From positions 310,001-374,000 of the forward strand of contig JAHLKT010000003.1 in the NCBI GenBank assembly GCA_020444545.1: a DNA stretch of 64,000 nt, written 5' to 3'. This document shows positions 1 to 64,000 of this stretch, piece after piece; the stretch's first letter is position 1, and each line of letters begins with the position of its first letter. This stretch comes from Desulfarculaceae bacterium. GTDB lineage: Bacteria > Desulfobacterota > Desulfarculia > Desulfarculales > Desulfarculaceae. Both the position numbers and the translations under genes were made by a program. The notes below the pieces were generated by a model. It ran no database searches. It saw only the letters and a list, made by a program, of their open reading frames with translations, and was not told the origin of the DNA.

Positions 1-718
<718 letters not shown>

Positions 719-790
719 GACGACACTCCTTAGGGAGTTGGGGTTGGCGGGCAACCTATGCCTTTCGCGCCCGCTGCCACTTTAAACTTT

Positions 791-867
791 TGGAGCCCAC
801 GATCGGGCTTGAACCGATGAACCTCTTCCTTACCAAGGAAGTGCTCTACCTGCTGAGCTACGTGGGC
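791..867 (-). tRNA. tRNA-Thr (GGT anticodon)
   Basis: On the minus strand the sequence folds as a cloverleaf. The acceptor stem is GCCCACG/CGTGGGC, the anticodon stem CTTCC/GGAAG has loop TTGGTAA (anticodon GGT), the T arm is ATCGG/CCGAT, and the 3' CCA is encoded. It lies 72 bases upstream of tuf and is part of the tRNA-tuf transcription unit. Confidence 0.95.
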
Positions 868-932
868 TGAAACCAATCCTTATGTATGCACTCTCCGCCG
901 CGCCGGTCGCCCGGGGGCGGGGCCTATTTCCT

Positions 933-1017
<85 letters not shown>

Positions 1018-1171
1018 AGGTTCTTCTTATGTATCCAGGCTCGCGGCCGCCAAGCGGCAAAGCCCGTGAAGCCAACATCGTCCCGGATGCCCGGGCCGCC
1101 CGTGGCCCCTTGTAAGCTCTCTGGCAACCCGCCGGTCGCCGTCCTGATCGCGCCCGCGCAGCCGTTTCGGC

Positions 1172-1247
1172 TGGAGCTGGCGATGGGACTTGAACCCGCA
1201 ACCTTCTGATTACAAATCAGATGCTCTGCCAGTTGAGCTACGCCAGC
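1172..1247 (-). tRNA. tRNA-Thr (TGT anticodon)
   Basis: Minus-strand cloverleaf with acceptor GCTGGCG/CGCCAGC, anticodon stem TCTGA/TCAGA with loop TTTGTAA (anticodon TGT), and an encoded CCA. It is the first gene of the tRNA-tuf unit, 16 bases downstream of a strong promoter -10 box. The outer T-stem pairs are imperfect (a G-T and a C-A opposition), but the rest of the fold is clear. Confidence 0.93.
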
Positions 1248-1263
1248 GTTTCAAGTGCGCAGA

Positions 1264-1292
1264 AATATACCCCACCCTTCGTCCAGAGGCAA
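1264..1292 (-). promoter_or_regulatory. Sigma-70 promoter of the tRNA-tuf unit
   Basis: On the minus strand TTGCCT (1287-1292) is separated by exactly 17 bases from TATATT (1264-1269). The box lies 16 bases before the mature 5' end of tRNA-Thr(TGT), which is the right place to drive the tRNA cluster and tuf. Confidence 0.75.
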
Positions 1293-1416
1293 CCACTGGC
1301 GCACAACGCAACGTTCCCTCCGGATGGGACCGGGTGGCTAATCAACGAATTATTACACCACACCTCACGATTTTGCAATAGCGGCGACCCCAAAAAAACA
1401 TACGCAAGCCGCCGCC

Positions 1417-1445
1417 TTGCGATGACCCCCCAGCCTTCTTATATT
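1417..1445 (+). promoter_or_regulatory. Sigma-70 promoter of the ClpX-like gene
   Basis: TTGCGA (1417-1422), a 17-base spacer and TATATT (1440-1445) on the plus strand, about 78 bases before the ATG at 1523. It diverges from the tRNA-tuf promoter, so the 275-base gap 1248-1522 is a divergent promoter region with nothing else obvious in it. Confidence 0.6.
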
Positions 1446-1522
1446 GGATATATGGAGTCCGGCTCCGGCCCCCAGGAGGGACAGGAGCGACTCGCCACCT
1501 TTGTATAAGGCAGGATCAACCC

Positions 1523-3319
1523 ATGAGCCAAGAAAAAAATAACGCCCCCAGCGGCGAAAAGACCAAGCGCGGCTCCTCGGACCACGAGCGCCTGGAACGG
1601 CAGCTCAGCGAATACGTGGCCAAGAAGTACGCTTCCAAGGCCCGCCAGGCCGCGCCCGAGTTCTGCGCCTTGCCCGGCCTGGACAGCGAGGACGAGGACG
1701 GGGTGTGGAGCCGCATCAACTTCGACATGCGCCCCGAGGAGCTGGTGGCCTATCTGGACCAGTACATCGTGCGCCAGGACGAGGCCAAGGCCGTGCTGGC
1801 CACCAAGATATGCACCCACTTCAACCGAGCGAAATACCTTAGCAAGCACGCTAGCGACGACCCCGCGGACGGGGTGGGCCTCATCAAGAACAACGTGCTT
1901 TTGATCGGCCCCACCGGGGTGGGCAAGACCTACCTGGTCAAGCTCATCGCGGCCAAGCTGGGCGTGCCTTTCGTCAAGGGCGACGCCACCAAGTTCAGCG
2001 AAACCGGCTATGTGGGCGGCGACGTTGAAGATTTGATCCGCGACCTGGTGCACGAGGCGGGCGAGGACCTGGAGCTGGCCCAGTATGGCATCGTGTATGT
2101 GGACGAGATCGACAAGATCGCGGCCAGCCACAACCTCATCGGCCCGGACGTGAGCCGCACCGGGGTGCAGCGCGCCCTGCTCAAGCCCATGGAGGAGACC
2201 GAGGTCGACCTCAAGGTGGCCCACGACCCCATCAGCCAGATCCAGGCCATCGAGAGCTATCGCAAGACCGGCAAGCGCGAGAAGCGCACCGTGAACACCC
2301 GGCATATTTTATTCGTGATGTCGGGGGCTTTCGGTGACTTGCCCGAGGTGGTCAAGCGACGGATGAACAAGAAGGAGCTGGGCTTCGGGGCCAAGGTGGT
2401 CGACCCGGCGGCGGACCAGGAGTACTTCCAGGAGATTACTCCCCAGGACCTGGTGGAATACGGCTTTGAGAACGAGTTCGTGGGCCGTCTGCCGGTGAGC
2501 GTGGTCCTGGAGGAGCTGAGCGCCGAGGACTTGCACCAGATACTGCGCAACCCGAACAACCCGGTGATCATCAGTAAAAAGAGGGACTTCGCGGCGTACG
2601 GCATCGACCTGCGCCTGGAGGACGAGGCCTTGCGGGCCTTGGCCGAAAAGGCGGCGGAGATCAAGACCGGCGCCCGCGCCCTGGTCACGGTGGTGGAAAA
2701 GGCGCTGTTGCCCTTTGAGCGGGTCTTGCCCAGCACGGAGATCAAGCATCTGCTGGTCACTCCCGAGCTGGTGGCCGACCCCAACGCCGAGCTGGAGCGC
2801 ATCATGGCCGGCGAGGAGGCCGAGGCCGACCTGGAGCGCTTCGAGCTGGCCGGCCGGGCCGAGCGCATGGAGCTGTTGAAGATGATCGCCAAGCGCGAGG
2901 CGCTCTACGCCGAGCGCCTGGAGGCCGAGCTGACCCCGGCGCGCATGGACCTGATCGCGGACGAGTATTACCGCGCGGGCATGAGCCTGGGCGCGGCCTA
3001 CGACCGGGTCATTGACCGCCTGCGCCAGGTAAAGGAGTTCGAGGTCGCCTTCTTTGACCGCTATGGTATAAAGATCAAGTTCTCCGAGCCGGCCGAGGTG
3101 GCCATATTGGCCGGGGCCGCGGCTGAAAGCTGCGGGGTCCAGCTGTATTGCCAGCGTCTCAGCCAGGTGCTGGAGCCGGGGCTTCGGCTGGTCAAGGACC
3201 GCACCGGACGCTCCGAGTTCCTGCTGCCCGAGGACGCGGTGTACGACACGGACCGCTACCTGCATCACTTGTTCGAGGAGCACTACAATCAGACCCTGGG
3301 CGAGCCGAGGCAAAGTTAA
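1523..3319 (+). CDS. ClpX-like AAA+ ATPase with a non-canonical N-terminus and C-terminal extension
   Basis: Predicted ATP-dependent unfoldase of the ClpX/HslU clade, 598 aa, cytoplasmic. Walker A is GPTGVGKT (129-136), Walker B IVYVDEID (190-197), the sensor-2 region reads KTGARAL, and the pore/insert region is ClpX-like. An LGFGA segment (286-290) matches the IGF loop with which ClpX docks on ClpP. Two things are unusual. The N-terminal zinc-binding domain of ClpX is replaced by about 65 charged residues without a CxxC pair, and roughly 150 residues follow the usual ClpX C-terminus. It is therefore a ClpX paralog rather than the housekeeping clpX, and clpP is not adjacent. It stands alone with its own promoter and is followed by a hairpin at 3380-3416. 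Substrates and the partner protease are unknown. Confidence 0.88.
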   Translation: MSQEKNNAPSGEKTKRGSSDHERLERQLSEYVAKKYASKARQAAPEFCALPGLDSEDEDGVWSRINFDMRPEELVAYLDQYIVRQDEAKAVLATKICTHFNRAKYLSKHASDDPADGVGLIKNNVLLIGPTGVGKTYLVKLIAAKLGVPFVKGDATKFSETGYVGGDVEDLIRDLVHEAGEDLELAQYGIVYVDEIDKIAASHNLIGPDVSRTGVQRALLKPMEETEVDLKVAHDPISQIQAIESYRKTGKREKRTVNTRHILFVMSGAFGDLPEVVKRRMNKKELGFGAKVVDPAADQEYFQEITPQDLVEYGFENEFVGRLPVSVVLEELSAEDLHQILRNPNNPVIISKKRDFAAYGIDLRLEDEALRALAEKAAEIKTGARALVTVVEKALLPFERVLPSTEIKHLLVTPELVADPNAELERIMAGEEAEADLERFELAGRAERMELLKMIAKREALYAERLEAELTPARMDLIADEYYRAGMSLGAAYDRVIDRLRQVKEFEVAFFDRYGIKIKFSEPAEVAILAGAAAESCGVQLYCQRLSQVLEPGLRLVKDRTGRSEFLLPEDAVYDTDRYLHHLFEEHYNQTLGEPRQS

Positions 3320-3379
3320 AGCAACCACTATAACTTTATCGACCGCTCGTCCAGGCGGAACGTTGCCCATATAAACCCA

Positions 3380-3416
3380 CCTGAATATCGCGCCAGCGAT
3401 ATTCAGGAAGGTTTTT
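3380..3416 (+). terminator. Terminator after the ClpX-like gene
   Basis: A perfect 12-bp inverted repeat, CCTGAATATCGC (3380-3391) and GCGATATTCAGG (3396-3407), with a 4-base loop is followed by AAGGTTTTTT. It lies 60 bases past the stop codon at 3319, which fits an intrinsic terminator. Confidence 0.7.
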
Positions 3417-3428
3417 TGAAGGGGATGC

Positions 3429-3468
3429 CCGAAGGGGAAACTTTTTTGCAAAAAAGTTTCCCCTTCGG
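3429..3468. repeat. 40-bp perfect palindrome upstream of ahbC
   Basis: CCGAAGGGGAAACTTTTTT (3429-3447) and its exact reverse complement (3450-3468) flank a GC dinucleotide, so the 40 bases form one perfect palindrome. It sits 20 bases before the ATG of ahbC. It may be a terminator-like extragenic palindrome, a REP-type repeat or a cruciform site; the sequence alone does not decide. Confidence 0.8.
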
Positions 3469-3488
3469 AAATACGCGAAAGGCCCGTC

Positions 3489-4673
3489 ATGATCGGCATA
3501 TCCAAGCTCTACTGCGGGACGGTGGAACCCAGCGACGCGCTGCGTTACGGCCGCAAATCTAAGGACTTGCCCAGCCATCTGCTTCAGTTCGCCGAGGACA
3601 AGAAGCCGGTGGTGGTCTGGAACATGACCAAGGCCTGCAATCTGAAGTGCGTTCATTGCTATGCCCACGCCACGGCCGGGCCGGCCAGCGACGAGCTGAC
3701 CACCGCCGAGGCCAAGGCCATGATCGACGACCTGGCCATGTTCGGCTCGCCGGTGATCCTGTTCAGCGGCGGCGAGCCCCTGATGCGCCCCGACCTGCCC
3801 GAGCTGGCCCGCTACGCCACGGGCAAGGGCATGCGGGCGGTGATCAGCACCAACGGCACGCTGATTACCAAGGACAAGGCCAAGGAACTCAAGGACATTG
3901 GCCTGAGCTACGTGGGCGTGAGCCTGGACGGCATGCCCGCGGTGCACGACAAGTTCCGCGGGGTGCCGGGCGCATTTGAGCAAGCGCTCGAAGGCATCCG
4001 CAACTCCATGGCCGCCGGGCTCAAGGTGGGCTTACGCTTCACGGTGTTTCAGCACAACGCCGCCGAGGTGCCCGCCTTGTTCGACATCATCGAAAAAGAA
4101 GGCATCCCGCGCATTTGCTTCTACCACCTGGTCTACGCCGGGCGGGGCAGCAAGCTCATGGACGAGGACCTGGGCCACCAGGGCACCCGCGAGCTGCTGG
4201 ACCTGATGATGGACCGCACCAAGGCCCTGTTCGACAAGGGCATCTGCCCCGAGGTGCTCACCGTGGACAACCACGCGGACGGCCCCTACGTATACTTAAG
4301 GCTTTTGCGCGAAGACCCGGAGCGGGCCAAGGAAGTCCTGGAGCTGCTCAGCTGGAACGAGGGCAACTCTTCGGGGCGGGGCATCGGGTGCGTGTCCTGG
4401 GACGGCAAGGTGCATCCGGATCAGTTCTGGCGGCACCTGGACCTGGGCAACGTGCGCGAACGGCCTTTCAGCGAGATATGGAGCGACACCAGCCACCCCG
4501 TCCTGGGCAAGCTCAAGGACAAGCGGCCGCATGTGACCGGCCGCTGCGCCACCTGCCGTTGGCTGGACATCTGCGGCGGCAACTTCCGGGTGCGCGCCGA
4601 GGCCGCCACCGGCGATCTCTGGGCGCCCGACCCGGCCTGCTATCTGACCGACGAGGAGATAGCCCAGGCGTAA
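3489..4673 (+). CDS. ahbC: 12,18-didecarboxysiroheme deacetylase (radical SAM/SPASM)
   Basis: Radical SAM enzyme of the alternative heme pathway of sulfate reducers and archaea. It removes the acetate side chains of 12,18-didecarboxysiroheme to give Fe-coproporphyrin. The N-terminus MIGISKLYCG...DALRYGR and the segment before the cluster are characteristic of AhbC. The [4Fe-4S] ligands are C50-x3-C54-x2-C57 and a GGEP motif follows at about 95-98. The C-terminal third holds a SPASM-type cysteine set (GCVSWDG, then CATCRWLDICGG, then PACY). The length of 394 aa is normal. AAAGG about 9 bases upstream supports the ATG at 3489. HemB lies about 2.8 kb downstream, so heme genes are loosely clustered here with an island between them. 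AhbA, AhbB and AhbD are not in the window. Confidence 0.92.
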   Translation: MIGISKLYCGTVEPSDALRYGRKSKDLPSHLLQFAEDKKPVVVWNMTKACNLKCVHCYAHATAGPASDELTTAEAKAMIDDLAMFGSPVILFSGGEPLMRPDLPELARYATGKGMRAVISTNGTLITKDKAKELKDIGLSYVGVSLDGMPAVHDKFRGVPGAFEQALEGIRNSMAAGLKVGLRFTVFQHNAAEVPALFDIIEKEGIPRICFYHLVYAGRGSKLMDEDLGHQGTRELLDLMMDRTKALFDKGICPEVLTVDNHADGPYVYLRLLREDPERAKEVLELLSWNEGNSSGRGIGCVSWDGKVHPDQFWRHLDLGNVRERPFSEIWSDTSHPVLGKLKDKRPHVTGRCATCRWLDICGGNFRVRAEAATGDLWAPDPACYLTDEEIAQA

Positions 4674-4734
4674 TCACCCGGATTAACGGCTATCTTTTCG
4701 CCAACTTACTTTCCCCTCGGAAAGCCGTGGCCCT

Positions 4735-5409
4735 ATGCCTCTGCTCGATCCCACCAAGAAAAACCCCATGGTCATGCCGGACGGCACGGTCATCAAGACC
4801 GTGGTGCACCTGAACCAGGTGATCGACCACCCGCGCATGGAAATCGGTGATTTCAGCTACTTCGGGCATTTGGAGGTGCTAGAGGACTACGCCGGGTACC
4901 TGGCGCCCTACCTGTTTCCCCTTAGCCCGGAAAAGCTGGTGATCGGCAAGTTCTGCCAGTTAGCCCACGGGGTACGCATCATCACCAGCTCTGCCAACCA
5001 CGACATGAGCGGGTTCTCCACCTTTCCCTTTAACAACTTCACCATGACCCCCCATACCACCATGGATGATATACGAGCCATGTTCAACGTCCCCGGCCGC
5101 AAGGGCGACACGGTGATCGGCAATGACGTGTGGATGGGCATGAACGCCACGATCATGCCCGGGGTCACGGTGGGCGACGGCGCGATCATCAGCGTGGGCG
5201 CGGTGGTGGCAAGGGACGTGGAGCCCTACACCATCGTGGGCGGCAACCCGGCCCAACCGCTGAAAAAGCGCTTTGACGAGGCGACTATCCAGGCCTTGCT
5301 GGAGATCCGCTGGTGGGACTGGCCGGTGGAGAAGATCGAGGCCAATATCGACGCCATCACCAGCGCGGATATTGAGAAGCTGCGCGAAGTGGCCAAGCCA
5401 GCGGCTTAG
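4735..5409 (+). CDS. Hexapeptide-repeat acyltransferase (CatB/Vat-like)
   Basis: A 224-residue left-handed beta-helix acetyltransferase of the type B chloramphenicol/streptogramin acetyltransferase family. The SSANHDM segment carries the presumed catalytic His89. It is followed by the loop typical of the xenobiotic group and by hexapeptide repeats ([32 protein letters not shown]). The C-terminus [20 protein letters not shown] is also typical. It starts 61 bases after ahbC, so it may be in the same transcript. The real acceptor is unknown, and most chromosomal members are not resistance enzymes. Its stop codon overlaps the convergent stop of the DUF5131 gene by four bases (5406-5409). Confidence 0.85.
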
Positions 5410-6137
5410 GCATAGGCCAGCTTCGGGCTTTCGCCGGGCATACCATCCCAGGTCCGGCCGTCCAAAAGGCGGCCGGCCTTTTTTTTGTTGACCCCGCCCC
5501 ACTGCTTGAAGAAGAAGGGCACTCCCTCGGCCAGGCATCGCGCCTGAATCTGGTGAACCCATTCCTCGCGCATAGGCCGGGCCCCTGGGCCTGACTCCCC
5601 GCCCACGATAACCCAATCGATACCTTTTAAATTCAGGTTTGGAAGGGGGCCGAGCAGGGGCTCCAGAGACAGGAACTTGACCTTGGCCGGGGTGTCACGC
5701 AGGTAGTCGATGCGGTCAACGTGGTCGGCGTTTTCCACGGTCACACCCATCCAGATGTGTTCGGGCCATGGAAGGTGTGGGGCAACCTCGGCAAGGCGAG
5801 CGCCCCGCTTGGTGAGTACCTGGTAATGGTGCTGGTCTCCCACGACCATTACCGCAAACACCTTCTTTATATAATCGGTGTCCACGCTCTGGTGGAAGAG
5901 GTCGCTCATTGAGTTGACGAAGATCATTTTGTGCTTTTTCCAGCCCAGGGGCACGTTGAGCATGTGGGGCTGGAGAGTCACCTTGAAACCGTGGGCATAG
6001 TTACGGTTGCCCATGGCCTTGAGCCGCTTGGCCAGACGCTCGGCGTAGCAGTAGCGGCACCCCTCGCTGATCTTGGTGCAGCCGGTGACCGGGTTCCAGG
6101 TCGCCTCGGTCCACTCTATTTTGGAGGAACTAGACAT
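5406..6137 (-). CDS. Three-Cys-motif protein, phage Gp37/Gp68 (DUF5131) family
   Basis: A 243-aa protein of the DUF5131 (Gp37/Gp68) family. It begins [15 protein letters not shown] and carries the three-cysteine motif C20-x6-C27-x2-C30, followed by [10 protein letters not shown]. Family members are thought to be related to radical SAM enzymes, the three cysteines being able to hold an [4Fe-4S] cluster; the reaction is not known to me. Other conserved pieces are [32 protein letters not shown] and [12 protein letters not shown]. The ATG is two bases after the stop of the upstream TcmP gene, so translation is probably coupled. The 3' end collides with the acyltransferase gene in a four-base convergent overlap. 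Together with TcmP it forms a mobile-looking two-gene module. Confidence 0.88.
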
Positions 6138-6139
6138 GG

Positions 6140-7276
6140 TTAGGAGCCTTTCTCTGGAAAGGTCACTATAGCATTATCAGCCAATGTGTTTTTCCTTCTC
6201 TTTTCTGCCGGTGGATTTATTTTTAATCTTCCTTCAGCCTCCAACCTTTTTAAAGCATCCTTATAATGCTTAATAATATATGGCTTCCCAAAATTATGTT
6301 TCATATAAATATCAAAGACGCTCAAAGATTCTCCCGAAAAATCCTCTAACAACATATCGCGCAAATCTTGCATTGGCCTATAGCCATAAGCCAACAATGG
6401 AAACTTTTCATTATCGACAGGAGCATATTCGAAACTTGGCACTCCTTGATACTCTTTCGAACTTTCTCCGCTCATAATTGTCTTCATTATGTCGTAGCCT
6501 TTGTAATGTTTACTTACGAAAAACAAGTGATGGCTTGTACGTATCCCGGGATCATCCTTAAAACGAAAATTAAGAACAAATTTGCCACCGCATTCGATAC
6601 GCAAGGCCTCGGTCATGGCCGACAGAATAGCATCCTCGCGGTCGTCGGGCCCCATACAACCAATTCGACTCCTCAGATATTCTGCCCTTCTCTCTCCAAA
6701 CAAATCATCCAGATGCTGTTTGAACGAACCGACCTCCAACGAACGGTTAATCCTGGCATAATTAAAAAAGAAGATGCAGTCGCTTCCAAAATCCTTAATC
6801 AGGGACTTAATCAATGGCAAGGTAAGCCCCTTATAACCCCATGGGTCTAAAAAACTTAGAGTGGGCGGCAACTTATTATTTTCAAATATTTTAATTAATT
6901 CTTCACCAACTTCATCCGACATGAATCGAGGTTCATTTTGCAACAATTTTATATTCGGTATCTTTGCAACTTCCCTCTCAAGATCGTTAATATTCTCCGA
7001 ATTGATATCATTGAAAAAGGTTTTTAATCTTTTCATCAACTCTGGCGCACAAACAGCCTGTTCAAGTATCAATATCGGAGTTGAAATAGTTCCATCTTTA
7101 TAAACTCCTGGCCCAGCGTATAAATCTACATACGCAAGATTGCCTCTGCCTATGCCAGGATTCTTTTTAATCATTCCAAGCATAACACTCGACCAAGCTT
7201 TGAAATACTTGGCTACTATTATTGATTTAACTTTGGATTGCTCTTTCGGTTCTTCAAAAAAGGAGTTGTCAACCAT
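6140..7276 (-). CDS. tcmP: Three-Cys-motif partner protein (TcmP family)
   Basis: A 378-aa protein recognisable as TcmP, the family named for travelling with three-Cys-motif proteins. The fold looks methyltransferase-like: DLYAGPG (51-57) resembles the SAM-binding motif I, LDPWG (143-147) resembles a catalytic DPPW-type motif, and a Rossmann-like alternation lies between them. The C-terminal quarter ([28 protein letters not shown]) looks like a winged helix. The coding sequence is clearly AT-richer than the flanking ahbC and hemB regions, a sign of recent transfer. It is the upstream gene of the pair, with a G-rich Shine-Dalgarno just before the ATG. No function has been established to my knowledge; nucleic-acid or protein modification is an inference from the motifs. 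Confidence 0.85.
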
Positions 7277-7468
7277 AAGGCCCCCCGACCTTGCACTCTA
7301 TTTAACGGTCATCACAGAAAACTCCTGCGATTCACTGATCCTCTTGTATCTACATACCATACACGCGTTGATCTTAAAAGAAGTTTTTAGGTATGTTGAC
7401 CCCCCCGCTCCCCTCCGGTAATACTGTCCTCACAGTCACTTAACCCTGTTTGCCGTGGAGGCAACCCC

Positions 7469-8446
7469 ATGTCCTTCCCCCTGGTGCGGATGCGCCGCCT
7501 GCGCAAATCCGAGGCCATGCGCCGGATGGTGGCCGAGACCGTGCTCAACCCGTCCGACTTCATCTACCCCCTGTTCGTGTGCCCCGGCGAAAACGAGTGC
7601 CAGGGCATCGGCTCCATGCCCGGGGTGAACCGCTTTTCCATCGACGCGCTCACCGAGGAGTGCAAGGCGGTCTACGACCTGGGCGTCCCGGCGGTGATCC
7701 TCTTCGGCATCCCCGAGAAAAAGGACGCCCTGGGCACCGAGGGCTACAGCCCCAAGGGCATCGTGCCCCGCGCGGTGCGGGCCATCAAGAAAGCAGTCCC
7801 CGGCCTGCTGGTGGTGTGCGACGTGTGCCTGTGCGAATACACCAGCCACGGCCACTGCGGGGTGCTGGACAAGGGCCACGTGCACAACGACGCCACCCTG
7901 GAGCTCTTGGCGCGGGCCTCGGTGGCCTATGCCCAGGCCGGGGCGGACATCGTGGCCCCCAGCGACATGATGGACGGCCGGGTGTGGGCCATCCGCGAGG
8001 GCCTGGACGAGGCAGGCCTGGAGGACACGCCCATCATGTCCTACGCGGCCAAGTATGCCTCCGCCTTCTACGGCCCCTTCCGCGAGGCGGCCGACAGCGC
8101 GCCCCAAGAGGGCGACCGCCGGGGCTACCAGATGGACCCGCCCAACTTCCGCGAGGCCCTGCGCGAGGTGGCCCTGGACGTGGAGGAGGGCGCGGACATG
8201 CTCATGGTCAAGCCCGCCCTGCCCTATCTGGACGTGCTCAGCGCGGTGCGCCAGGAGTTCGACCATCCCCTGGGCGCTTATCAGGTCTCCGGCGAGTACG
8301 CCATGATCAAGGCCGCTGGCGAGCGCGGCTGGATCGACGAAGAGCGGGTGATGATGGAGAGCCTGACCTGCATCAAGCGGGCGGGCGCGGACTTCATCCT
8401 GACCTATTTCGCCAAGGACGCCGCCGCCTTGCTGGGGAGGCGCTAA
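7469..8446 (+). CDS. hemB: Porphobilinogen synthase (delta-aminolevulinate dehydratase)
   Basis: Condenses two 5-aminolevulinate molecules to porphobilinogen, an early step to siroheme, heme and cobalamin. The 325 residues are full length. The zinc-binding cysteines are C120, C122 and C130 in [13 protein letters not shown], and the Schiff-base lysines are K195 ([15 protein letters not shown]) and K248 ([11 protein letters not shown]). A GGAGG lies about 10 bases before the ATG at 7469. It overlaps nothing upstream, where the AT-rich tcmP promoter region lies, and is followed after two bases by the YchF-like GTPase, so these two form an operon. In this organism the product probably feeds the AhbC heme route and the B12 needed by NrdJ. 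Confidence 0.97.
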
Positions 8447-8448
8447 CC

Positions 8449-9468
8449 ATGCGCCTGGCCCTGTGCGGCATGCCCTCGGCGGGCAAATCCACCCTGTTCG
8501 CGGCCCTGGCCGGACGCCGGGCGGCCACGGGCGGGCGCGCCGAGTCCAACCTGGCCCTACTCAACGTGCCCGACCAGCGGGTGGACGACCTGAGCGATCT
8601 GTTCAAGCCCAAGAAGACCACCTTTGCCCAGATAAGCTTCGTGGACCCGCCCCCGCCCCCGGCAAAGCCCGAGGACCCCACCGCCAAGATGCCCCCCGAG
8701 CTGCGCCAGTGCGAGGGGCTCTTGCAGGTGGTCAGGAACTTCGACGGCGGCCTGGGCGCGCCCGACCCGGCCGGGGAGTACCGCGCCTTTGTGGACGAGA
8801 TGCTCCTGCACGACCTCATCAGCGTGGAGCGCCGCCTGGAGCGCATCGCGGGCGAGCGCCAGCGCGGCCGCGAGACGGACAAAGAGGAGATCGCCCTGCT
8901 GGAGCGGGCCCAGGAGCTGCTCAACGCCGAGCGCCTGCTTGGCGAGGACGAGGAGATCCCGGGCCATCCCAAGCTCAGGGGCTTCGGCCTGCTCACCGCC
9001 AAGCCGCGCATCGTGGTGGTCAACAACGCGGAGGACGACCCCGAGGCCCCGGAGTTGGGCGAGGGCGTCACGCCGGTGGTGGTGCGCGCGGCCATCGAGG
9101 CCGAGCTGGCCGAGCTGGAGCCCGAGGAGGCGGCCGAGTTCATGGCCGACCTGGGGCTTGCCGAGAGCGCCCTGGACCGGCTCATCGCCGCGGCCTATGC
9201 CGCCAGCCGTTTGATCAGCTTCTTCACGGTGGGCGAGGACGAGGTGCGCGCCTGGACCATCACCCAGGGCACCGACGCCCAGCACGCGGCCGGGGCCATC
9301 CACTCCGACCTGGAGCGGGGCTTCATCCGGGCCGAGGTGATGAGCTACCAGGACCTCATGGAGCAGGGATCCGAGGCCGCCATCAAGAAGGCGGGGCTCT
9401 TGAAGGTGGTGGGCAAGGACTATATTGTCTCGGACGGCGAAATAATGCACGTCCGCTTCAACGTATAG
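8449..9468 (+). CDS. YchF-like Obg-family GTPase
   Basis: A 339-aa P-loop protein. G1 is GMPSAGKST (7-15), G3 is around FVDPP (64-68), and the G4 position reads NNAE (192-195). YchF proteins carry NxxE there instead of NKxD and bind ATP as well as GTP. A coiled-coil insert (about 120-160) and a TGS-like C-terminal domain (VRAWTITQGTDAQHAAGAIHSDLERGFIRAEV) follow. The protein is shorter and more divergent than canonical YchF (about 363 aa), so it may be a second, specialised copy. The ATG at 8449 follows the hemB stop by two bases, and an upstream frame extension is ruled out because it runs through hemB out of frame. Confidence 0.85.
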   Translation: MRLALCGMPSAGKSTLFAALAGRRAATGGRAESNLALLNVPDQRVDDLSDLFKPKKTTFAQISFVDPPPPPAKPEDPTAKMPPELRQCEGLLQVVRNFDGGLGAPDPAGEYRAFVDEMLLHDLISVERRLERIAGERQRGRETDKEEIALLERAQELLNAERLLGEDEEIPGHPKLRGFGLLTAKPRIVVVNNAEDDPEAPELGEGVTPVVVRAAIEAELAELEPEEAAEFMADLGLAESALDRLIAAAYAASRLISFFTVGEDEVRAWTITQGTDAQHAAGAIHSDLERGFIRAEVMSYQDLMEQGSEAAIKKAGLLKVVGKDYIVSDGEIMHVRFNV

Positions 9469-9511
9469 CCTTGACAGAAGGGCCTTTGCCCACTAAATAT
9501 TAGCTCACTCT

Positions 9512-9588
9512 GGCGATGTAGCTCAGATGGTGAGAGCATGCGGCTCATATCCGCAGTGTCCGGGGTTCAAGTCCCTGCATCGCCACCA
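9512..9588 (+). tRNA. tRNA-Met (CAT anticodon)
   Basis: Cloverleaf with acceptor GGCGATG/CATCGCC, anticodon stem TGCGG/CCGCA with loop CTCATAT (anticodon CAT), T arm CGGGG/CCCTG and an encoded CCA. The fully paired first acceptor pair argues against an initiator. Elongator Met is preferred, but a tRNA-Ile whose CAT anticodon is modified to lysidine cannot be excluded. It stands alone between two protein genes. Confidence 0.9.
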
Positions 9589-9684
9589 TAAGCAATGGAT
9601 CGGGGCCGTCCCTCGGGGCGGCCCCGTTGATTTGAAGCGGCCTGCGCCCCGCCCCAGGCGCCGCCCCGCCTCAGCCGAGGCCCC

Positions 9685-10845
9685 GTGCGCAAATACGTCA
9701 TCCTCATAGCCATCCTTTCGGCCTTCCCCCCGCTGAGCACGGACATGTACCTCCCGGCTCTGCCCGAGCTCCAGCAGCTTTGGCACCAGCCCCTGGCCAC
9801 GGTGAACCTCACCCTTATCTCGTTCCTGTTCGTCTACTGCTTCGGCATGTTGTTCTATGGCCCCATCTCCGACCGGGTGGGGCGGCGGCGGCCCCTTATG
9901 CTGGGCATCTCCTTCTACGTGGCCGCCAGCCTGGCCTGCGCCCTGGCCGGCGGGGTGTGGTCCATGGTCGGCTTCCGGGCCTTGCAAGCCGCCGGGGCCG
10001 CAGCGGGCACCGCCCTGGCCCTGGCCATTGCCAAGGACCTGTTCCAGGCCGAGCAGCGCGCCCAGGTCATCGCCTACGTGTCGGTGATCCTGGCCCTGGC
10101 CCCCATGCTGGCCCCCATCCTGGGCGGCTGGATCATGGCCGTGGTCACCTGGCACTACATCTTCGTGGCCCAGGCCGCGGTGGGCGCGGTGGCGCTGGTC
10201 GCGGTGTGGCTCATGCCCGAGCCGCTAACCGAGCGCTCCGGCGAGAAGCTGCGCCGCTCTTTTCGCACCTACGCCCGCCTGCTCACCAACCGCCGCTTCA
10301 TGGGGCTCAACCTGGCCACGGCCATCCTGAGCCTGCCCTTTTTTGCCTTCATCGCGGGCTCGGCCGACATCTACATCACCCGCTTCGGCCTCAGCGAGAC
10401 CACCTTCGGCTACTTCTTCGCCTTCAACGCCCTGTCGCTGATGAGCGGGTCGTATCTTTTCTCGCGCCTGGCCCGGCTGGTTTCGGTGCGCAGCCTGCTC
10501 ACCCTGTGCTTCGGGGGGATGCTGGCCGCCGGGCTGGCCATGTGCCTCATCCCCCACACCGGCCCCTGGTCCCTGGCCCTGCCCAACTGGGTGCTGGGCT
10601 TCTGCGTGGGGCTCTCGCGCCCGCCGGCCACCAACCTCATCCTGGAGCAGGTGGACACCGACACGGGCAGCGCCTCCTCGCTCATCGCCTTCAGCTTCAT
10701 GCTCCTGGGCTCGCTGGGCATGTTCATCGTGTCCCTGGGCTGGACCGACAAGATCATGGTCATCGGCGCCCTGGGCGCGGCGGTGGGGGTGGTGGACCTC
10801 CTGTTCTGGCTGAAGTATCGCAGCCGCTACGCGCTCAAGCGATAA
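9685..10845 (+). CDS. Bcr/CflA-family multidrug exporter (MFS)
   Basis: A 386-aa inner-membrane proton antiporter of the major facilitator superfamily with about 12 predicted membrane segments. The start region LIAILSAFPPLSTDMYLPALP and the loop GPISDRVGRRRPLM are hallmark Bcr/CflA sequences. ALQAAGAAAGTALALAIAKD and APMLAPILGGWI match the antiporter motif C region. The start is a GTG at 9685 with GAGG about nine bases upstream. It follows tRNA-Met by about 100 bases. The exported compound cannot be read from sequence. Confidence 0.9.
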   Translation: MRKYVILIAILSAFPPLSTDMYLPALPELQQLWHQPLATVNLTLISFLFVYCFGMLFYGPISDRVGRRRPLMLGISFYVAASLACALAGGVWSMVGFRALQAAGAAAGTALALAIAKDLFQAEQRAQVIAYVSVILALAPMLAPILGGWIMAVVTWHYIFVAQAAVGAVALVAVWLMPEPLTERSGEKLRRSFRTYARLLTNRRFMGLNLATAILSLPFFAFIAGSADIYITRFGLSETTFGYFFAFNALSLMSGSYLFSRLARLVSVRSLLTLCFGGMLAAGLAMCLIPHTGPWSLALPNWVLGFCVGLSRPPATNLILEQVDTDTGSASSLIAFSFMLLGSLGMFIVSLGWTDKIMVIGALGAAVGVVDLLFWLKYRSRYALKR

Positions 10846-10911
10846 GGCTGGACAGGCCCGAACGGCTGATTTATACCCGTAGGAGCGCCCCTCCCTCCCT
10901 ATGGTGAGACC

Positions 10912-12168
10912 ATGCCCTCCTATCGCGTGAAAAACCTGGCCATCAGCATCGACAAGGACGGGGCGGGCGGTTACGCCAAGGCCACCTATCCCATCCGCTT
11001 TGGCAAGTACTCCGAGATACGCACCCCTGACTACGAGTTCCATCTCAACCAAAAAGGCGAGATCAAATTCATCCGTGGCCTGGGCATGGGCTGGCGGCAC
11101 CCCGGCGAGCTCTTAAAACGCACCGACGGCAACGACTGGGTGTACTACTCTCTGGGCTCGGTGGGCGAGCGCATCAAGGACCTCCTGGGCGAGTACTACC
11201 TCCCCTGCCTGCCCTACCCCAGCAACAGCATCTGGGAGTTCAACCCCTTCACGGACATGAACATCATGCAGGCCTTTGGGGCCTGGGCCCAGACCTGGGC
11301 CACCCTGGTGGAGATGCCCGCCGCCGGGCTGCCCGGCCCCCTGGCCGCCTTCCGCGAGATGGTGGCCGCCAACCACGACACCGCCCTGCTCAACAGCGCC
11401 CGGGAGCTGACAGCCATCGGGGGCGAACGCGTCTCGGTGCTGCCGCCGGACACCTGCCACGTGGACTACGAGGTGATCCCCCTGACCGTGGCCGACGGCT
11501 GCCGCTATCACTGCGGCTTCTGCTGCGTGAAATCGCCCCAAGCCCACCGCCCCCGCCCCTGGGACGACATCGCGGGCCAGATAGAGCGGCTCCGGGCCTT
11601 TTACGGCCCCAACCTGAGCTCCTACAAGGCGCTGTTCTTGGGCAATCACGACGCCCTGGGCGCGGGCGGGGAGCTTTTGGCGCGGGCGGCCGAGGCGGCC
11701 ATCGAAGGCCTGGCCCTCGAGGACGCCCAGCTTTTCCTCTTCGCCAGCGCGGACTCCCTGCTGGAATGCGGCGAGGATTCGCTCACCCGCCTCGGCCAGC
11801 TGGCGGGCGGAGTGTACATCAACCTGGGCCTGGAGTCGGTGGACCCGGCCACCCTCAAGGCCATCAAGAAGCCGCTGAGCGCCGCGCGGGTGCGCGAGGC
11901 CTTTGAGCGCATGTTGCAGATCAACCGAGACCACGAAAACATCGAGGTCACGGCCAACTTCCTGCTGGGCGAGATGTTCGGTCCGGAGCACTACGGCTCC
12001 CTGGCCGAGCTGTTGGCCGGGGTGGACCCGCCCCCCGGGCGCAAGGGCGCGGTGTATCTCTCGCCCCTGCTGGCCAGCACCCGGAGGCCGGAGCTGCTGC
12101 CCGAGTTCTTCCGGATTAAGGAGGCCAGCCGCCTGCCCGCCTACATCTATCTGATCCAAAGGCTCTAA
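10912..12168 (+). CDS. Radical SAM protein of unknown reaction
   Basis: A 418-aa protein whose central radical SAM core binds an [4Fe-4S] cluster through C197-x3-C201-x2-C204 (DGCRYHCGFCCVKS). The first 180 residues form a separate N-terminal region rich in aromatic residues (WRHPGELLKR, DWVYYSLGSVGERIKDLLGEYYLPCLPYP). The core contains LFLGNHDALG and YINLGLESVDPATLKAIKKP, the latter like the Elp3/HemN type of radical SAM domain. GGTGAG precedes the ATG at 10912. It is a single gene between the exporter and small hypotheticals, and substrate and product are unknown. Confidence 0.85.
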   Translation: MPSYRVKNLAISIDKDGAGGYAKATYPIRFGKYSEIRTPDYEFHLNQKGEIKFIRGLGMGWRHPGELLKRTDGNDWVYYSLGSVGERIKDLLGEYYLPCLPYPSNSIWEFNPFTDMNIMQAFGAWAQTWATLVEMPAAGLPGPLAAFREMVAANHDTALLNSARELTAIGGERVSVLPPDTCHVDYEVIPLTVADGCRYHCGFCCVKSPQAHRPRPWDDIAGQIERLRAFYGPNLSSYKALFLGNHDALGAGGELLARAAEAAIEGLALEDAQLFLFASADSLLECGEDSLTRLGQLAGGVYINLGLESVDPATLKAIKKPLSAARVREAFERMLQINRDHENIEVTANFLLGEMFGPEHYGSLAELLAGVDPPPGRKGAVYLSPLLASTRRPELLPEFFRIKEASRLPAYIYLIQRL

Positions 12169-12267
12169 CTTCCCCCGCCTTGCCCCGGCCACCCCGCCCC
12201 GCTACCATAAAAATACGCCCGCGACACTGCTGAAGCGGGCCCATCCCTGCGCACCAAGGAGGCATCC

Positions 12268-12855
12268 ATGACCAAGGCTCAACTCTGGCTGGTAATCGCG
12301 GCGGCGCTGGTGGCCGGGCTTGTCGGCGGCTCCCTGGCCGGCGGCCTGGCCGTGGCCCAGGGCAAAAAGCGGGTGATCACGGCCAACGAGTTCCGCCTCC
12401 TGGGCCCGGACGGCGACACCCGGGCGGTCTTGGAGGTGACCCCCAACGGCGGGGTGGCCCTAGTCATGAACTGGATCAACGGGCGGCCCGGGGTGCTCAT
12501 CTCGGCCAACCACCTGGGCCACTCCCGGGTGTTTTTGGCCGACGAGCGCGGAGTGCCCCGCACCGGCCTGGCCGTGACCAGCAAGCGCCTGGCCGGGGTG
12601 GTGGTCAACGACGCCAGGGGCAAGCTCCGGGCGGCCATGATGGAGCAGAACGGCACCGCCCAGGTCTCCATCACCCGGCCGGGCCAGCCGCGCCGCTTCG
12701 CCCTGGATCTCATGGTGAGCCAGCGGGGCCACCCCAACCTGGCCTTCAAGGACCCCCTGGGGCACAACCGCCTGTTCCTGGCCCTGGGCCAGAAGGACAA
12801 GCCGGTGATGTGGCTCTTCGACGACCAGAGCCGCCAGATCTGGGGCGCGCCATGA
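12268..12855 (+). CDS. Exported or membrane-anchored beta-repeat hypothetical protein
   Basis: A 195-aa protein with an N-terminal signal or anchor helix (residues 5-30, rich in Ala, Gly and Leu). After it come short beta-repeats of about 20-25 residues with the pattern 'xFRLLxPDGDxRAVLEV...NG' and 'RVFLADERGVPRTGL'. The closing motif KPVMWLFDDQ reappears as EPGMWLFDRG in the larger protein at 29965, so the two belong to the same repeat family. AAGGAGG lies seven bases before the ATG. The stop overlaps the next start (ATGA), implying coupled translation. No function can be assigned; a small periplasmic beta-solenoid-like or beta-propeller-like module is an inference. Confidence 0.75.
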   Translation: MTKAQLWLVIAAALVAGLVGGSLAGGLAVAQGKKRVITANEFRLLGPDGDTRAVLEVTPNGGVALVMNWINGRPGVLISANHLGHSRVFLADERGVPRTGLAVTSKRLAGVVVNDARGKLRAAMMEQNGTAQVSITRPGQPRRFALDLMVSQRGHPNLAFKDPLGHNRLFLALGQKDKPVMWLFDDQSRQIWGAP

Positions 12856-13214
12856 GCCCGGAGCTGAGCTGGGACGAGCTAAAGGCCCGCCCGGACATCC
12901 TGGGCAAGATCGATTGGGAGATCACCCCGGCCCAGGCCTTCGAGGCCTTTCAGATAAAGTCGGCCGAGGCCCACCGCCACCGGGGCCTGGGACAGGCGTA
13001 CTACTTCTATCTGTCGGTGTGGCGCGGCGAGCGGCGGGTGCTGTTGATCAAGCGCACCTACACCCACAGCGAGGACATCGCCGAGGCTCCCGCCCCTGCG
13101 GAGCTGATGGAGCGGGCGGCCTCCGAGGGCCAAGGGCAGGACATGCCCCGGGGGCAGCTACCCCTGTCCCCCGAGCTAAAGGACTGGCTGCGCGGCGAAC
13201 TGGGGCTCAGCTAG
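12852..13214 (+). CDS. Conserved-looking small hypothetical protein
   Basis: A 120-aa soluble protein that starts MSPELSWDELKARPDILGKIDWEITPAQAFEAFQIKS and contains YYFYLSVWRGERRVLLIKR. The ATG at 12852 overlaps the stop of the preceding beta-repeat gene in an ATGA junction, which supports this start over a longer frame beginning at 12810. I recognise no domain. The 3' end overlaps the convergent Rho-N-like gene by eight bases. Confidence 0.7.
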   Translation: MSPELSWDELKARPDILGKIDWEITPAQAFEAFQIKSAEAHRHRGLGQAYYFYLSVWRGERRVLLIKRTYTHSEDIAEAPAPAELMERAASEGQGQDMPRGQLPLSPELKDWLRGELGLS

Positions 13215-13479
13215 CCGCCCGGCCTTGGCAGGGGGTCAGCCAGGCGCAGTCGTCCTGGCGACAATCGTGGATCTGCCCGTAGCAGGGCTGGTTGCCCTCG
13301 GCCACCTGGATGGCCCGGATCAGCTCGGCCTGATCCAGCTTGGAGTACTCCTTCAGCTTCAGCTTGCGGGCGGTCTCGTGCAGCAGAATGGCCAGGCTCA
13401 ACGCGTTCTTGTTGAGCTTGGAATAGTTCTTCATCTTCAGCTTGCGGGCCCGTTCCTGTAGTTGCTTTACGGTGGGCAT
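13207..13479 (-). CDS. Small protein with tandem Rho-N-like (SAP-like) motifs and a Cys-rich tail
   Basis: A 90-aa protein holding two similar helix-extended-loop-helix units: TVKQLQERARKLKMKNYSKL and LHETARKLKLKEYSKL, each followed by a leucine-rich helix. Such units resemble the Rho N-terminal domain and SAP modules that bind nucleic acid. The C-terminus has four cysteines (CYGQIHDCRQDDCAWLTPC), possibly a metal site. The ATG at 13477-13479 is chosen because GGAGG lies eight bases upstream; the reading frame extends further but without a ribosome site. It is probably a small nucleic-acid-binding protein, but its partner is unknown. Confidence 0.75.
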   Translation of the reverse strand: MPTVKQLQERARKLKMKNYSKLNKNALSLAILLHETARKLKLKEYSKLDQAELIRAIQVAEGNQPCYGQIHDCRQDDCAWLTPCQGRAAS

Positions 13480-13575
13480 ACCTTGGCCTCCGGCTAAAAA
13501 TTCCCTGCTTATAAGGAAAGTATCTGCCCGCCGGGCCACCCAGACAAGGACAAAAGCGCACCCTCCCGCGCCGGT

Positions 13576-15411
13576 CTATTCGCAGCCCGAGGCGCCGCAG
13601 AAGGAGCAGGCCAGACAACCGCCGTCGGTCTTGAGCAGCCCGCCGCAGCGGGGGCAATGCCCGGACAGGTGCACCCGGGGCGGGGCCTCGCGGCCGGGCA
13701 GGGGCAACAGCTCCAGCACCTGGCGGCCCCGGCTGCCGGAGCGGAACACCGTCACCCCCTTGAGCCCCAGCTGGTGGGCGCTCAGAAACACCTCGCGCAC
13801 CGCTTCGGGCCCGGCCGAGGCGGGCAGGTTCACCGTCTTGGAGACCCCGTTGTCCGTGTGCTCCTGAAAAGCCGCCTGCATGGCCAGGTGGGCCGCCGGA
13901 GCCACCTCGTGCGCGGTGGGGAACAGGGCGGCCACCTCGGGGGGCAGGCCGGGCACCGCCCCCGCCTGACCCGAGGCGGCCAGGGCGCTCAGGCTCTCGG
14001 GACCGTCCAGGCCCAGCTCGGCCAGGCGGGCCAGGAAGCGCGGGTTGTACTCCACCAGGTGCTCACCCTCCAGCACCCGCCGGGTGTAGGCCAGGGCGAA
14101 GTAGGGCTCGATGCCAGAGGAGCAGCCCATGAGCAGGCTCAGGGTGCCGGTGGGGGCCACGGTGGTGACGGTGGCGTTGCGCATGTGCTGGTATTGGGTG
14201 GCCAGGCGACTGGCCTTGAAGGCCGGGAAGCTGCCCCGCTTCTTGCCCAGCTCCGCGCTGGCCTGGCGGGCGGCGGCGTGGATGCGGGCCATGACCTCGC
14301 GCCCCAGGGCCGCCGCCTCGGGCGAGCCGTAGGGCAGGCCCAGGTCCACCAGCAGATCGGCCAGGCCCATGACCCCCAGGCCGATCTTGCGGGTGGCCGA
14401 GGTAGCCCGGGCCACCGAAAGCAAAGGGAAGCGGTTCACCGTCACCACGTCGTCCAAAAAGCGCACCGCCAAGGCAACGGCGTCCTCCAGGGCGGCGTAG
14501 TCCACCGCGCCGTGGCGCAGAAAACGGGGCAGCACCAGCGAGCCCAGGTTGCAGGACTCATGGGGCAACAGCGGCTGCTCCCCGCAGGGGTTGGTGGCCT
14601 CCAGGGGCCCCAGCTCCGGGGTCAGGTTGCCTTGGTTGATGGCCTCGTAAAAGGCCAGGCCCGGCTCGCCGCTGGCGTGGGCCGCGCTCACCATCAACTC
14701 CAGGAGCGCCCCCGCCTCCACGGTGCGCACCACCTCGCCGCCGCGCGGGTTGATCAGCTCCCAGCCCGCCCCGGCCCTGACCGCGTCCATGAAGGCGTCG
14801 CTGATCATCACCGAGATGTTGAAGTTTTCCAAGCGGCCCGGGGTTCGCTTGGCCATTATGAACTGTTCGATGTCCGGGTGCCCCACGCCGAGCAGGCCCA
14901 TGTTGGCCCCCCGGCGGGTGCCCCCCTGCTTCACCGCCTCGGTGGCGGTGTCGAACACCTGCATGAAGCTCAGGGGCCCGGAGCTGATGCCGTGGGTGGA
15001 GGCCACCACGTCGCCCGCCGGGCGCAGGCGGCTGAAGGAAAACCCCGTGCCCCCGCCGGACTTGTGGATCAGGGCGGTCTCTTTCACCGCCTCGAAGATG
15101 CTCTCCAGGCTGTCCTGTATGGGGATGACAAAGCAGGCGCTGAGCTGGCCCAGGGCGCGTCCCGCGTTCATCAGGGTGGGGCTGTTGGGCAAAAAAAGCC
15201 CGTCAGCCATGAGGCGCAAAAAGGCGCGGCGCATCTCCCGGCAGGCGTTGGCCCCGCCAAAGGACTCCTCGCCCCGGGCCACGGCCGCAGCCACCCGTCC
15301 CAGCATCTGCTCCGGGCTCTCGCACACCCGGCCCGCTTCGTCGCGCACCAGGTAGCGCCGTTCCAAGACCGGCAGGGCGTGGGGCCCGAAGGGGAAGTGC
15401 TCAGCGCTCAT
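13576..15411 (-). CDS. nrdJ: Adenosylcobalamin-dependent ribonucleotide reductase (class II)
   Basis: Makes deoxyribonucleotides using a B12-generated thiyl radical, which suits an anaerobe. The 611-aa protein has the compact form without an ATP cone. Diagnostic stretches are FLPNSPTLMNAG, SACFVIPIQDSLESIFEAV, KSGGGTGFSFSRLRP, the active-site loop NPCGEQPLLPHESCNLGS, and VAPTGTLSLLMGCSSGIEPYF. The C-terminus carries a zinc-ribbon-like tail (CPRCGG...CLACSFCGASGC) thought to shuttle reducing equivalents. The ATG at 15411 (MSAEHFPFGPHALPVLERRYL) matches the usual family start; a 26-residue upstream extension is Pro-rich and unlikely. Confidence 0.95.
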   Translation of the reverse strand: MSAEHFPFGPHALPVLERRYLVRDEAGRVCESPEQMLGRVAAAVARGEESFGGANACREMRRAFLRLMADGLFLPNSPTLMNAGRALGQLSACFVIPIQDSLESIFEAVKETALIHKSGGGTGFSFSRLRPAGDVVASTHGISSGPLSFMQVFDTATEAVKQGGTRRGANMGLLGVGHPDIEQFIMAKRTPGRLENFNISVMISDAFMDAVRAGAGWELINPRGGEVVRTVEAGALLELMVSAAHASGEPGLAFYEAINQGNLTPELGPLEATNPCGEQPLLPHESCNLGSLVLPRFLRHGAVDYAALEDAVALAVRFLDDVVTVNRFPLLSVARATSATRKIGLGVMGLADLLVDLGLPYGSPEAAALGREVMARIHAAARQASAELGKKRGSFPAFKASRLATQYQHMRNATVTTVAPTGTLSLLMGCSSGIEPYFALAYTRRVLEGEHLVEYNPRFLARLAELGLDGPESLSALAASGQAGAVPGLPPEVAALFPTAHEVAPAAHLAMQAAFQEHTDNGVSKTVNLPASAGPEAVREVFLSAHQLGLKGVTVFRSGSRGRQVLELLPLPGREAPPRVHLSGHCPRCGGLLKTDGGCLACSFCGASGCE

Positions 15412-15515
15412 GTATCTAAGATAGCCCCAAGGCGGGGGGACAATGCAAGCGATCCGGGGTTGCGCCGGTGGTGGGCCAGCCCCCATCATGGGAACAAACC
15501 ACCGAGGAGACGAAT

Positions 15516-15995
15516 ATGATCGCCCTGCTGTATCTGGCCGTGTTCATCGCCGGGGCCTGGCTCAACCTTTGGCTCATCGCCCCGCCGGTGCCCTTCATGA
15601 CCGGGGTGGGCATCATGATCAAATGGCTCCTGTTCGCCTTCCCCGGGGTGGGGGGCCTCTTGGCCGCCTATGCCCACACCGCGCGGGCCGACAAGACCGC
15701 CGCCTACATCGGCTGGCAGCCGGGCAGCCCCTTCCAGTTCGAGGTGGCCATGGCCAACCTGGCCTTGGGGGTGGGCGGGGTCATGTGCCTGTGGATGGGC
15801 CCCGGCTTCCAGGCCGGGGTGGGGGTGGTGTTCAGCGTGTTCGTGCTGGGCGCGGCCCGGGGCCACTTTGACCAGCAAAAGCGCGAGGCCAATAAGGCGC
15901 CGGGTAACTCGGGCGTGTTCCTGTGGCTCAACGACATCATCGCCCCGGCGGCCATCCTGGTGCTCATGGGCATCCGGGGCATCTTCGGCGGCTAG
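15516..15995 (+). CDS. Four-helix integral membrane protein (DUF6790-like)
   Basis: A 159-aa protein with about four hydrophobic segments. A conserved-looking loop IGWQPGSPFQFEVAMANLALG lies between helices two and three, which I associate with the DUF6790 family, and RGHFDQQKREANKAPGNSG precedes the last helix. GAGGAG nine bases upstream supports the ATG at 15516. It is monocistronic and ends at a hairpin terminator. Function unknown. Confidence 0.75.
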   Translation: MIALLYLAVFIAGAWLNLWLIAPPVPFMTGVGIMIKWLLFAFPGVGGLLAAYAHTARADKTAAYIGWQPGSPFQFEVAMANLALGVGGVMCLWMGPGFQAGVGVVFSVFVLGAARGHFDQQKREANKAPGNSGVFLWLNDIIAPAAILVLMGIRGIFGG

Positions 15996-16016
15996 GCCGC
16001 GCGCGGCAAAAGAATA

Positions 16017-16039
16017 GGAGCCCCACGCGGGGGCTCCTT
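16017..16039 (+). terminator. Hairpin terminator after the DUF6790-like gene
   Basis: GGAGCCCC (16017-16024) pairs with GGGGCTCC (16030-16037), followed by only two T residues. The stem is strong but the T-run is weak. It lies 21 bases past the stop and may also serve the convergent superoxide dismutase transcript. Confidence 0.55.
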
Positions 16040-16081
16040 ACTAGTTCATCGCTGTATGGCGGTGGCTGGCGAAGCCGGTTT

Positions 16082-16777
16082 CTAAGAGCCCAAATTCTTG
16101 GCCGCGAAGTCCCAGTTGATCAGGTGGTCCATGATCCCCTTGATGTAGTCGCCCCGCCGGTTCTGGTAGTCCAGATAATAGGCGTGCTCCCACACGTCGA
16201 TGGTGATGATGGGCTTCATGCCGTCCACCATGGGGTTCAGGGCGTTGGAGCTGCTCACCGCCACCAACTTGCCGTCCTTGAGGGCCAGCCAGCCCCAGCC
16301 CGAGCCGAAGCGGGTGGCCGCCGCCTTTACCAAGGCCTTTTTGGCCGCGTCCACGGACCCGAAGTCGGCCTTCATCTTAGCGGCCAGCTCGGCCCCGGGC
16401 GCGCCGCCCCCGCCGGGCTTCATGCTCTGCCAATAGAAATTGTGGTTCCAGACCTGGGCCGCGTTGTTGAACAAATATTCGTCCTTGCCGTAGGAGCCCA
16501 GCACGATCTGCCCCAGGCTCTTCTTGGCCCAAGGGGTGCCCTTGATGTAGGCGTTGGTCTTTTTCACGTAGCCCAGATGGTGCTTGCCGTAATGGAAGGA
16601 AATGGTGCGGGCGCTGATGTAGGGAGCCAGGGCGTCCTCGGCATAGGGCAAGGGCGGGCGCACGATCTGGCCGGCTTGGGCGGTCTTGGGCAGGGCCCCC
16701 AGGCTCAGCGCGGCCGCGCCCAGGGCGGCGGTTTTTATGAACTGGCGGCGCTCCATGCCTTCGTTGCTTTTATCCAT
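16082..16777 (-). CDS. Fe/Mn superoxide dismutase with a Tat signal peptide
   Basis: Detoxifies superoxide. The 231-aa protein starts with a twin-arginine leader, ERRQFIKTAALGAAALSLGALPKTAQA (split here at residues 9-35), so the folded metalloenzyme is predicted to be exported to the periplasm. The four metal ligands are all present: H62 (FHYGKHH), H112 (WNHNFYW), D194 and H198 (DVWEHAYY). Gly-rich GGGGAPG follows the second ligand. Most bacterial Fe/Mn enzymes are cytoplasmic, so the export signal is the notable point. The metal cannot be fixed from sequence with confidence. GGAGGA lies upstream of the ATG. Confidence 0.93.
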   Translation of the reverse strand: MDKSNEGMERRQFIKTAALGAAALSLGALPKTAQAGQIVRPPLPYAEDALAPYISARTISFHYGKHHLGYVKKTNAYIKGTPWAKKSLGQIVLGSYGKDEYLFNNAAQVWNHNFYWQSMKPGGGGAPGAELAAKMKADFGSVDAAKKALVKAAATRFGSGWGWLALKDGKLVAVSSSNALNPMVDGMKPIITIDVWEHAYYLDYQNRRGDYIKGIMDHLINWDFAAKNLGS

Positions 16778-16873
16778 GACGCGATCCTCCGGGATTGGGT
16801 TGCCGGGCCGGGCAGGCCAGCGGCCCTAATACCAGGGTAGGCCCGCGCGCCTGGCGAAACAAGGCGAGATTGA

Positions 16874-17638
16874 TTACTTGGAACGGGGGCGTCCCAGGCG
16901 CTGGGTGGTGGGCGGGGTGGGCAGGCGGGCCGAACCGGCGCTGATCAGGGCGTGCCACATGTTGGCCCGTATCTTCTTGTTCTCATGGTGCATCTCGTCC
17001 AAGATCCCCCGCACGCGGCCCCGGCGGCTCTGCCCCGCGCTGGGGCAGCAGGGCGGCTGCACCGGCAGCTCCTTGATCGCCGAGAAGCGCCGGGTAATGT
17101 CCGCGCTCATCAGGCTCAAGGGCCGGATGAGCACCAGGTCGCCGTGGAACAGGGGCTGCACCGGCAACATGCTCGAGAGGTTGCCCGAGTAGAACAGGTT
17201 CATCAAGAAGGTCTCGAAGATGTCGTCCTGGTGGTGGGCCAGGGCCAGCTTGTTGCACTGGTGCTCTCCGGCGGCCATGAACAGGCGCTGGCGGCGCTTG
17301 AGGGCGCAGAAGAAGCAGGGGCTCTTCTCGCGGTTTTCCTCGCTGTGGGCGCGGGGGCCGTAGTCGGTCTCGATGAGCCGGAACTCCACCCCCAGCCCGG
17401 CGCAGAACTCGGCCAGGGCGGCGTGGTCCGTGGAGCCGAAGCCCATCTCCACGTGAAAGGCGATGAGCTTGAAATCGATGGGCACCCGCCGCAGGCGCTC
17501 GGCCAGGAGCCAGGTGAGGGCCAGGGAGTCCTTGCCCCCGCTGAGCCCGATGGCCACCCGGTCGTGGTCGTGGATCATGGACCAGCCGTGCACTGCCTTG
17601 CCGCAGAGGCTCACGGCCTGGCGTTCGACGTAAGCCAC
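16874..17638 (-). CDS. TtcA-like PP-loop tRNA thiolation enzyme
   Basis: A 254-aa ATP-pyrophosphatase of the TtcA/TilS group. The PP-loop SGGKDS is at 33-38. The cluster-binding CxxC is C108-x2-C111 (SPCFFCALKRRQ), and a further PPCCPSAG follows near the C-terminus. AHHQDDIFETFLMN is the conserved adenylation segment. Members of this family put sulfur on C32 of tRNA or related positions using an Fe-S cluster. The start is a GTG at 17636-17638 with only a weak GGTGGG before it. It lies 96 bases beyond the superoxide dismutase start on the same strand. Confidence 0.85.
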   Translation of the reverse strand: MAYVERQAVSLCGKAVHGWSMIHDHDRVAIGLSGGKDSLALTWLLAERLRRVPIDFKLIAFHVEMGFGSTDHAALAEFCAGLGVEFRLIETDYGPRAHSEENREKSPCFFCALKRRQRLFMAAGEHQCNKLALAHHQDDIFETFLMNLFYSGNLSSMLPVQPLFHGDLVLIRPLSLMSADITRRFSAIKELPVQPPCCPSAGQSRRGRVRGILDEMHHENKKIRANMWHALISAGSARLPTPPTTQRLGRPRSK

Positions 17639-17652
17639 CTAGCCCACCCACT

Positions 17653-17800
17653 CCATGAAGGCCACGTATCCGACTGCACCAGCCACCGGCATACGGTGTT
17701 GCTGGCTGCGCTCGGTCCTCGACGTAGCACTGAAGGCTACGCCTGCGGCCCTCGCTTGCCAGACGCCTTGTCTGCCGGCGGCTGGCTGTGTCGGGCAGAT
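17653..17800. repeat. Candidate interspersed repeat with three hairpins
   Basis: The 259-base gap 17639-17897 has no gene but contains a compact structured segment. CAGC-CACCG (17680-17688) pairs with CGGTG-tt-GCTG (17694-17704), GTAGC (17724-17728) with GCTAC (17736-17740), and CAGAC (17760-17764) with GTCTG (17770-17774). The mix of several hairpins in a short intergenic block resembles a miniature interspersed repeat. It occurs once in this window, so multi-copy status is inferred. Confidence 0.5.
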
Positions 17801-17897
17801 GCGGGAGCCATTGCCCCTCAAAGCCTGGCCAAATACTGGAATAATTCTAATCCTCACGGAATGAAGGGAGCCCCGCGGCCTTCATGCAATGCGTGGG

Positions 17898-18734
17898 CTA
17901 AATCTCCAGGCTCATTCCCGCCGAGAGGTGGCCGAAGCGCTCCTCGCCCAGCTCGGCCAGCATGCGCGCGCACATGCCCAGGCCGGTGCAGTGACCCGCG
18001 ATGACCCTTAGCTGGGGCCGCGCGGCCAGCTCGGCCAGGGCGGCGGCCTGCTGCTCGGCCGGGGCGGGGCCCAGGTGGGTGCCGCCGATCAACAGCGACA
18101 CCGGGCGTCCCGAGGCCTCCCCGGCGGCCAGGAGCACGTTGATGGCCCCGGCGTGGGCGCAGCCGGTCAGGCACACCGGCCCGTTGGGGGCCTCGATGAG
18201 CATGGCCAGGTCGTCGGGCAGGGGGTCGGGCACCACCTCGCCGCCCTGCTTGGTCACCAGGTTGGCCATGGGCCCCTCGAAGCCGGTCTGGCGGGCGATG
18301 GGCGCCAGGAGCATCACTCCCGGCCAGGGCTCCATGGGCCCGTCCACGAAATGAAAGCGCGCGCCCAAGGCCTCGTACCCGGCCTGGGGCAGGGGCGGCC
18401 CGATCTCGCGCAGGGTGTCCCCGGGCAAATGCTGGGACATGTGACAGCCGAAGACGTTTTGGTGGCACCACACCCCGATGGGCTCGCTGCGCTCCCGCAG
18501 CAGGGCTTCCAGGCCGCCGGCGTGGTCATAGTGGCCGTGGCTGATCACCACCCCGTCCAACTCGCCGGGGTCCAGGCCCAGCACCTTCAGGTTGTTGATC
18601 AGGGCCTGGCCCATGCCCGTGTCGTAGAGGATGTTGCGGCCCTGATGCTCCACCCACATGCTCAGGCCGTGCTCGCCCAGCAGGGGAGAGGCGAAGCCCA
18701 CCGAGTTTTCCACCACCACGGTCAATCGGCTCAT
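17898..18734 (-). CDS. MBL-fold metallohydrolase
   Basis: A 278-aa metallo-beta-lactamase-fold protein. The zinc motif is SHGHYDHAGG with H66, H68, D70 and H71, preceded by the conserved LYDTGMG. Downstream HQNVFG, LTGCAHAGAINVL and IGGTHLGPA supply the remaining ligands. The pattern matches the group annotated as dihydropterin-ribofuranosyl-aminobenzene-phosphate synthase-like hydrolases, though the substrate is unproven. It is the last gene of a three-gene minus-strand operon: TrmO, the Cys protein (ATGA-type overlap at 18731-18734), then this gene. Confidence 0.88.
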   Translation of the reverse strand: MSRLTVVVENSVGFASPLLGEHGLSMWVEHQGRNILYDTGMGQALINNLKVLGLDPGELDGVVISHGHYDHAGGLEALLRERSEPIGVWCHQNVFGCHMSQHLPGDTLREIGPPLPQAGYEALGARFHFVDGPMEPWPGVMLLAPIARQTGFEGPMANLVTKQGGEVVPDPLPDDLAMLIEAPNGPVCLTGCAHAGAINVLLAAGEASGRPVSLLIGGTHLGPAPAEQQAAALAELAARPQLRVIAGHCTGLGMCARMLAELGEERFGHLSAGMSLEI

Positions 18735-19009
18735 GAATCGTCCTCCGGGGCGGGCTTTTGGCTTTTTTCCAAAACCTCCATCACCCGGTCCAGACGGCTA
18801 GGCGGCTGGGCCAGGAAACGGGCCTGCTCTTCGGGGGTGTAGTTGGCGTCGATGAAAGCGGCCACGTCGAAATGAGGCGAAAAACAGGTGAGCACCCTAT
18901 GGCAGGGCAGGCCCTCCTGGGACTGGCGGCAATAGCCGAAGTTGATGGTCTGGCCCAGCATGGGGCACCAGAAGTGCTCCACCGCGTCGAAATCGTTGAT
19001 CGGGCTCAT
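18731..19009 (-). CDS. Small Cys-containing hypothetical protein
   Basis: A 92-aa soluble protein with CPMLGQTINFGYCRQSQ and EGLPCHRVLTC near the N-terminus (four cysteines that could bind metal), then an amphipathic C-terminal helix (YTPEEQARFLAQPP). The start codon at 19007-19009 overlaps the TrmO stop (TGATG), and its own stop overlaps the hydrolase start. All three genes are therefore translationally coupled. I recognise no family. Confidence 0.75.
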   Translation of the reverse strand: MSPINDFDAVEHFWCPMLGQTINFGYCRQSQEGLPCHRVLTCFSPHFDVAAFIDANYTPEEQARFLAQPPSRLDRVMEVLEKSQKPAPEDDS

Positions 19010-19434
19010 CACTCCCCCTTCCGGGGTTGGTCCACCCCCTCCACCCAGGGCTTGATGTCCACCACCGGGGTGCCGTCGAGCATCTCCAGGCCGCGCACGC
19101 TCAGGCGCGGGCCGTCCACGGCCACCAGCTTCACCAGGGTCAGGGACAGGGGATTGGGGCGGTGGGGGCTGCGGGTGTTGAACATCCCGGTCTTGGGGCG
19201 GGAGTGGTCGCCCCGGGGATGCACCATCACCTTGGGCTCCCCGGAGCGGTCGAATAGGCAGATCACCCACAGCCAGCGTCCCGGGGTCAGCCCGGTGAGG
19301 CCCTGGAGCCACTGGGGCTCCAGCTCGATCACCGCGTCCATCCCGGCCTCGGGGCCCTGCTTGGGCGCTTGGTCCAGATTCTTGAGGCGGCTCTTAACCA
19401 CCCCGATAGGGCGGTATGACACGGCCTCGCTCAT
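19009..19434 (-). CDS. trmO: TrmO-type tRNA methyltransferase (TsaA/YaeB family)
   Basis: A 141-aa SAM-dependent methyltransferase of the TsaA fold, which N6-methylates threonylcarbamoyladenosine at position 37 of some Thr tRNAs in E. coli. Signature segments are YRPIGVVKS, HPRGDHSRPKTGMFNTRSPHRPNP, LSLTLVKL and LDGTPVVDIKPW. The length matches the short single-domain form; E. coli TrmO has a C-terminal extension that is absent here. It is the first gene of the hydrolase operon. Confidence 0.88.
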   Translation of the reverse strand: MSEAVSYRPIGVVKSRLKNLDQAPKQGPEAGMDAVIELEPQWLQGLTGLTPGRWLWVICLFDRSGEPKVMVHPRGDHSRPKTGMFNTRSPHRPNPLSLTLVKLVAVDGPRLSVRGLEMLDGTPVVDIKPWVEGVDQPRKGE

Positions 19435-19441
19435 CCCGGCC

Positions 19442-21415
19442 CTACTTGGCTCCGGCCGCTTCCGGGCTGCCCATGGGCACCCAGATGATGGCGGAGCGGG
19501 CGTCGCAGCCGGGGATGGGGCTCTCGGTCTTGCCCTGCACCGGCACCAGAATTTCGGCCGAGGCCCTCAGATCGCCCAGGAAGCCCTGCACCATCTGGCG
19601 GCGCTCCTGGGACAAGAGTATCTCGCTGAATTGGGCCCGCTTGTCCTTGATGGTCTGCGGGTCGGCCGGCTTGCGCCCGGAGAGCACCGCCGCGGCGAAC
19701 CCGCCGTTGACCCCCGCCGGAGCGCTGAGCACCGGCTTGTTCTCGGGCCGCAGGAACAGCTCGTGCACCAGGGCGCCCGAGCCGCTCAGGTCGGTGATCT
19801 GAGCGCCGCGCTTGAGCCAGCCGGTCTCCTTGGCGCCGGGGATGCGGGCCAGCTCCTTGGCCGGCTCCTTTACGCCCGCCAGGTCTTTCAGCATCTTGGC
19901 GGCCTCGGCCTTGGCCTTGGCCTCGGCCATCTCGCCCTGCACCACGGCCCGCACGTCCTCTTCCACGTCCTTGAAGGGTTTGGGATGGGCGGGGATGCGC
20001 TCTTTGATCACGGCCAGGATCGAGCCGTTGTCATAAGGCAGCGCGGGCACCGGCTGGCCGGCCTGCAAATCCTGGGCGGCCGCGAAGAAGTCCTTGAGCC
20101 CCGGCAGGCCCTCCACCTTGGCCCCCTGGGCCACTTTGGGAGAGCTCTGAACGCTGCTGTTGTTTTCCTTGGCCAGCTTGGCCAGGCTGTCGCCCATGGC
20201 CAGGCGGTCAAAGGCGCGCTCGGCCGCGGCCTGGGCCATCTCCTTGGCCTGGCGCTCCACCAGGCGCTTCTTGATCTCGCCCTTCACCTCGGCCAGGGGG
20301 GTCACCGTGGCCTGGTCGTGGGAGGTCACCTTTAGCACGTGCCAGCCGAACTTGGTGCGCACCAGAGCCACATCGCCGGGCTTGAGGCCGAAAGCCACCT
20401 TCTCGAACTCGGGCACCATGGCCCCGCGCTTGAACTTGCCCAGGCTGCCGCCTTGGGGGGCGCTGGGCCCCTGGGAGTACTTCTTGGCCAGGGCCGCGAA
20501 GTCGGCGCCCTTTTTCTTGGCCAGGGCCAGAATCTTCTCGGCCTCGGCCTTGGCCGTGGCCACCTCGGCCGGGGAGGGGTTCTCGGGCAGCTTGATCAGG
20601 ATATGGCTGGCCCCCACCTCTTCGGGTTTGGCGTAGCGGTCGCGCTCCATGTCGTAAGTATCGGACACGTCGCGGTCGGTCACCTGCACCTGGTCGCGCT
20701 GGGCGGCCATCGGGAACGCCAGGTAGTCGAAGACCACCTTGGCGGGCACCATATAATTGGCGATGTTCTTCTTATAATAGTCTTGGAGCTGTTGGTCGTC
20801 GGCCTTGACCTCTTTCAGGTAGTTCTCGGGCTTGTACACCAGGTACACGCCCTTGACCTGGGCCAGCTGGCTGGCCAAGACCTCGTCCACCTGCAAGGGC
20901 GTCACCTGGCCGGTGCCCGCCACCAGGGCGGCCAGCTTGGCCATGCGCAGCTCCTGGCGAATCCCGGCCTCGTAGTCCTCGGGGGTCAGGCGGTTGCGCT
21001 CCAGCAGGCGGCGGTAATAGCGCTCGTCGAAGCGGCCGTTGACCTGGAACATGGGCGTGGCCGAGATGCGCAGGGCAATCTCCTGGTTACTCACCTGCAC
21101 GGCCATCTGGTTGGCCGCCTGGTTCAGGAGCACCTGGTCCACGATGGTGTTGAGCGCCTGCTGCCTGAGGTTGAGCAGGGGGGCTATCTGGTCGAACTGC
21201 GCCCCGAAACGCTGCTTGGACTGCTCCACCAGCCCGGCGTAGATCTCCTGCACCCGGCCTTCGGCGATGGACTCGCCGTTGATCTTCACCGCCAGGCGGG
21301 GCGGCTCGCTGCCGTAGTTGTAGGCACCCCAGCTCAGGGCAAAGGCCAGGGCGATGGCCCCCAGCAGTATCTTGATCATCCAGTTGCCGGCGTGCTTGCG
21401 CATTATTTGCAGCAT
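19442..21415 (-). CDS. ppiD: PpiD-like periplasmic folding chaperone / peptidyl-prolyl isomerase
   Basis: A 657-aa inner-membrane-anchored chaperone. A single helix (about residues 13-33, WMIKILLGAIALAFALSWGAY) is followed by a SurA-like N-terminal domain (about 40-180). A parvulin domain (about 265-365) contains GASHILIK, FAALAKKYSQGPSAPQGGSLGKFKRGAMVPEFEKVAF and FGWHVLKV. The helical C-terminal region is also typical of PpiD. It helps newly translocated outer-membrane and periplasmic proteins fold. The stop lies seven bases before the TrmO start, so it heads the same minus-strand gene set. Confidence 0.92.
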   Translation of the reverse strand: MLQIMRKHAGNWMIKILLGAIALAFALSWGAYNYGSEPPRLAVKINGESIAEGRVQEIYAGLVEQSKQRFGAQFDQIAPLLNLRQQALNTIVDQVLLNQAANQMAVQVSNQEIALRISATPMFQVNGRFDERYYRRLLERNRLTPEDYEAGIRQELRMAKLAALVAGTGQVTPLQVDEVLASQLAQVKGVYLVYKPENYLKEVKADDQQLQDYYKKNIANYMVPAKVVFDYLAFPMAAQRDQVQVTDRDVSDTYDMERDRYAKPEEVGASHILIKLPENPSPAEVATAKAEAEKILALAKKKGADFAALAKKYSQGPSAPQGGSLGKFKRGAMVPEFEKVAFGLKPGDVALVRTKFGWHVLKVTSHDQATVTPLAEVKGEIKKRLVERQAKEMAQAAAERAFDRLAMGDSLAKLAKENNSSVQSSPKVAQGAKVEGLPGLKDFFAAAQDLQAGQPVPALPYDNGSILAVIKERIPAHPKPFKDVEEDVRAVVQGEMAEAKAKAEAAKMLKDLAGVKEPAKELARIPGAKETGWLKRGAQITDLSGSGALVHELFLRPENKPVLSAPAGVNGGFAAAVLSGRKPADPQTIKDKRAQFSEILLSQERRQMVQGFLGDLRASAEILVPVQGKTESPIPGCDARSAIIWVPMGSPEAAGAK

Positions 21416-21590
21416 AGAGGGCGGTCTCCCCGAGGTTTTCCAATTCTGTCGGGCCGTTATCGGCAGAGAGCAAAATTATCACGCCGCAGCCCCCCAGTCA
21501 ACGCACCGAAGGGACACAGGCCCCTTGGCCTTGAGGGAAACCTAGCATATAATTGGCCATCAAAGCCTAACATTGGGAGGCTAAGGGATC

Positions 21591-22013
21591 ATGGCCCGCC
21601 GCGTCGACATCTGTGCCCAAGACTTGCCCCAGGTGGACATGTCCCTGGTGGAATCCGAAAACCTTTCCCCGCTCACCTCCGCGGTGGCCGCCCGGGTTTA
21701 TGCCATAACCAAGGGCGGAGTGGAGGTGATCCTCAAGCGGCCCTTCATCGACGGCTTCCACGTCCTCATGGACGTGCACAACACCACCCAGAAGCTGGTG
21801 CAGATATCCCTGCCCGCCGAGGGCGGCGAGGCCGAAGAAGGCCTGCGCCTGTGGGGCGACATCGTGCGCTTCAACCGCCTGGAGGGCACCTCGGGGGCCT
21901 GCTTCCTGGTGGAGCTGGCGTGGATCAAGGACAAGCCGGCCAGGGAGATCCGGGCGCGCCTGCTCAAGCGCCTAACGCGGCTGCACAAGGGCGGGGGGGA
22001 GCGCTCGGCTTGA
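21591..22013 (+). CDS. Hypothetical protein, possibly PilZ-like
   Basis: A 140-aa soluble protein (MARRVDICAQDLPQVDMSLVE...). The stretch VHNTTQKLVQISLP followed by WGDIVRFNRLEG and CFLVELAWI resembles the beta-barrel core of PilZ-type domains. The RxxxR and (D/N)xSxxG c-di-GMP motifs are missing, so binding is doubtful. GGGAGG lies about 15 bases upstream. The stop TGA overlaps the TTG start of the next gene, so the two are coupled. Confidence 0.65.
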   Translation: MARRVDICAQDLPQVDMSLVESENLSPLTSAVAARVYAITKGGVEVILKRPFIDGFHVLMDVHNTTQKLVQISLPAEGGEAEEGLRLWGDIVRFNRLEGTSGACFLVELAWIKDKPAREIRARLLKRLTRLHKGGGERSA

Positions 22014-22948
22014 GGCTTTTGCGCCTCGCGGCCCTGCTGCTTTTGCTTGTGGCCCTGGCGGCCCCGGCCGTTCTGGCCGCTCCGCCCGCCGCGGCCCCAC
22101 AGGCAGCCCCCACCGAGCAGAAGTTCTTTTTCCGCGTGTTGGACAGCCGCGACCATCCCCTGCCCTCGGCCACCCTCACCCTGGAGCCGTTGGCCGGGCA
22201 CCCGGTCACCCCGTCGCCCTACAAAGCCGACGAGGACGGCGTCATCCACATCTCCTGGGCCCCTTCGGCCAAAAGCGAAAAGACCCCGGGCGGCGACGAA
22301 ACCACCCGCTTTCAAAGCGCCTTGCGCTACCGGGTCAGCGCCCCGGGCCACCTGAGCGGCGAGGGCGCGGTGAGCGTGGAGGACAAGAGCCGGACCATGG
22401 CCGACGAGCGCCTGGCCAAGCTCAACCGCATGGCCCAGTTCGCGCCCCACGGCGAGACGGTGGTGCTGCCCAAGGCCTCCGAGCTCTTCGCCTTCAAGGT
22501 GCCCGAGCCGCCGGAGAAAGACCCCCTGGCCAGGGCCTGCCTGGATTTCCGGGCCAAGTACGCAGTGGTGGCCCAGCGCCTGGGGGCCTCCTTTGCCTGG
22601 CCCGCCTTTGGCAAACAGGGTTCTCGCCTGGAGATCAATTTCGACTGGACCGGCGCGCCCTGGGGCAACCAGGCCCCCGCCCCCCTGGCGGCCAAGGTGG
22701 CCATGTTCAGCGGCCTACCCCTGATGATCGCGGCGGGGCGCGACCTGGGCGAGTTGCCGGGCATCGAGAGCCTCAGCCTGGTGTTCCACAGCAAAATAGC
22801 CCCGGCGGGCGACGAGCACGCCATGCCCCAGGAGGCCCGGATAATCCTTAGCGCGCCGCTGAGCGAGGTGCGCCGCCTGGCCCGGGGCGAGATCAAGGCC
22901 GGAGCCTTCCTGGGCGGGCACCCGCCCCGCCTGGAGCGCGCCCGCTGA
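22010..22948 (+). CDS. Exported hypothetical protein (TTG start)
   Basis: A 312-aa protein with a clear signal peptide (LRLLRLAALLLLLVALAAPAVLA, cleaved near residue 24) and a Pro/Ala linker. A Cna-B or transthyretin-like beta domain follows (FFFRVLDSRDHPLPSATLTLEPLAG...DGVIHISW), then a C-terminal region without a recognised fold. The reading frame stays open far upstream through antisense sequence, so the start must be chosen. The TTG at 22010 overlaps the previous stop (TTGA), has a G-rich Shine-Dalgarno (GGGGGGGAG) and puts the signal peptide at the N-terminus. Likely periplasmic; function unknown. Confidence 0.75.
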   Translation: MRLLRLAALLLLLVALAAPAVLAAPPAAAPQAAPTEQKFFFRVLDSRDHPLPSATLTLEPLAGHPVTPSPYKADEDGVIHISWAPSAKSEKTPGGDETTRFQSALRYRVSAPGHLSGEGAVSVEDKSRTMADERLAKLNRMAQFAPHGETVVLPKASELFAFKVPEPPEKDPLARACLDFRAKYAVVAQRLGASFAWPAFGKQGSRLEINFDWTGAPWGNQAPAPLAAKVAMFSGLPLMIAAGRDLGELPGIESLSLVFHSKIAPAGDEHAMPQEARIILSAPLSEVRRLARGEIKAGAFLGGHPPRLERAR

Positions 22949-22972
22949 TCCGCCTGCCTTAGAGGTGCCGCC

Positions 22973-23242
22973 ATGAAAAACGATCCCCTGCAAAAAGCCC
23001 ATCTGCTCTACGAGGTGGAGGGCGAGCGCATTGAAAGCCTATTGGCCAAAGACCAGGTGTATCGCGGAATTTTGGAGCGCCTGGAGCAGGCCGAGCGCCG
23101 CCTGGCCGGCAACGACCAAAAGGCGGCCGAGGCCATGGCCGAGGCGCGCAACCTGCTCCTGGAGATGACCCGGGAGGCCAGCTTCAAGCTGGGTTACGTG
23201 CTGGCCAAGGACTATCCTCTGGACGAGGTCTTCACCCTCTAG
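22973..23242 (+). CDS. Small helical hypothetical protein
   Basis: An 89-aa, highly charged, mostly alpha-helical protein. GERIESLLAKDQVYRGILERLEQAERRLAGNDQKAAEAMAEARNLLLEM is a probable coiled coil at residues 17-65, followed by a conserved-looking LAKDYPLDEVFTL tail. AGAGGTG lies upstream of the ATG. It follows the exported protein by 24 bases and is probably in its operon. No family recognised. Confidence 0.65.
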   Translation: MKNDPLQKAHLLYEVEGERIESLLAKDQVYRGILERLEQAERRLAGNDQKAAEAMAEARNLLLEMTREASFKLGYVLAKDYPLDEVFTL

Positions 23243-23321
23243 GCCTCGCGCCATCGCCCGGGCGGGGGATGCCGCTCCCCGGCGCGGGAGGCACAATGGC
23301 CCGCACACGGAGGAGGCTCGC

Positions 23322-23810
23322 ATGGATTACGTTCTCACCCCCATGAACGACGAGCACCGCGACGCGGTTATGGCCATCTTGGACCATCACATCGCCACCG
23401 GCTTCGCGGCCTATCCCAGCCACTCGCTGCCCCCGGATTTCTGGGCCTTCATGCGCCGCATGGCCGCGGGCTATCCCGCCTACGTGGTCGAGGCCGGGGG
23501 CGAGGTGGTGGGCTACGGCATGCTCCGGCCCCTCATGCCGCCGGACACCCTGAGGCGCACCGCCGAGATCGGCTACTTCATCCTGCCCCAACACTGCGGC
23601 CAGGGCCTGGGCGCGCGGCTGCTGGAACAGCTCTCGGCCGACGCCAAGACCATGGGCGTGGACAACATCATGGCCAACGTCTCCTCGCTCAACGAGGGCA
23701 GCCAGCGCTTCCACCTGGCCCACGGCTTCGTGGAGGCGGGGCGCTTCCAGCGGGTGGGGCGCAAATGGGACCAGGACTTCGATATAGTGTGGTTTCAAAA
23801 ATTCATCTGA
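23322..23810 (+). CDS. GNAT-family N-acetyltransferase (phosphinothricin-acetyltransferase-like)
   Basis: A 162-aa acetyltransferase. The acetyl-CoA loop is QHCGQGLGARLL (Q/R-x-x-G-x-G/A), preceded by beta-4 EIGYFILP and followed by NVSSLNEGSQRFHLAHGFVEAGRF. This last segment is characteristic of the Pat/MnaT group that acetylates small amines or methionine derivatives. The start MDYVLTPMNDEHRDAVMAILDHHI is typical. GGAGG lies six bases before the ATG. The acceptor is unknown. Confidence 0.85.
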   Translation: MDYVLTPMNDEHRDAVMAILDHHIATGFAAYPSHSLPPDFWAFMRRMAAGYPAYVVEAGGEVVGYGMLRPLMPPDTLRRTAEIGYFILPQHCGQGLGARLLEQLSADAKTMGVDNIMANVSSLNEGSQRFHLAHGFVEAGRFQRVGRKWDQDFDIVWFQKFI

Positions 23811-23840
23811 GCAATTGCGCATTTTCAACAGGAGCAAGAC

Positions 23841-24701
23841 ATGGAGCTTAAGCACACCACCCACGAGCTCAAGGACGGGGTCAGCCTGATCACCCTCAAC
23901 CGGCCCGAGCGGCTCAACGCCTGGACCCCCATCATGCGCGACGAGCTGATCCACCTATTCGGCCAGGCAGACCAGGACGACCGGGTGCGCGTGGTGGTGG
24001 TCACCGGCGCGGGGCGCGCCTTTTGCGCGGGCATGGACCTGGAGGCCGGGGGAAAGACCTTTGACTACAAGGCCCGCGAGGACAGCCAGGACGATCCGGC
24101 CCTGCACCGCGACGGCGGGGGCAAGGTGGCCCTGGCCGCCTTCACCTGCCGCAAGCCGGTCATCGCGGCCATGAACGGCCCGGCCGTGGGCGTGGGCATC
24201 ACCATGACCCTGGCCATGGACATGCGCATCGCGGCCGAGGACGCCAAGATGGGCCTGGTCTTCACCCGGCGCGGCCTGGTGCCCGAGGCCTGCTCCTCCT
24301 GGTTCCTGGCCCGCCTGGTGGGCCCGGCCAAGGCCCTGGAGCTGAGCATGACCGGCCGGGTGTTCCCGGCAAAGGACATGGCCGGCACCGGCCTGTTCAA
24401 CCACGTGCTGCCCGCGGACCAGGTGCTCCCCAAGGCCATGGAGATCGCCCGCGAGATCGCGGACAACACCTCGGCCACCTCGGTGTCGCTGACCAAGGCC
24501 CTGGTCTGGCACGGCCTCAACGAGCCCGACCCCCAGGCGGTGCACCTGATCGACTCGCGGGTGTTCCACTGGGCCGGACGACAGGCCGATGCCAAGGAGG
24601 GCGTGATGGCCTTCTTGGAAAAGCGGCCGCCCCGCTTCACCCTCAGCCCCACCAAGGATATGCCCGAGGTCTACCCCTGGTGGCGCGAGACCAAAGTTTA
24701 G
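23841..24701 (+). CDS. Enoyl-CoA hydratase/isomerase family protein
   Basis: A 286-aa crotonase-fold enzyme acting on acyl-CoA thioesters. The N-terminal strand ITLNRPERLNAW, the first oxyanion segment AGRAFCAGMDL and the second, PVIAAMNGPAVGVGITMTLAMDMRIAAEDAKMGLVFTRRGLVPE, are all canonical. The glutamate of LVPEACSS is the usual position of a catalytic acid, so hydratase or isomerase activity is plausible. AGGAGCAAG precedes the ATG. The gene ends at a strong intrinsic terminator and is probably the last of the 23322-24701 pair. Confidence 0.9.
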   Translation: MELKHTTHELKDGVSLITLNRPERLNAWTPIMRDELIHLFGQADQDDRVRVVVVTGAGRAFCAGMDLEAGGKTFDYKAREDSQDDPALHRDGGGKVALAAFTCRKPVIAAMNGPAVGVGITMTLAMDMRIAAEDAKMGLVFTRRGLVPEACSSWFLARLVGPAKALELSMTGRVFPAKDMAGTGLFNHVLPADQVLPKAMEIAREIADNTSATSVSLTKALVWHGLNEPDPQAVHLIDSRVFHWAGRQADAKEGVMAFLEKRPPRFTLSPTKDMPEVYPWWRETKV

Positions 24702-24729
24702 GGCGTCGGATTCGGCAAGAAACGTGTAG

Positions 24730-24756
24730 GGGCGGGGTTTATCCCCGCCCTTTTTT
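24730..24756 (+). terminator. Rho-independent terminator after the enoyl-CoA hydratase gene
   Basis: GGGCGGGG (24730-24737), loop TTTAT, CCCCGCCC (24743-24750), then six T residues, 28 bases after the stop codon. The sequence is also of the kind found as an interspersed palindrome in related genomes. Confidence 0.8.
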
Positions 24757-25427
24757 CGCCCCGCGAAACCGGGAAGCCCCCCCCCTACATTTCCTCTTAA
24801 AAACAACCTATTGTCATTGCGAGGAGCGGCCTTGCCGCGACGCGGCAATCTCTGCCCGGAGCAGATGCCCCCGGATCAGAACCACGCTCCCTATCCTGCC
24901 CCAGCCCATCGCCCCACAAACTATTTAGAAACAGACAGCCATCGCCAGGAGCGGCGGCCGTGAAGGGAAAGAAAGAAGCGGGAGAGGGAAAAGAAAAAGA
25001 AAAGGCGTTTTTTTGTCGGGATCACTCGGGGCCGGCATAAAGGGCCGGTGCAACCGAGGCAGGCCCGTTGGCGGGGAGGGGTCTCTGAACCAGGGACGCG
25101 GAGGGAAGCTGGTAAAAATTTGGAGGGGGTGGTTGGAGAAGCTCCAAGGCGGTGCGGGGAGATGCCGGCCCCTTGGCGACCCCGACGGTGGGGGGAGTGG
25201 GGTGAAAGAAGATAGTGCAGGGCAGGGTTTATCTTCACCCTCTTCTTCCTCTGCTGGCCCCGACAGCTCGTCTGTCGGGGTTGCCGAGGCTCGGCGAGGC
25301 AACAAGAAATGCCCCGAGATTTCTTGCCGCTCGGCTAACGCCTCGCGGCCCAGATAGCAGAGCTAACGGGGCCAACAGGGCAAAGGTTTACCTTCACCCA
25401 ACAACCTCTTTTCATCCTCGCGCCAAC
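24757..25427. repeat. Gene-free repeat-rich gap
   Basis: No supported gene is visible in 24757-25427 on either strand. The stretch holds a GTCATTGCGAGGAGCGGCC-type palindromic repeat at 24813-24870, a related CATCGCCAGGAGCGGCGGCC copy from 24943, a 44-base purine tract at 24962-25005, and one copy of the two-hairpin element at 25251-25310. A short motif TTTA(T/C)CTTCACCC occurs at about 25228 and again at about 25386. The layout resembles a landing zone of extragenic palindromes. Confidence 0.7.
25251..25310. repeat. Two-hairpin element, copy 1
   Basis: 60 bases. Hairpin 1 is CCCCGACAG/CTGTCGGGG with loop CTCGT; hairpin 2 is bounded by TTGCC and GGCAA; the tail is CAAGAAAT. The copy at 37383-37442 has the same length, identical ends and a C-G to T-A exchange inside hairpin 1. 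Two shorter relatives lie at 36968 and 37222. Confidence 0.75.
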
Positions 25428-25461
25428 AAAAAAGCGCCCCGCCTGAAACCAGGCGGGGCGC
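25428..25461 (-). terminator. Rho-independent terminator of paaK
   Basis: Read on the minus strand, a 12-bp stem (25434-25445 with 25450-25461, GCGCCCCGCCTG type) with a 4-base loop is followed by six T residues (A 25428-25433). It lies 25 bases after the paaK stop. Confidence 0.88.
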
Positions 25462-25485
25462 TCTAAGTTCTTATCTACTTGGCGC

Positions 25486-26790
25486 TTACATCTTGCGGGC
25501 GTCGAACACGCGCTTGGCCTTGCCCTCGGAGCGCTCGATGCTCTTAGGCGGCACGCAGCGCACCTTCACGCCGATGCCGATGACCCCGCGGATGCGGCTC
25601 TCGATGTCGCGCTCCACCTCGCGCAGCTTCTCCTCGCCCAGGTCGTAGACCTCGGGCTTGGCTTCCACGTCCACGCTCAGGGCGTCCAGATAGCCCTTCT
25701 TGCGGATGATCAGCACGTACTGCGGCTCCACCTCGGGAACCTCCAGGAGGATCGACTCCACCTGGCTGGGGAACACGTTCACGCCGCTGATGATCAGCAT
25801 GTCGTCGCTGCGGCCCAGGACCTTTTTCATCTTCAGAAGGGTGCGGCCACAGGAGCACTTCTCGCGCTTGAGCTCGGTGATGTCCCGGGTGCGGTAGCGG
25901 ATCATGGGCATGGCCCGGCGCTGGATGGCCGTAAAGACCAGCTCGCCCTTCTCGCCCAGGGGCAGGACCTCCTCGGTGACCGGATCGATGATCTCGGCCA
26001 TGATGTGGTCCTCGTTGATGTGCAGATAGCCGTCCTTGGCCGGACAGGAGAAGGCGGTGCCCGGGCCGCCCAGCTCGGTGAGACCGTAGGCCTCGCAGGC
26101 GTCGATGCCCATGCGCTCCTCGATCTCGTCGCGCATCTCCACGGTCCAGGGCTCGGCCCCGAAAACGCCCACCCGTACCGGCAGCTCGCGGATGTCCACG
26201 CCCATGTCCGCGGCTTTTTCGGCGATGGTCAGGGCATAGGAAGGAGTGCTGAACAGCACCGTGGTGCCGAAGTCCTGCATCAGGGTAACCTGGCGCTCGG
26301 TCATGCCCGAGCTGGCCGGGATGACGGTGCAGCCCAGCTTCTCGGCCCCGCCGTGGAAGCCCAGGCCGCCGGTGAACAGGCCCAGGCCGTAGGCGTTCTG
26401 CACGATGTCGTCGCTGCTCATGCCCGCGGCCACCATGTTGCGGGCCATGCACTCGGCCCAGTGGTCCAGGTCCTCGGCGGTGTAGGGGCCGGTGATGGGC
26501 TTGCCGGTGGTGCCCGAGCTGGCGTGCACCCGCTTAACCTGGTTCATGGGCACGGCGCACAGGCCGAAGGGGTAGTTGTCCCTCAGGTCGGTCTTGACCG
26601 TGAAAGGCAGCTTGCCCAGGTCCTCGACGCTCTTGATGTCCCCGGGCTTTATGCCCACCTCGTCGAATTTCTGCTTGTAGAACGGTACCCGCTCATACAC
26701 CCAGGCCACGGTCTCTTGCAGCTTGTCGAGCTGCAAGGCCTGCATCTCGTCGGTGGACATGGTCTCGAATTTTTCGTCCCACATTGGCAC
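25486..26790 (-). CDS. paaK: Phenylacetate-CoA ligase
   Basis: Adenylate-forming enzyme that activates phenylacetate or a related aryl acid to its CoA thioester in anaerobic aromatic degradation or scavenging. The length of 434 aa is normal. The start WDEKFETMSTDEMQALQLDKL, the P-loop-like SSGTTGKP (91-98), EAYGLTELGGPG, RYRTRDIT and GRSDDMLIISGVNVFPSQVE are diagnostic of PaaK. Sister paralogs in anaerobes are often linked to indolepyruvate ferredoxin oxidoreductase, which is not present here. A ribosome site (AGGGAGGG) precedes the ATG. It ends at a strong terminator. Confidence 0.94.
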   Translation of the reverse strand: MPMWDEKFETMSTDEMQALQLDKLQETVAWVYERVPFYKQKFDEVGIKPGDIKSVEDLGKLPFTVKTDLRDNYPFGLCAVPMNQVKRVHASSGTTGKPITGPYTAEDLDHWAECMARNMVAAGMSSDDIVQNAYGLGLFTGGLGFHGGAEKLGCTVIPASSGMTERQVTLMQDFGTTVLFSTPSYALTIAEKAADMGVDIRELPVRVGVFGAEPWTVEMRDEIEERMGIDACEAYGLTELGGPGTAFSCPAKDGYLHINEDHIMAEIIDPVTEEVLPLGEKGELVFTAIQRRAMPMIRYRTRDITELKREKCSCGRTLLKMKKVLGRSDDMLIISGVNVFPSQVESILLEVPEVEPQYVLIIRKKGYLDALSVDVEAKPEVYDLGEEKLREVERDIESRIRGVIGIGVKVRCVPPKSIERSEGKAKRVFDARKM

Positions 26791-26998
26791 AACCCCTCCC
26801 TAAGGCTGGTGAGTGCGAACGGAACCTACTCTCCCCAGATCCCGCCGCGTCTGATGACTACTCTAGCGCTTGGCCACTTGTAGCACAGCGGCGTTAAAAA
26901 TCGCAAGCTACTTTTTAGCTAGAATGTAACTCCTAGCCGCCGGCCCCACCCAGGGGCCATTGGCGAGTTTTCGCCGCTATTCCGGGGCCTTAATTGGC

Positions 26999-28321
26999 TT
27001 ATTTCTCCGGCGCGCCGTGGTTGTTCCGCCGCGCGTTGTCGATCAGGGCGGCCACCGGCTCCAGGCCGTAGGGAGAACGCTGTTCTATGGCCTTGAGCAC
27101 CGAGCCGCCGCCGGTGAAGAAATAATACTGCGCGTCGTCCAGCACGGACAAGTACAGGCCGGGGCAGAGGTCCTTGAACTCTTGCAGGGTGTCCCCGCCG
27201 CCGTAGAGCTTGGCCGCGGCGCGGTTGGCGTCGATGGTGGTGTCCAGGGCGCGGGAGCCGTCGGTGAAGTGGGGGGTGAAGCCCATCACCGCGTTGACGA
27301 AGATGGTGGCCGCCTTGCCCAGGGCCTCGGCCACTTCCGGCGCCTTGAAGCTGGCCGGGTCGATGTCCAGGACGTAGCCCAGCTCCCGGCCCGGCTCCAG
27401 GTCGGCCACGGCCACGGTGCGGTACTTGCCTTCCTCGCGCCCCAGCACCTCGCTCTCCACCAACAGGGGCAGCTCCACGATCTTGCCCGCCTCGGCGTCA
27501 GCCTTTACCAGCTCCTGGGCCGCGGCGATGTCCTCCTCGGCCACGCCGGCGATCTTCACCCCGTACTTGGCGCAGAGGTAGGTGTTGTAGATCACCCCGC
27601 CCAGGATCAGGCGGTCCACCTGCTCGTAGATGGCGCTCAGGGGGCCGATCTTGGTGTCGTACTTGGCCCCGGCCACCACGGCCACAAAGGGCCGCGCCGG
27701 GTTGAGCACCATCTCCAGATGGCGCATCTCGTCCTGGAGCAGCCAGCCCGCATAGGAGGGCAGGTGCCGGGTAACGTCAAAGGTGGAGGCGTGGGGCTGC
27801 CAGGAGCCGAAGGCGTCGTTCACGTAGATGTCGGCCAACCCGGCCAGCTGCAAGGCGAACTCCTCGCGGGCCTCGCCCTTGGCCTCTTCGCCCGCGAACC
27901 AGCGGGTGTTGGGCAGATAGATGCCGTCGATCTCGCCCTCGCGCAGGCGGCGGATGTGGTGGTTGATGCTGGTGTCGATGGCCGCGATGCCCTTGTCCCC
28001 GGCCGGGAAGGTGGGCACGGTGATGCGCGAATGCAGCTTGCTCTCCAGATAGGCCACGATGGGCTCCACCGCGCTGGCCTCGTCGGCCTTGATGGCCCCG
28101 GTCTTCTTGTCCTTGGGGCGGCCCACGTGGGTCATCATTATGGGCCGGCCGCCTTGGGCTACGATGTAGAACAGGGTCCCCAGGGTGCGGTCGATACGGA
28201 AGGGGTCGGTGATCACGCCTTTCTTGACCACGTTGTGGTCAAAGCGCACCAGCACCACCTTGTCTTTTAGCTTGGCCTGCTGCACCAGGGGCAAGCGCTC
28301 ATCCAGACTGCCTAGCTGCAT
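26999..28321 (-). CDS. pgk: Divergent phosphoglycerate kinase
   Basis: Glycolysis/gluconeogenesis enzyme that transfers phosphate between 1,3-bisphosphoglycerate and ADP. The fold is recognisable from VLVRFDHNV (substrate R26, D28, N30), THVGRP, NDAFGSWQPHAS, AGAKYDTKIG, LYGGGDT and TGGGSVLKAIEQR. Several invariant pieces are changed: RVDFNVP has become RFDHNVV, the DIGP motif reads DIDP, and the GPMGVFE box is replaced by NAVMGFTPHF. At 440 aa it is longer than the usual 390-400. It could be a divergent true enzyme or a specialised paralog. No other glycolytic gene is adjacent. Confidence 0.82.
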   Translation of the reverse strand: MQLGSLDERLPLVQQAKLKDKVVLVRFDHNVVKKGVITDPFRIDRTLGTLFYIVAQGGRPIMMTHVGRPKDKKTGAIKADEASAVEPIVAYLESKLHSRITVPTFPAGDKGIAAIDTSINHHIRRLREGEIDGIYLPNTRWFAGEEAKGEAREEFALQLAGLADIYVNDAFGSWQPHASTFDVTRHLPSYAGWLLQDEMRHLEMVLNPARPFVAVVAGAKYDTKIGPLSAIYEQVDRLILGGVIYNTYLCAKYGVKIAGVAEEDIAAAQELVKADAEAGKIVELPLLVESEVLGREEGKYRTVAVADLEPGRELGYVLDIDPASFKAPEVAEALGKAATIFVNAVMGFTPHFTDGSRALDTTIDANRAAAKLYGGGDTLQEFKDLCPGLYLSVLDDAQYYFFTGGGSVLKAIEQRSPYGLEPVAALIDNARRNNHGAPEK

Positions 28322-28439
28322 GGCGGCTCTCCAGCCTCCGCCGCTTGTGGGCGGCGGTCAATGGTCCTTGGAATTGCCTACATTGTGAAGCAAGCCCCGG
28401 CCGGGGCAAAGCGAATTCGGGCCGTGGCCTGGGGCCAAA

Positions 28440-28465
28440 AGCAAAGGCCCCGCCGAGGCGGGGCC
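28440..28465 (-). terminator. Hairpin terminator after the 55-residue membrane protein gene
   Basis: GGCCCCGCC (28446-28454) and GGCGGGGCC (28457-28465) form a 9-bp stem; on the minus strand it is followed by TTTGCTTTT. It lies 29 bases past the stop at 28495. Confidence 0.6.
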
Positions 28466-28494
28466 ATGGACGCCGGGCAAAAGCCGGGCGCGGG

Positions 28495-28662
28495 CTAGCC
28501 GGCCAGCTTTTTGATGCGGTCGCCGGTAAGGGCCAGCACCAAAAAGGAGATCACGAAAATGGGGAAAGCCACCCAGAAGTACTCGCGGTGGCTGGCCAGG
28601 AGATACAGACCCGCGAAAACGGCCGAGCCGCCGAGACCGTAAAACAAGGCTTTGTTGTTCAT
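28495..28662 (-). CDS. Small membrane protein, 55 aa
   Basis: A short gene encoding MNNKALFYGLGGSAVFAGLY... with two hydrophobic segments (about residues 6-22 and 28-46) and a basic end (GDRIKKLAG). AAGGAG lies about seven bases before the ATG at 28660-28662, and a terminator follows. It resembles small inner-membrane proteins of unknown role. Codon use fits the neighbours, so it is likely real despite its size. Confidence 0.65.
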   Translation of the reverse strand: MNNKALFYGLGGSAVFAGLYLLASHREYFWVAFPIFVISFLVLALTGDRIKKLAG

Positions 28663-28734
28663 GCTGACTCCTTGGGCTGGTCGGATTTGCGATTGGTCTT
28701 AAGAGGATAACACATTTCGGCCCGCCGTGCAGGC

Positions 28735-29826
28735 TCAGGGCGCGGCCGGAAGCATCAGCCGCCCGCCCACCGGCATGAGCACCACCTTGCCCTGCTCGCG
28801 GGGGTGGGCCTTCAGGTAGTCCTGGATGGCCTTGGCCGGCCAGGCGGCGGGCTCGTCGCCCAGCTTCAAGACCCCGTACTGGGTGGGCACCAGGCGCTTG
28901 GCCCCCAGGTCGGAAAATGCCTTAAACAACTCGGGCACGTCCAGATGGGAGTAGTGCATGAACCAGCGCGGCTGGCTGGCCCCGATGCCGATCAGGGCCA
29001 CGTCGATGCCTGGCCAACGATTGCCGAATTCGGCGAAGCCCTTGAAATAACCGGAGTCCCCGCCGTAGAAGATCTTCTCTTCGCCCCGCTCCAGGAGCCA
29101 GGCCCCCCACAGCGACTCGTTGTACCCCTGGCCGAAGCGGCGGCTCCAGTGCTGGGTGGGGAGAAAGGTGAAGCGCGACCCGTCCAGCTCCACGCTCTGC
29201 CACCAGTCCAACTCGCGCACCTCCGTGGCCCCCATGTCCCGGAGCAGCCCGCCCAGGCCCAGGGGGCAGAGGAAGCGCGCGCCCCGTTTGCTCAGGGCGG
29301 CCACCGCGTCTGAGTCCAGGTGGTCGTAGTGGTTGTGGCTGATCAGCACCACCGTGCCCTGGGGCAGGGCCTCCGGCCCGAAAGGCGGCGGCACCCGGCG
29401 GCTCACCACCGCCGCGCTGTCGCTGAAAAAGGGATCGGTGATCACCACCTGGCCGCCCCACTGCACCACGTAGGTGGCGTGCCCCACCGAGGTCAGGGAG
29501 GCGGGCGCGGCCGGGTCTTTCAGATAGGCCCCGTTGTTGGCCTCCACCGGCATGGGGTACTCCTTGCCCTTTTCCCGGGGCAGGGAGTTGGTGGAAAGCC
29601 ACCAGCGGAACAAATCCCAGGTGGATTTGTCCTGCCTGAGCCAGGGGTTGTAGAAACGGCCTTCGGCGTTGCGGTGGGGGGCGTGGAGCTGAGCCGGGTC
29701 GGTGGCGGCCACGGTCTTTTGCCAGGCCGCCTCGTCAAAAGGCTTGGGCGAAAAGCAGCCGCCCACCCCGATCAGCACGCCCAGCAGCGCGGCCAGCACT
29801 CCGGCTATGGCATAGGAAGAAAGCAT
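28735..29826 (-). CDS. Lipoprotein-like MBL-fold hydrolase (NAPE-PLD/UlaG type)
   Basis: A 363-aa metallo-beta-lactamase-fold protein. An N-terminal hydrophobic segment ends in VGGC (C24), a possible lipobox, so it is predicted to be anchored in the cell envelope. The metal motif is SHNHYDHLD (H164, H166, D168, H169), with GHATYVVQWGGQVVITDPFFSD before it and PTQHWSRR, GGDSGYF and YSHLD after it. This pattern is that of N-acylphosphatidylethanolamine phospholipase D-like hydrolases, which suggests a lipid or lipid-like phosphodiester substrate. That assignment is by family only. It stands alone on its strand. Confidence 0.87.
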   Translation of the reverse strand: MLSSYAIAGVLAALLGVLIGVGGCFSPKPFDEAAWQKTVAATDPAQLHAPHRNAEGRFYNPWLRQDKSTWDLFRWWLSTNSLPREKGKEYPMPVEANNGAYLKDPAAPASLTSVGHATYVVQWGGQVVITDPFFSDSAAVVSRRVPPPFGPEALPQGTVVLISHNHYDHLDSDAVAALSKRGARFLCPLGLGGLLRDMGATEVRELDWWQSVELDGSRFTFLPTQHWSRRFGQGYNESLWGAWLLERGEEKIFYGGDSGYFKGFAEFGNRWPGIDVALIGIGASQPRWFMHYSHLDVPELFKAFSDLGAKRLVPTQYGVLKLGDEPAAWPAKAIQDYLKAHPREQGKVVLMPVGGRLMLPAAP

Positions 29827-29964
29827 CTTTTATAGAATGAGCCCGCCCCGCGCCTTGGGGCAAGCCCCGGACGATAAACAGGCTCTCATATTGGCCTTCC
29901 CGGCAAGGCAGACAATGATATACTCTTGATTAGTTCTTTATGTCAAATCTTCAGGGGGGCTCCC

Positions 29965-30963
29965 GTGAAAAAGACCTATCCTCTTCTTCTTGCGTTGTTG
30001 GTGATCATTGCTGGGTACTTCGGCGGCATGACCTACGGTGCGGTGCAGCAGGCATCAGCCAAAGGGGATGACTCATCTCAGGAAATCAAGGCAAGAGGTT
30101 TCCATATAGTTGATAAGCAGGGAAAGGTACAAGGCAGCTTCGGATTCGAAAAGAACGGCTACCCTGTCATTGCTCTAAAAGGTCCTAACGGGAAGCACAG
30201 CGCTATATTAATGTCGCAGTCTAACGGGCCAACTTTCATGTTGCAGGACCCCAAGGGCCGGACAAGGTTGTCGTTATATATAGACGGAGAAGGTGATCCG
30301 ACTATCTTGTTTAATGACAAATTATCACGACAACGCCTCGCGATACATTCTGTAGATAAAAATTCTGGGATTGTAGTTTGGGATGTTAATAAACGGGCCA
30401 GGATAGCCTTAATGGTAGACGACAATAGTGCTCCACAGTTGGCCTTAACCGACTCACAAGGCACAATTAAGTCTACCTTTGGCATCCGCAAGGACGAGCC
30501 TATCATCGCCCTAACCAACCAGACCGGTAAGGCGGGCATCGTGATGAGCGTCAACAAGAAGGACGTGCCCAACATCCAGCTTTCCAACGCCCAGAACGTG
30601 CCCCAGCTGGTCATGGCCGTGCGCGACAACAACGAGCCCGGCATGTGGCTCTTCGACCGGGGCAAGATCGTGCGCGCCGGGTTGTCCTATGCCGACGAGA
30701 CCGGCCCTCGCCTAGGCATGCGCTTCCTGGGCCGCAAGCCCGGCCTGGAGATGGGCCTGGACGATAAGCTCGGCCCGCACCTGGCCATGATCAGCGAGAG
30801 TGGCGACTACCTATCCTACCTGGGCATCCCCAGCGGCCGCGCCCCCAACATTGGCTTCTTCCAAGGCACCCAGCCCCTGTGGTCGCCCGCCCAAAGCGGC
30901 GTCAACCTTCCCGGCGCCGAGCTGCCTCCCACCGACGACATCCTCAGGGAGCTGACGCGCTGA
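29965..30963 (+). CDS. Exported beta-repeat hypothetical protein with mosaic composition
   Basis: A 332-aa protein with a signal or anchor segment (KKTYPLLLALLVIIAGYFGGMTYGA). It then repeats a unit of about 22-24 residues of the form 'hxhxDxxGxxxxxhxhxxxGxPxIxL' to the C-terminus (VDKQGKVQGSF, DPKGRTRLSL, DSQGTIKSTFG, SDETGPRLGM-like). A shared EPGMWLFDRG motif links it to the 12268 protein. The GTG at 29965 is preferred over an upstream ATG because a G-rich Shine-Dalgarno precedes it and the signal peptide then starts correctly. The first half is markedly AT-richer than the second, with a change near 30480. Function unknown. Confidence 0.75.
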   Translation: MKKTYPLLLALLVIIAGYFGGMTYGAVQQASAKGDDSSQEIKARGFHIVDKQGKVQGSFGFEKNGYPVIALKGPNGKHSAILMSQSNGPTFMLQDPKGRTRLSLYIDGEGDPTILFNDKLSRQRLAIHSVDKNSGIVVWDVNKRARIALMVDDNSAPQLALTDSQGTIKSTFGIRKDEPIIALTNQTGKAGIVMSVNKKDVPNIQLSNAQNVPQLVMAVRDNNEPGMWLFDRGKIVRAGLSYADETGPRLGMRFLGRKPGLEMGLDDKLGPHLAMISESGDYLSYLGIPSGRAPNIGFFQGTQPLWSPAQSGVNLPGAELPPTDDILRELTR

Positions 30964-31752
30964 TCAAACCAACTCCCGCCAGCGGGCCAGCTCGCCGGGC
31001 CGGGCCCGCTTGCGCCCGTTGAGCCCGCGCCACAAGCGGGCCTCCCACTCATCGCACAACTCGCCCAGGGGCTGGCCCTGCTCCAGGGGCGGGGGCGGCC
31101 CCAGGCGCCTGGCCAGGGCCTGGGCCTCGGCGGCCAGGCGTGGGGCCAGGCCCGGCTGGCCCAGGCTCGCCGCGCCCCAGGCCTCCAGCCGCCGGGCCAG
31201 CAGCCAGCCCAGGGCCGGGTCCGCCTCGCGCAGCCAATCCCAGGTCCGCAGCTCCTCCAGCGAGGCGAGGCCCGTCCCCACCGCCGCCTCGGCCACCTCG
31301 GGGCCAAAGGCCAGCAGCCGCCGCGCCGGGTTTCGTTGCTCGCTGGAAAAGGCGAAGCTGTCCATACCCTCGCACAGGGCGACGAGCGCCTCACTATCCT
31401 CTTCACGCAACACGGCAAAGGCCCGCGCCGGGGGGCAGCTCTCGCGGGCGCATTTTTCCTGATATCCCGTGGGGCCGCGCAGATCGCGCCCGCCGTGCCG
31501 GGCCGGGTGCAGCAGGCAGCCCACGGTGCGCCCGGATGGGTCCAGAAAGCCCAGCCCCGGGCACCAGTAACCGGTCATGGCCCGGTCGGGCGGGCCCTGC
31601 TCGCGGAAGGTGGCGGTGTTCTCGGCCAGCAAGCGCCGCAGCGAGCCCTCGTGCTCCGCGTGGTCGTAGGACGCGGGGCGGATGGGCGGGCAGCAGGCGA
31701 AGCAGCTCAGGCCCGGCGCGGGCGCGCACCACAGCAGGCCCGAATGCCTCAC
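30964..31752 (-). CDS. Cys-rich hypothetical protein paired with an ATP-grasp ligase
   Basis: A 262-aa soluble protein. The N-terminal half holds many cysteines in a regular layout (CFACCPPIRP, YWCPGLGFLD, VGCLLHP, CARESCPP), reminiscent of a metal or Fe-S site. A PIRPxxYDHxEHEGSLRRLLAENT segment looks conserved. The C-terminal half is helical. It is coupled to the upstream ATP-grasp gene by a four-base overlap (31749-31752), so the two products probably act together. I recognise no named family. Confidence 0.7.
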   Translation of the reverse strand: MRHSGLLWCAPAPGLSCFACCPPIRPASYDHAEHEGSLRRLLAENTATFREQGPPDRAMTGYWCPGLGFLDPSGRTVGCLLHPARHGGRDLRGPTGYQEKCARESCPPARAFAVLREEDSEALVALCEGMDSFAFSSEQRNPARRLLAFGPEVAEAAVGTGLASLEELRTWDWLREADPALGWLLARRLEAWGAASLGQPGLAPRLAAEAQALARRLGPPPPLEQGQPLGELCDEWEARLWRGLNGRKRARPGELARWRELV

Positions 31753-32621
31753 AGGTCGTCCTCGGCCAGGGAGACCCGCAGAGGGTCCAGCCCCTGGTCA
31801 GCCAGCCAGGAGCGCACCGCGGCCAAATAGCGCTCCAGGAAAACCTCGTGCCCGCCCAGGGCCCGCCGCCCGAAGAAGAAATTCAGCTCCACCAGCAGCG
31901 GCTCGCCTTGGGGCGTAATGATCACGTCCACCCCGGCGATGTCCAGGCGCGCCGCCCTTTGCAGCCGCCGGGCCAGGGCCACGGCCGCCGCGCGCTCCTC
32001 GGGCGGCCCGTCCTTTACCAGGGTGCCGCCCTGGCACAGGTTGGCCCGGAAGTCCCCTCCCCTAGCGCGTCGCCAGTACACCTCCGTGGTGGTGTGCATC
32101 AATTCCACCCGCATGTCGCTGACATAAGGCACCAGGCGCTGCAACACCAGGCCCGAGGGCCCCCGCGCGCAGTAGGTTTCCAGCCGCCCGGCCAGACCGC
32201 GCAGCTCGGCGGGGTCGTGGGCCAAAAACACGTTGGCCCCCATGCCCCCGCCCGCGCCCTTGGCCACCAGGGGCGCGCCCAGGGCGGCCACGTCGGCCCG
32301 TCCGGCCTCCCAGGCCTCGGCGGCGGCCTCCAGGCTTGCGAACTCCACCGTCGCCGGGTGGGGCAGGCCCAGCCCGGCCAAAAGGCGGTAATTGCCCACC
32401 TTGCCTTCCAGGGAAAGATGCACCGCCGGGTTGGGGAACAGGGGCCGCCCACTGGCCGCGGCCAGGGCAAATAGATCGCGGCGGCACACCTGGGGCAGCA
32501 GGATCACCGCTGCCTCGCGCATCAGCTCGGCGTCGCGCGGCTCCAGGGGCCGCTGGCTGATCAGCACCAGATTCTGGTCGGCATCGAGGCCGGGATGATA
32601 GCTGACGATGGGCCGGGTCAA
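31749..32621 (-). CDS. ATP-grasp ligase-like protein (RimK-like)
   Basis: A 290-aa protein of the ATP-grasp superfamily, which joins a carboxylate to an amine or thiol using ATP. Indicators are the nucleotide-binding strand APLVAKGAGGGMGANVFLA (about 115-133), LVLQRLVPYVSDMRVELM, and the metal-binding end AGVDVIITPQGEPLLVELNFFFG with the expected E-x-N. The N-terminal domain (YHPGLDADQNLVLISQRPLEPRD) is not typical of any specific ligase. It is the first gene of the pair with the Cys-rich protein. Substrate unknown. Confidence 0.82.
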   Translation of the reverse strand: MTRPIVSYHPGLDADQNLVLISQRPLEPRDAELMREAAVILLPQVCRRDLFALAAASGRPLFPNPAVHLSLEGKVGNYRLLAGLGLPHPATVEFASLEAAAEAWEAGRADVAALGAPLVAKGAGGGMGANVFLAHDPAELRGLAGRLETYCARGPSGLVLQRLVPYVSDMRVELMHTTTEVYWRRARGGDFRANLCQGGTLVKDGPPEERAAAVALARRLQRAARLDIAGVDVIITPQGEPLLVELNFFFGRRALGGHEVFLERYLAAVRSWLADQGLDPLRVSLAEDDL

Positions 32622-32690
32622 GGCTTGCCTCCTCGGCCCGAAATTACACTGAAGGGCTTTTGATCACCAGAGGTTTCGCTCGGAAGTTGA

Positions 32691-33413
32691 TTATCGGCCA
32701 GCGCCTAATCTGGCCACCATGGAATCCAACCCCGCCCCGATGAGCAACCTCGCCTCGGTCTCGATGTCCCAGGGCAGGCGCACGATCTGGGCGCGGGGCT
32801 CGGGGCCGAACTCGATGAGCGCATAGGAGGCGCGGGGGTCGCCGTCCTTGGACTTGCCCACGCTGCCCGGGTTGAGCACCAGGCCGCCACCCACCCGGCG
32901 CATGAAGGGCTGGTGGGTGTGGCCCAGGCAGAGGATGCGCGCCCCGCTCTTTTCCAGCCAGGCGGACAACCTGGCCTTGGGATGATCGGGGAACACGTAT
33001 TCGCGCACCGAGTCCGGGCTACCGTGGGCGGCCAGCAGGTCGCCCGCCGGGGTCTCCAGGCGCAGCTCGCCGGGCAGCGAGGCCAAAAACTCCCGCGTGC
33101 CGGAGTGCACCCGCTGCTCGGTCCAGGCGAAAATAGCTTTGGGTTCCGGGCCTATGCCCGGCTTGAGAAAAGAATCGGCCCCCGCCGCGCCCCCCTGGAG
33201 CACGGCCAGATCGTAGTTGCCCGCGATGCATTGCCACCCGGCGGCGATCACCGCGTCCACCACCCGATTGGGCCTGGCCAAGTATCCCACCAGGTCGCCC
33301 AGGACCAACACCTGTTCCACCTGGCGGCGGGCCAAATCGGCCCGCACCACCCGAAGGGCGCTGAGGTTGGCGTGCAGGTCGCTTAGTACGGCCAGCCGCT
33401 TGACGGCCGACAC
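32691..33413 (-). CDS. Calcineurin-like metallophosphoesterase (YfcE/MJ0936-like)
   Basis: A 240-aa two-metal phosphodiesterase. The five blocks are visible: SDLHAN (D12, H14), LGDLVGY, AGNYD, LLAAHGSPDS and LGHTHQP. The size and order match the small YfcE/MJ0936 group, which cleaves model diesters and 2',3'-cyclic nucleotides; the physiological substrate is unknown. Its start is seven bases from the stop of the HU/IHF gene on the same strand, so the two are likely co-transcribed. Confidence 0.87.
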   Translation of the reverse strand: MSAVKRLAVLSDLHANLSALRVVRADLARRQVEQVLVLGDLVGYLARPNRVVDAVIAAGWQCIAGNYDLAVLQGGAAGADSFLKPGIGPEPKAIFAWTEQRVHSGTREFLASLPGELRLETPAGDLLAAHGSPDSVREYVFPDHPKARLSAWLEKSGARILCLGHTHQPFMRRVGGGLVLNPGSVGKSKDGDPRASYALIEFGPEPRAQIVRLPWDIETEARLLIGAGLDSMVARLGAGR

Positions 33414-33420
33414 GGACGGC

Positions 33421-33783
33421 CTAGAAGTAGCCGGGCCGGATCACCTTGCCCGCCGGCTGGCGGCCTTCGGCGCCCCCCGTACCCTCGGCCTCGCCCTGAA
33501 CCTGGGCCTGCACCTTGGCCTTGAGCACCCGGGAAGGCCTGAAAGTCACCACCTTGCGGGGCGGCAGAATCAGCGGATCGCCGGTCTGGGGGTTGCGCCC
33601 GCGCCTCTCGGCCTTTTCGCGCACCGACCATTTACCGAACCCGCTGACCAGGACTTCCTCGCCGTAGGACAGGGCCTCCTTGATGAGCTCCAAGCCCCGT
33701 TCTACCGCGTCGGCTGCTTCGGCCTTGGTCAATTGCCCTTGGGCGTAGACCTGGGCCACAATGTCCGCTTTGGTCAAGGTCAT
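33421..33783 (-). CDS. HU/IHF-family DNA-bending protein with a C-terminal tail
   Basis: A 120-aa nucleoid protein. Residues 1-92 are a normal HU/IHF domain (MTLTKADIVAQVYAQ, EEVLVSGFGKWSVREKAERRGRNPQTGDPLILPPRKVVTFRPS). The segment RNPQTG forms the DNA-intercalating arm, and the overall pattern is closer to IHF-alpha. An extra 25-residue Gly/Glu-rich tail follows. GGAGA precedes the ATG. A promoter-like pair lies at 33822-33851. Confidence 0.9.
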   Translation of the reverse strand: MTLTKADIVAQVYAQGQLTKAEAADAVERGLELIKEALSYGEEVLVSGFGKWSVREKAERRGRNPQTGDPLILPPRKVVTFRPSRVLKAKVQAQVQGEAEGTGGAEGRQPAGKVIRPGYF

Positions 33784-33821
33784 TGCGTCCGTCTCCTTAC
33801 ATAGTTGCCCGGAGATGAATT

Positions 33822-33851
33822 AGTCTATGGTGCGGGATTATATAAAGTCAA
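33822..33851 (-). promoter_or_regulatory. Candidate promoter of the HU/IHF gene
   Basis: On the minus strand TTGACT (33846-33851), an 18-base spacer and TAGACT (33822-33827), about 39 bases before the ATG. The -10 box is imperfect, and an alternative TATAAT overlaps the spacer. Confidence 0.4.
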
Positions 33852-33914
33852 GGGCTTTCGCCTGGTTAAATGTGGCGGCCCCGCCGGGGCGCGGCGGGCC
33901 AGGGGCCAAACGCC

Positions 33915-33943
33915 TTGACTAAGAGACCCGCTGAGTGTAGATA
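33915..33943 (+). promoter_or_regulatory. Candidate promoter of speD-speE with a long leader
   Basis: TTGACT (33915-33920), 17 bases, TAGATA (33938-33943). The implied transcript starts near 33950 and leaves a leader of about 235 bases before speD. The leader contains hairpins GCCGG-aaat-CCGGC (34104-34117) and CCGGCC-aagg-GGCCGG (34130-34145). The remaining gap 33784-34185 has no gene. Confidence 0.5.
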
Positions 33944-34185
33944 ATGCCCTCACGCCGGTTGGCCGGGATGGGCCGTGGCCGGTGTTTTAAACAAGGGTAA
34001 AACTCCTTAAGACAAGGGGGTCCCCATGGGGCGGCCCCGCCGCGCCGGGCCCAATAACACGGGCGCCGGAGAGGGGCGGGGTTGGTTTTTCGTTTATATC
34101 GCCGCCGGAAATCCGGCAGGCTCTCCGCGCCGGCCAAGGGGCCGGGCGCCGGCTCCCGCCTAGAGGGGCCGGGGGGAGGCAAGCT

Positions 34186-34596
34186 ATGAAAGCCCTCGGA
34201 AGCCATCTGATTCTCGAGCTCTACTCCTGTCCGGCCACCCTGCTGGACGACCCCCAACATGTTTCCCAGGTTATGACCTCGGCGGTGGAAGCCTCCGGCG
34301 CCACCATGATCAAGCCGTTCTTCCACCAGTTCGCGCCTCAGGGCGTCAGCGGCGTGATCATCATCAGCGAGTCGCATTTCACCATCCACACCTGGCCCGA
34401 GTTCGGCTACGCGGCCATCGACGTGTTCACCTGCGGCGACGTCATCGACATGGACGTGGCCGCCGAGACCCTGCGCACCGGTTTCCAGGCCCAGGGCATG
34501 CACAAGATGTCGCTGAGCCGGGGTATGCTGGACCTGCCCGAGGAGCAGATCCGCCACAAGCCCCAACTGGCCGTGGTGGGCCAGGAAGAGGGCTGA
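34186..34596 (+). CDS. speD: S-adenosylmethionine decarboxylase proenzyme
   Basis: Produces decarboxylated SAM, the aminopropyl donor for spermidine. The 136-aa class 1b proenzyme is full length. The self-cleavage site is in IISESHF, where S63 becomes the pyruvoyl group. H68 (FTIHTW) and C83 (VFTCGD) are the usual processing and catalytic residues. GGGGGGAGG lies just before the ATG. It is followed after 70 bases by speE, forming a compact polyamine operon. Confidence 0.95.
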   Translation: MKALGSHLILELYSCPATLLDDPQHVSQVMTSAVEASGATMIKPFFHQFAPQGVSGVIIISESHFTIHTWPEFGYAAIDVFTCGDVIDMDVAAETLRTGFQAQGMHKMSLSRGMLDLPEEQIRHKPQLAVVGQEEG

Positions 34597-34666
34597 CACC
34601 GCCGCCCCCCCAGCCCGGCCCGTGCTTGGCCGGACGCCCCAAGCCAACCCATAGCCTGGAGTCACC

Positions 34667-35614
<948 letters not shown>

Positions 35615-35633
35615 GCCGCTCACGCAAAGCAAA

Positions 35634-35662
35634 CGGGCCGCCGGGTTGTTCCCGGCGGCCCG
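35634..35662. terminator. Bidirectional hairpin between speE and the ferredoxin gene
   Basis: CGGGCCGCCGGG (35634-35645), loop TTGTT, CCCGGCGGCCCG (35651-35662). It is a 12-bp GC stem without a clear T-run on either side, placed 20-22 bases from both convergent stop codons. Confidence 0.6.
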
Positions 35663-35683
35663 CAACTATTTATAGAAGCGCGT

Positions 35684-36817
35684 CTACTTCTTGGTGGCCA
35701 AGAAGCGGTCCAGCTTGGACTTGATGCCCATCATGGCCATCTGCCCGCCGGACAGCTTGCCCCGCGCCTTGGCCAGGCGCATGCCCATCTCCTGGACGTT
35801 GGCCGGCAGCGGCTTCTGCTCCGCCTCGGGCTTGCGCTCCAGGCTCAGCGCGCCGGAGGGGCAGGTGCTCACGCACAGGCCGCAGCCAATACAGCGCTCC
35901 ACGGCCAGCACCACCTTGTCATCGTCGTCCAGGCTAAGGGCATCCATCTGGCAGCGGTCCACGCACACCCCGCAGCCAATGCACTCCTCGGGATCGGCCG
36001 CGGCCAGGAAAGGCGTGCTGGCCAGCTCCCCCGGGCGGGGGTGGCGCTTGAGGGTCTTGAGCACCTGGCAGCAGTCGCCGCAGCAACAGCAGATGTTGAT
36101 GATCTTCTCCGCATTGGTGGGCTGCAAGACCAGGCCCTGCTCGTCGGCGTTCTTGATGATCTCCAGCGCCTCTTCCTGGGTGATGCCCCGCCCCACGCCC
36201 CGGCGCTCGTAGTAATAGGCCCCGGAGCCGAAGATCAGGCAGGACTCCTCCAGCTTGCCGCAGCCCTTGCCCACCAGGGTGTGCTCGCGGCGGCAGATGC
36301 AAGGCGCCACCCACAGCTTCTTCTGGCGGCGGATCAGATCCTCGGCCTGCTCGTGAGGCATGATGCGGTGGCCGGCGTCGATGCTCTGGCCCACCGGGAT
36401 GGTGCGCAGTTGGGGCGCCTCTTTCCACACCTCCGGCTCGAACAGGGTGGGGATGTAGGCGTTCATCAACTCGACCAACTCTTCATCCAGGTTGTCGACG
36501 TTGTACTCCCAGATGCCGATGACGTACTGGGCGGCCATGTACAGGGGATCGCCCTTGGGCGGGTACATGCCCAGGATCAGGCCCTTGTCCACCATCTCGT
36601 CCAGGCGGGTGATGGTCTCGTCCAGGGGCAGCTTGGCCCGCCGGGCGATCACCCCAGCCTTTTCGGGGATCAGGGTGCAGCGCAGCGCCAGCTCGGCCTG
36701 CTCGGGCGTGAAGAGCTTCTTGAGGATCTTCAGTTCGATGCCCTCGGGCGTGGGCGGGTAGCCGCCGGGCAGGCTGTCCAGGTGATGGGCCAGCTTCTGA
36801 AAAACGTCTTGGGCCAT
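35684..36817 (-). CDS. Winged-helix-like protein with two [4Fe-4S] clusters and a CCCC motif
   Basis: A 377-aa iron-sulfur protein. Residues 20-85 look like a helix-turn-helix (PPTPEGIELKILKKLFTPEQAELAL...VIARRAKLPLDETITRLDEMVDKGLI). The middle has C173-x-C175 in APCICRREHT and an unusual run CCCCGDCC (243-250). The C-terminal half is a classic two-cluster ferredoxin domain, C279/C282/C285/C289 and C309/C312/C315/C319. The ATG at 36815-36817 is chosen because the upstream extension is low-quality sequence and the ribosome site GGGAG fits. It may be a redox-responsive regulator or an electron-transfer partner; no partner gene is adjacent. Confidence 0.82.
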   Translation of the reverse strand: MAQDVFQKLAHHLDSLPGGYPPTPEGIELKILKKLFTPEQAELALRCTLIPEKAGVIARRAKLPLDETITRLDEMVDKGLILGMYPPKGDPLYMAAQYVIGIWEYNVDNLDEELVELMNAYIPTLFEPEVWKEAPQLRTIPVGQSIDAGHRIMPHEQAEDLIRRQKKLWVAPCICRREHTLVGKGCGKLEESCLIFGSGAYYYERRGVGRGITQEEALEIIKNADEQGLVLQPTNAEKIINICCCCGDCCQVLKTLKRHPRPGELASTPFLAAADPEECIGCGVCVDRCQMDALSLDDDDKVVLAVERCIGCGLCVSTCPSGALSLERKPEAEQKPLPANVQEMGMRLAKARGKLSGGQMAMMGIKSKLDRFLATKK

Positions 36818-36967
36818 GCTTATGCTCCCAGGAGAATCGTGCGGAGAGTCAATCCTAGCATGAGGCCGGCTCAATTCCTAGGCGAGGGATAGTGACGAAA
36901 GCACCGCGCCCAGGCGGGCGTTTTGGGGTTAGCGCGGGTTGGCTCGAGCGAGGCTGGTAATTATCCG

Positions 36968-37016
36968 GGGTGGCCCAGACAGCTTGCTGTCTGGGTGCCG
37001 CAGGCACAGGAGGTTT
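36968..37016. repeat. Two-hairpin element, copy 2
   Basis: CCCAGACAG/CTGTCTGGG with loop CTTG forms a perfect 9-bp hairpin. It is followed by GTGCC-gca-GGCAC as the second hairpin, and the copy ends with AGGAGGT. This layout matches copies 1 and 4 with different stem bases. Confidence 0.7.
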
Positions 37017-37221
37017 GGCGCAACGTCTCGTTTTCAATGGAGAGGGAAAGGGGCGGGTAATAATAAAGGCCTATCCTGGTAGCGCGGCGCATGACGATTC
37101 CAAGGAAGATCGCCACCTCGCAGCGGGAGATAGCCCTTTTTCATGACCTGCCCTGCTGGCCGCCGCTCCTCGCGATGACTTGCTATTACTGTAATCGGAG
37201 AGAGGCGGGGAATAATTAACT

Positions 37222-37271
37222 CCGGGTGGCACAGACAGCTTGCTGCCTGGGTGCCGCGGGCACAAGAGGTC
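37222..37271. repeat. Two-hairpin element, copy 3
   Basis: CCGGGTGGCACAGACAGC followed by TTGCTGCCTGGGTGCC and the hairpin GTGCC-gcg-GGCAC, ending ACAAGAGGT. It is very close to copy 2 over 50 bases, with one stem mismatch in hairpin 1. Confidence 0.7.
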
Positions 37272-37382
37272 CGGCGGGCGGCATCGCCTCAATTGGTTGG
37301 CCTACCGGACCGCACCATCCCCTGCGAGCAGAGATTGCTTCACTTCGCTCGCAATGACCCTTTTCTATTACTGGCTTATTCT

Positions 37383-37442
37383 CTGCTGGCCCCGATAGCT
37401 CCGCTATCGGAGTTGCCTCGCGGACGCGGGGCAACAAGAAAT
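37383..37442. repeat. Two-hairpin element, copy 4
   Basis: 60 bases with the same ends as copy 1 (CTGCTGGCCCCGA at the left, CAACAAGAAAT at the right). Hairpin 1 keeps its stem with GATAG/CTATC in place of GACAG/CTGTC, a compensatory change. Hairpin 2 is again bounded by TTGCC and GGCAA, with wholly different inner stem bases (CGCG/CGCG). Confidence 0.75.
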
Positions 37443-37449
37443 CTTCTTT

Positions 37450-38244
37450 CTACCGCTCCAGCTCGCTCCTTAGCGAGCGCAGCATCAGCTTCTCATACAG
37501 CCCCGGCATGAGCTTGCTGATCCAGTAGGTCAGCTTGCCCACCGGCGAGAGCACCACCAGGCGCTTCTCCTTGGTCACCGCCCTAAACAGCGCCTCGGCC
37601 ACCTCCTCGGGCGTGGCGATCTTGCCTACGGTGGATTGCTTGTGCTTGGTCAGGCTGCCGTCGCCGTCCAGGGCCGCGTGGGCGATGCCGGTGTTGGTGA
37701 AGCTGGGGCAGATTATGCTCACCCCCACCCCCGCGCTTTTCAGCTCCGCCCGCAGGGTGCCGAAGAGACCGTGCAAGGCGTGCTTGGCGGCAGCGTAGCC
37801 GCTGCGCCCGTAGAGCGGCGCCACCCCGGCCACCGAGCTGATCACCGCGATCTGCCCCCGCCGCGCCAGCAGGCTGGGCAGCGCCGCCTGGGTGCAGTAC
37901 AGGCTGCCGAAGAAGTTCACCCCCATCACCTTGGCGAACACCTCGGGCCGGGTGTCCTGGAAGGCGCTGCGGTGAGTCACCCCCGCGTTGTTCACCAGCA
38001 GGTCCACGCCTCCGAAGCGTGCGATCACCTGGTCCATGGCCTCGCGGCAGGCCGCGGGATCGGTCACGTCGCAGCCCAGCCCCAGGGCCTCGCCCAGCCC
38101 GGCGGCCAGGTTCCGGGCGGCCTCGCCGTCCAGGTCGATCAGCGCCACTCGCGCCCCAGCCTCGGCAAAGCGGCGGGCAAAGGCCGCGCCCAGGCCGCCG
38201 GCCCCGCCGGTGATCACCACCGTCTTGCCCGCGTAATCGCGCAT
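37450..38244 (-). CDS. Short-chain dehydrogenase/reductase
   Basis: A 264-aa NAD(P)-dependent SDR. The cofactor motif is TGGAGGLG, DLD follows beta-2, and NNAG is present. The catalytic set is Ser in ISSVAG with YAAAK (Tyr, Lys), and the C-terminal CPSFTNTG follows. The ATG at 38242-38244 is preferred over the GTG at 38253 because GTGAGG then acts as ribosome site. It overlaps or nearly touches the stop of the epimerase gene. It is the last gene of the TetR-led operon, so it probably reduces or oxidises an intermediate of that pathway. Confidence 0.9.
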   Translation of the reverse strand: MRDYAGKTVVITGGAGGLGAAFARRFAEAGARVALIDLDGEAARNLAAGLGEALGLGCDVTDPAACREAMDQVIARFGGVDLLVNNAGVTHRSAFQDTRPEVFAKVMGVNFFGSLYCTQAALPSLLARRGQIAVISSVAGVAPLYGRSGYAAAKHALHGLFGTLRAELKSAGVGVSIICPSFTNTGIAHAALDGDGSLTKHKQSTVGKIATPEEVAEALFRAVTKEKRLVVLSPVGKLTYWISKLMPGLYEKLMLRSLRSELER

Positions 38245-38249
38245 GGGCC

Positions 38250-39224
38250 TCACTTACCCCGGTTGGCCAGGTAATACTCGAACACCTGGCGGGTGGTCTT
38301 GGCCGGGATGTAGCCCATCACTTCCTTGAGCCGGTCATTGGCCAGCACCGGGCGGTACTGCAAGAAGCCGAGCTGCTCCGGCCCGTACTGGGTCAGGCCC
38401 AGGCGCTTGAGTAGCCACAGGGCGCCCTTGAGCAGCCAGGGCGGCAGGGCCACATAAGGCTTGCCCAGGCGGCGGGCGATGTCGCGCATGCTCAGGGTGC
38501 CGTCGCCGGCCAGGTTGTAGGCCCCAATGGCCCGGCTGAACACCCCAGCCTTGATCACCCCGGCCACGTCCTGGTCCCAGATCATCACAAAGGGGGTGGT
38601 GCTGCCCGCCACGCCCAGAATGAAAGGCTTGTCGAACAGGGCGGTGATCTGGTTGGCCGCCCGCGCCCCCAGGATCACCCCGGGCCGCACGATGAGCTGC
38701 TCCAGCTCCGGGTGGTCCTGGCGCCAGCGGGCCAGCATCTCCTCCACCTGGCGCTTGTGGTCGGAGTAGGCGAACTCCTCGTTGCCCCGGAGGGCGTCGT
38801 CCTCGTGCAGCCACTCGGGGTTGTCGGCATGGTAGCCGTAGGCCGCGCCGCTGCTGGAATAGATGATCTTTTGGGTCCCGGCCTTGAGGCAGCCCATGAG
38901 CACCCGTTCGGTGCCCAAGACATCCACCTCGTACTCCAGTTGGCGGTCGCTCTTCTTGCCCGGGGTCACCAGGGCGGCCAGATGCACCACCACCTCCGGC
39001 TTCTGGTCGGCGATGGCCTTCACCAGCCCGTCGTCGCGCACGTCGGCCTCCAGGTAGGTGACCCCCGGCAGGCGCGTGGCCTCGGGCTCGGGCCGAAGGT
39101 CCATGGCCACGATCTTTTCCAGGCTGCCCGGCTTGGCGGCCAGCATCTCCACCACCTGCCGCCCCAAATATCCCCCCGCCCCGGTGATCAACACCGAGCG
39201 CGGGGCCCACGCCTCAAAGCTCAT
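38250..39224 (-). CDS. NAD-dependent epimerase/dehydratase family protein
   Basis: A 324-aa extended SDR. The cofactor motif is TGAGGYLG (about 15-22), the acidic residue after beta-2 is in MDLRPE, and the catalytic pair lies in SSSGAAYG and YSDHKRQVEE. In the second, the usual YxxxK reads Y-S-D-H-K. VRPGVILG is typical of the sugar or hydroxysteroid dehydrogenase-like branch. The start at 39222-39224 overlaps the transporter stop by one base (TAATG). It is part of the operon 42584-37450. Confidence 0.88.
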   Translation of the reverse strand: MSFEAWAPRSVLITGAGGYLGRQVVEMLAAKPGSLEKIVAMDLRPEPEATRLPGVTYLEADVRDDGLVKAIADQKPEVVVHLAALVTPGKKSDRQLEYEVDVLGTERVLMGCLKAGTQKIIYSSSGAAYGYHADNPEWLHEDDALRGNEEFAYSDHKRQVEEMLARWRQDHPELEQLIVRPGVILGARAANQITALFDKPFILGVAGSTTPFVMIWDQDVAGVIKAGVFSRAIGAYNLAGDGTLSMRDIARRLGKPYVALPPWLLKGALWLLKRLGLTQYGPEQLGFLQYRPVLANDRLKEVMGYIPAKTTRQVFEYYLANRGK

Positions 39225-40138
39225 TACGCCGCCTCCGCTACCGGCCGCCGCGACCAGAAGAAGGCCAGGGTCAGGCCGGCGATGATGTGCCACACACCCC
39301 ACCAGGCGGTGATGATGGCCATGCCCCCCAGGCCGTCGAAGAAGTCGAAGACCAATATCAGGCCTAGGGCCGAGTTCTGGATGCCCACCTCGATGGCCAC
39401 CGCCCGCACGTCGCGCAGGGGCAGCTTGGCCGCCCGGCCGCTCCAATAGCCCAGGCTAAGGGCGCTGGCGTTGTGGAGAGCAACCACCAGGGCCACCAGG
39501 CCCACGTACTTGATGAAGTTGCCCCAGTTGGCCGCCAGGGCCCCGCCCACCACGGCCATGAACACGATCACCGCGAAGATCTTGAAGGGCTTGCGCACCC
39601 GGTCCACCAGGCCCGGGAAGAAGCGCCCCACCAGCATACCCAGCACCATGGGTATGCCCAGGATCATCACGATGGTGGTGAACACGTCCAGGGGGTTGAG
39701 GCTCACCGAGCGCAGGATGGGCTCGGTGCGCGGGTTCAGGCTGCCCCACACCGCCAGGTTCAGCGGGGTCATGATCACCGCCGCGGCGGTCGACACCGCG
39801 GTCATGGACACGCTCACCGCCGAGTTGCCCCCGGCCAAATAGGTCATCATGTTGCTCAGGTTGCCGCCGGGGCAGGCGGCCACCAGGATCATGCCCAGAG
39901 CGATGGAAGGCGCGATGGGCAGGACCAGGGTGAGCAGGAAGGTGAAGGCCGGGAGCAGGATGAACTGGGTCATCAGACCGATGGCCGGGGCCTTGGGTTT
40001 TTTCAGGATGCGGGTGAAGTCGGCCGGCTTCAGGTCCAGCGCAATGCCGAACATCATCAGCCCGATGACCGCGTTGAGGACGAAGAGCCCCGAAGGGTTG
40101 AAGTTCAGCCTTACCGCGTCTATGGCCGCCGCATCCAT
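39224..40138 (-). CDS. Bile acid:sodium symporter family (BASS) transporter
   Basis: A 304-aa inner-membrane protein with about nine to ten hydrophobic segments. The core motifs GLMMFGIALDLKPADF, AACPGGNLSNMMTYLAGGNSAVSVSMTAVST and EVGIQNSALGLIL are those of the BASS family, where the crossing helices bind sodium and an organic anion. Bacterial members import keto acids, pantoate and similar carboxylates. It lies two bases downstream of the TPP-enzyme stop, so it probably brings in the substrate of that enzyme. The substrate itself is not readable. Confidence 0.92.
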   Translation of the reverse strand: MDAAAIDAVRLNFNPSGLFVLNAVIGLMMFGIALDLKPADFTRILKKPKAPAIGLMTQFILLPAFTFLLTLVLPIAPSIALGMILVAACPGGNLSNMMTYLAGGNSAVSVSMTAVSTAAAVIMTPLNLAVWGSLNPRTEPILRSVSLNPLDVFTTIVMILGIPMVLGMLVGRFFPGLVDRVRKPFKIFAVIVFMAVVGGALAANWGNFIKYVGLVALVVALHNASALSLGYWSGRAAKLPLRDVRAVAIEVGIQNSALGLILVFDFFDGLGGMAIITAWWGVWHIIAGLTLAFFWSRRPVAEAA

Positions 40139-40139
40139 C

Positions 40140-41897
40140 CTATTTCCCCTTTGGCTCTTGGTGCATGGCCTTGAAATGGATCAGGCCCGGGGCCCACATG
40201 TGCTTCACCGGGTCCACCTCCACCATGATCACCGCGGGCAGGGGCTGGTCCAGGGCCTCCTTGAGCGCGGCCTCCAACCCGGCCGGGTCCTTGGCCCGCG
40301 CCCCGAAGGCCCCCATGGAGCGGGCCAGGTCGTCCCAGGCGATGGGCCCCAGCTCGGTGCCGATGGTCTTGTCGGTGTCCAGGGACTTCTTGATCATGGT
40401 CTGCACTGGGTGCATGGCAAAGCTCTGGTTGATCTTGACCATGCCCCACTGCCGGTCGCAGCACACCAGCCAGATGGCCTTGAGTCCGTGGCGCACCGCG
40501 GTTTCCAGCTCCTGGGGATGGAAGCCCATGGCCCCGTCGCCGGTGATGCAGTAGACCTGGGTGCCCGGCCGGGCCGCCGCCGCGCCCAGGGCCATGGCCG
40601 TGCCCGCGCCCAGCTGGCCGGTGTGGTGGTGGGTGCCCAGCAGGCAGCCGGGGGTGTGCACCGTGCTGTAAAAGCTGCCCCACACCGCCGCGTTGCCCCC
40701 GTCCAAGACCAGCACCGCGTCTCGGTCCATCAGCTTGCCCGCGATGGCCCCTACGTGGGCCGTTATCAGGGGCGAGCCGGTCTCGCTCAGCTTCTCGTCC
40801 AGCTTGGCCCGGTCCTTGGCCTTTTCTTGGGCCAGCTTTTCCAGCGCCGCGCGGCGCTCTTCCAGGGGCATGGAGGATTTCTTTTCAGCCAACAGGTCGA
40901 TCAGCTCGCGCATGAAGCGCTTCACGTCGGCCAGGACCAGAACGTCCGCCGGGCGGATGCGCCCCAGCACTTCGGGGTCGATGTCCACCTGGATCATCTT
41001 CTGCTGGTCCCAGGGCGCCCAATAGGGCGGCTTGCCCCACCAGTCGGTCTCGCCCATCTCCGAGCCCAGCACCAGGGCCACGTCGGCCGCGTTACGCAGG
41101 CTGTTCACCGCCTTTATGTGCACCAGGGGCCAGGCCAGGGGCGAATCCTCGCTCAGCGCCCCGCGCGCGGCCCAGGAGGTGGTCACCGGCGCGTGCAACA
41201 GCTCGGCCAGCTCGGCCAGCTCCTCATAAGCCTGGGCGTGCAGGATGCCGCTACCCGCGTGGATCATGGGCAGCTTGGCCGTGGCCAGCATCTCCGCCGC
41301 CTGGGCCAGCAGGGACGGGTCGGGCTCCTGGGGCGCGGTGCTGCGGTAGGCCGAAGGCGCGGGCAGGCCCATGGGCTTGCACTCGCCGTTTATCACGTTC
41401 TCGGGCACGTCCAGATGCACCACCCCCGGCCGCCCGCTATAGGCGGCGCGCAGGGCGGTCCGGAGCAGCTCGGGCACCCGGGCGGCGCTGTCGGCGCACA
41501 CCGAGTACTTGGCGATGGCCCCGATGGCCCCCACCTGGTCGAAGTATTGGTAGGCTCCGCCCCGGTCGGGATAGCTGATGGGGGTTCGGCGGCTGCTGGT
41601 GATCAAGAGCACCCGGTTGCCTTCCATCTGCTCGGTGGCCACCCCGGCCAGCATGTTGGCCACCCCGGGCCCGTTGGAGGCGATGCACACCCCCAGCTTG
41701 CCGGTGAGGCGGGCGTAGGCCCCGGCCATGTGCGCGGCGCAGGACTCGTGGCGCGGAGTGATGAACTCCATGCCCTGCTCCTGCACGCAGCCCTTCAGGA
41801 GGGCAAGATAGGTGCCGTCCACGATGCCGAAGATCTTGGCTACGCCTTCCTTGGCGAGCATGGCGGCGATGATGGCGCCCGGAGTGGTGTTGGCCAT
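40140..41897 (-). CDS. Thiamine-diphosphate-dependent enzyme (acetolactate-synthase-like)
   Basis: A 585-aa protein of the AHAS/pyruvate-decarboxylase fold with three domains: pyrimidine-binding 1-170, central 190-330, and PP-binding 370-560. The catalytic glutamate is E51 in PRHESCAAHMAGAYAR. The metal/TPP motif starts GDGAMGF, but where most relatives carry NN at the end of the motif this protein has CD (VCCDRQWG). The aspartate can still coordinate magnesium. It probably cleaves or joins 2-keto acids; the substrate is open. The gene is the first enzyme of the TetR-led operon. Confidence 0.9.
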   Translation of the reverse strand: MANTTPGAIIAAMLAKEGVAKIFGIVDGTYLALLKGCVQEQGMEFITPRHESCAAHMAGAYARLTGKLGVCIASNGPGVANMLAGVATEQMEGNRVLLITSSRRTPISYPDRGGAYQYFDQVGAIGAIAKYSVCADSAARVPELLRTALRAAYSGRPGVVHLDVPENVINGECKPMGLPAPSAYRSTAPQEPDPSLLAQAAEMLATAKLPMIHAGSGILHAQAYEELAELAELLHAPVTTSWAARGALSEDSPLAWPLVHIKAVNSLRNAADVALVLGSEMGETDWWGKPPYWAPWDQQKMIQVDIDPEVLGRIRPADVLVLADVKRFMRELIDLLAEKKSSMPLEERRAALEKLAQEKAKDRAKLDEKLSETGSPLITAHVGAIAGKLMDRDAVLVLDGGNAAVWGSFYSTVHTPGCLLGTHHHTGQLGAGTAMALGAAAARPGTQVYCITGDGAMGFHPQELETAVRHGLKAIWLVCCDRQWGMVKINQSFAMHPVQTMIKKSLDTDKTIGTELGPIAWDDLARSMGAFGARAKDPAGLEAALKEALDQPLPAVIMVEVDPVKHMWAPGLIHFKAMHQEPKGK

Positions 41898-41900
41898 GAG

Positions 41901-42584
41901 TCAGTTCCTTTCCGCGTTGGCCGGCGCGGCCCCGTCCAGGGGAGCCAGTACGCGCCGGATGAGCTCCACGGTGCGTTGCAATTGATCCTCCACCACCGCC
42001 TGGGTCAGGCGTCCCTTGATGTCCAGGTACTCGCGCATGCGCAGCGAGAAGTGGCGCGAGACCAGGGAGGCCAGAAAGACGATGTAGAGGCTGTTTACCC
42101 AGAAGGCGGCCTGGGGCGCGTCCACGTCGGGCCGCACCAGGCCCCGGCCCATGTCCCGGGCCAGCACCGCCTTGAGGTGATCGGCGGTGTACTTTTCCAC
42201 CTCGCGGGAGAGCTTGTCCGCGAAGGGCTCCATCCCGGCCGAGGATATGTTCAGGTAGATGACGAGATATTCGGGGTGGCGGCGGGCAAAGGCCGCGCCC
42301 TGGCGGAAGATGTGCTCCAGTTGCTGAAACACATCCCAATCCGGGTCCAGCTCGCCATACACCGCCTGGCGGGAGCGGGCCAGGCCGTCGCGGGCCACGT
42401 AGAGGTAGAGCTCCTGCTTGCTCTCGAAATAATTGTACAGCGAGCCCTTGGCCACACCGGCCCGGCTGGCCAGTTCGGCCATGTCGGCCTGGTTGAAGCC
42501 CCGCTCGGCAAAGAGCTTGGCCGCTTCGCGCAGAAGCCTTTCCCGCTTGGCGGGATTGATTTTGTCCAGGGTCCCCTTGGGCAC
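41901..42584 (-). CDS. TetR/AcrR-family transcriptional regulator
   Basis: A 227-aa repressor-type regulator. The N-terminal helix-turn-helix (about 13-60) reads REAAKLFAERGFNQADMAELASRAGVAKGSLYNYFESKQELYLYV. The C-terminal ligand domain is of the fatty-acid/CoA-responsive style, without a decisive signature. It is the first gene of the operon and lies 21 bases from the palindromic operator at 42606-42627. Autoregulation and control of the TPP-enzyme/transporter genes are therefore likely. Confidence 0.92.
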   Translation of the reverse strand: MPKGTLDKINPAKRERLLREAAKLFAERGFNQADMAELASRAGVAKGSLYNYFESKQELYLYVARDGLARSRQAVYGELDPDWDVFQQLEHIFRQGAAFARRHPEYLVIYLNISSAGMEPFADKLSREVEKYTADHLKAVLARDMGRGLVRPDVDAPQAAFWVNSLYIVFLASLVSRHFSLRMREYLDIKGRLTQAVVEDQLQRTVELIRRVLAPLDGAAPANAERN

Positions 42585-42605
42585 CGTCAGCCCTCCCTCC
42601 TATTG

Positions 42606-42627
42606 AATGACTGACCGGACAGTCATT
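42606..42627. promoter_or_regulatory. TetR-type operator
   Basis: AATGACTG (42606-42613) and CAGTCATT (42620-42627) are perfect inverted arms around ACCGGA. The form TGACTG-N6-CAGTCA is the classic type of operator for TetR-family regulators of this class. It lies just upstream of the tetR start codon, where binding would block transcription of the operon. Confidence 0.8.
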
Positions 42628-42696
42628 ACGATAGGAAAAAGGCCGCTGTTTGTCAAGTGTTTGTCACCAGGGAAAACGAATATCACTTGGGGCGGG

Positions 42697-43602
42697 TTAG
42701 TCCAGCCAGCGCAGAGTGGGCGCCCGGCGGCCGGTGAGGCGCTCGTACTTTTCGCGGGGCCAGCCCAGGGCGATCACCGCGTAAATCTTCTCGTCCTTGC
42801 GCAGGCCCAGGGCGTGGCCCAGGGCGGGCTTGTTTTTGAGCACCTCCACCGCGTAGCCGATGAGGCAGGTGCCCAGGCCCATGGCGTGGGCGGCCAGGAG
42901 CATGTGGCCCGTGGCCAACAGGGCGTCTTCGGCCGGGCAGGAGGCCCCGGGCAGGGAGCCCACCAGGATGGCCGCGGGCGCGCCGTGAAACAAACGGTCG
43001 ATGCCCTGCTTGTCCCATTCTTCCAGGCCGCGCTGCACGGACTCGTAGTACTCGCGGTAATACTCGTCCAGCTGGGGCTTGCCGATCAGGCGCATCAGGC
43101 CCCGCAGCCAGGCCTTTTCGGCCATCTTGTTGAAGGCGCGCATAACGTCGCCTACCGCCTGGGCCATGGCCATCACCTTGTCTCGGTTGGGCAGCACGGT
43201 GAAGCTCCAGCGCTGGCTGTTGGTGCCCGAGGGCGCGCTGAGCCCGATCTTGACCAGATCCGAGAGCATTTCCCGGGGAACCGGCTTGTCCTTGTAGTTG
43301 CGGCAGGAGCGGCGCGAGGCCATGAGGCGGGCCAGCCCGGCCAGGTCGTAATCGCCGAAGGGCAGCCAGGCCGGGTCCAAGCCGAAGGTGTCGAAGCGGC
43401 TCTGCTCCGGGTCCAGGCTCTGCACCCGCACAGCGCCTTCGGGGCACACCGCCTGGCAGTGGCCGCAGTTCAGGGAGCGGTCGCCGGTCACTCGGGCCTT
43501 GCCGTTCACCAGGCTTATGGTCTGGCTGGGGCACACGGGGATGCAGCGGCCGCAGCCGGTGCAAAGCTCAGAATCGATAACCGTGGTAACGGCCTGGGAC
43601 AT
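42697..43602 (-). CDS. Ferredoxin-nitroreductase fusion
   Basis: A 301-aa protein. Residues 8-58 form a ferredoxin domain (CTGCGRCIPVC with C14, C17, C20, C24; then CGHCQAVC with C46, C49, C53). The second half's first ligand position is S43, so one cysteine of a standard two-cluster set is missing. Residues 80-290 form an FMN nitroreductase domain (ASRRSCRNYKDKPVP, SAPSGTNSQRWSFTV, LAAHAMGLGTCLIGY). Such fusions are common in anaerobes. The ATG at 43600-43602 follows AAGGAGG. It is monocistronic. Confidence 0.88.
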   Translation of the reverse strand: MSQAVTTVIDSELCTGCGRCIPVCPSQTISLVNGKARVTGDRSLNCGHCQAVCPEGAVRVQSLDPEQSRFDTFGLDPAWLPFGDYDLAGLARLMASRRSCRNYKDKPVPREMLSDLVKIGLSAPSGTNSQRWSFTVLPNRDKVMAMAQAVGDVMRAFNKMAEKAWLRGLMRLIGKPQLDEYYREYYESVQRGLEEWDKQGIDRLFHGAPAAILVGSLPGASCPAEDALLATGHMLLAAHAMGLGTCLIGYAVEVLKNKPALGHALGLRKDEKIYAVIALGWPREKYERLTGRRAPTLRWLD

Positions 43603-43696
43603 GCGCGCCTCCTTAGGGCAAGTTGGGCCCATGATAGCACGGCCTTTGGCCCTGAGTTTGTTTCAGGCCGCGTCCGCCCGCATAATTAAGGCAGTT

Positions 43697-44929
43697 ATGG
43701 ATTTGTATCGCATCATTGAGTTATGGGGAGCGGCCGCCCAAACCGCGCTGGGTTTCTTCTGGAAAGCGGGCTGGGCCTTCGTGCTGGGCTACACGGTCAG
43801 CGCCATGATCCAGGCCTTTGTGCCCAAGGCCCGTCTTACGCCCTATCTGGGCGACGCCGGTTTCAAGAGCGTGTCCCTGGCCACCCTTTTTGGGGCCATC
43901 AGCTCGTCCTGCTCCTTCGCCGCCCTGGCCACCGCCCGGGCCCTGGTGCTCAAGGGGGCCCACTTCGTGGCTGCGGTGGCCTTCATGTTCGCCTCCACCA
44001 ACTTGGTCATCGAGCTGGGCATCCTCATCATGATCTTCCTGGGCTGGCAGTTCCTGGTGGCCGAAGTGATCGGCGGCCTGCTGCTCATCGCCCTGAGCCG
44101 CACGATGATCCAGCTCACTTATCCCAAGAATTGGCTGGACCAGGCCCGGAAAAAGGTGGAGCAGGAGTCCCCGCCGGAAGAAGACGACTTCGACTGGCGT
44201 CAGCGCATCAAGAGCAAGGCGGGCTGGCGCATGGTGGGGGCCACCTTTGCCGGCGAGTGGGGCATGGTCTGGGAGGAGATCCTCATCGGCTTCACCGTCG
44301 CGGGCATGGTGGCCGCCCTGGTGCCAGAGGCCTTTTGGAAGGCCATCTTCCTGAGCGGCCTAACTTCGGGCGGGCAGGCCGATTTCTGGGTGGTGCTGGA
44401 GAACGCCCTGCTCTCGCCCTTCGTGGCCGCGGCCACCTTCATCGGCTCCATGGGCAACATCCCCCTGGCCACGGTGCTCAATTCCAGCGGGGTGATGTTC
44501 GCGGGCATCATGGGCTTCATCTACTCGGACCTGATGGTCCCGCCCCTGGTCATGGTCAACGCCAAGTACTACGGCTGGAAGGTGGCCCTGTACATCGCAG
44601 CGGTGATGTACGTGGCCATCGTTATCACCGCCCTGGCCCTGCACTACGGCTTCGATCTGGCCGGGCTGACCCCCAAGAGCGACCGCGCGGTCAAGGAAGT
44701 GGCCCGCTTCGCCTTGGACTACACCTTTTGGATGAACTGCGGGGCGGTGCTCCTGGCCGGCTCCATGGCCTGGCTCAAGCACCAGAAGAGCAAGCACCAG
44801 AACCAAGACCACGGCGGGCATCACCACTCCATGGACATGGGCGGCCCTTCTTTCAAACGCCTGGTGGCCTACGCGGCCATGCTCTTTTTGGCGGGGGGCA
44901 TGATCTGCTTCTGGATCACCCGGGCCTGA
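43697..44929 (+). CDS. Permease of the DUF318/ArsP-like family
   Basis: A 410-aa inner-membrane protein with about ten hydrophobic segments. The first bundle contains GAISSSCSFAALATARALVLKGAHFVAAVAFMFASTNLVIELGI, which is the conserved UPF0718/DUF318 block (Cys in SSSCSF). The second bundle has the repeat-like AATFIGSMGNIPLATVLNSSGVMFAGIMGFIYSDLM. A His-rich loop (HQNQDHGGHHHSMDMGG) near the C-terminus may bind metal. Family relatives include organoarsenical exporters, but the substrate here is unknown. The start is the ATG at 43697. Confidence 0.85.
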   Translation: MDLYRIIELWGAAAQTALGFFWKAGWAFVLGYTVSAMIQAFVPKARLTPYLGDAGFKSVSLATLFGAISSSCSFAALATARALVLKGAHFVAAVAFMFASTNLVIELGILIMIFLGWQFLVAEVIGGLLLIALSRTMIQLTYPKNWLDQARKKVEQESPPEEDDFDWRQRIKSKAGWRMVGATFAGEWGMVWEEILIGFTVAGMVAALVPEAFWKAIFLSGLTSGGQADFWVVLENALLSPFVAAATFIGSMGNIPLATVLNSSGVMFAGIMGFIYSDLMVPPLVMVNAKYYGWKVALYIAAVMYVAIVITALALHYGFDLAGLTPKSDRAVKEVARFALDYTFWMNCGAVLLAGSMAWLKHQKSKHQNQDHGGHHHSMDMGGPSFKRLVAYAAMLFLAGGMICFWITRA

Positions 44930-44933
44930 TCCC

Positions 44934-45449
44934 CTAGACCACGAAAAGCTCGTCCAACTCCTGGCGCAGGCGCTGGGCCTCGGCCTGGGATTCCGGGGTG
45001 GGGGCCGTCTCGCACAGCACCTGCACCCCACGGCGCAGGCGCTCCACCCGGTAGCGCAGGCCGCCCACGCCCTGGTTCAGGGATTGGGCTATGTCCTGGA
45101 GCTGGTCGCCCTGGCGCAGGCTCACCCGCTGGTCCAGCCGCCCCTGGCCCAGGCCTTCCATGAGCCGGGCCATGCGGTGCAGGGGGCCGCCCATGCGGTG
45201 GGACACGAACAGCGCCATCCAGTAGACGATCATGCCCATGGCCAGCAGAATGATCAGGTCGAAGATGATGAGCACCGGGAATATGTCGGGCAGCACCGGG
45301 CGGTTGCGCGCCATGAGCAGGATGAGCAGGGAAAATCCGCTGGACATGAGCACGGCCAGCACCGCGCCTCCCAATCCCCACACGAAGCTGGTTTGGAAAC
45401 CCGGATACCAGAACAAGCGCCGGCGGCGCTGATGCGGTTGGCTGCTCAT
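44934..45449 (-). CDS. Membrane protein with a HAMP-like linker
   Basis: A 171-aa protein with two membrane helices (about 22-46 and 56-81) followed by a HAMP-type segment (HRMGGPLHRMARLMEGLGQGRLDQRVSLRQGDQLQDIAQSLNQ). A helical end without an output domain completes it. It resembles the isolated two-TM-HAMP proteins of sulfate reducers, whose role is unknown. The ATG at 45447-45449 is backed by GGGAGG. It converges with the DUF318 permease with a four-base gap. Confidence 0.78.
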   Translation of the reverse strand: MSSQPHQRRRRLFWYPGFQTSFVWGLGGAVLAVLMSSGFSLLILLMARNRPVLPDIFPVLIIFDLIILLAMGMIVYWMALFVSHRMGGPLHRMARLMEGLGQGRLDQRVSLRQGDQLQDIAQSLNQGVGGLRYRVERLRRGVQVLCETAPTPESQAEAQRLRQELDELFVV

Positions 45450-45532
45450 GCGTCCCTCCCATGTCGGCGTGGTTGGCAGAGGCCGTCCCTGCAAGAGTAT
45501 AGACCAAGCGCGCTCCCGGCGCGGAGCTGATT

Positions 45533-46723
45533 TTAGAAAACCAGGCTCAGTTGGCTGGTGACCAGATCGCTCTCGGCTCCGTCCTCGAAGTAGCCACGCT
45601 GATACTCCAGGGCCAGCACCACGTATTGGATGGGCTGCCAGGACAGGGTCAGGCCGTATTGCCGCTGGGGGAACTCCTCGTAGAGGTCGCCGCCGCCTTC
45701 CCAGCGCCCGGCCAGCACCCAGTCCTCGCTGAAGATCCAGGCCAGCTCCAGGCTGAAGGCCCAGGGCGAGGGGCTGGACTCGGGCGGGGCGTAATCCAGC
45801 TCGCCGGGGCCGAAGGAACCAGCGCGCATATACTCGGCCAAAAAGGCCAGGCCCTTGTATTCGGCCGAGGCGCTGAGCGACCAGCCCGCCACCAGGGAGC
45901 TCAGGCGCTGGTCCGGCACCTGCTCCTGCAAAAAACCGCTGCCGGCGATGTTGTTGGTGTAGGCACCGCCCACCCGGAGCTTGAGCCCGCCCAGGGTCTT
46001 GTCCGGCGGGGTCAGGTCGGCGCGCAACACAAAGTTGGCCAGCACCCCCCCGCTGTCGCCGGGCTCACGCACCGGCGAGTTCATGCCGGTGAGGCCCAGG
46101 CTGAACCACTCGGCACTCCAGCCCGCTTCGATGCCCGTGGCCTGGGTCTCGAACACCCCCTTGGTGATGCCGTCGCTGACCATGAAGCTCTCGAAAAGCC
46201 CCACCGGGGGATAGATGCGCCCGCCCATGAGGTAGCCCGGAAACTCGGGCGTGCGCCCCAGCACCACGAAGGCCTCGTCCAGTTTTATGCCGCTGTAGCC
46301 GTCCTCGTGCAAAAAGTGCAGCAGACCGCTGACAAAGGGCAGCGGGGTCATCTCCAGGAAAACCTCGGCCGTGGCCAGCACCGCATGGTCCTGGTGACTG
46401 CTGTCGCCCGCCGCGTCCTTGTCTTTCTGGTAGGAGGCCTCGAACTGGAACTGGCCCCATACTTTCCAGAACTCGCCCTTGAGGGCGGGCTCGGGCCACT
46501 CGATGACCGCGGGGGTTTCAATGGCGCGGGAGGCCTTGTAGGAGCCGCTGGTGGGCGGGCCTTCCACGTCGGTCCATTCTCCGCCGAGCACCCCGCCCCG
46601 CCAGCCGGGGCCGCCGCTCTCCTCGGCCTGGGCCCAGGCCGCAGGGGCGGGGGCCAGCAGCAGGAGCAGGGCCAGGCCCAGGGCCAGGGCGCGGCGCGCC
46701 CCCAGTTTGCGGCCCCGCCTCAC
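45533..46723 (-). CDS. LbtU-like outer-membrane porin coupled to the ECF importer
   Basis: A 396-aa beta-barrel protein with a signal peptide (ALALGLALLLLLAPAPAAWA). The segment KLDEAFVVLGRTPEFPGYLMGGRIYPPVGLFESFMVSDGITK...ETQ resembles the LbtU siderophore-porin family, and the C-terminus ends in Phe (QLSLVF) as barrel proteins do. Its GTG start overlaps the stop of the ATPase gene by four bases (46720-46723), so it is translated with the metal-uptake operon. It probably lets metal or a metal chelate cross the outer membrane for the ECF transporter. Confidence 0.8.
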   Translation of the reverse strand: MRRGRKLGARRALALGLALLLLLAPAPAAWAQAEESGGPGWRGGVLGGEWTDVEGPPTSGSYKASRAIETPAVIEWPEPALKGEFWKVWGQFQFEASYQKDKDAAGDSSHQDHAVLATAEVFLEMTPLPFVSGLLHFLHEDGYSGIKLDEAFVVLGRTPEFPGYLMGGRIYPPVGLFESFMVSDGITKGVFETQATGIEAGWSAEWFSLGLTGMNSPVREPGDSGGVLANFVLRADLTPPDKTLGGLKLRVGGAYTNNIAGSGFLQEQVPDQRLSSLVAGWSLSASAEYKGLAFLAEYMRAGSFGPGELDYAPPESSPSPWAFSLELAWIFSEDWVLAGRWEGGGDLYEEFPQRQYGLTLSWQPIQYVVLALEYQRGYFEDGAESDLVTSQLSLVF

Positions 46724-47370
46724 GCCGGCACCAGGCGGCCCGCTTCCATGCGCAGTACCGTGTCGCAGCTGCGATCCAAAAAGCCCTGGTCGTGGGACAC
46801 CACCGCCCAGGCCAGGCCGCTGGCCAGGAGCACCGACTCCAGGCGCTCCTGGGTGGCCTGGTCCAGCCCGGCGGTGGGCTCGTCCAGGAGCAGCGCCTGG
46901 GGCTGCATGGCCAGAACCGTGGCCAAGGAGACCATGCGCCGCTCCCCGCCCGAAAGATGATAGGTCACCCGGTCCTCGAAACCGGCCAGGCCCAGGCTCT
47001 CCAGAGTTTGGCTGACGATGGCCAGGGCCTCGTGGCGCTTCTTACCTAGGTTAAGCGGCCCGAAGGCCACGTCCTCGCGCACGGTGAGTGAGAAGAGTTG
47101 GTCGTCCGGGTCCTGGAAGCAGAAGCCCACCGCCGCGCGCAAGGGGCGGAAGTCCTTCTCCGCGCTGCACTCCTTGCCCAGCCCCCACACGCTGCCCGAG
47201 GTGGGTTTGAGCAGACCCATGGCGATGAGAAACAAGGTGGACTTGCCCGCGCCGTTGGGCCCCACGATGCCCACCCGCTGGCCGGGCCCCAGGGAGAAGC
47301 ACGCGTCTTGCAACACCGGCGGGCGGCCGTCGTAGGCAAAACTTATGTCCCGCAGCTCGATCAAATCCAT
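46720..47370 (-). CDS. cbiO: Energy-coupling factor ATPase of the nickel/cobalt importer
   Basis: A 216-aa ABC ATPase. Walker A is GPNGAGKST (37-45), the Q-loop is CFQDPDDQLFS (typical of ECF ATPases), the signature is LSGGE, and Walker B is LLLDEPTAGLD, followed by SHD. It is shorter than common CbiO (about 270 aa) because it stops after the nucleotide-binding core. It powers the complex with CbiQ and CbiM. The ATG at 47368-47370 lies inside the last codons of cbiQ (about 10-base overlap). Confidence 0.93.
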   Translation of the reverse strand: MDLIELRDISFAYDGRPPVLQDACFSLGPGQRVGIVGPNGAGKSTLFLIAMGLLKPTSGSVWGLGKECSAEKDFRPLRAAVGFCFQDPDDQLFSLTVREDVAFGPLNLGKKRHEALAIVSQTLESLGLAGFEDRVTYHLSGGERRMVSLATVLAMQPQALLLDEPTAGLDQATQERLESVLLASGLAWAVVSHDQGFLDRSCDTVLRMEAGRLVPA

Positions 47371-48158
47371 GATGCGCTCCCCAGGTTGAGGGCGATGAGC
47401 GCCGCGCCCACGGCCACGGCGGCCCAGCAGAAAATCGTGTCCCGCCGCGACCAATGGAAGTGGTCCAGCAGCCACAGGGTGCCGGTGAAGCCCCGGCAGA
47501 GCATGGCTTGATACACCCGCTCGGCCCGGTCGTAGCCCCGCACCAGGAGCACCCCCACCAGGCTGGCGTAGGTGCGCCAGGTGCGCAGGTTGTTGCCCGG
47601 CACGAAGCCGCGCACCTTCAGGGCCCAGGTGAGGCGGGCGTGCTCGCGCCTGAGCACGTGCAGATAGCGGTAGAAGAACAGGAACAGGTTGACCAGTTTT
47701 TGGGGGGCGTGATAGTGGGCCAGGGCGTGGAAGATGTTCTCCACCCTGCCGGTGCCCAGCAAGGCCAGAAGCAGGCAGAACACCGCGTTGGTCTTTAGGC
47801 TGATCAACAGGGCCAGGCGCAAGCCCTCGGGGTCCAGGCCCAGATGCCAGCCGTTGTTCCAGCCCAGCCGCCAGGGCAAAAACACCCACAGCAGCACCAC
47901 GAAGATGTTCACCGCGGCCAAGCGGCCCAGCACCCGGCTCCAGCCCAGGCGGGCGCTGGCCAAAACCACCAACCCCAGGCCCAGGGCGGCCAGGGCCACG
48001 GCCCAGCTCTGGCCCAGGGCCACCACCAGGCTGAGGCCCAGAGCCGCGCCCAGCTTGGCGCGGGGGTCCAGCCGGTGCAGCCAGCTGTGCCCCGCCGCGT
48101 GTTGCAAGGGGTCGGTGGGCTTAGGCTTTGGTTTGGGTTTGGGAGGGGGCTGGCTCAC
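47361..48158 (-). CDS. cbiQ: ECF transporter T component
   Basis: A 265-aa inner-membrane protein that couples the ATPase to the S component. Several hydrophobic helices at about 30-130 are followed by the coupling helices with the RxR-type motif region (RREHARLTWALKVRGF and GVLLVRGYDRAERVYQAMLCRGFTG). The N-terminus contains HDxDPRAKL-like HRLDPRAKLGAALGL. It starts eight bases beyond the stop of the upstream exported-protein gene. Confidence 0.93.
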   Translation of the reverse strand: MSQPPPKPKPKPKPTDPLQHAAGHSWLHRLDPRAKLGAALGLSLVVALGQSWAVALAALGLGLVVLASARLGWSRVLGRLAAVNIFVVLLWVFLPWRLGWNNGWHLGLDPEGLRLALLISLKTNAVFCLLLALLGTGRVENIFHALAHYHAPQKLVNLFLFFYRYLHVLRREHARLTWALKVRGFVPGNNLRTWRTYASLVGVLLVRGYDRAERVYQAMLCRGFTGTLWLLDHFHWSRRDTIFCWAAVAVGAALIALNLGSASWI

Positions 48159-48165
48159 GCGGTCC

Positions 48166-48768
48166 TCATTGCGGCTTGTTCTGCTGGCGGTAGCGCATGT
48201 AGGCGGCCAGGCCCAACAGGCCCAGGATGTAGCCCAGCCCGGCCAGCACGTCGCGCACCGTCACCCCCTGGTCCGCGCTCAGGCGGGCCAGCTGGGCCTT
48301 GAGCGGGGCCAGCTCCTTTTGCAGCAGCGAACTCAGCACCTGCTCCAGATCGGCCCGGCCCAGGGAGGCCCCCCGGTCCAGGGATGGCGGCACCGTGCCC
48401 TTGGGCTGGGCCGCCGGGGCCTGGGCCGGGGCCGGGGCCAGGCCCAGCTCGGCCGCGCTCAGGGTGTAGTCGGCCCGGTGACCCTCGCCCACAATGAGCA
48501 CCACCTTGTAGGGCGGCTTGCCTGCGGGCAGAGGCAGGGAGAAGCGGCCCTCCTTGTCGGTCTTGGCCTCGGCCAGCTTCTTGCCCGTGCCGTCGAGCAC
48601 CTCCACCGCACAGCCCTGGGCCTTGCCCCCGCCGGGGAAGTAGGCCTCGCCTTGCAGCTGGCCTCCTTCGGCATAGGCGAAGACGTTCACCTTGTGGGCT
48701 CGGGCCGGGGCGGCGGCCAGCAGCAGCGCGGCCAGGGCCAGGATGAAAAGGGCGCTTTTGCGGTACAT
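48166..48768 (-). CDS. NikL-like exported component of the ECF importer
   Basis: A 200-aa protein with a signal peptide (ALFILALAALLLAAAPARAHKVN). A carboxypeptidase-regulatory/Cna-B-like domain follows (VNVFAYAEGGQLQGEAYFPGGGKAQGCAVEVLDGTGKKLAEAKTDKEGRFSLPL), then a helical linker and a C-terminal membrane helix (GYILGLLGLAAYMRY). This layout and its position between cbiM and cbiQ match the NikL/CbiL accessory proteins of nickel ECF importers. The mature N-terminus after cleavage, near His, could bind the metal. Confidence 0.8.
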   Translation of the reverse strand: MYRKSALFILALAALLLAAAPARAHKVNVFAYAEGGQLQGEAYFPGGGKAQGCAVEVLDGTGKKLAEAKTDKEGRFSLPLPAGKPPYKVVLIVGEGHRADYTLSAAELGLAPAPAQAPAAQPKGTVPPSLDRGASLGRADLEQVLSSLLQKELAPLKAQLARLSADQGVTVRDVLAGLGYILGLLGLAAYMRYRQQNKPQ

Positions 48769-48779
48769 GGGCCTTCTCC

Positions 48780-49388
48780 TCAGGCCGAGCCGGGCCGCAG
48801 CATGGCCGGCCGGGCCTTGCGCAAATACTCCACGATCAGGGCGGTGATCACCCCTTCGATCAGCATAACCGGCAGATGGGCCAAGACCAAGGCCTGGGCC
48901 ATGGGCAAAAAGGCCTCGCCGGTTAGCCACAGGCTGAGCGCCACCAACAGGGCCGAGACCAGCACGGCCAGGGCGCCCGCTCCGAAGCCGGCAGCCAGGG
49001 CCAGGCCCCGGGAGTCCCGCCGGACCAGGGGCGCGAACAGGGCATAGCTGAGCAGGGCCGGTGCGGCCATGCAGAAGGTGTTGACCCCCAGGGCGGTGAG
49101 CCCGCCGTACTGGAAGAGCACCGCTTGCAGGGTGAGGCCCACGAATATGGCCGGAAAGGCGGCCCAGCCCAGGAGGATGCCCACCAGGCCGTTGAGCACC
49201 AGGTGCACGCTGGCCGGGCCGATGGGCACGTGGATCAGGCTGGCCACGAAGAACACCGCCGCCAGAAGGGCCACCCGGGGCAGGCGGTCGTAGTCCATCT
49301 TCTTGAGCCCCACGGCCAGCCCGGCCACGGTGAGCGCCGCTCCCCCGCCCAGCAGGGGCGCGGTCAATACGCCTTCGGCTATATGCAT
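48780..49388 (-). CDS. cbiM: Substrate-binding membrane component (CbiM/NikM)
   Basis: A 202-aa S component that binds Ni(II) or Co(II). The start MHIAEGVLTAP is the invariant CbiM/NikM N-terminus, whose amino group and His2 coordinate the metal. Membrane helices follow, including VGLKKMDYDRLPRVALLAAVFFVASLIHVPIGPASVHLVLNGLVGILLGWAAFPAIFVGLTLQA with the further metal ligand His. The neighbouring NikK- and NikL-like genes favour nickel over cobalt. Confidence 0.93.
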   Translation of the reverse strand: MHIAEGVLTAPLLGGGAALTVAGLAVGLKKMDYDRLPRVALLAAVFFVASLIHVPIGPASVHLVLNGLVGILLGWAAFPAIFVGLTLQAVLFQYGGLTALGVNTFCMAAPALLSYALFAPLVRRDSRGLALAAGFGAGALAVLVSALLVALSLWLTGEAFLPMAQALVLAHLPVMLIEGVITALIVEYLRKARPAMLRPGSA

Positions 49389-49419
49389 GTCGTGCCTGTT
49401 CTCCGCTGCGCCGGGGGCG

Positions 49420-50187
49420 CTACCTGCCCAGGGGATATGCGTAGAGCCAGAGCACTCCGCCCAGCTCCACGTCCTTGTCCTTGCCGTCTTTTTTCAGCTT
49501 GGCGTCGTCGGTGACCAGCGCCGCGAAGCCCCACCAGCCGCCCCAGGGCATGGTGTAGGTGAACACTCCGTTCTGGTCGGTGTTCACCACCTGGGTGATA
49601 TAGGCCGGGGCCGGGGCGCGGCGCTTGCCGCCGGGGCTGTAGGCCTCCACCTCCACCATTGCCCCGGCCAGGGGCTTGCCCTTGTAGATTACCTTGCCGG
49701 TGAAGCTGTTGCCCGCGTAGAGGCCGTAGGGCCGGGTGAGGGGAATGATCTCGATCTTAGTGCCCACCGGCCGGTCCCAGCCTTCCTCCGCGCCCAGGGC
49801 GTCCACCACCGTCTTGGCGTGGTGGATGATGAAGCAGTCCTCGGCGGGCTCCCAATAGGGCTGGGGGGTCATATAGAGAATGTAGTCGCCGGGCCGCCGG
49901 ATGGGCAGGCTCAGGCTCCAGGCCTGCTTACCGCCCAGGCTTAGCGGCTTGAGCGAATCGCTGAGGTCGGTCTTTTTGCCGTCCAGCAAAACCCCGGCCC
50001 GGGGCTTGGCCAGGCTCATGCCCACGTCCTCCATGGGGTGCCAGAACATCAGCTTGGCGCTCACCACCTTGGGGTCGCTCTTGCCCACCAGGTTCTTGTC
50101 CGGGATGATCATGCCGAAATGGGCCAGGGCCGGGGATGCCGCCAGGCACAGCAGGGCCAGGCACAGGACGATCTTGGCCAGTTTCAT
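49420..50187 (-). CDS. NikK-like periplasmic protein (DUF4198)
   Basis: A 255-aa protein with a signal peptide ending in ALAHFGM, so the mature protein starts with His as in NikK. The body is a DUF4198 beta fold (MIIPDKNLV, LMFWHPMEDVGMSL, YKGKPLAGAMVEVEAYSPGG, DQNGVFTYTMPWGGWWGFAAL). Members act as auxiliary metal-binding partners of nickel ECF importers. AAGGAG precedes the ATG. It is the first gene of the operon NikK-CbiM-NikL-CbiQ-CbiO-porin, behind a strong promoter and a structured leader. Confidence 0.85.
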   Translation of the reverse strand: MKLAKIVLCLALLCLAASPALAHFGMIIPDKNLVGKSDPKVVSAKLMFWHPMEDVGMSLAKPRAGVLLDGKKTDLSDSLKPLSLGGKQAWSLSLPIRRPGDYILYMTPQPYWEPAEDCFIIHHAKTVVDALGAEEGWDRPVGTKIEIIPLTRPYGLYAGNSFTGKVIYKGKPLAGAMVEVEAYSPGGKRRAPAPAYITQVVNTDQNGVFTYTMPWGGWWGFAALVTDDAKLKKDGKDKDVELGGVLWLYAYPLGR

Positions 50188-50354
50188 GATGGGCTCCTTG
50201 GCTCGGGTGCGGGCGGCGGCGGGCCATGAAAAATGCCACGGCGGCCGAACGCCTCGGGGAAGCGTGGGGGCCTTCGTGGCCTGGGGTTTTCGCTATGTCC
50301 GGACTTGAAGGGTGATTCCCACCCGATTAAAGCCTACTGGCTTTGGGTTGGTTT
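50188..50354 (-). promoter_or_regulatory. Structured leader of the nickel/cobalt uptake operon
   Basis: The transcript from the promoter at 50355-50383 has a leader of about 160 bases. Three hairpins can be drawn: AAAGCC/GGCTTT (50329-50334 with 50339-50344), GGGTG/CACCC (50310-50314 with 50320-50324), and a long interrupted stem GCCACG-GGCC-ACGC against GCGT-GGCC-CGTGGC (between 50235 and 50280). It could be a riboswitch or an attenuator. It does not match the cobalamin consensus well. No gene lies between 50188 and 50528. Confidence 0.5.
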
Positions 50355-50383
50355 TTTATAGCCCCGCCCTCCCCGCCTGTCAA
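50355..50383 (-). promoter_or_regulatory. Strong sigma-70 promoter of the nickel/cobalt uptake operon
   Basis: On the minus strand TTGACA (50378-50383), 17 bases, TATAAA (50355-50360). The -35 box is a perfect consensus and the -10 differs by one base. It points toward NikK and lies back to back with the DtxR-type gene. Confidence 0.85.
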
Positions 50384-50410
50384 CCACGCCTGGGCGGCCG
50401 GGTTCATTTG

Positions 50411-50424
50411 TTAGTATTTACTAA
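50411..50424. promoter_or_regulatory. Palindrome TTAGTATTTACTAA, candidate DtxR-family operator
   Basis: TTAGTA and TACTAA are inverted around TT in an AT-rich stretch between the divergent promoters. It begins 28 bases upstream of the operon's -35 box and 105 bases before the regulator gene. Metal-dependent DtxR/MntR regulators use AT-rich palindromes starting TTAG, so this is a reasonable site for the adjacent regulator. Confidence 0.55.
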
Positions 50425-50528
50425 GATAGTTAAAGACTTATTAAATTCGTTTTTTCTTGGCCACCTTGTTTGTCGAGAGTAATATATATTTTGCATGTCT
50501 AATAATTTTTCGGCGGGAGGCTTTAGCC

Positions 50529-51041
50529 ATGGCCGGAGTGCAGCGAGACGGTCTGTCCTCCAATTTGGAAGACTACCTGGAGACCATTTTCCATCTGGAG
50601 CGCGAAAGCCGGGTGGCCCGGGCCAAGGACATTGCCGAGCGCCTGGAGGTTTCCCGCGCCTCGGTGACCGGCGCCCTGAAGACCCTGGCCGACAAGGGCC
50701 TGATCAACTACGAGCCCTACAGCTACGTGACCCTCACCGAGCAGGGCAAGGAGATCGCCCGGGAGATCGACCGGCGCCACCATATCCTCAAGGGATTTTT
50801 CAGCGACTTTTTGCAGCTGGGCGCGGAGGCCGCAGAGGCCAACGCCTGCCGGGTGGAGCACGCCATGGACGAGGCGGCCATCAACCGGCTGGTGAACTTT
50901 TTGGATTTTCTGGAGCAGTGCCCCCGCACCGGGACCGACTGGTTGGAGTCTTTCGAGCGCTTCTGCCGGGGCAAGGCCAGCAAGGATAACTGCCGCCAGT
51001 GCCTGGCCGGTTGTTTGGAGCGCGGGGCCGAGATAACCTAG
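50529..51041 (+). CDS. Metal-dependent transcriptional regulator, DtxR/MntR family
   Basis: A 170-aa regulator. The N-terminal winged helix (LSSNLEDYLETIFHLERESRVARAKDIAERLEVSRASVTGALKTLADKGLI) and the metal/dimer domain (ITEQGKEIAREIDRRHHILKGFF, NACRVEHAMDEAAINRLVNFL) are typical. A Cys-containing tail (CRGKASKDNCRQCLAGC) takes the place of an SH3-like domain. GGGAGG precedes the ATG at 50529. Divergent to the nickel/cobalt operon with an AT palindrome between them, it is the likely regulator of that operon. The sensed metal is not certain. Confidence 0.9.
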   Translation: MAGVQRDGLSSNLEDYLETIFHLERESRVARAKDIAERLEVSRASVTGALKTLADKGLINYEPYSYVTLTEQGKEIAREIDRRHHILKGFFSDFLQLGAEAAEANACRVEHAMDEAAINRLVNFLDFLEQCPRTGTDWLESFERFCRGKASKDNCRQCLAGCLERGAEIT

Positions 51042-51091
51042 GCCCGTCCCCGGGGGGAGGAATGCGGGCGGCTTGCAACGCGCCCCATCGA

Positions 51092-51119
51092 TTGACGTAG
51101 AATAGTAGAGTAATAGTTA
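51092..51119 (+). promoter_or_regulatory. Candidate promoter of the GGDEF-EAL gene
   Basis: TTGACG (51092-51097), 16 bases, TAGTTA (51114-51119), about 120 bases upstream of the ATG at 51240. The -10 box is imperfect, so the call is tentative. Confidence 0.3.
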
Positions 51120-51239
51120 CTAGCCGCCACCGGAATTTCATGCCTGCCTTTAGCATCGCGCGTCTAGCCCGAATATCGGGGGGGGCCTTGGGCCCGCCCC
51201 GCATACCGTAGACCAGCCGAGAGGGCGCGGCGCCGGCAC

Positions 51240-53735
51240 ATGAATTTCGACCAGGAAATCACCTTTAGTCAAAAGGTCCTCGTAGTCGACGACGACCTGG
51301 CCATTCTGGAGTTCCTCAAACAAGCGGCCCACGGCCATGTGGACATGACCACCGCCCCCGGCGCCAGCGAAGGGCTGGAACTGCTGGAGCGCGAGGGGCC
51401 CTTCGGGGTGGTGATGAGCGACCTGCGGATGCCGGGCATGGACGGCATCACCTTCCTGGGCGAGGTGCGCGAGCGCTGGCCCCATGCCACGCGCATCCTC
51501 TTCACCGGCTTCGCGGATCTGCCCGCGGCCATGGACGCCATCAACACCTCGCAGATCTTCCGCCTGATCACCAAGCCGGCCCCCAAGCAAACCATCCTGG
51601 ACGCCCTGTCCGACGGGCTGAAGCAGCACCGCCTGTTGGTGGCCGACGAGGCCCACCTGTATGAGCGGGAGCGCCAGTTTCGCACCGCCTTGCTGGACCT
51701 GCCCCTGCCGGCGATCATCCACGCCGATGACGGCCAGGTGGTGCTGGTCAACCGGGCATGGCGCGAGCTTTCCGGATGGGACATCGAGGATTTGCCGGAC
51801 ATCTTCGTCTGGGGCCAGAAGGCCCTGGGCCTGGATTTGGACCAGGCGCGCCGCGAGGCGGCCCAGCTCTGGAAGATCGAGGGGAGCGTGGCCCAGGGTG
51901 AGCACAGGGTCGCCACCAAACTGGGCGATCACCAGGTCTGGGATTTCAACTCCGCCCCCCTGGGCAAGATGCCCGACGGCCGCCGGGTCTTCATCTCCAT
52001 CGCCTCGGACGTGACCCAGCACCGGGCCATGGAGGACTCCCTCTCCCGGGCGGGCCAGGTGTTCGACAGCGCCACCAACGGCATCATTGTCACCGACGCC
52101 AAAGGCACCATCCTGGACGTGAACCCGGCCCTCTGCCAGACCACCGGCTACACCCGCGCGGAGCTGATCGGCCGGACGCCCCAGGTATTCCGCTCCGGCC
52201 GCCACGACAAAGATTTTTATCGCGACATGTGGAGCTCCATAACCGGCCCGGGCTCCTGGCGCGGCGAGATTTTGAATCGGCGCAAGAACGGCGAGATCTA
52301 TCCCGCCCTGCTCAGCATCTCCCGGGTGGACAGCAACCAACCGGGGGCGGCCGCCTTCGTGGCCGTCTCCTCGGACCTGACCGCCTTGCGCCAGGCCCAG
52401 GACCGCATGAAGTACCTCTCGCGCCACGACGCCCTCACCGGCCTGCACAACCGCGACACCCTACCCGCGCGCTTGGACGAGGCCCTGGCCCGCGCCCGCC
52501 GGGAAGGCCGCCAGGTGGTGGTTTCCTACCTGGACCTCGACCAGTTCAAGCTGGTCAACGAATCCATGGGCCATGAAATCGGCGACCAGATCCTGGTGGA
52601 GGTCTCCCGGCGCCTGCAAAGCGGCCTGGGCGAAGCCGACGCCCTGGTGCGCTGGGGCGGGGACCATTTCGTTGCCGTGTTTTTGACCGCGCCAAACGGC
52701 GAGGAGGCCGAACGCATCGCCGAGCTCACCCTGAAGTGCATGGACGCGCCCCTGGACATGGGGGGCCAACGCATTTTCGTAACCGCCAGCGCGGGCCTGA
52801 GCGTTTCTCCCGGCGATGCCGAGACCCCCGAAGAGCTCATCCAGCACGCGGACACCGCCATGCACGCGGCCAAGCGGAGGGGACGCAGCCGCTATGAGTT
52901 CTTCGACGCCTCCATGAACCGGAGGGTGGTGGACCGCCTCACCTTGGAAGGCGAGCTGCGCACCGCCTTGGAGCAAGAGCAGTTCATTCTGTATTACCAG
53001 CCCCAGGTGGAGCTGAGCACCGGGCGGGTGCGGGGGCTGGAGGCCCTGGTTCGCTGGCAACACCCTCGCCACGGTCTGCTCCTGCCGGAAAGCTTCATTC
53101 CCGTGGCCGAGGAGGCCGACCTCATCGTGCCCCTGGGCGACCAGGTGCTCCGCATGGCCTGCGGCCAGATACGCCGCTGGCTGGGCCAGGGGCTCACCTT
53201 GCCGCGGGTGGCGGTGAACATCTCGGCCCGCCAGATCTGGGAGAAAGACCTGGTCGAGACCGTGCTCGCCATCATGGGGGGAAACGGCTGCCCGGCGGAC
53301 AAGCTGGAGCTGGAGGTCACCGAAAGCGTGATCATGAGCTCGGTGGAAAAAGGGATGCAGGTCCTCGGCCGCCTGCGTGAGTTGGGGGTGGAGGTGTCCA
53401 TCGACGATTTCGGCACCGGCTACTCATCGCTCTACTACCTGAAGAAGCTTCCCTTCAGCGTATTGAAGATCGACAAGTCTTTCGTGGAAGACCTGCCCGG
53501 CGACGAGGACAGCAGCTACATCGTGGCCACCATCGCGAGCCTGGCCCACGGCCTGGGCAAGGCGGTGGTGGTGGAGGGGGTGGAGACGCTGGACCAGCTA
53601 AAGGCGGTGGCCTCCTTTGGCTGCGAGAACGTACAGGGCTTCTATTTTTCCAAGCCCCTGCCCCCGGACGAGGCCACCGCCCTGCTGGGTAGCGGCCCCC
53701 GGCCCTTTGCCGACCGCCTGCCCGGCGCCGACTAG
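51240..53735 (+). CDS. Receiver-PAS-PAS-GGDEF-EAL signalling protein with degenerate GGDEF site
   Basis: An 831-aa c-di-GMP protein. Residues 10-125 are a receiver with phospho-acceptor D61 (MSDLRMPGMDG). PAS domains lie at about 145-260 and 265-390. A GGDEF domain (395-560) has a signature reading RWGGDHF (473-477) instead of GGDEF, so cyclase activity is probably lost; DLDQFK is retained for fold or GTP binding. An EAL domain (570-815) has EALVRW (601-606), DDFGTGYSS (722-730) and the usual acidic ligands, so it should be an active phosphodiesterase. The receiver and PAS domains imply control by a partner kinase and a ligand. No kinase gene is adjacent. Confidence 0.92.
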   Translation: MNFDQEITFSQKVLVVDDDLAILEFLKQAAHGHVDMTTAPGASEGLELLEREGPFGVVMSDLRMPGMDGITFLGEVRERWPHATRILFTGFADLPAAMDAINTSQIFRLITKPAPKQTILDALSDGLKQHRLLVADEAHLYERERQFRTALLDLPLPAIIHADDGQVVLVNRAWRELSGWDIEDLPDIFVWGQKALGLDLDQARREAAQLWKIEGSVAQGEHRVATKLGDHQVWDFNSAPLGKMPDGRRVFISIASDVTQHRAMEDSLSRAGQVFDSATNGIIVTDAKGTILDVNPALCQTTGYTRAELIGRTPQVFRSGRHDKDFYRDMWSSITGPGSWRGEILNRRKNGEIYPALLSISRVDSNQPGAAAFVAVSSDLTALRQAQDRMKYLSRHDALTGLHNRDTLPARLDEALARARREGRQVVVSYLDLDQFKLVNESMGHEIGDQILVEVSRRLQSGLGEADALVRWGGDHFVAVFLTAPNGEEAERIAELTLKCMDAPLDMGGQRIFVTASAGLSVSPGDAETPEELIQHADTAMHAAKRRGRSRYEFFDASMNRRVVDRLTLEGELRTALEQEQFILYYQPQVELSTGRVRGLEALVRWQHPRHGLLLPESFIPVAEEADLIVPLGDQVLRMACGQIRRWLGQGLTLPRVAVNISARQIWEKDLVETVLAIMGGNGCPADKLELEVTESVIMSSVEKGMQVLGRLRELGVEVSIDDFGTGYSSLYYLKKLPFSVLKIDKSFVEDLPGDEDSSYIVATIASLAHGLGKAVVVEGVETLDQLKAVASFGCENVQGFYFSKPLPPDEATALLGSGPRPFADRLPGAD

Positions 53736-53770
53736 CCTCTATCTCTTCTCTTTGAATTTGCGGGATGACC

Positions 53771-55135
53771 TCAGGCGCGGGCCGCCGCCCGGGCCGCGCA
53801 ACGCCGCCGGGCGTCCTCCAGGAGCTGTTCCACCTTGGCGTGGGAATCGGCTATCTCCTGGCGATCCCAGGCCTGCTTGATGTGGGCCAAGCTGTCCTCC
53901 TTTATGCGCAGGGCCAGACCGGCCAGGGCCTCCACGTCGTCGTCGCGGTGGGCCTGGCGGGCCAGGGCGGCCACGGCCTCCAGCAGCTTGAGGGTGCACA
54001 TCTGGCTTTCGCGGGCCGCGCGGCGGATGGGCTCCATGGCCTGGTGAATCAGGGTGGCCAGGGTGATGGGGGCCAGGACTACGCGCAACTCGCCGTCATC
54101 GTCGCGGCGCTCGGGCGCGGGGATGGCCCGCCCGGCCAGCAGGGCCAGGCCCGAGCTCAGCCAGTCGATGCAGGTGACCGCGGTGAAGGGATCGTTGACC
54201 CCGGGGGACAGCGCCCTGAGCGCGGTCTCGGCCAACAGCTGGGCCGGGAACACCACGTCCTGGCTCTCGTTGCGCTCCGCGCCCAGGGAAAAGGCGCTGC
54301 TCAGGGGCCCGGCCGCGCCCGCCTCCATGCACTCCGGCGGCCACACCAGGGCCAGGGCGTCGCCGCTGACCAGGAAATCGCCGGGGCAGGGCACCACCTT
54401 GATCAAGAGGTCGCGCTTGGCGGCCACGCTGAGCAGGTGCCCGTAGTCCACCATCTTCAGATAGCCGCTGCCGTGGGCCCAGAGCACCGCCGCCCGCCGG
54501 TTGAAGCCCTCGGGCAGCTCGGGTGGCCGGGGGTAGGCGTCCTGGGGGTTGTCGGGGCTAAGCTCCTCGGGATAAAGCCGCTTGATGGTGCTTTCCAGGT
54601 CGCGCCCCACGTGGGCCATGAGGTTGTTGGCCTGGATGGAGGCCGCGATGTGGTGGATGAAGTAGATCAGCACCGCCAGGCTGGTCAGGGCCAGGCCCAC
54701 GCCCACGGTGACCGAGAGATGGGGCACCTGCATATGCTCGCCGCTGCCCTCGATGGTGCGCAGCACGATGAGGCAGAAGACGAAGGTGGCCACGAAGGTG
54801 CCCAGCACCAGCTGGTTGCCGGTGTCGTCCATGAAGTTGCGCACCAGGCGCGGCCCGAACTGGCTGGAGGTGAGACTGAGCACCACCATGGTCAGGGAGA
54901 AGACCACGCCGGCCACGGTGATCATGGAGCCCGCGATGGTGGAAAGCATGGCCCGGGCGCCTTCGGGGCTGCCGGAGTAGAGCCACCAGAAGCTGGAGAT
55001 TTCGTGTTGGGCCACGAAGAGGTCGCCCTGCACCGAGAGCACCGCCAGGAGGCAGGCCGCGGCGGTCAAGAGGCCGGGCACGAACCACAGGCTGTAGCGC
55101 ACCGTGTACCAGGCCTGGATCAGCTTGTTTTTCAC
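53771..55135 (-). CDS. DUF2254 integral membrane protein
   Basis: A 454-aa protein. Four N-terminal hydrophobic segments (about residues 12-175) contain STIAGSMITVAGVVFSLTMVVLSLTSSQFGPRLVRNFMDD, the recognisable DUF2254 block. The cytoplasmic C-terminal half has VAAKRDLLIKVVPCPGDFLVSGDALALV and LSPGVNDPFTAVTCIDWL. Function of the family is unknown. It lies 31 bases downstream of the SLC12-like transporter stop on the same strand, so the two may be co-expressed. Confidence 0.88.
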   Translation of the reverse strand: MKNKLIQAWYTVRYSLWFVPGLLTAAACLLAVLSVQGDLFVAQHEISSFWWLYSGSPEGARAMLSTIAGSMITVAGVVFSLTMVVLSLTSSQFGPRLVRNFMDDTGNQLVLGTFVATFVFCLIVLRTIEGSGEHMQVPHLSVTVGVGLALTSLAVLIYFIHHIAASIQANNLMAHVGRDLESTIKRLYPEELSPDNPQDAYPRPPELPEGFNRRAAVLWAHGSGYLKMVDYGHLLSVAAKRDLLIKVVPCPGDFLVSGDALALVWPPECMEAGAAGPLSSAFSLGAERNESQDVVFPAQLLAETALRALSPGVNDPFTAVTCIDWLSSGLALLAGRAIPAPERRDDDGELRVVLAPITLATLIHQAMEPIRRAARESQMCTLKLLEAVAALARQAHRDDDVEALAGLALRIKEDSLAHIKQAWDRQEIADSHAKVEQLLEDARRRCAARAAARA

Positions 55136-55165
55136 AAAGACACCTCCCGGAGCCGCGAACCGGCC

Positions 55166-57400
55166 CTAGGCCAGGGCGTTCTCATCGCCTGAATCGCGCA
55201 CGAACAGACAAGGCGAACCGCGCTCGGCGCTGACCTGGCGCAGGGCCGCGAAGTCGGGCTCCGCGGGCAGGGTGAATATGTCCAGCTTGGCCGCCGGGGC
55301 CGCGCCCAGGGCCGCTTCGCGGGAGCCTTGCAAGAGAACCGCTTCGGCGTCGGGGATGCGGGCCAGCTGGCGCAGGTTGTCCAGGAACTCGGCCGCCGCC
55401 TCTTGTTCCCCGGCCGATGCGGCCAGAGCCAGCAGGCAGAGGCTCCCCCGCCAGTTCACTTTCAATTTGTAAGCGATCAGAAGGGCCAAGTCCAGGTTGC
55501 CCAGGTCCATGCTAACTTCCCACTCCGGGCCGCGCCCCTCCACCCACAGGTTCACCGCCGCGCCGGGGCCGGGGTCGCGCTCCACCCGGCCGTCGTGCAG
55601 GATCACCCCCAGGCCGTGGCTGCGGGCGCGGCGCATCACCTCCTGGGTGTCCGCCTCGCGCTGGGCGGTGGTGGGCAGGGGCATGAGCACCACGTTGGGC
55701 CTAAAGAAAAAGCCGCTCAGGGTCTCCAGCCCGGCCAAGAGGCCGTTGGGGAAGCTCTCCGACTCCACGCTGGTGTGGCTGGCGAACAGGCCCAGCTGGC
55801 GGAAGGAGCGGGTGATGGAGGGCAGGTCTTCCAGGCGGGCCTGGTCCTCGGGCGCGTGGGACAGGCCCAGGACGGTGACCGTGCCCCGGGGAGGGGCCAG
55901 GGAGCCGACCAGGTTGAAGTGCTCGCGCAGCTCCTCGCCGCTTTCCACCGGCACCAGGAGGTTGGACTTCCAGGTGCGCTCGGCCGACACCGGCAAGCGG
56001 GCCACCATGCGCGCGGCCCACTCGGCCAGGGCCACGAACATGCCCGAGCGCACGTCGCCGAAGGGCGCCTCCAAATGCCGCCGCAAGAGGTACACGTAGA
56101 TGGCCAGCACCACCGCCACCGCGATGAGCCCGAAGGTGGGGTTGACGATGAACATGGCATAGAGGCAGCCCGCCCCGCCCAGGATGGGCACCAGGCGGGG
56201 CACCCGGAACAGGGGCCGGAAGCTCACCAGGCCCAGCTTCTGTTCAATGGCCACCACCACGTTGATCATGGCGTAGGTGATCAAAAAGAACATGGTGATG
56301 AGAGGAGCCACCGCGTTCAAGTCGCGGAGCATGAGCGCACCCAGCACGATGGCCCCGGTGGTGACCAGGGCGTTGCGCGGCTCGCCGGAGGCGGTGCGCC
56401 GGGCGAACCACCCGCTGCCCGGCAGCACCCCGTGGGCCGCCAGGGCCTGCAAGATGCGCGGCGCGCCCACCAGGGAGGCCAGGGCCGAGGAGAAGGTGGC
56501 CCCCAGGAGACCGGCCAACACCGCCGGACCCCAGGCCGCCTTGTCGATCATCACGGTGTAGTTGCTCAACAGCTCCTTGGTGGATGCCGAGGCGGCCAGC
56601 CACCAGGCCAGGACCAGGTAGACCACCAGGCTCACCGCGATGGCGGCCATGGTGCCCAGCGGGATGGAGCGGCGCGGGTCCTTGAGCTCGCCGGACATGT
56701 TGGCTCCGGCCATGATGCCGGTGGAGGCCGGGAAGAACACCGCGAACACCGCCCAGAAGCCGATGCCCTGGAAGCCGTTCTCCGGCGAGCCCGCGAAGGA
56801 GCCCCACCAGGTGACCGCATGGCTCATGGAGCCTTGCAGGGCGGCCCAGACCACGGCGGCCAGGGAGGCCCCGATCACAGCCATGATCACGAACTGGATG
56901 CGGAAGGCCAGGCCCGCGCTGATGAAGGCGATGCCGAAGAGCACCGCAAAGGTGGCCAGGTCCACCAGCAGGGCGGGATGCTCCGGGAATATCCACAGCC
57001 AGCCGGCCCGGAAGCCGAAGATGTACATGCTCACGGCCAGGGCCTGGGAGAGGTAAAGCGGCGCGCCGATGGCCCCGCCCACCTCCAGGCCCAGGGACTG
57101 GGAGATGATGGAGTAGGCCCCGCCCGCGCCGATGCGGATGTTGGTGGTCACCGAGCTGAGCGACAGGCCGGTGCAGGCGGTGATGCCGAAGGAAAGCCCG
57201 ATGATCAGCCAGGCCCCCAGCAGCCCGGCGTTGCCCACCACCCAGCCTTCCCGGAGGAACATGATCACGCCCAGGATGGTGAGCAGGGTGGGGGTGAACA
57301 CCCCGGCAAAGGTGCCGAAGCCCTTGGTCTTTACCTCGCGTTGCGCCTGAACCTGCTCTTGCAGGTCTTTCTCTTGGCTCGCCGTTTCCGGCTGAGTCAT
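55166..57400 (-). CDS. SLC12-like cation-chloride/amino-acid permease (APC superfamily)
   Basis: A 744-aa inner-membrane transporter. About 12 helices lie at residues 25-460, with the start GTFAGVFTPTLLTILGVIMFLREGWVVGNAGLLGAW and the unwound-helix motif SSVTTNIRIGAGGAYSIISQSLG. These are typical of the cation-chloride cotransporter-like branch. A cytoplasmic C-terminal domain of about 280 residues follows. Bacterial members are poorly characterised, and the ions or solutes cannot be assigned. The ribosome site AAAGG precedes the ATG. It precedes the DUF2254 gene in the same direction. Confidence 0.9.
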   Translation of the reverse strand: MTQPETASQEKDLQEQVQAQREVKTKGFGTFAGVFTPTLLTILGVIMFLREGWVVGNAGLLGAWLIIGLSFGITACTGLSLSSVTTNIRIGAGGAYSIISQSLGLEVGGAIGAPLYLSQALAVSMYIFGFRAGWLWIFPEHPALLVDLATFAVLFGIAFISAGLAFRIQFVIMAVIGASLAAVVWAALQGSMSHAVTWWGSFAGSPENGFQGIGFWAVFAVFFPASTGIMAGANMSGELKDPRRSIPLGTMAAIAVSLVVYLVLAWWLAASASTKELLSNYTVMIDKAAWGPAVLAGLLGATFSSALASLVGAPRILQALAAHGVLPGSGWFARRTASGEPRNALVTTGAIVLGALMLRDLNAVAPLITMFFLITYAMINVVVAIEQKLGLVSFRPLFRVPRLVPILGGAGCLYAMFIVNPTFGLIAVAVVLAIYVYLLRRHLEAPFGDVRSGMFVALAEWAARMVARLPVSAERTWKSNLLVPVESGEELREHFNLVGSLAPPRGTVTVLGLSHAPEDQARLEDLPSITRSFRQLGLFASHTSVESESFPNGLLAGLETLSGFFFRPNVVLMPLPTTAQREADTQEVMRRARSHGLGVILHDGRVERDPGPGAAVNLWVEGRGPEWEVSMDLGNLDLALLIAYKLKVNWRGSLCLLALAASAGEQEAAAEFLDNLRQLARIPDAEAVLLQGSREAALGAAPAAKLDIFTLPAEPDFAALRQVSAERGSPCLFVRDSGDENALA

Positions 57401-57499
57401 GCAGGGTGCCTTTCGCTGGGGATGAAAAATGCAAGCGGCCTGTATCTAAAATTATAGGCATGGACTACGGCACGGAGCAAACCGCACCCGAGTGCCACG

Positions 57500-57526
57500 A
57501 AAAAGGCCCCGCCTGAGCGGGGCCTT
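57500..57526 (-). terminator. Rho-independent terminator of the small lipoprotein gene
   Basis: AAGGCCCCGC (57503-57512), loop of four, GCGGGGCCTT (57517-57526); on the minus strand it is followed by a run of T (A 57500-57504). It lies 22 bases past the stop at 57548. Confidence 0.82.
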
Positions 57527-57547
57527 CCTACCTTTAGCCCGGGGAGC

Positions 57548-57754
57548 CTAGTTGGTGGCTTCCTGCACCTTGTCCCCGGCCTTCTCCACGGCCCCGCCCA
57601 TCTTGTCGGTGGCCTCTTCCACCTTCTCGCCGGTCTTCTCCACGGCCTTGTCTATCTGTTTGCCCGCCTTTTCGGCCGGGCCCTCGCTTTCGCAGCCCAG
57701 GGCCAAAAACCCGCAGAGCAGCACGGCCATGCTTATGGCGATGATCTTTTTCAT
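57548..57754 (-). CDS. Small lipoprotein with 11-residue amphipathic repeats
   Basis: A 68-aa protein with a lipoprotein-like signal (ISMAVLLCGFLALGC, C20 at the cleavage site; the -3 position is Ala rather than Leu). About 45 residues follow with repeats of roughly 11 residues (AGKQIDKAVEK, TGEKVEEATDK, MGGAVEKAGDK, VQEATN). Such LEA- or apolipoprotein-like amphipathic helices associate with membranes or protect proteins in stress. AAGGAGG precedes the ATG at 57752-57754. Confidence 0.78.
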   Translation of the reverse strand: MKKIIAISMAVLLCGFLALGCESEGPAEKAGKQIDKAVEKTGEKVEEATDKMGGAVEKAGDKVQEATN

Positions 57755-57973
57755 CGGTTGCCTCCTTGGTTGAACCATTATTATGAGACAAGCATTGGCC
57801 ATATCCCATCGGCGGCAAGACCATTTGTGCCTCAGGGCATTAGGTAGGCCGGGGGGCAAGGATTCTTAGACGAATAACCCGCCTATCCCTGGTTGCTTGC
57901 GGGCATTTCACTTGCTCCCCCACGGGTACGGGGCTAACATGATTCCGACGCGAACCCGGGCGGGAGAGGCAGT

Positions 57974-59467
57974 ATGCATCGCATCCACACGGTTCTGATC
58001 TTGAGCGCGGCCCTGGTGTTGGGGGTATGGGGGCAAGTTTGGGCCCAGACCGGCGCGCCGGCCGCGGGCCAGGCGGACCAGGTGCGCCGCCTGGAGCGGG
58101 TCATCGAGGCGCAGCAGCGGCAGTTGGAGGCGCAGCAGAAACAGCTCGAGGAGCAGCGCAAGCTCTTGATGGAGCTGCAACGCCAGGTGAAGGGCCTCTC
58201 CGCCCCGGCCGCTCCGGCCCCGGCTACGGCGGCCACCCCGGCGGCCCCGGCCGCCGCCGCTTCCACTACCGCTCCCGCCGCCCAGGAGCAGGCCGCCGCT
58301 CAGCCCAACATCCTGCCGGCCAACTCGCCGGAAACCGGCCCCCACAGCAAGAAGGAGGACACCGGCCCCTGGACCGGCTCCTTCAAGCTCAAGGGCATCA
58401 AGACCCAGTTCTCCATCGGCGGCTTCGCCCAGTTGGACATCCTGCACGACAGCGGGGCCATTACCAGCCCCGCCGAGTTCATCACCGCCAACATCGTGAC
58501 CAGGGGAGCCAAGAAGACCCAGGGCGCGGACGGCCAGACCAACTTCAGCGTCAACGCGACCCAATTCTGGTTCGAAACCAAAACCGAACTGGAGCGGGGC
58601 AGCCTGCGCACCTATCTCTCCCTGGACTTCTTCGGCAACGCCAACAGCACCTCGGCCGATCCCCGCCTGCGCGAGGCCTACGGCGAGCTGAACCGCTACG
58701 TCTTCGGCGGCAACCTCTTGGCCGGGCAGGCCTGGTCCACCACCGCCTACACCACGGCCTATCCCAACACCCTGGACTACGAGGGGCCCAGCTCCATGGT
58801 GGGCCTGCGCCAGCCCCAGATGCGCTGGACCCGCCCCCTGGGCGCGGGCTTCACCATGAAGCTGGCCGCCGAGACCCCGGACGGCCACGAGATCGACGGG
58901 GCCGACTCGCTGACCGCCTGGCCCGACGGGGTGGCCGCCCTGGAGTGGGTCAAGGGCCCCTTCAGCGTGCAGGGTCTGGGCATGTTGCGCGACCTCAGGG
59001 CCAGCCAGAACGACGGGCCCACCGAGACCACCATGGGCTGGGGCTTCAACCTGGCCGGAGTGGTGGACACCAGCTTCCTGGGGGCCCAGGACAACCTGAC
59101 TTTCTCCCTGGTCTACGGCAAGGGCGTGGGCAGCCTGATCAACGACTCGCCGCCCGACGCCTATTACAACCCCGGCGACAGCAGCCTGGAGCCGATCCCG
59201 GTGTGGGGCTGGTACGTGGGCTATGAGCACTGGTGGAGCCCCAGCTGGGCCTCGGTGCTGGTCTACGGCGCCTTGCAGGTGGACAACAACGACGGCCAGG
59301 CGGGCGACGCCTACCACTCCGCCCAGTACGCCAGCGCCAACCTTATGTGGATGCCGGTGGACTGGCTGTTGGTGGGCGGCGAGCTCTTGTGGGGCGAGAG
59401 GGTGGACAAGGACGGGGCCGACGGCAACGACACCCGCTTCCAGTTCACCACCAAGTTCACTTTCTAA
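57974..59467 (+). CDS. DcaP-like outer-membrane porin
   Basis: A 497-aa protein with a signal peptide (ILSAALVLGVWGQVWAQ). A coiled coil at about 36-75 (VRRLERVIEAQQRQLEAQQKQLEEQRKLL) and a Pro/Ala linker follow. A C-terminal beta-barrel starts at FSIGGFAQLDILHD and ends in Phe (FTTKFTF). The coiled coil plus barrel is the layout of the trimeric DcaP family, which takes up dicarboxylates and similar solutes. The ligand here is not known. The 3' end overlaps the convergent MFS gene by 11 bases. Confidence 0.82.
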   Translation: MHRIHTVLILSAALVLGVWGQVWAQTGAPAAGQADQVRRLERVIEAQQRQLEAQQKQLEEQRKLLMELQRQVKGLSAPAAPAPATAATPAAPAAAASTTAPAAQEQAAAQPNILPANSPETGPHSKKEDTGPWTGSFKLKGIKTQFSIGGFAQLDILHDSGAITSPAEFITANIVTRGAKKTQGADGQTNFSVNATQFWFETKTELERGSLRTYLSLDFFGNANSTSADPRLREAYGELNRYVFGGNLLAGQAWSTTAYTTAYPNTLDYEGPSSMVGLRQPQMRWTRPLGAGFTMKLAAETPDGHEIDGADSLTAWPDGVAALEWVKGPFSVQGLGMLRDLRASQNDGPTETTMGWGFNLAGVVDTSFLGAQDNLTFSLVYGKGVGSLINDSPPDAYYNPGDSSLEPIPVWGWYVGYEHWWSPSWASVLVYGALQVDNNDGQAGDAYHSAQYASANLMWMPVDWLLVGGELLWGERVDKDGADGNDTRFQFTTKFTF

Positions 59468-60680
59468 GAGGGATCGCCGGCGGGGTGCGCAGCACCAGGG
59501 CGCAGACCGCCAGCCCCGCCAGGCACAGGCCCAGCCACAGCAAGAAGAAGGCATCGTAGCCCAGGCGCGATACCGCCAGCCCGGCGGCCAGGGGGCCCAG
59601 AAAATAGCCCGCCTGCAAGGCCATCATCATCAGGTTGGCGTTCATGGCCCGATCCTGGGGCTCGCTGTGCAGATACATCAGCGAGTTCAGGGCCGGGAAC
59701 CCCAGGGCCAGCCCCACCCCGAAGACCACCGCGATGGGGCTGATCCAGTAGGGATCCTCCACCAGGTACAGGGCCAGATAGCTGAGCGCGGACAAGGCGA
59801 AGGCAATGCAGAGCAGGACCACCTTGCTGATGCGGTCGAAGATGCCGCTGCCGAAGGTCCGGATGGCCAGCATGACCAGCATCTGCACGGTGAAGAACTT
59901 GCCCACGTTGCCCAGGTTAATCTGCTGGGCGAACCCCTTGAACATGAAGAACAGGCCCGCGAAGTTCATGAAGTAGACCGCGTTGGCCAGGATCATCACC
60001 ACCAGGGGCAGTCTGGTCAGGCTTTTCTTGAGCTCCGGCCAGGCCGGGGGGCGGGCCGGGGCCGCGGGCGCCTCGCGGTCCTGGCCGCGGATGCGGCGCA
60101 GCACCACCAGCACCACCCCGGCGGCGGGCAGGAGCATGATGGGCATGCCCGCGTAGCTGTAGGCCCGGCTGGGCAGCCAGGGGGCCAGGGCGTCCACCGC
60201 CAGGGGCACCAGGGCGTAGGGCAGCAGGATGGCCGATGAATACAGGGCGAAACCCTGGCCGCTCTTGCCCTCGGGGATGGCCCACACCAACAAGGCCATG
60301 CACGAGGCGGACATGCAGAACAGGCCCAGGCCGTTGACCACCCGCAGGAGGAGCATGCCCCAGAAGGAGGACACCCACAGATAGGACAGCCCAGCCACGG
60401 CCAAGACCGCGATGCCCAGCAGCATGAGATAGGGCGCGTTGCGGTGGTTGATGAAAGGCGCGGCCACGAAGAACAGGGGCACCGGGGTGAGCGAGAGCAC
60501 GCCTATGAGGAAACCGCGCAGCTCGCCGGGGATGCCCAGCGCGCCCAGGTGGTTGTAGAGGTCGTAGAAGACCGCCACGTTGGAAAAGGACAGCAGGGCG
60601 ATACCCAGCAGGCTGAGGTACTCGAAGCTGTAAAGACTCTTGGCGCGGCCCTCGGCCGGCTGGGGGTTCGCGGTGGGCAA
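59457..60680 (-). CDS. Major facilitator superfamily transporter (TTG start)
   Basis: A 407-aa inner-membrane protein with about 12 hydrophobic segments and a long central loop (about residues 200-220). The start is a TTG at 60678-60680, supported by GGGGAGG eight bases upstream; there is no better ATG before the first helix. It lies two bases after the stop of the membrane protein at 60683, so the pair is an operon. Substrate unknown; the family tie is clear from the fold but not from a motif specific to a subfamily. Confidence 0.85.
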   Translation of the reverse strand: MPTANPQPAEGRAKSLYSFEYLSLLGIALLSFSNVAVFYDLYNHLGALGIPGELRGFLIGVLSLTPVPLFFVAAPFINHRNAPYLMLLGIAVLAVAGLSYLWVSSFWGMLLLRVVNGLGLFCMSASCMALLVWAIPEGKSGQGFALYSSAILLPYALVPLAVDALAPWLPSRAYSYAGMPIMLLPAAGVVLVVLRRIRGQDREAPAAPARPPAWPELKKSLTRLPLVVMILANAVYFMNFAGLFFMFKGFAQQINLGNVGKFFTVQMLVMLAIRTFGSGIFDRISKVVLLCIAFALSALSYLALYLVEDPYWISPIAVVFGVGLALGFPALNSLMYLHSEPQDRAMNANLMMMALQAGYFLGPLAAGLAVSRLGYDAFFLLWLGLCLAGLAVCALVLRTPPAIPLRK

Positions 60681-60682
60681 GC

Positions 60683-61195
60683 CTAGGCCTCCCCGGAGGC
60701 GGCCGCACCCGGAGCCTGCCCGGCGTCCCAGTAGAACAGGAGCTTGAGCCGCTCCCAGAAGGGCGCGCCCAACAGGAACAGGGCCACGATGCCCAGGATC
60801 TCGCCGCCCGCCAGGGACCAGGCCAGGAAGGTGATCATGGCGCCGTCCGGGGCGAAGAACACCAGGTCCACCAACACGACGTAGTAAGGCAGGAAGCTGA
60901 GCGCCAGGAGCACCACGCCGGTGCGGTGGCGCCGCAGGCTGACCGGCTGGGGCGGGCGCGCCGAGGCGCGGAACCAGGAGAGGACGCGCTTTTTGAGCGC
61001 GGCCAGGAACTCCTTGCCCAACAGGGCGGCCGCGGCATAGAAGGCCACCTCGCCGGTGGCCAGGAACACCACCGCCGCGGTGCCCGACTCGGCCAGGCTG
61101 AGGCCCAAAAAGGGCAGCACCGCCACCACACAGATGGGAACCAGGCTGTAGGCGAACAATCCCAGGCCCAGGTAATACTTCCAGTCCTTTTTCAT
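60683..61195 (-). CDS. Small integral membrane protein, possible transporter-suffix family
   Basis: A 170-aa protein with four hydrophobic segments: DWKYYLGLGLFAYSLVPI at the start, then helices near 25-55, 90-115 and 120-145. A basic loop (RRHRTGVVLLALSFLPYYVVL) lies between them. The start MKKDWKYYLGLGLF resembles the 'transporter suffix' proteins encoded beside transporters, and here it directly precedes an MFS gene. The ATG at 61193-61195 has AAGGAG upstream. Function unknown. Confidence 0.7.
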   Translation of the reverse strand: MKKDWKYYLGLGLFAYSLVPICVVAVLPFLGLSLAESGTAAVVFLATGEVAFYAAAALLGKEFLAALKKRVLSWFRASARPPQPVSLRRHRTGVVLLALSFLPYYVVLVDLVFFAPDGAMITFLAWSLAGGEILGIVALFLLGAPFWERLKLLFYWDAGQAPGAAASGEA

Positions 61196-61385
61196 GCCGC
61201 GCTCCTTGCCCTGGTTTGCCGAGAGAGAGGGGGGGGGCGATGCGCCCGCCCCCATCGATGTTGCGACAAGGGCCCCGTTGCTGTCAAACCCGGCGCAATG
61301 CCCCACTGCCGCCCGAATAATGCTAAAGTAGGTTGGCGGCCATTACGAAGAGCCAACGCTGAAGCGGCCGCCGGGGAGACGAGAC

Positions 61386-61694
61386 ATGGCCGAAACGCAA
61401 CGGAGACTCAAGGTGTGGGTGGTCCTGGCCTCGCTGGCCGCGGGGGCCTGGGGATGCTGGAAAGGCTTCACCTACTGGTTTCACCACGGGGGGCAGCTCA
61501 ACGAGCCCTTCGTGATGTGGGTGCGCGAATACATGCCCGGCTACATGCTGGCCGAAGCGGGCGACCCGGTCTCCAAGCACATCATGGGCGAGAGCGTGTG
61601 GTCCTCGTTCTGCTTCGGCTCTCTTTGTTTTCTGGTGGTGCTGTTCATCGGCCTGGCCATCCTGCGCGCCCGGCGCAAGCGCCAGGACCTCTAG
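61386..61694 (+). CDS. Small membrane protein, 102 aa
   Basis: A 102-aa protein with an N-terminal hydrophobic segment (VWVVLASLAAGAWGCWKGFTYWF) and a C-terminal helix (SLCFLVVLFIGLAILRARRKR). The loop between them is hydrophilic and aromatic. A ribosome site (GGGGAGACG) precedes the ATG. I recognise no family. Confidence 0.65.
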   Translation: MAETQRRLKVWVVLASLAAGAWGCWKGFTYWFHHGGQLNEPFVMWVREYMPGYMLAEAGDPVSKHIMGESVWSSFCFGSLCFLVVLFIGLAILRARRKRQDL

Positions 61695-61809
61695 GGCCTC
61701 CGGCCCATCTTCCCGCCGCCGGCTTGGCCCGGCCCGGCAAAGCCTTGCCCAGAAGCTTGCATCCCTATTAGAGTGGGGGCAACCAGCCACTTCAGCGGAG
61801 GGGGGCGCC

Positions 61810-62943
61810 ATGCGTCATACCGTCGTCCAAGCCATTGTGTTTCTGGCTATGCTACTGGCCATCCCGGCCCAGGCCGGCCCGGTGCCGGACTGCTGTTCAC
61901 CGCGCTACGACCAAACGGTGATGCAGAGCTACCGCCAATTGCAGTACAAGATGAGCATCTACGGCTCGCCCCCCGCGCCCGGCCAGGGGCTGCGCCTGGG
62001 AGTGTACCAAGCCCAGGCCGCCTGGGGCCCCGGCGCGGTGGCCAAAAACCTGGCCCAGCTGGAAGAGGCGGTGAAGGCGGCGGCGGCCCAGGGGGTGCAG
62101 CTGTTGTCCTTCCCCGAGCTCTACACCTCGGGCTACACCATGACCCCGGCGCAGGCCCGCCAGGTGGCCCAGCCCGTGGACGGCCCCTTGATCACCCAGT
62201 GCCGCCAGATCGCGGCCCATTACAAGATGGCCCTGATCGTGCCCTATGCCGAGAAGGCTCTGGGGCCGGACGGCAAGGAGCGCTACTACGACTCCATCGC
62301 GGCCATCGACCCCACGGGCAAGCTGATCGTCAGCTATCGCAAGACCCATCTCTGGGGCAAGGAGGAGCGGGCCAACTGGAGCTTCGGGAGCAAGCTGTGC
62401 CCGGTGTTCAAGATCAACGGCCTGCCCATGAGCCTGCTCAACTGCTATGAGTGCGAGTTCCCCGAGCTGAGCCGCATCCTGGCCCTTAAGGGGGCCAAGC
62501 TCATCGTGGGCCCCACCGCGGCGGACTGCTACGACACCGCGCCCGACGGCAAGCGCTCGGCCCTGCCCTATCCCGACATCTCGCGCAGCCTAATCCCGGC
62601 CTACGCCTATGCCAACAACATCTTCTTCGCCTACAGCAACCACTGCGGCTACGAGAGCCTCAAGGGCCACTCCTGGCACTACCGGGGCAACTCCATCATC
62701 GCCGGACCCCACGGCGACATCATCGCCGCGGCCAACCATCAGCAGGACACCCTGCTGGTGGCCGACCTGATCCCCGCCTTCTACGGCCCCTCCCACCCGG
62801 AGAGCCACTACCTGAAGGACCGGCGGCCCAGGCTGTACCGCGAACTGGTGGCCCCCGAGGCGGGCTTCGTGCCCGGCGGCTGGGTCTATCCGAAATACCA
62901 GGGTGGGCGGGAGGTCATCCCGCCGGAGGACAGGGGCAAGTAG
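61810..62943 (+). CDS. Exported carbon-nitrogen hydrolase (nitrilase superfamily)
   Basis: A 377-aa amidase/nitrilase-fold enzyme with an N-terminal signal peptide (AIVFLAMLLAIPAQA), so it acts outside the cytoplasm. The catalytic triad is E103 (SFPELYTSGY), K178 (YRKTHLWG) and C212 (LLNCYECEFPE). Most nitrilases are cytoplasmic. The substrate, a nitrile or an amide, is not readable. It lies 49 bases upstream of the convergent efflux protein stop. Confidence 0.88.
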   Translation: MRHTVVQAIVFLAMLLAIPAQAGPVPDCCSPRYDQTVMQSYRQLQYKMSIYGSPPAPGQGLRLGVYQAQAAWGPGAVAKNLAQLEEAVKAAAAQGVQLLSFPELYTSGYTMTPAQARQVAQPVDGPLITQCRQIAAHYKMALIVPYAEKALGPDGKERYYDSIAAIDPTGKLIVSYRKTHLWGKEERANWSFGSKLCPVFKINGLPMSLLNCYECEFPELSRILALKGAKLIVGPTAADCYDTAPDGKRSALPYPDISRSLIPAYAYANNIFFAYSNHCGYESLKGHSWHYRGNSIIAGPHGDIIAAANHQQDTLLVADLIPAFYGPSHPESHYLKDRRPRLYRELVAPEAGFVPGGWVYPKYQGGREVIPPEDRGK

Positions 62944-62950
62944 GCCCAGC

Positions 62951-64000
62951 CTACTTGGCCGATACCGGCACGGCCGGAGGAGCCGCCTTGGCGGGCGCTT
63001 TAGGCGCGGGCATGGCCCCCCAGCCGCCGCCCAAAGCTTTGTACAACGAGATGAAGCGGGCGGTGACCACGCCCTCGCTGATGGCCAGCTGGTCCTGGAA
63101 GGTGAGCAGGGAGCGCTGGGCGTCCAGCACGCTGTCGAAGTTGTTGAGCCCCGCCTGGAACAAATCCTGGGAAAGCCCTTCCGCGTCCTTGGCCGCGGCC
63201 ACCGCCTGGCGCAGGGCCTCGCGGCGGCGCTGCTCCTGGGCGTAGCCGGTGAGCGAATTTTCCACCTCTTCCAAAGCCGTGAGCACCGCGGCCTGATAGG
63301 CCAGCAGGGTTTCCTCTTGCACCGCGCTCTGGGCCTCGATGCGCGCCCGCACCGCCCCGGCGTTGAAGATGTTCCAGGAGAAGCTGGGCAGGAGCCCCCA
63401 AAAGAAGTTGGAGCCCGAGGTCAGGTCGCTGCCGCTCAGGCCCTCCAGGCCCAGGGTGCCGCCCAGGCGGAACTTGGGGTAGAGCTCGGCCGTGGCCACG
63501 CCCACCCGGGCGGTCTGGGCGGCCAGGCGGCGTTCGGCCCGGCGGATGTCCGGCCGCCGCCGGAGGGTCTCGGCCGGGATGCCCACCGCGATGAGCGCCG
63601 GAGGCACCGGCACCGGCCGGGGCGCGGCCATGAGCGCGTGCAAGCGGCCCGGGGTCTGGCCCAGGAGCACGGCCAGGCGGTTGAGCGAGGCGTCCAGCCC
63701 GGCCCGCAGGCTGGGGATCCGGGAGCGGGTGTTCTCCAGGTTGTAGCGGGCTTGCTCCAGGGCCAGGCGGTTGACCAGGCCTGCCTCATGGCGCGAGGAG
63801 ATGTAGGCGTAGGTGTTCTCCTGGGCCTTGAGGTTGGCCGTGGCCACGGCCAGGCGCTGCTGGTAGGTGCGGGCCTCGGTGTAGTTGAGGGCCACCTCGG
63901 CCACCAGCGTGACCAGCACGTCGCGCAAGTTGGCCTGGCTGGCCTCCAGGTCGGCCTGGGCCGCCTCCACCGAGCGCCGCACCCCGCCGAACACGTCTAT
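62951..64000 (-). CDS. TolC-like outer-membrane efflux protein, NodT family (runs off the right edge)
   Basis: About 350 C-terminal residues of a trimeric outer-membrane channel for tripartite efflux. The repeats of the outer-membrane efflux domain are visible: SVEAAQADLEASQANLRDVLVTLVAEVALNYTEARTYQQRL, and RRPDIRRAERRLAAQTARVGVATAELYPKFRLGGTLGLEG, the NodT-type signature. FDSVLDAQRSLLTFQDQLA and a Pro/Ala-rich tail follow. The N-terminus is beyond base 64000, so neither start nor signal peptide is seen. Confidence 0.92.
   Translation of the reverse strand: MDVFGGVRRSVEAAQADLEASQANLRDVLVTLVAEVALNYTEARTYQQRLAVATANLKAQENTYAYISSRHEAGLVNRLALEQARYNLENTRSRIPSLRAGLDASLNRLAVLLGQTPGRLHALMAAPRPVPVPPALIAVGIPAETLRRRPDIRRAERRLAAQTARVGVATAELYPKFRLGGTLGLEGLSGSDLTSGSNFFWGLLPSFSWNIFNAGAVRARIEAQSAVQEETLLAYQAAVLTALEEVENSLTGYAQEQRRREALRQAVAAAKDAEGLSQDLFQAGLNNFDSVLDAQRSLLTFQDQLAISEGVVTARFISLYKALGGGWGAMPAPKAPAKAAPPAVPVSAK

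Follow-up and report, generated by a model that had tools for sequence, protein, structure and literature searches.

The question raised by this locus is how the nickel-type uptake operon of a Desulfarculaceae bacterium is controlled. The window, a stretch of 64,000 nucleotides (positions 310,001 to 374,000 of contig JAHLKT010000003.1), carries the operon on its minus strand in the order NikK(DUF4198)-CbiM-NikL-like-CbiQ-CbiO. The nikK-like gene (49420..50187) encodes a DUF4198 protein (PF10670; 198.5 bits, cut-off 34), and the cbiM/nikM-like S component (48780..49388; PF01891), cbiQ/nikQ (47361..48158; PF02361) and the cbiO/nikO ATPase (46720..47340; PF00005) are Pfam matches. The ORF between cbiM and cbiQ (limits 48166..48930, with the true start probably further in) appears to encode a NikL-like periplasmic component, a name suggested by its position and sequence; Pfam gives it a weak bMG3 match only. 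The operon ends with an LbtU-type siderophore porin gene (NF033652; 45533-46723, minus strand; 158.8 bits, cut-off 90), and a DtxR-family gene (ORF 50457-51041, plus strand) diverges from it. Operons of the NikKMLQO type are assigned to nickel (PMC545781, PMC2667541), and some NikK1ML1QO operons are described as probable cobalt importers (PMC2667541). The NCBIfam label for the CbiM of the window is cobalt transporter. Nickel uptake in the delta-proteobacteria is attributed in PMC545781 to the DNA-binding repressor NikR, with the consensus site GTGTTAC-N13/14-GTAACAC. No NikR gene was found in the window's own genome, and the best candidate for a NikR site in the nik intergenic region agrees with the consensus in only 9 of 14 letters.

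The operon is preceded by a leader of about 160 nt, which a preliminary description had placed behind a near-consensus promoter. Both are confirmed. The sigma-70-type promoter (50355..50383, minus strand) consists of a -35 box TTGACA at 50383-50378, a 17-nt spacer and a -10 box TATAAA at 50360-50355. It agrees with the consensus in 11 of 12 letters, is kept in the leader of the congener and is the sole 11/12 site at 16-18 nt spacing in the window, where 0.05 would be expected per mononucleotide-shuffled window. The automated promoter scan omits it because the scan demands a T as the last letter of the -10 box. A perfect palindrome, TTAGTATTTACTAA, lies at 50411-50424, upstream of both the nik -35 box and the divergent DtxR-family gene, and is possibly an operator of the regulator which that gene encodes.

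The two perfect hairpins noted earlier are likewise present on the minus strand, and both are identical in the congener: hairpin 1, AAAGCC-AGTA-GGCTTT (50344-50329), and an extra hairpin, GGGTG-GGAAT-CACCC (50324-50310), of a type that was not recognised in the other nikK leaders inspected. Further downstream, 5' of the hairpin that we call hairpin 2, is the word ACATAGCG (50291..50298, minus strand). The motif CATARC occurs within 80 nt 5' of hairpin 2 in 15 of 75 leaders and in 1 of 75 antisense controls, often 10-17 nt before the hairpin; the count includes the duplicate leaders window/L002 and L019/L145. Taken as a whole, the leader is no more stable than expected (z -1.16, with 26 of 200 shuffles at least as stable), so the claim that its structure exceeds chance rests on comparison with other leaders and on the near-identity of the congener's leader, in a species whose NikK is 80% identical.

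The long three-part stem closed by GCCACG/CGTGGC, also named in the preliminary description, is indeed present at 50280-50235. That first reading overlooked the tail ATTTTT at 50234-50229, which sits 41 nt upstream of the first start codon, and the small hairpin contained in the 5' arm of the stem. Since the T-run follows the stem directly, the whole element (50229..50280, minus strand) looks like an intrinsic terminator. The small hairpin, hairpin 2 (GGCC-ACGAA-GGCC, 50269..50281, minus strand), is a putative antiterminator, and it is this A(N)GAA-loop hairpin, in competition with the long stem, that is the conserved part. Given the U-tail and the competing hairpin, we dropped the idea of the long stem as a ligand-binding part.

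Hairpin 2 and the terminator-like stem exclude each other in the predicted structures, one of which is a U-tailed terminator, as is general for terminator/antiterminator pairs. In the window, the unconstrained minimum free energy of the stretch is -28.5 kcal/mol and that with hairpin 2 forced is -18.5 kcal/mol, a gap of 10 kcal/mol. The unconstrained fold was the better one in all 53 aligned elements, with a median difference of 7.8 kcal/mol; 52 of these elements came from a search pattern that itself prescribes some of the terminator's base pairs but leaves the inner stems free. For this alignment, 58 distinct elements were picked by clade and gene context from 104 matches, and 52 were joined with the element of the window. 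Near copies (the second copy in L098, the second site in L120, L137 and L163) and two elements of deviating length (L100 and L141) were left out.

Relatives of NikK were found in 54 of the 60 genomes searched, the window's own genome counted. From these we assembled the leaders of 30 nikK loci, including that of the window, with up to 300 nt of upstream sequence and a few trimmed by contig ends. An A(N)GAA loop on a stem of at least 4 bp is present in 29 of the 30 leaders in the sense direction and in 2 of 30 antisense, and dinucleotide shuffles of the same leaders gave a mean of 1.7 and a maximum of 6. The one leader without such a hairpin is L021; in L008 there is a single, remote hairpin that is probably due to chance. 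For the five-letter form ANGAA the counts are 25 of 30 sense and 0 of 30 antisense, while among the alternative words built as xNyzw the highest count was 7. The 38 ANGAA hairpins carry 17 different 4-bp stems, so that in these sequences the loop appears constant and the stem varied.

Two or more A(N)GAA hairpins occur in 18 of the 30 nikK leaders. Their starts lie 47-115 nt apart in the relatives, and in the window 47 nt separate 50329 from 50281; leaders of the Thermodesulfovibrio type have two compact hairpins about 6 nt apart. We also looked upstream of 63 elements picked by clade and gene context, a set that omits the tandem-unit loci L085, L098, L142 and L144, the off-clade loci and L216. 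In the 150 nt upstream, 27 of the 63 hold a further A(N)GAA hairpin (antisense 2; mononucleotide shuffles, mean 1.9, maximum 6), and 38 of the 63 hold one with any NGAA or NNGAA loop, against 6 antisense. Second hairpins are therefore frequent without being universal. The AGTA loop of hairpin 1 falls outside A(N)GAA, and the leader of the window agrees strictly with the consensus in hairpin 2 only; by analogy with the pairs in relatives, hairpin 1 may be the first member of such a pair.

A simpler pattern, a hairpin followed by a T-run, matched in 30 of 40 relatives, including the window's own genome, against 6 of 40 for the reversed control; part of these matches fall inside genes and are due to chance. 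When named genomes were scanned, 95 stretches were obtained. Of the 104 matches mentioned above, 61 lay outside ORFs under crude ORF calling. Among the 80 of the 95 stretches for which titles were listed are Desulfobacterota (Deltaproteobacteria and Adiutrix MAGs, Desulfarculaceae and others), Thermodesulfovibrio, other Nitrospiraceae and unrelated bacteria. Genes of the metal-uptake set follow within 4.5 kb downstream of 50 of the 61 matches outside ORFs, a figure that is partly circular because some of the probe proteins come from the same loci. In a control set of 23 loci from clearly other groups, which omits L108, L118 and L130 as possibly in-clade, two had a probe match, both to a generic ABC ATPase only.

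The downstream genes encode TonB receptors, DUF4198 proteins, TonB/ExbB, FecCD, periplasmic binding proteins, CbiM/Q/O and NikA-like ABC systems, the last scoring 134.7 bits against the nikA model, below its cut-off of 393. Operons of FecCD and TonB receptors, and a chelatase-like gene (a cobaltochelatase/BchI-like match), are found after some of the elements. In L077 the element precedes a TonB-receptor/NikA-like operon, and L149 is from Thermodesulfovibrio sp. N1. In three loci of deltaproteobacterial MAGs, two to four tandem hairpin-plus-terminator units stand directly before a gene for an anaerobic Ni-CO dehydrogenase (L098 1660-1855, L085 1545-1645 and L142 243-354). The enzyme of L142 matches TIGR01702 with 513 bits (cut-off 478), and those of L085 and L098 were assigned by similarity. 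Upstream of the tandem units in L098, positions 1151-1367 match the HEARO RNA with 78.1 bits, the gathering score being 83. The second protein of L137 had been taken by eye for CooC-like, an assignment that we rejected when family searches returned a CbiA/MinD-type ATPase fused to a TrmO domain. At position 1023 of L080 a terminator-like element, GGTCAAGAAGGCCTATC..., precedes a transposase-like ORF (named by eye) and not a metal gene; similar sites occur in G026 and G033.

We built a covariance model that spans hairpin 2 and the terminator and ran it over 148 Desulfobacterota genomes of at least 85% completeness. It matched in 30 of them at E <= 0.01 and in 12 below 1e-3. The window's own genome has a second, stronger site that was outside the training of the model and has a GGCC-AGGAA-GGCC hairpin upstream; it precedes a methyltransferase gene whose family elsewhere precedes ExbB/TonB genes. 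Of 40 listed places we inspected 11, and 10 lead into genes of the metal-uptake set, two of these on the weak evidence of a methyltransferase or ExbB alone; L214 repeats the training element L097. The eleventh, in G081, looks like an ordinary terminator; no metal gene follows it, and the genome has NikR. We think that this match is false, although it is still counted among the 12. Some of the weak matches, most of which were judged by score alone, are probably false as well.

Strong elements and NikR are seldom found in one genome. The repressor was found in 71 of the 148 genomes, the other 77 having no match, and in 0 of 21 genomes chosen as carriers of the element. It occurs in one of the 12 strong-match genomes (G081) and in 70 of the 136 others (Fisher p = 0.005), and in 5 of the 30 genomes at E <= 0.01 and 66 of the 118 others (p = 0.00016); these p-values are optimistic, since relatives were counted singly and five of the 12 strong-match genomes are of one family.

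No family in Rfam accounts for the leader of the window. None reached its gathering score there, in keeping with the preliminary statement that the leader does not fit the cobalamin riboswitch and has no recognised Ni/Co riboswitch core, and the covariance models of the NiCo and cobalamin riboswitches had no match there. A permissive scan of the leader returned three chance-level matches to unrelated families (E 4.8-9.4, about 11-13 bits). Rfam searches of the window as a whole, of 17 loci among the 30 relatives and of another 9 loci likewise gave nothing relevant; the tandem repeats of L098 are covered by an AaHKsRNA41 match that stays below threshold. Literature searches in the open-licence part of PMC brought up no title or opening of an abstract with a description of such an element. 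We recognised no linked regulator gene among the ORF families recurring in at least three loci, a search based on crude ORFs labelled by BLAST to probes, with the unlabelled families partly annotated.

We read the leader of the window, with moderate confidence, as a transcription-attenuation leader of an undescribed family that depends on an RNA-binding regulator active at nickel shortage. RNA polymerase would start at the strong promoter and transcribe the small hairpins with their A(N)GAA-type loops. Hairpin 2 shares its bases with the much stronger putative terminator, so that the default would be termination and the uptake genes would be little expressed. Under nickel shortage hairpin 2 would be stabilised by an RNA-binding regulator, probably one that acts as a dimer on two hairpin loops; with hairpin 2 held, the terminator would be blocked and the operon read. 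The terminator is predicted to be by far the stronger structure, and the default should therefore be off, with hairpin 2 needing a stabilising factor. Uptake genes are wanted at metal shortage, which argues against a simple riboswitch turned on by metal; a regulator that binds RNA during shortage would meet this need, and the variable spacing of the hairpins and their free stems also favour it. The sequences themselves show the two mutually exclusive structures, the constant loop on varied stems, the metal-uptake genes and the rarity of NikR in genomes with strong elements. Four points of this reading are inferred: termination at the stem, nickel as the signal, activation by shortage, and a binding protein encoded at another locus. 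The earlier proposal of a metal-responsive leader RNA can be divided accordingly. That this is a regulatory leader is supported by the conserved loop on changing stems, the terminator that would exclude the last hairpin, and the recurrence before metal-uptake genes; the term metal-responsive is suggested by gene content and by the rarity of NikR in genomes that carry the element. A switch that is on at nickel shortage does not sit well with the control of CO dehydrogenase.

The hairpins could also bind a metal ion or a metal complex directly, without a protein. In favour of a riboswitch of this kind, no linked regulator gene recurs and neither ANTAR nor CsrA proteins can serve as general binders (see below), and the compact, adjacent hairpins of the Thermodesulfovibrio-type leaders would suit it. 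However, because hairpin 2 excludes the terminator, a stabilising ligand would turn uptake on in the presence of metal, and a spacing that ranges from about 6 nt between hairpins to starts about 115 nt apart, together with free stems, leaves little for a binding pocket; there is also no Rfam match. We regard this explanation as unlikely. We give slightly less credence to the same antitermination device responding to another signal, such as cobalt or cobalamin, a metallophore or carbon monoxide. It draws on the FecCD/TonB-receptor operons and chelatase-like gene that follow some elements, on CO dehydrogenase among the targets and on the cobalt-transporter label of the window's CbiM, but NikK-type operons dominate the leaders that revealed the element, NikR is rare in genomes with strong elements, and the scanned leaders gave no cobalamin riboswitch match.

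The remaining alternatives appear much weaker. It is very improbable that the pattern lacks a shared RNA mechanism and reflects no more than common terminators with hairpins due to chance, or else a palindromic operator in the DNA: GGYC-N5-GRCC is indeed a DNA palindrome, the folding z-score of the whole leader is ordinary and at least one strong model match (G081) looks like a simple terminator, but the loop word depends on the strand (29 of 30 leaders sense, 2 of 30 antisense) and is far above shuffles, the loop stays while the stems change, and first hairpins are found at a distance from the terminator. Least credible of all, to our mind, is that the hairpins are read by a known RNA-binding family of ANTAR or CsrA type. 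The layout resembles that of ANTAR targets, the window's own genome has two ANTAR genes, so that on that genome alone an ANTAR protein would be a candidate, and CsrA is present in 20 of 21 carriers. Against this, no ANTAR protein was found in any of the 34 genomes of the element-rich family f4, in which the simpler pattern matches 14 of the 16 genomes searched, or, at cut-off, in 18 chosen carriers, and loop length and linker are unlike those of ANTAR targets. On these counts we rejected ANTAR as the general binder; CsrA was rejected for the window's own genome, where the search gave no match.

The attenuation leader with its RNA-binding regulator thus appears to be a previously undescribed way to control nickel uptake through RNA, and the arrangement recurs ahead of metal importers in many related anaerobes without the usual nickel regulator. 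If so, it offers a mechanism for part of the NikR gap, the 77 of 148 sampled Desulfobacterota without a NikR match, and names a testable regulon of nickel importers, TonB receptors and Ni-CO dehydrogenase. More tentatively, and with rather less conviction than we have for the leader itself, we suggest that an RNA regulon takes the place of NikR in the nickel homeostasis of Thermodesulfovibrio and of some Desulfobacterota. A metal-sensing, RNA-binding protein would read A(N)GAA hairpins that stand alone, in pairs or in longer tandems, and would let polymerase pass the terminators of nickel-uptake genes and of some nickel-enzyme genes. If the binder is such a protein, it would represent a new class of metalloregulator acting on RNA.

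Several known systems resemble this leader in part. The NiCo (czcD) and cobalamin riboswitches are likewise RNA leaders of metal or cobalamin genes. They are junction aptamers, whereas the leader of the window consists of small hairpins and a terminator. CsrA/Rsm proteins bind A(N)GGA in hairpin loops. Those loops are of similar size and are read by a dimer, but contain GGA where the loop of the window type has GAA. The NikR regulon of the delta-proteobacteria comprises the same kind of targets, namely nikK, nikL and nikMQO (PMC545781). The ANTAR leaders, targets of EutV, NasR and AmiR, also have small hairpins with conserved loop residues, the second overlapping a terminator. According to PMC3369931, ANTAR proteins act on dual hairpins of a layout similar to that of the window, with hexanucleotide loops that have A at position 1 and G at position 4. 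The window shares the layout, with hairpins upstream of a terminator and the second predicted to be exclusive with it, the loop of hairpin 1 being off-consensus. The loops differ (AGTA and ACGAA in the window, A(N)GAA of 4-5 nt in relatives), as does the linker, which is about 5-12 nt in ANTAR targets, 47 nt in the window and long and variable in the Desulfobacterota; that of the Thermodesulfovibrio-type leaders, at about 6 nt, is within the ANTAR range. The element is therefore new in that it departs from ANTAR targets in loop and linker, occurs in many genomes without ANTAR genes and fits no Rfam family, and it is of a known kind in being a terminator/antiterminator leader that would work like ANTAR antitermination.
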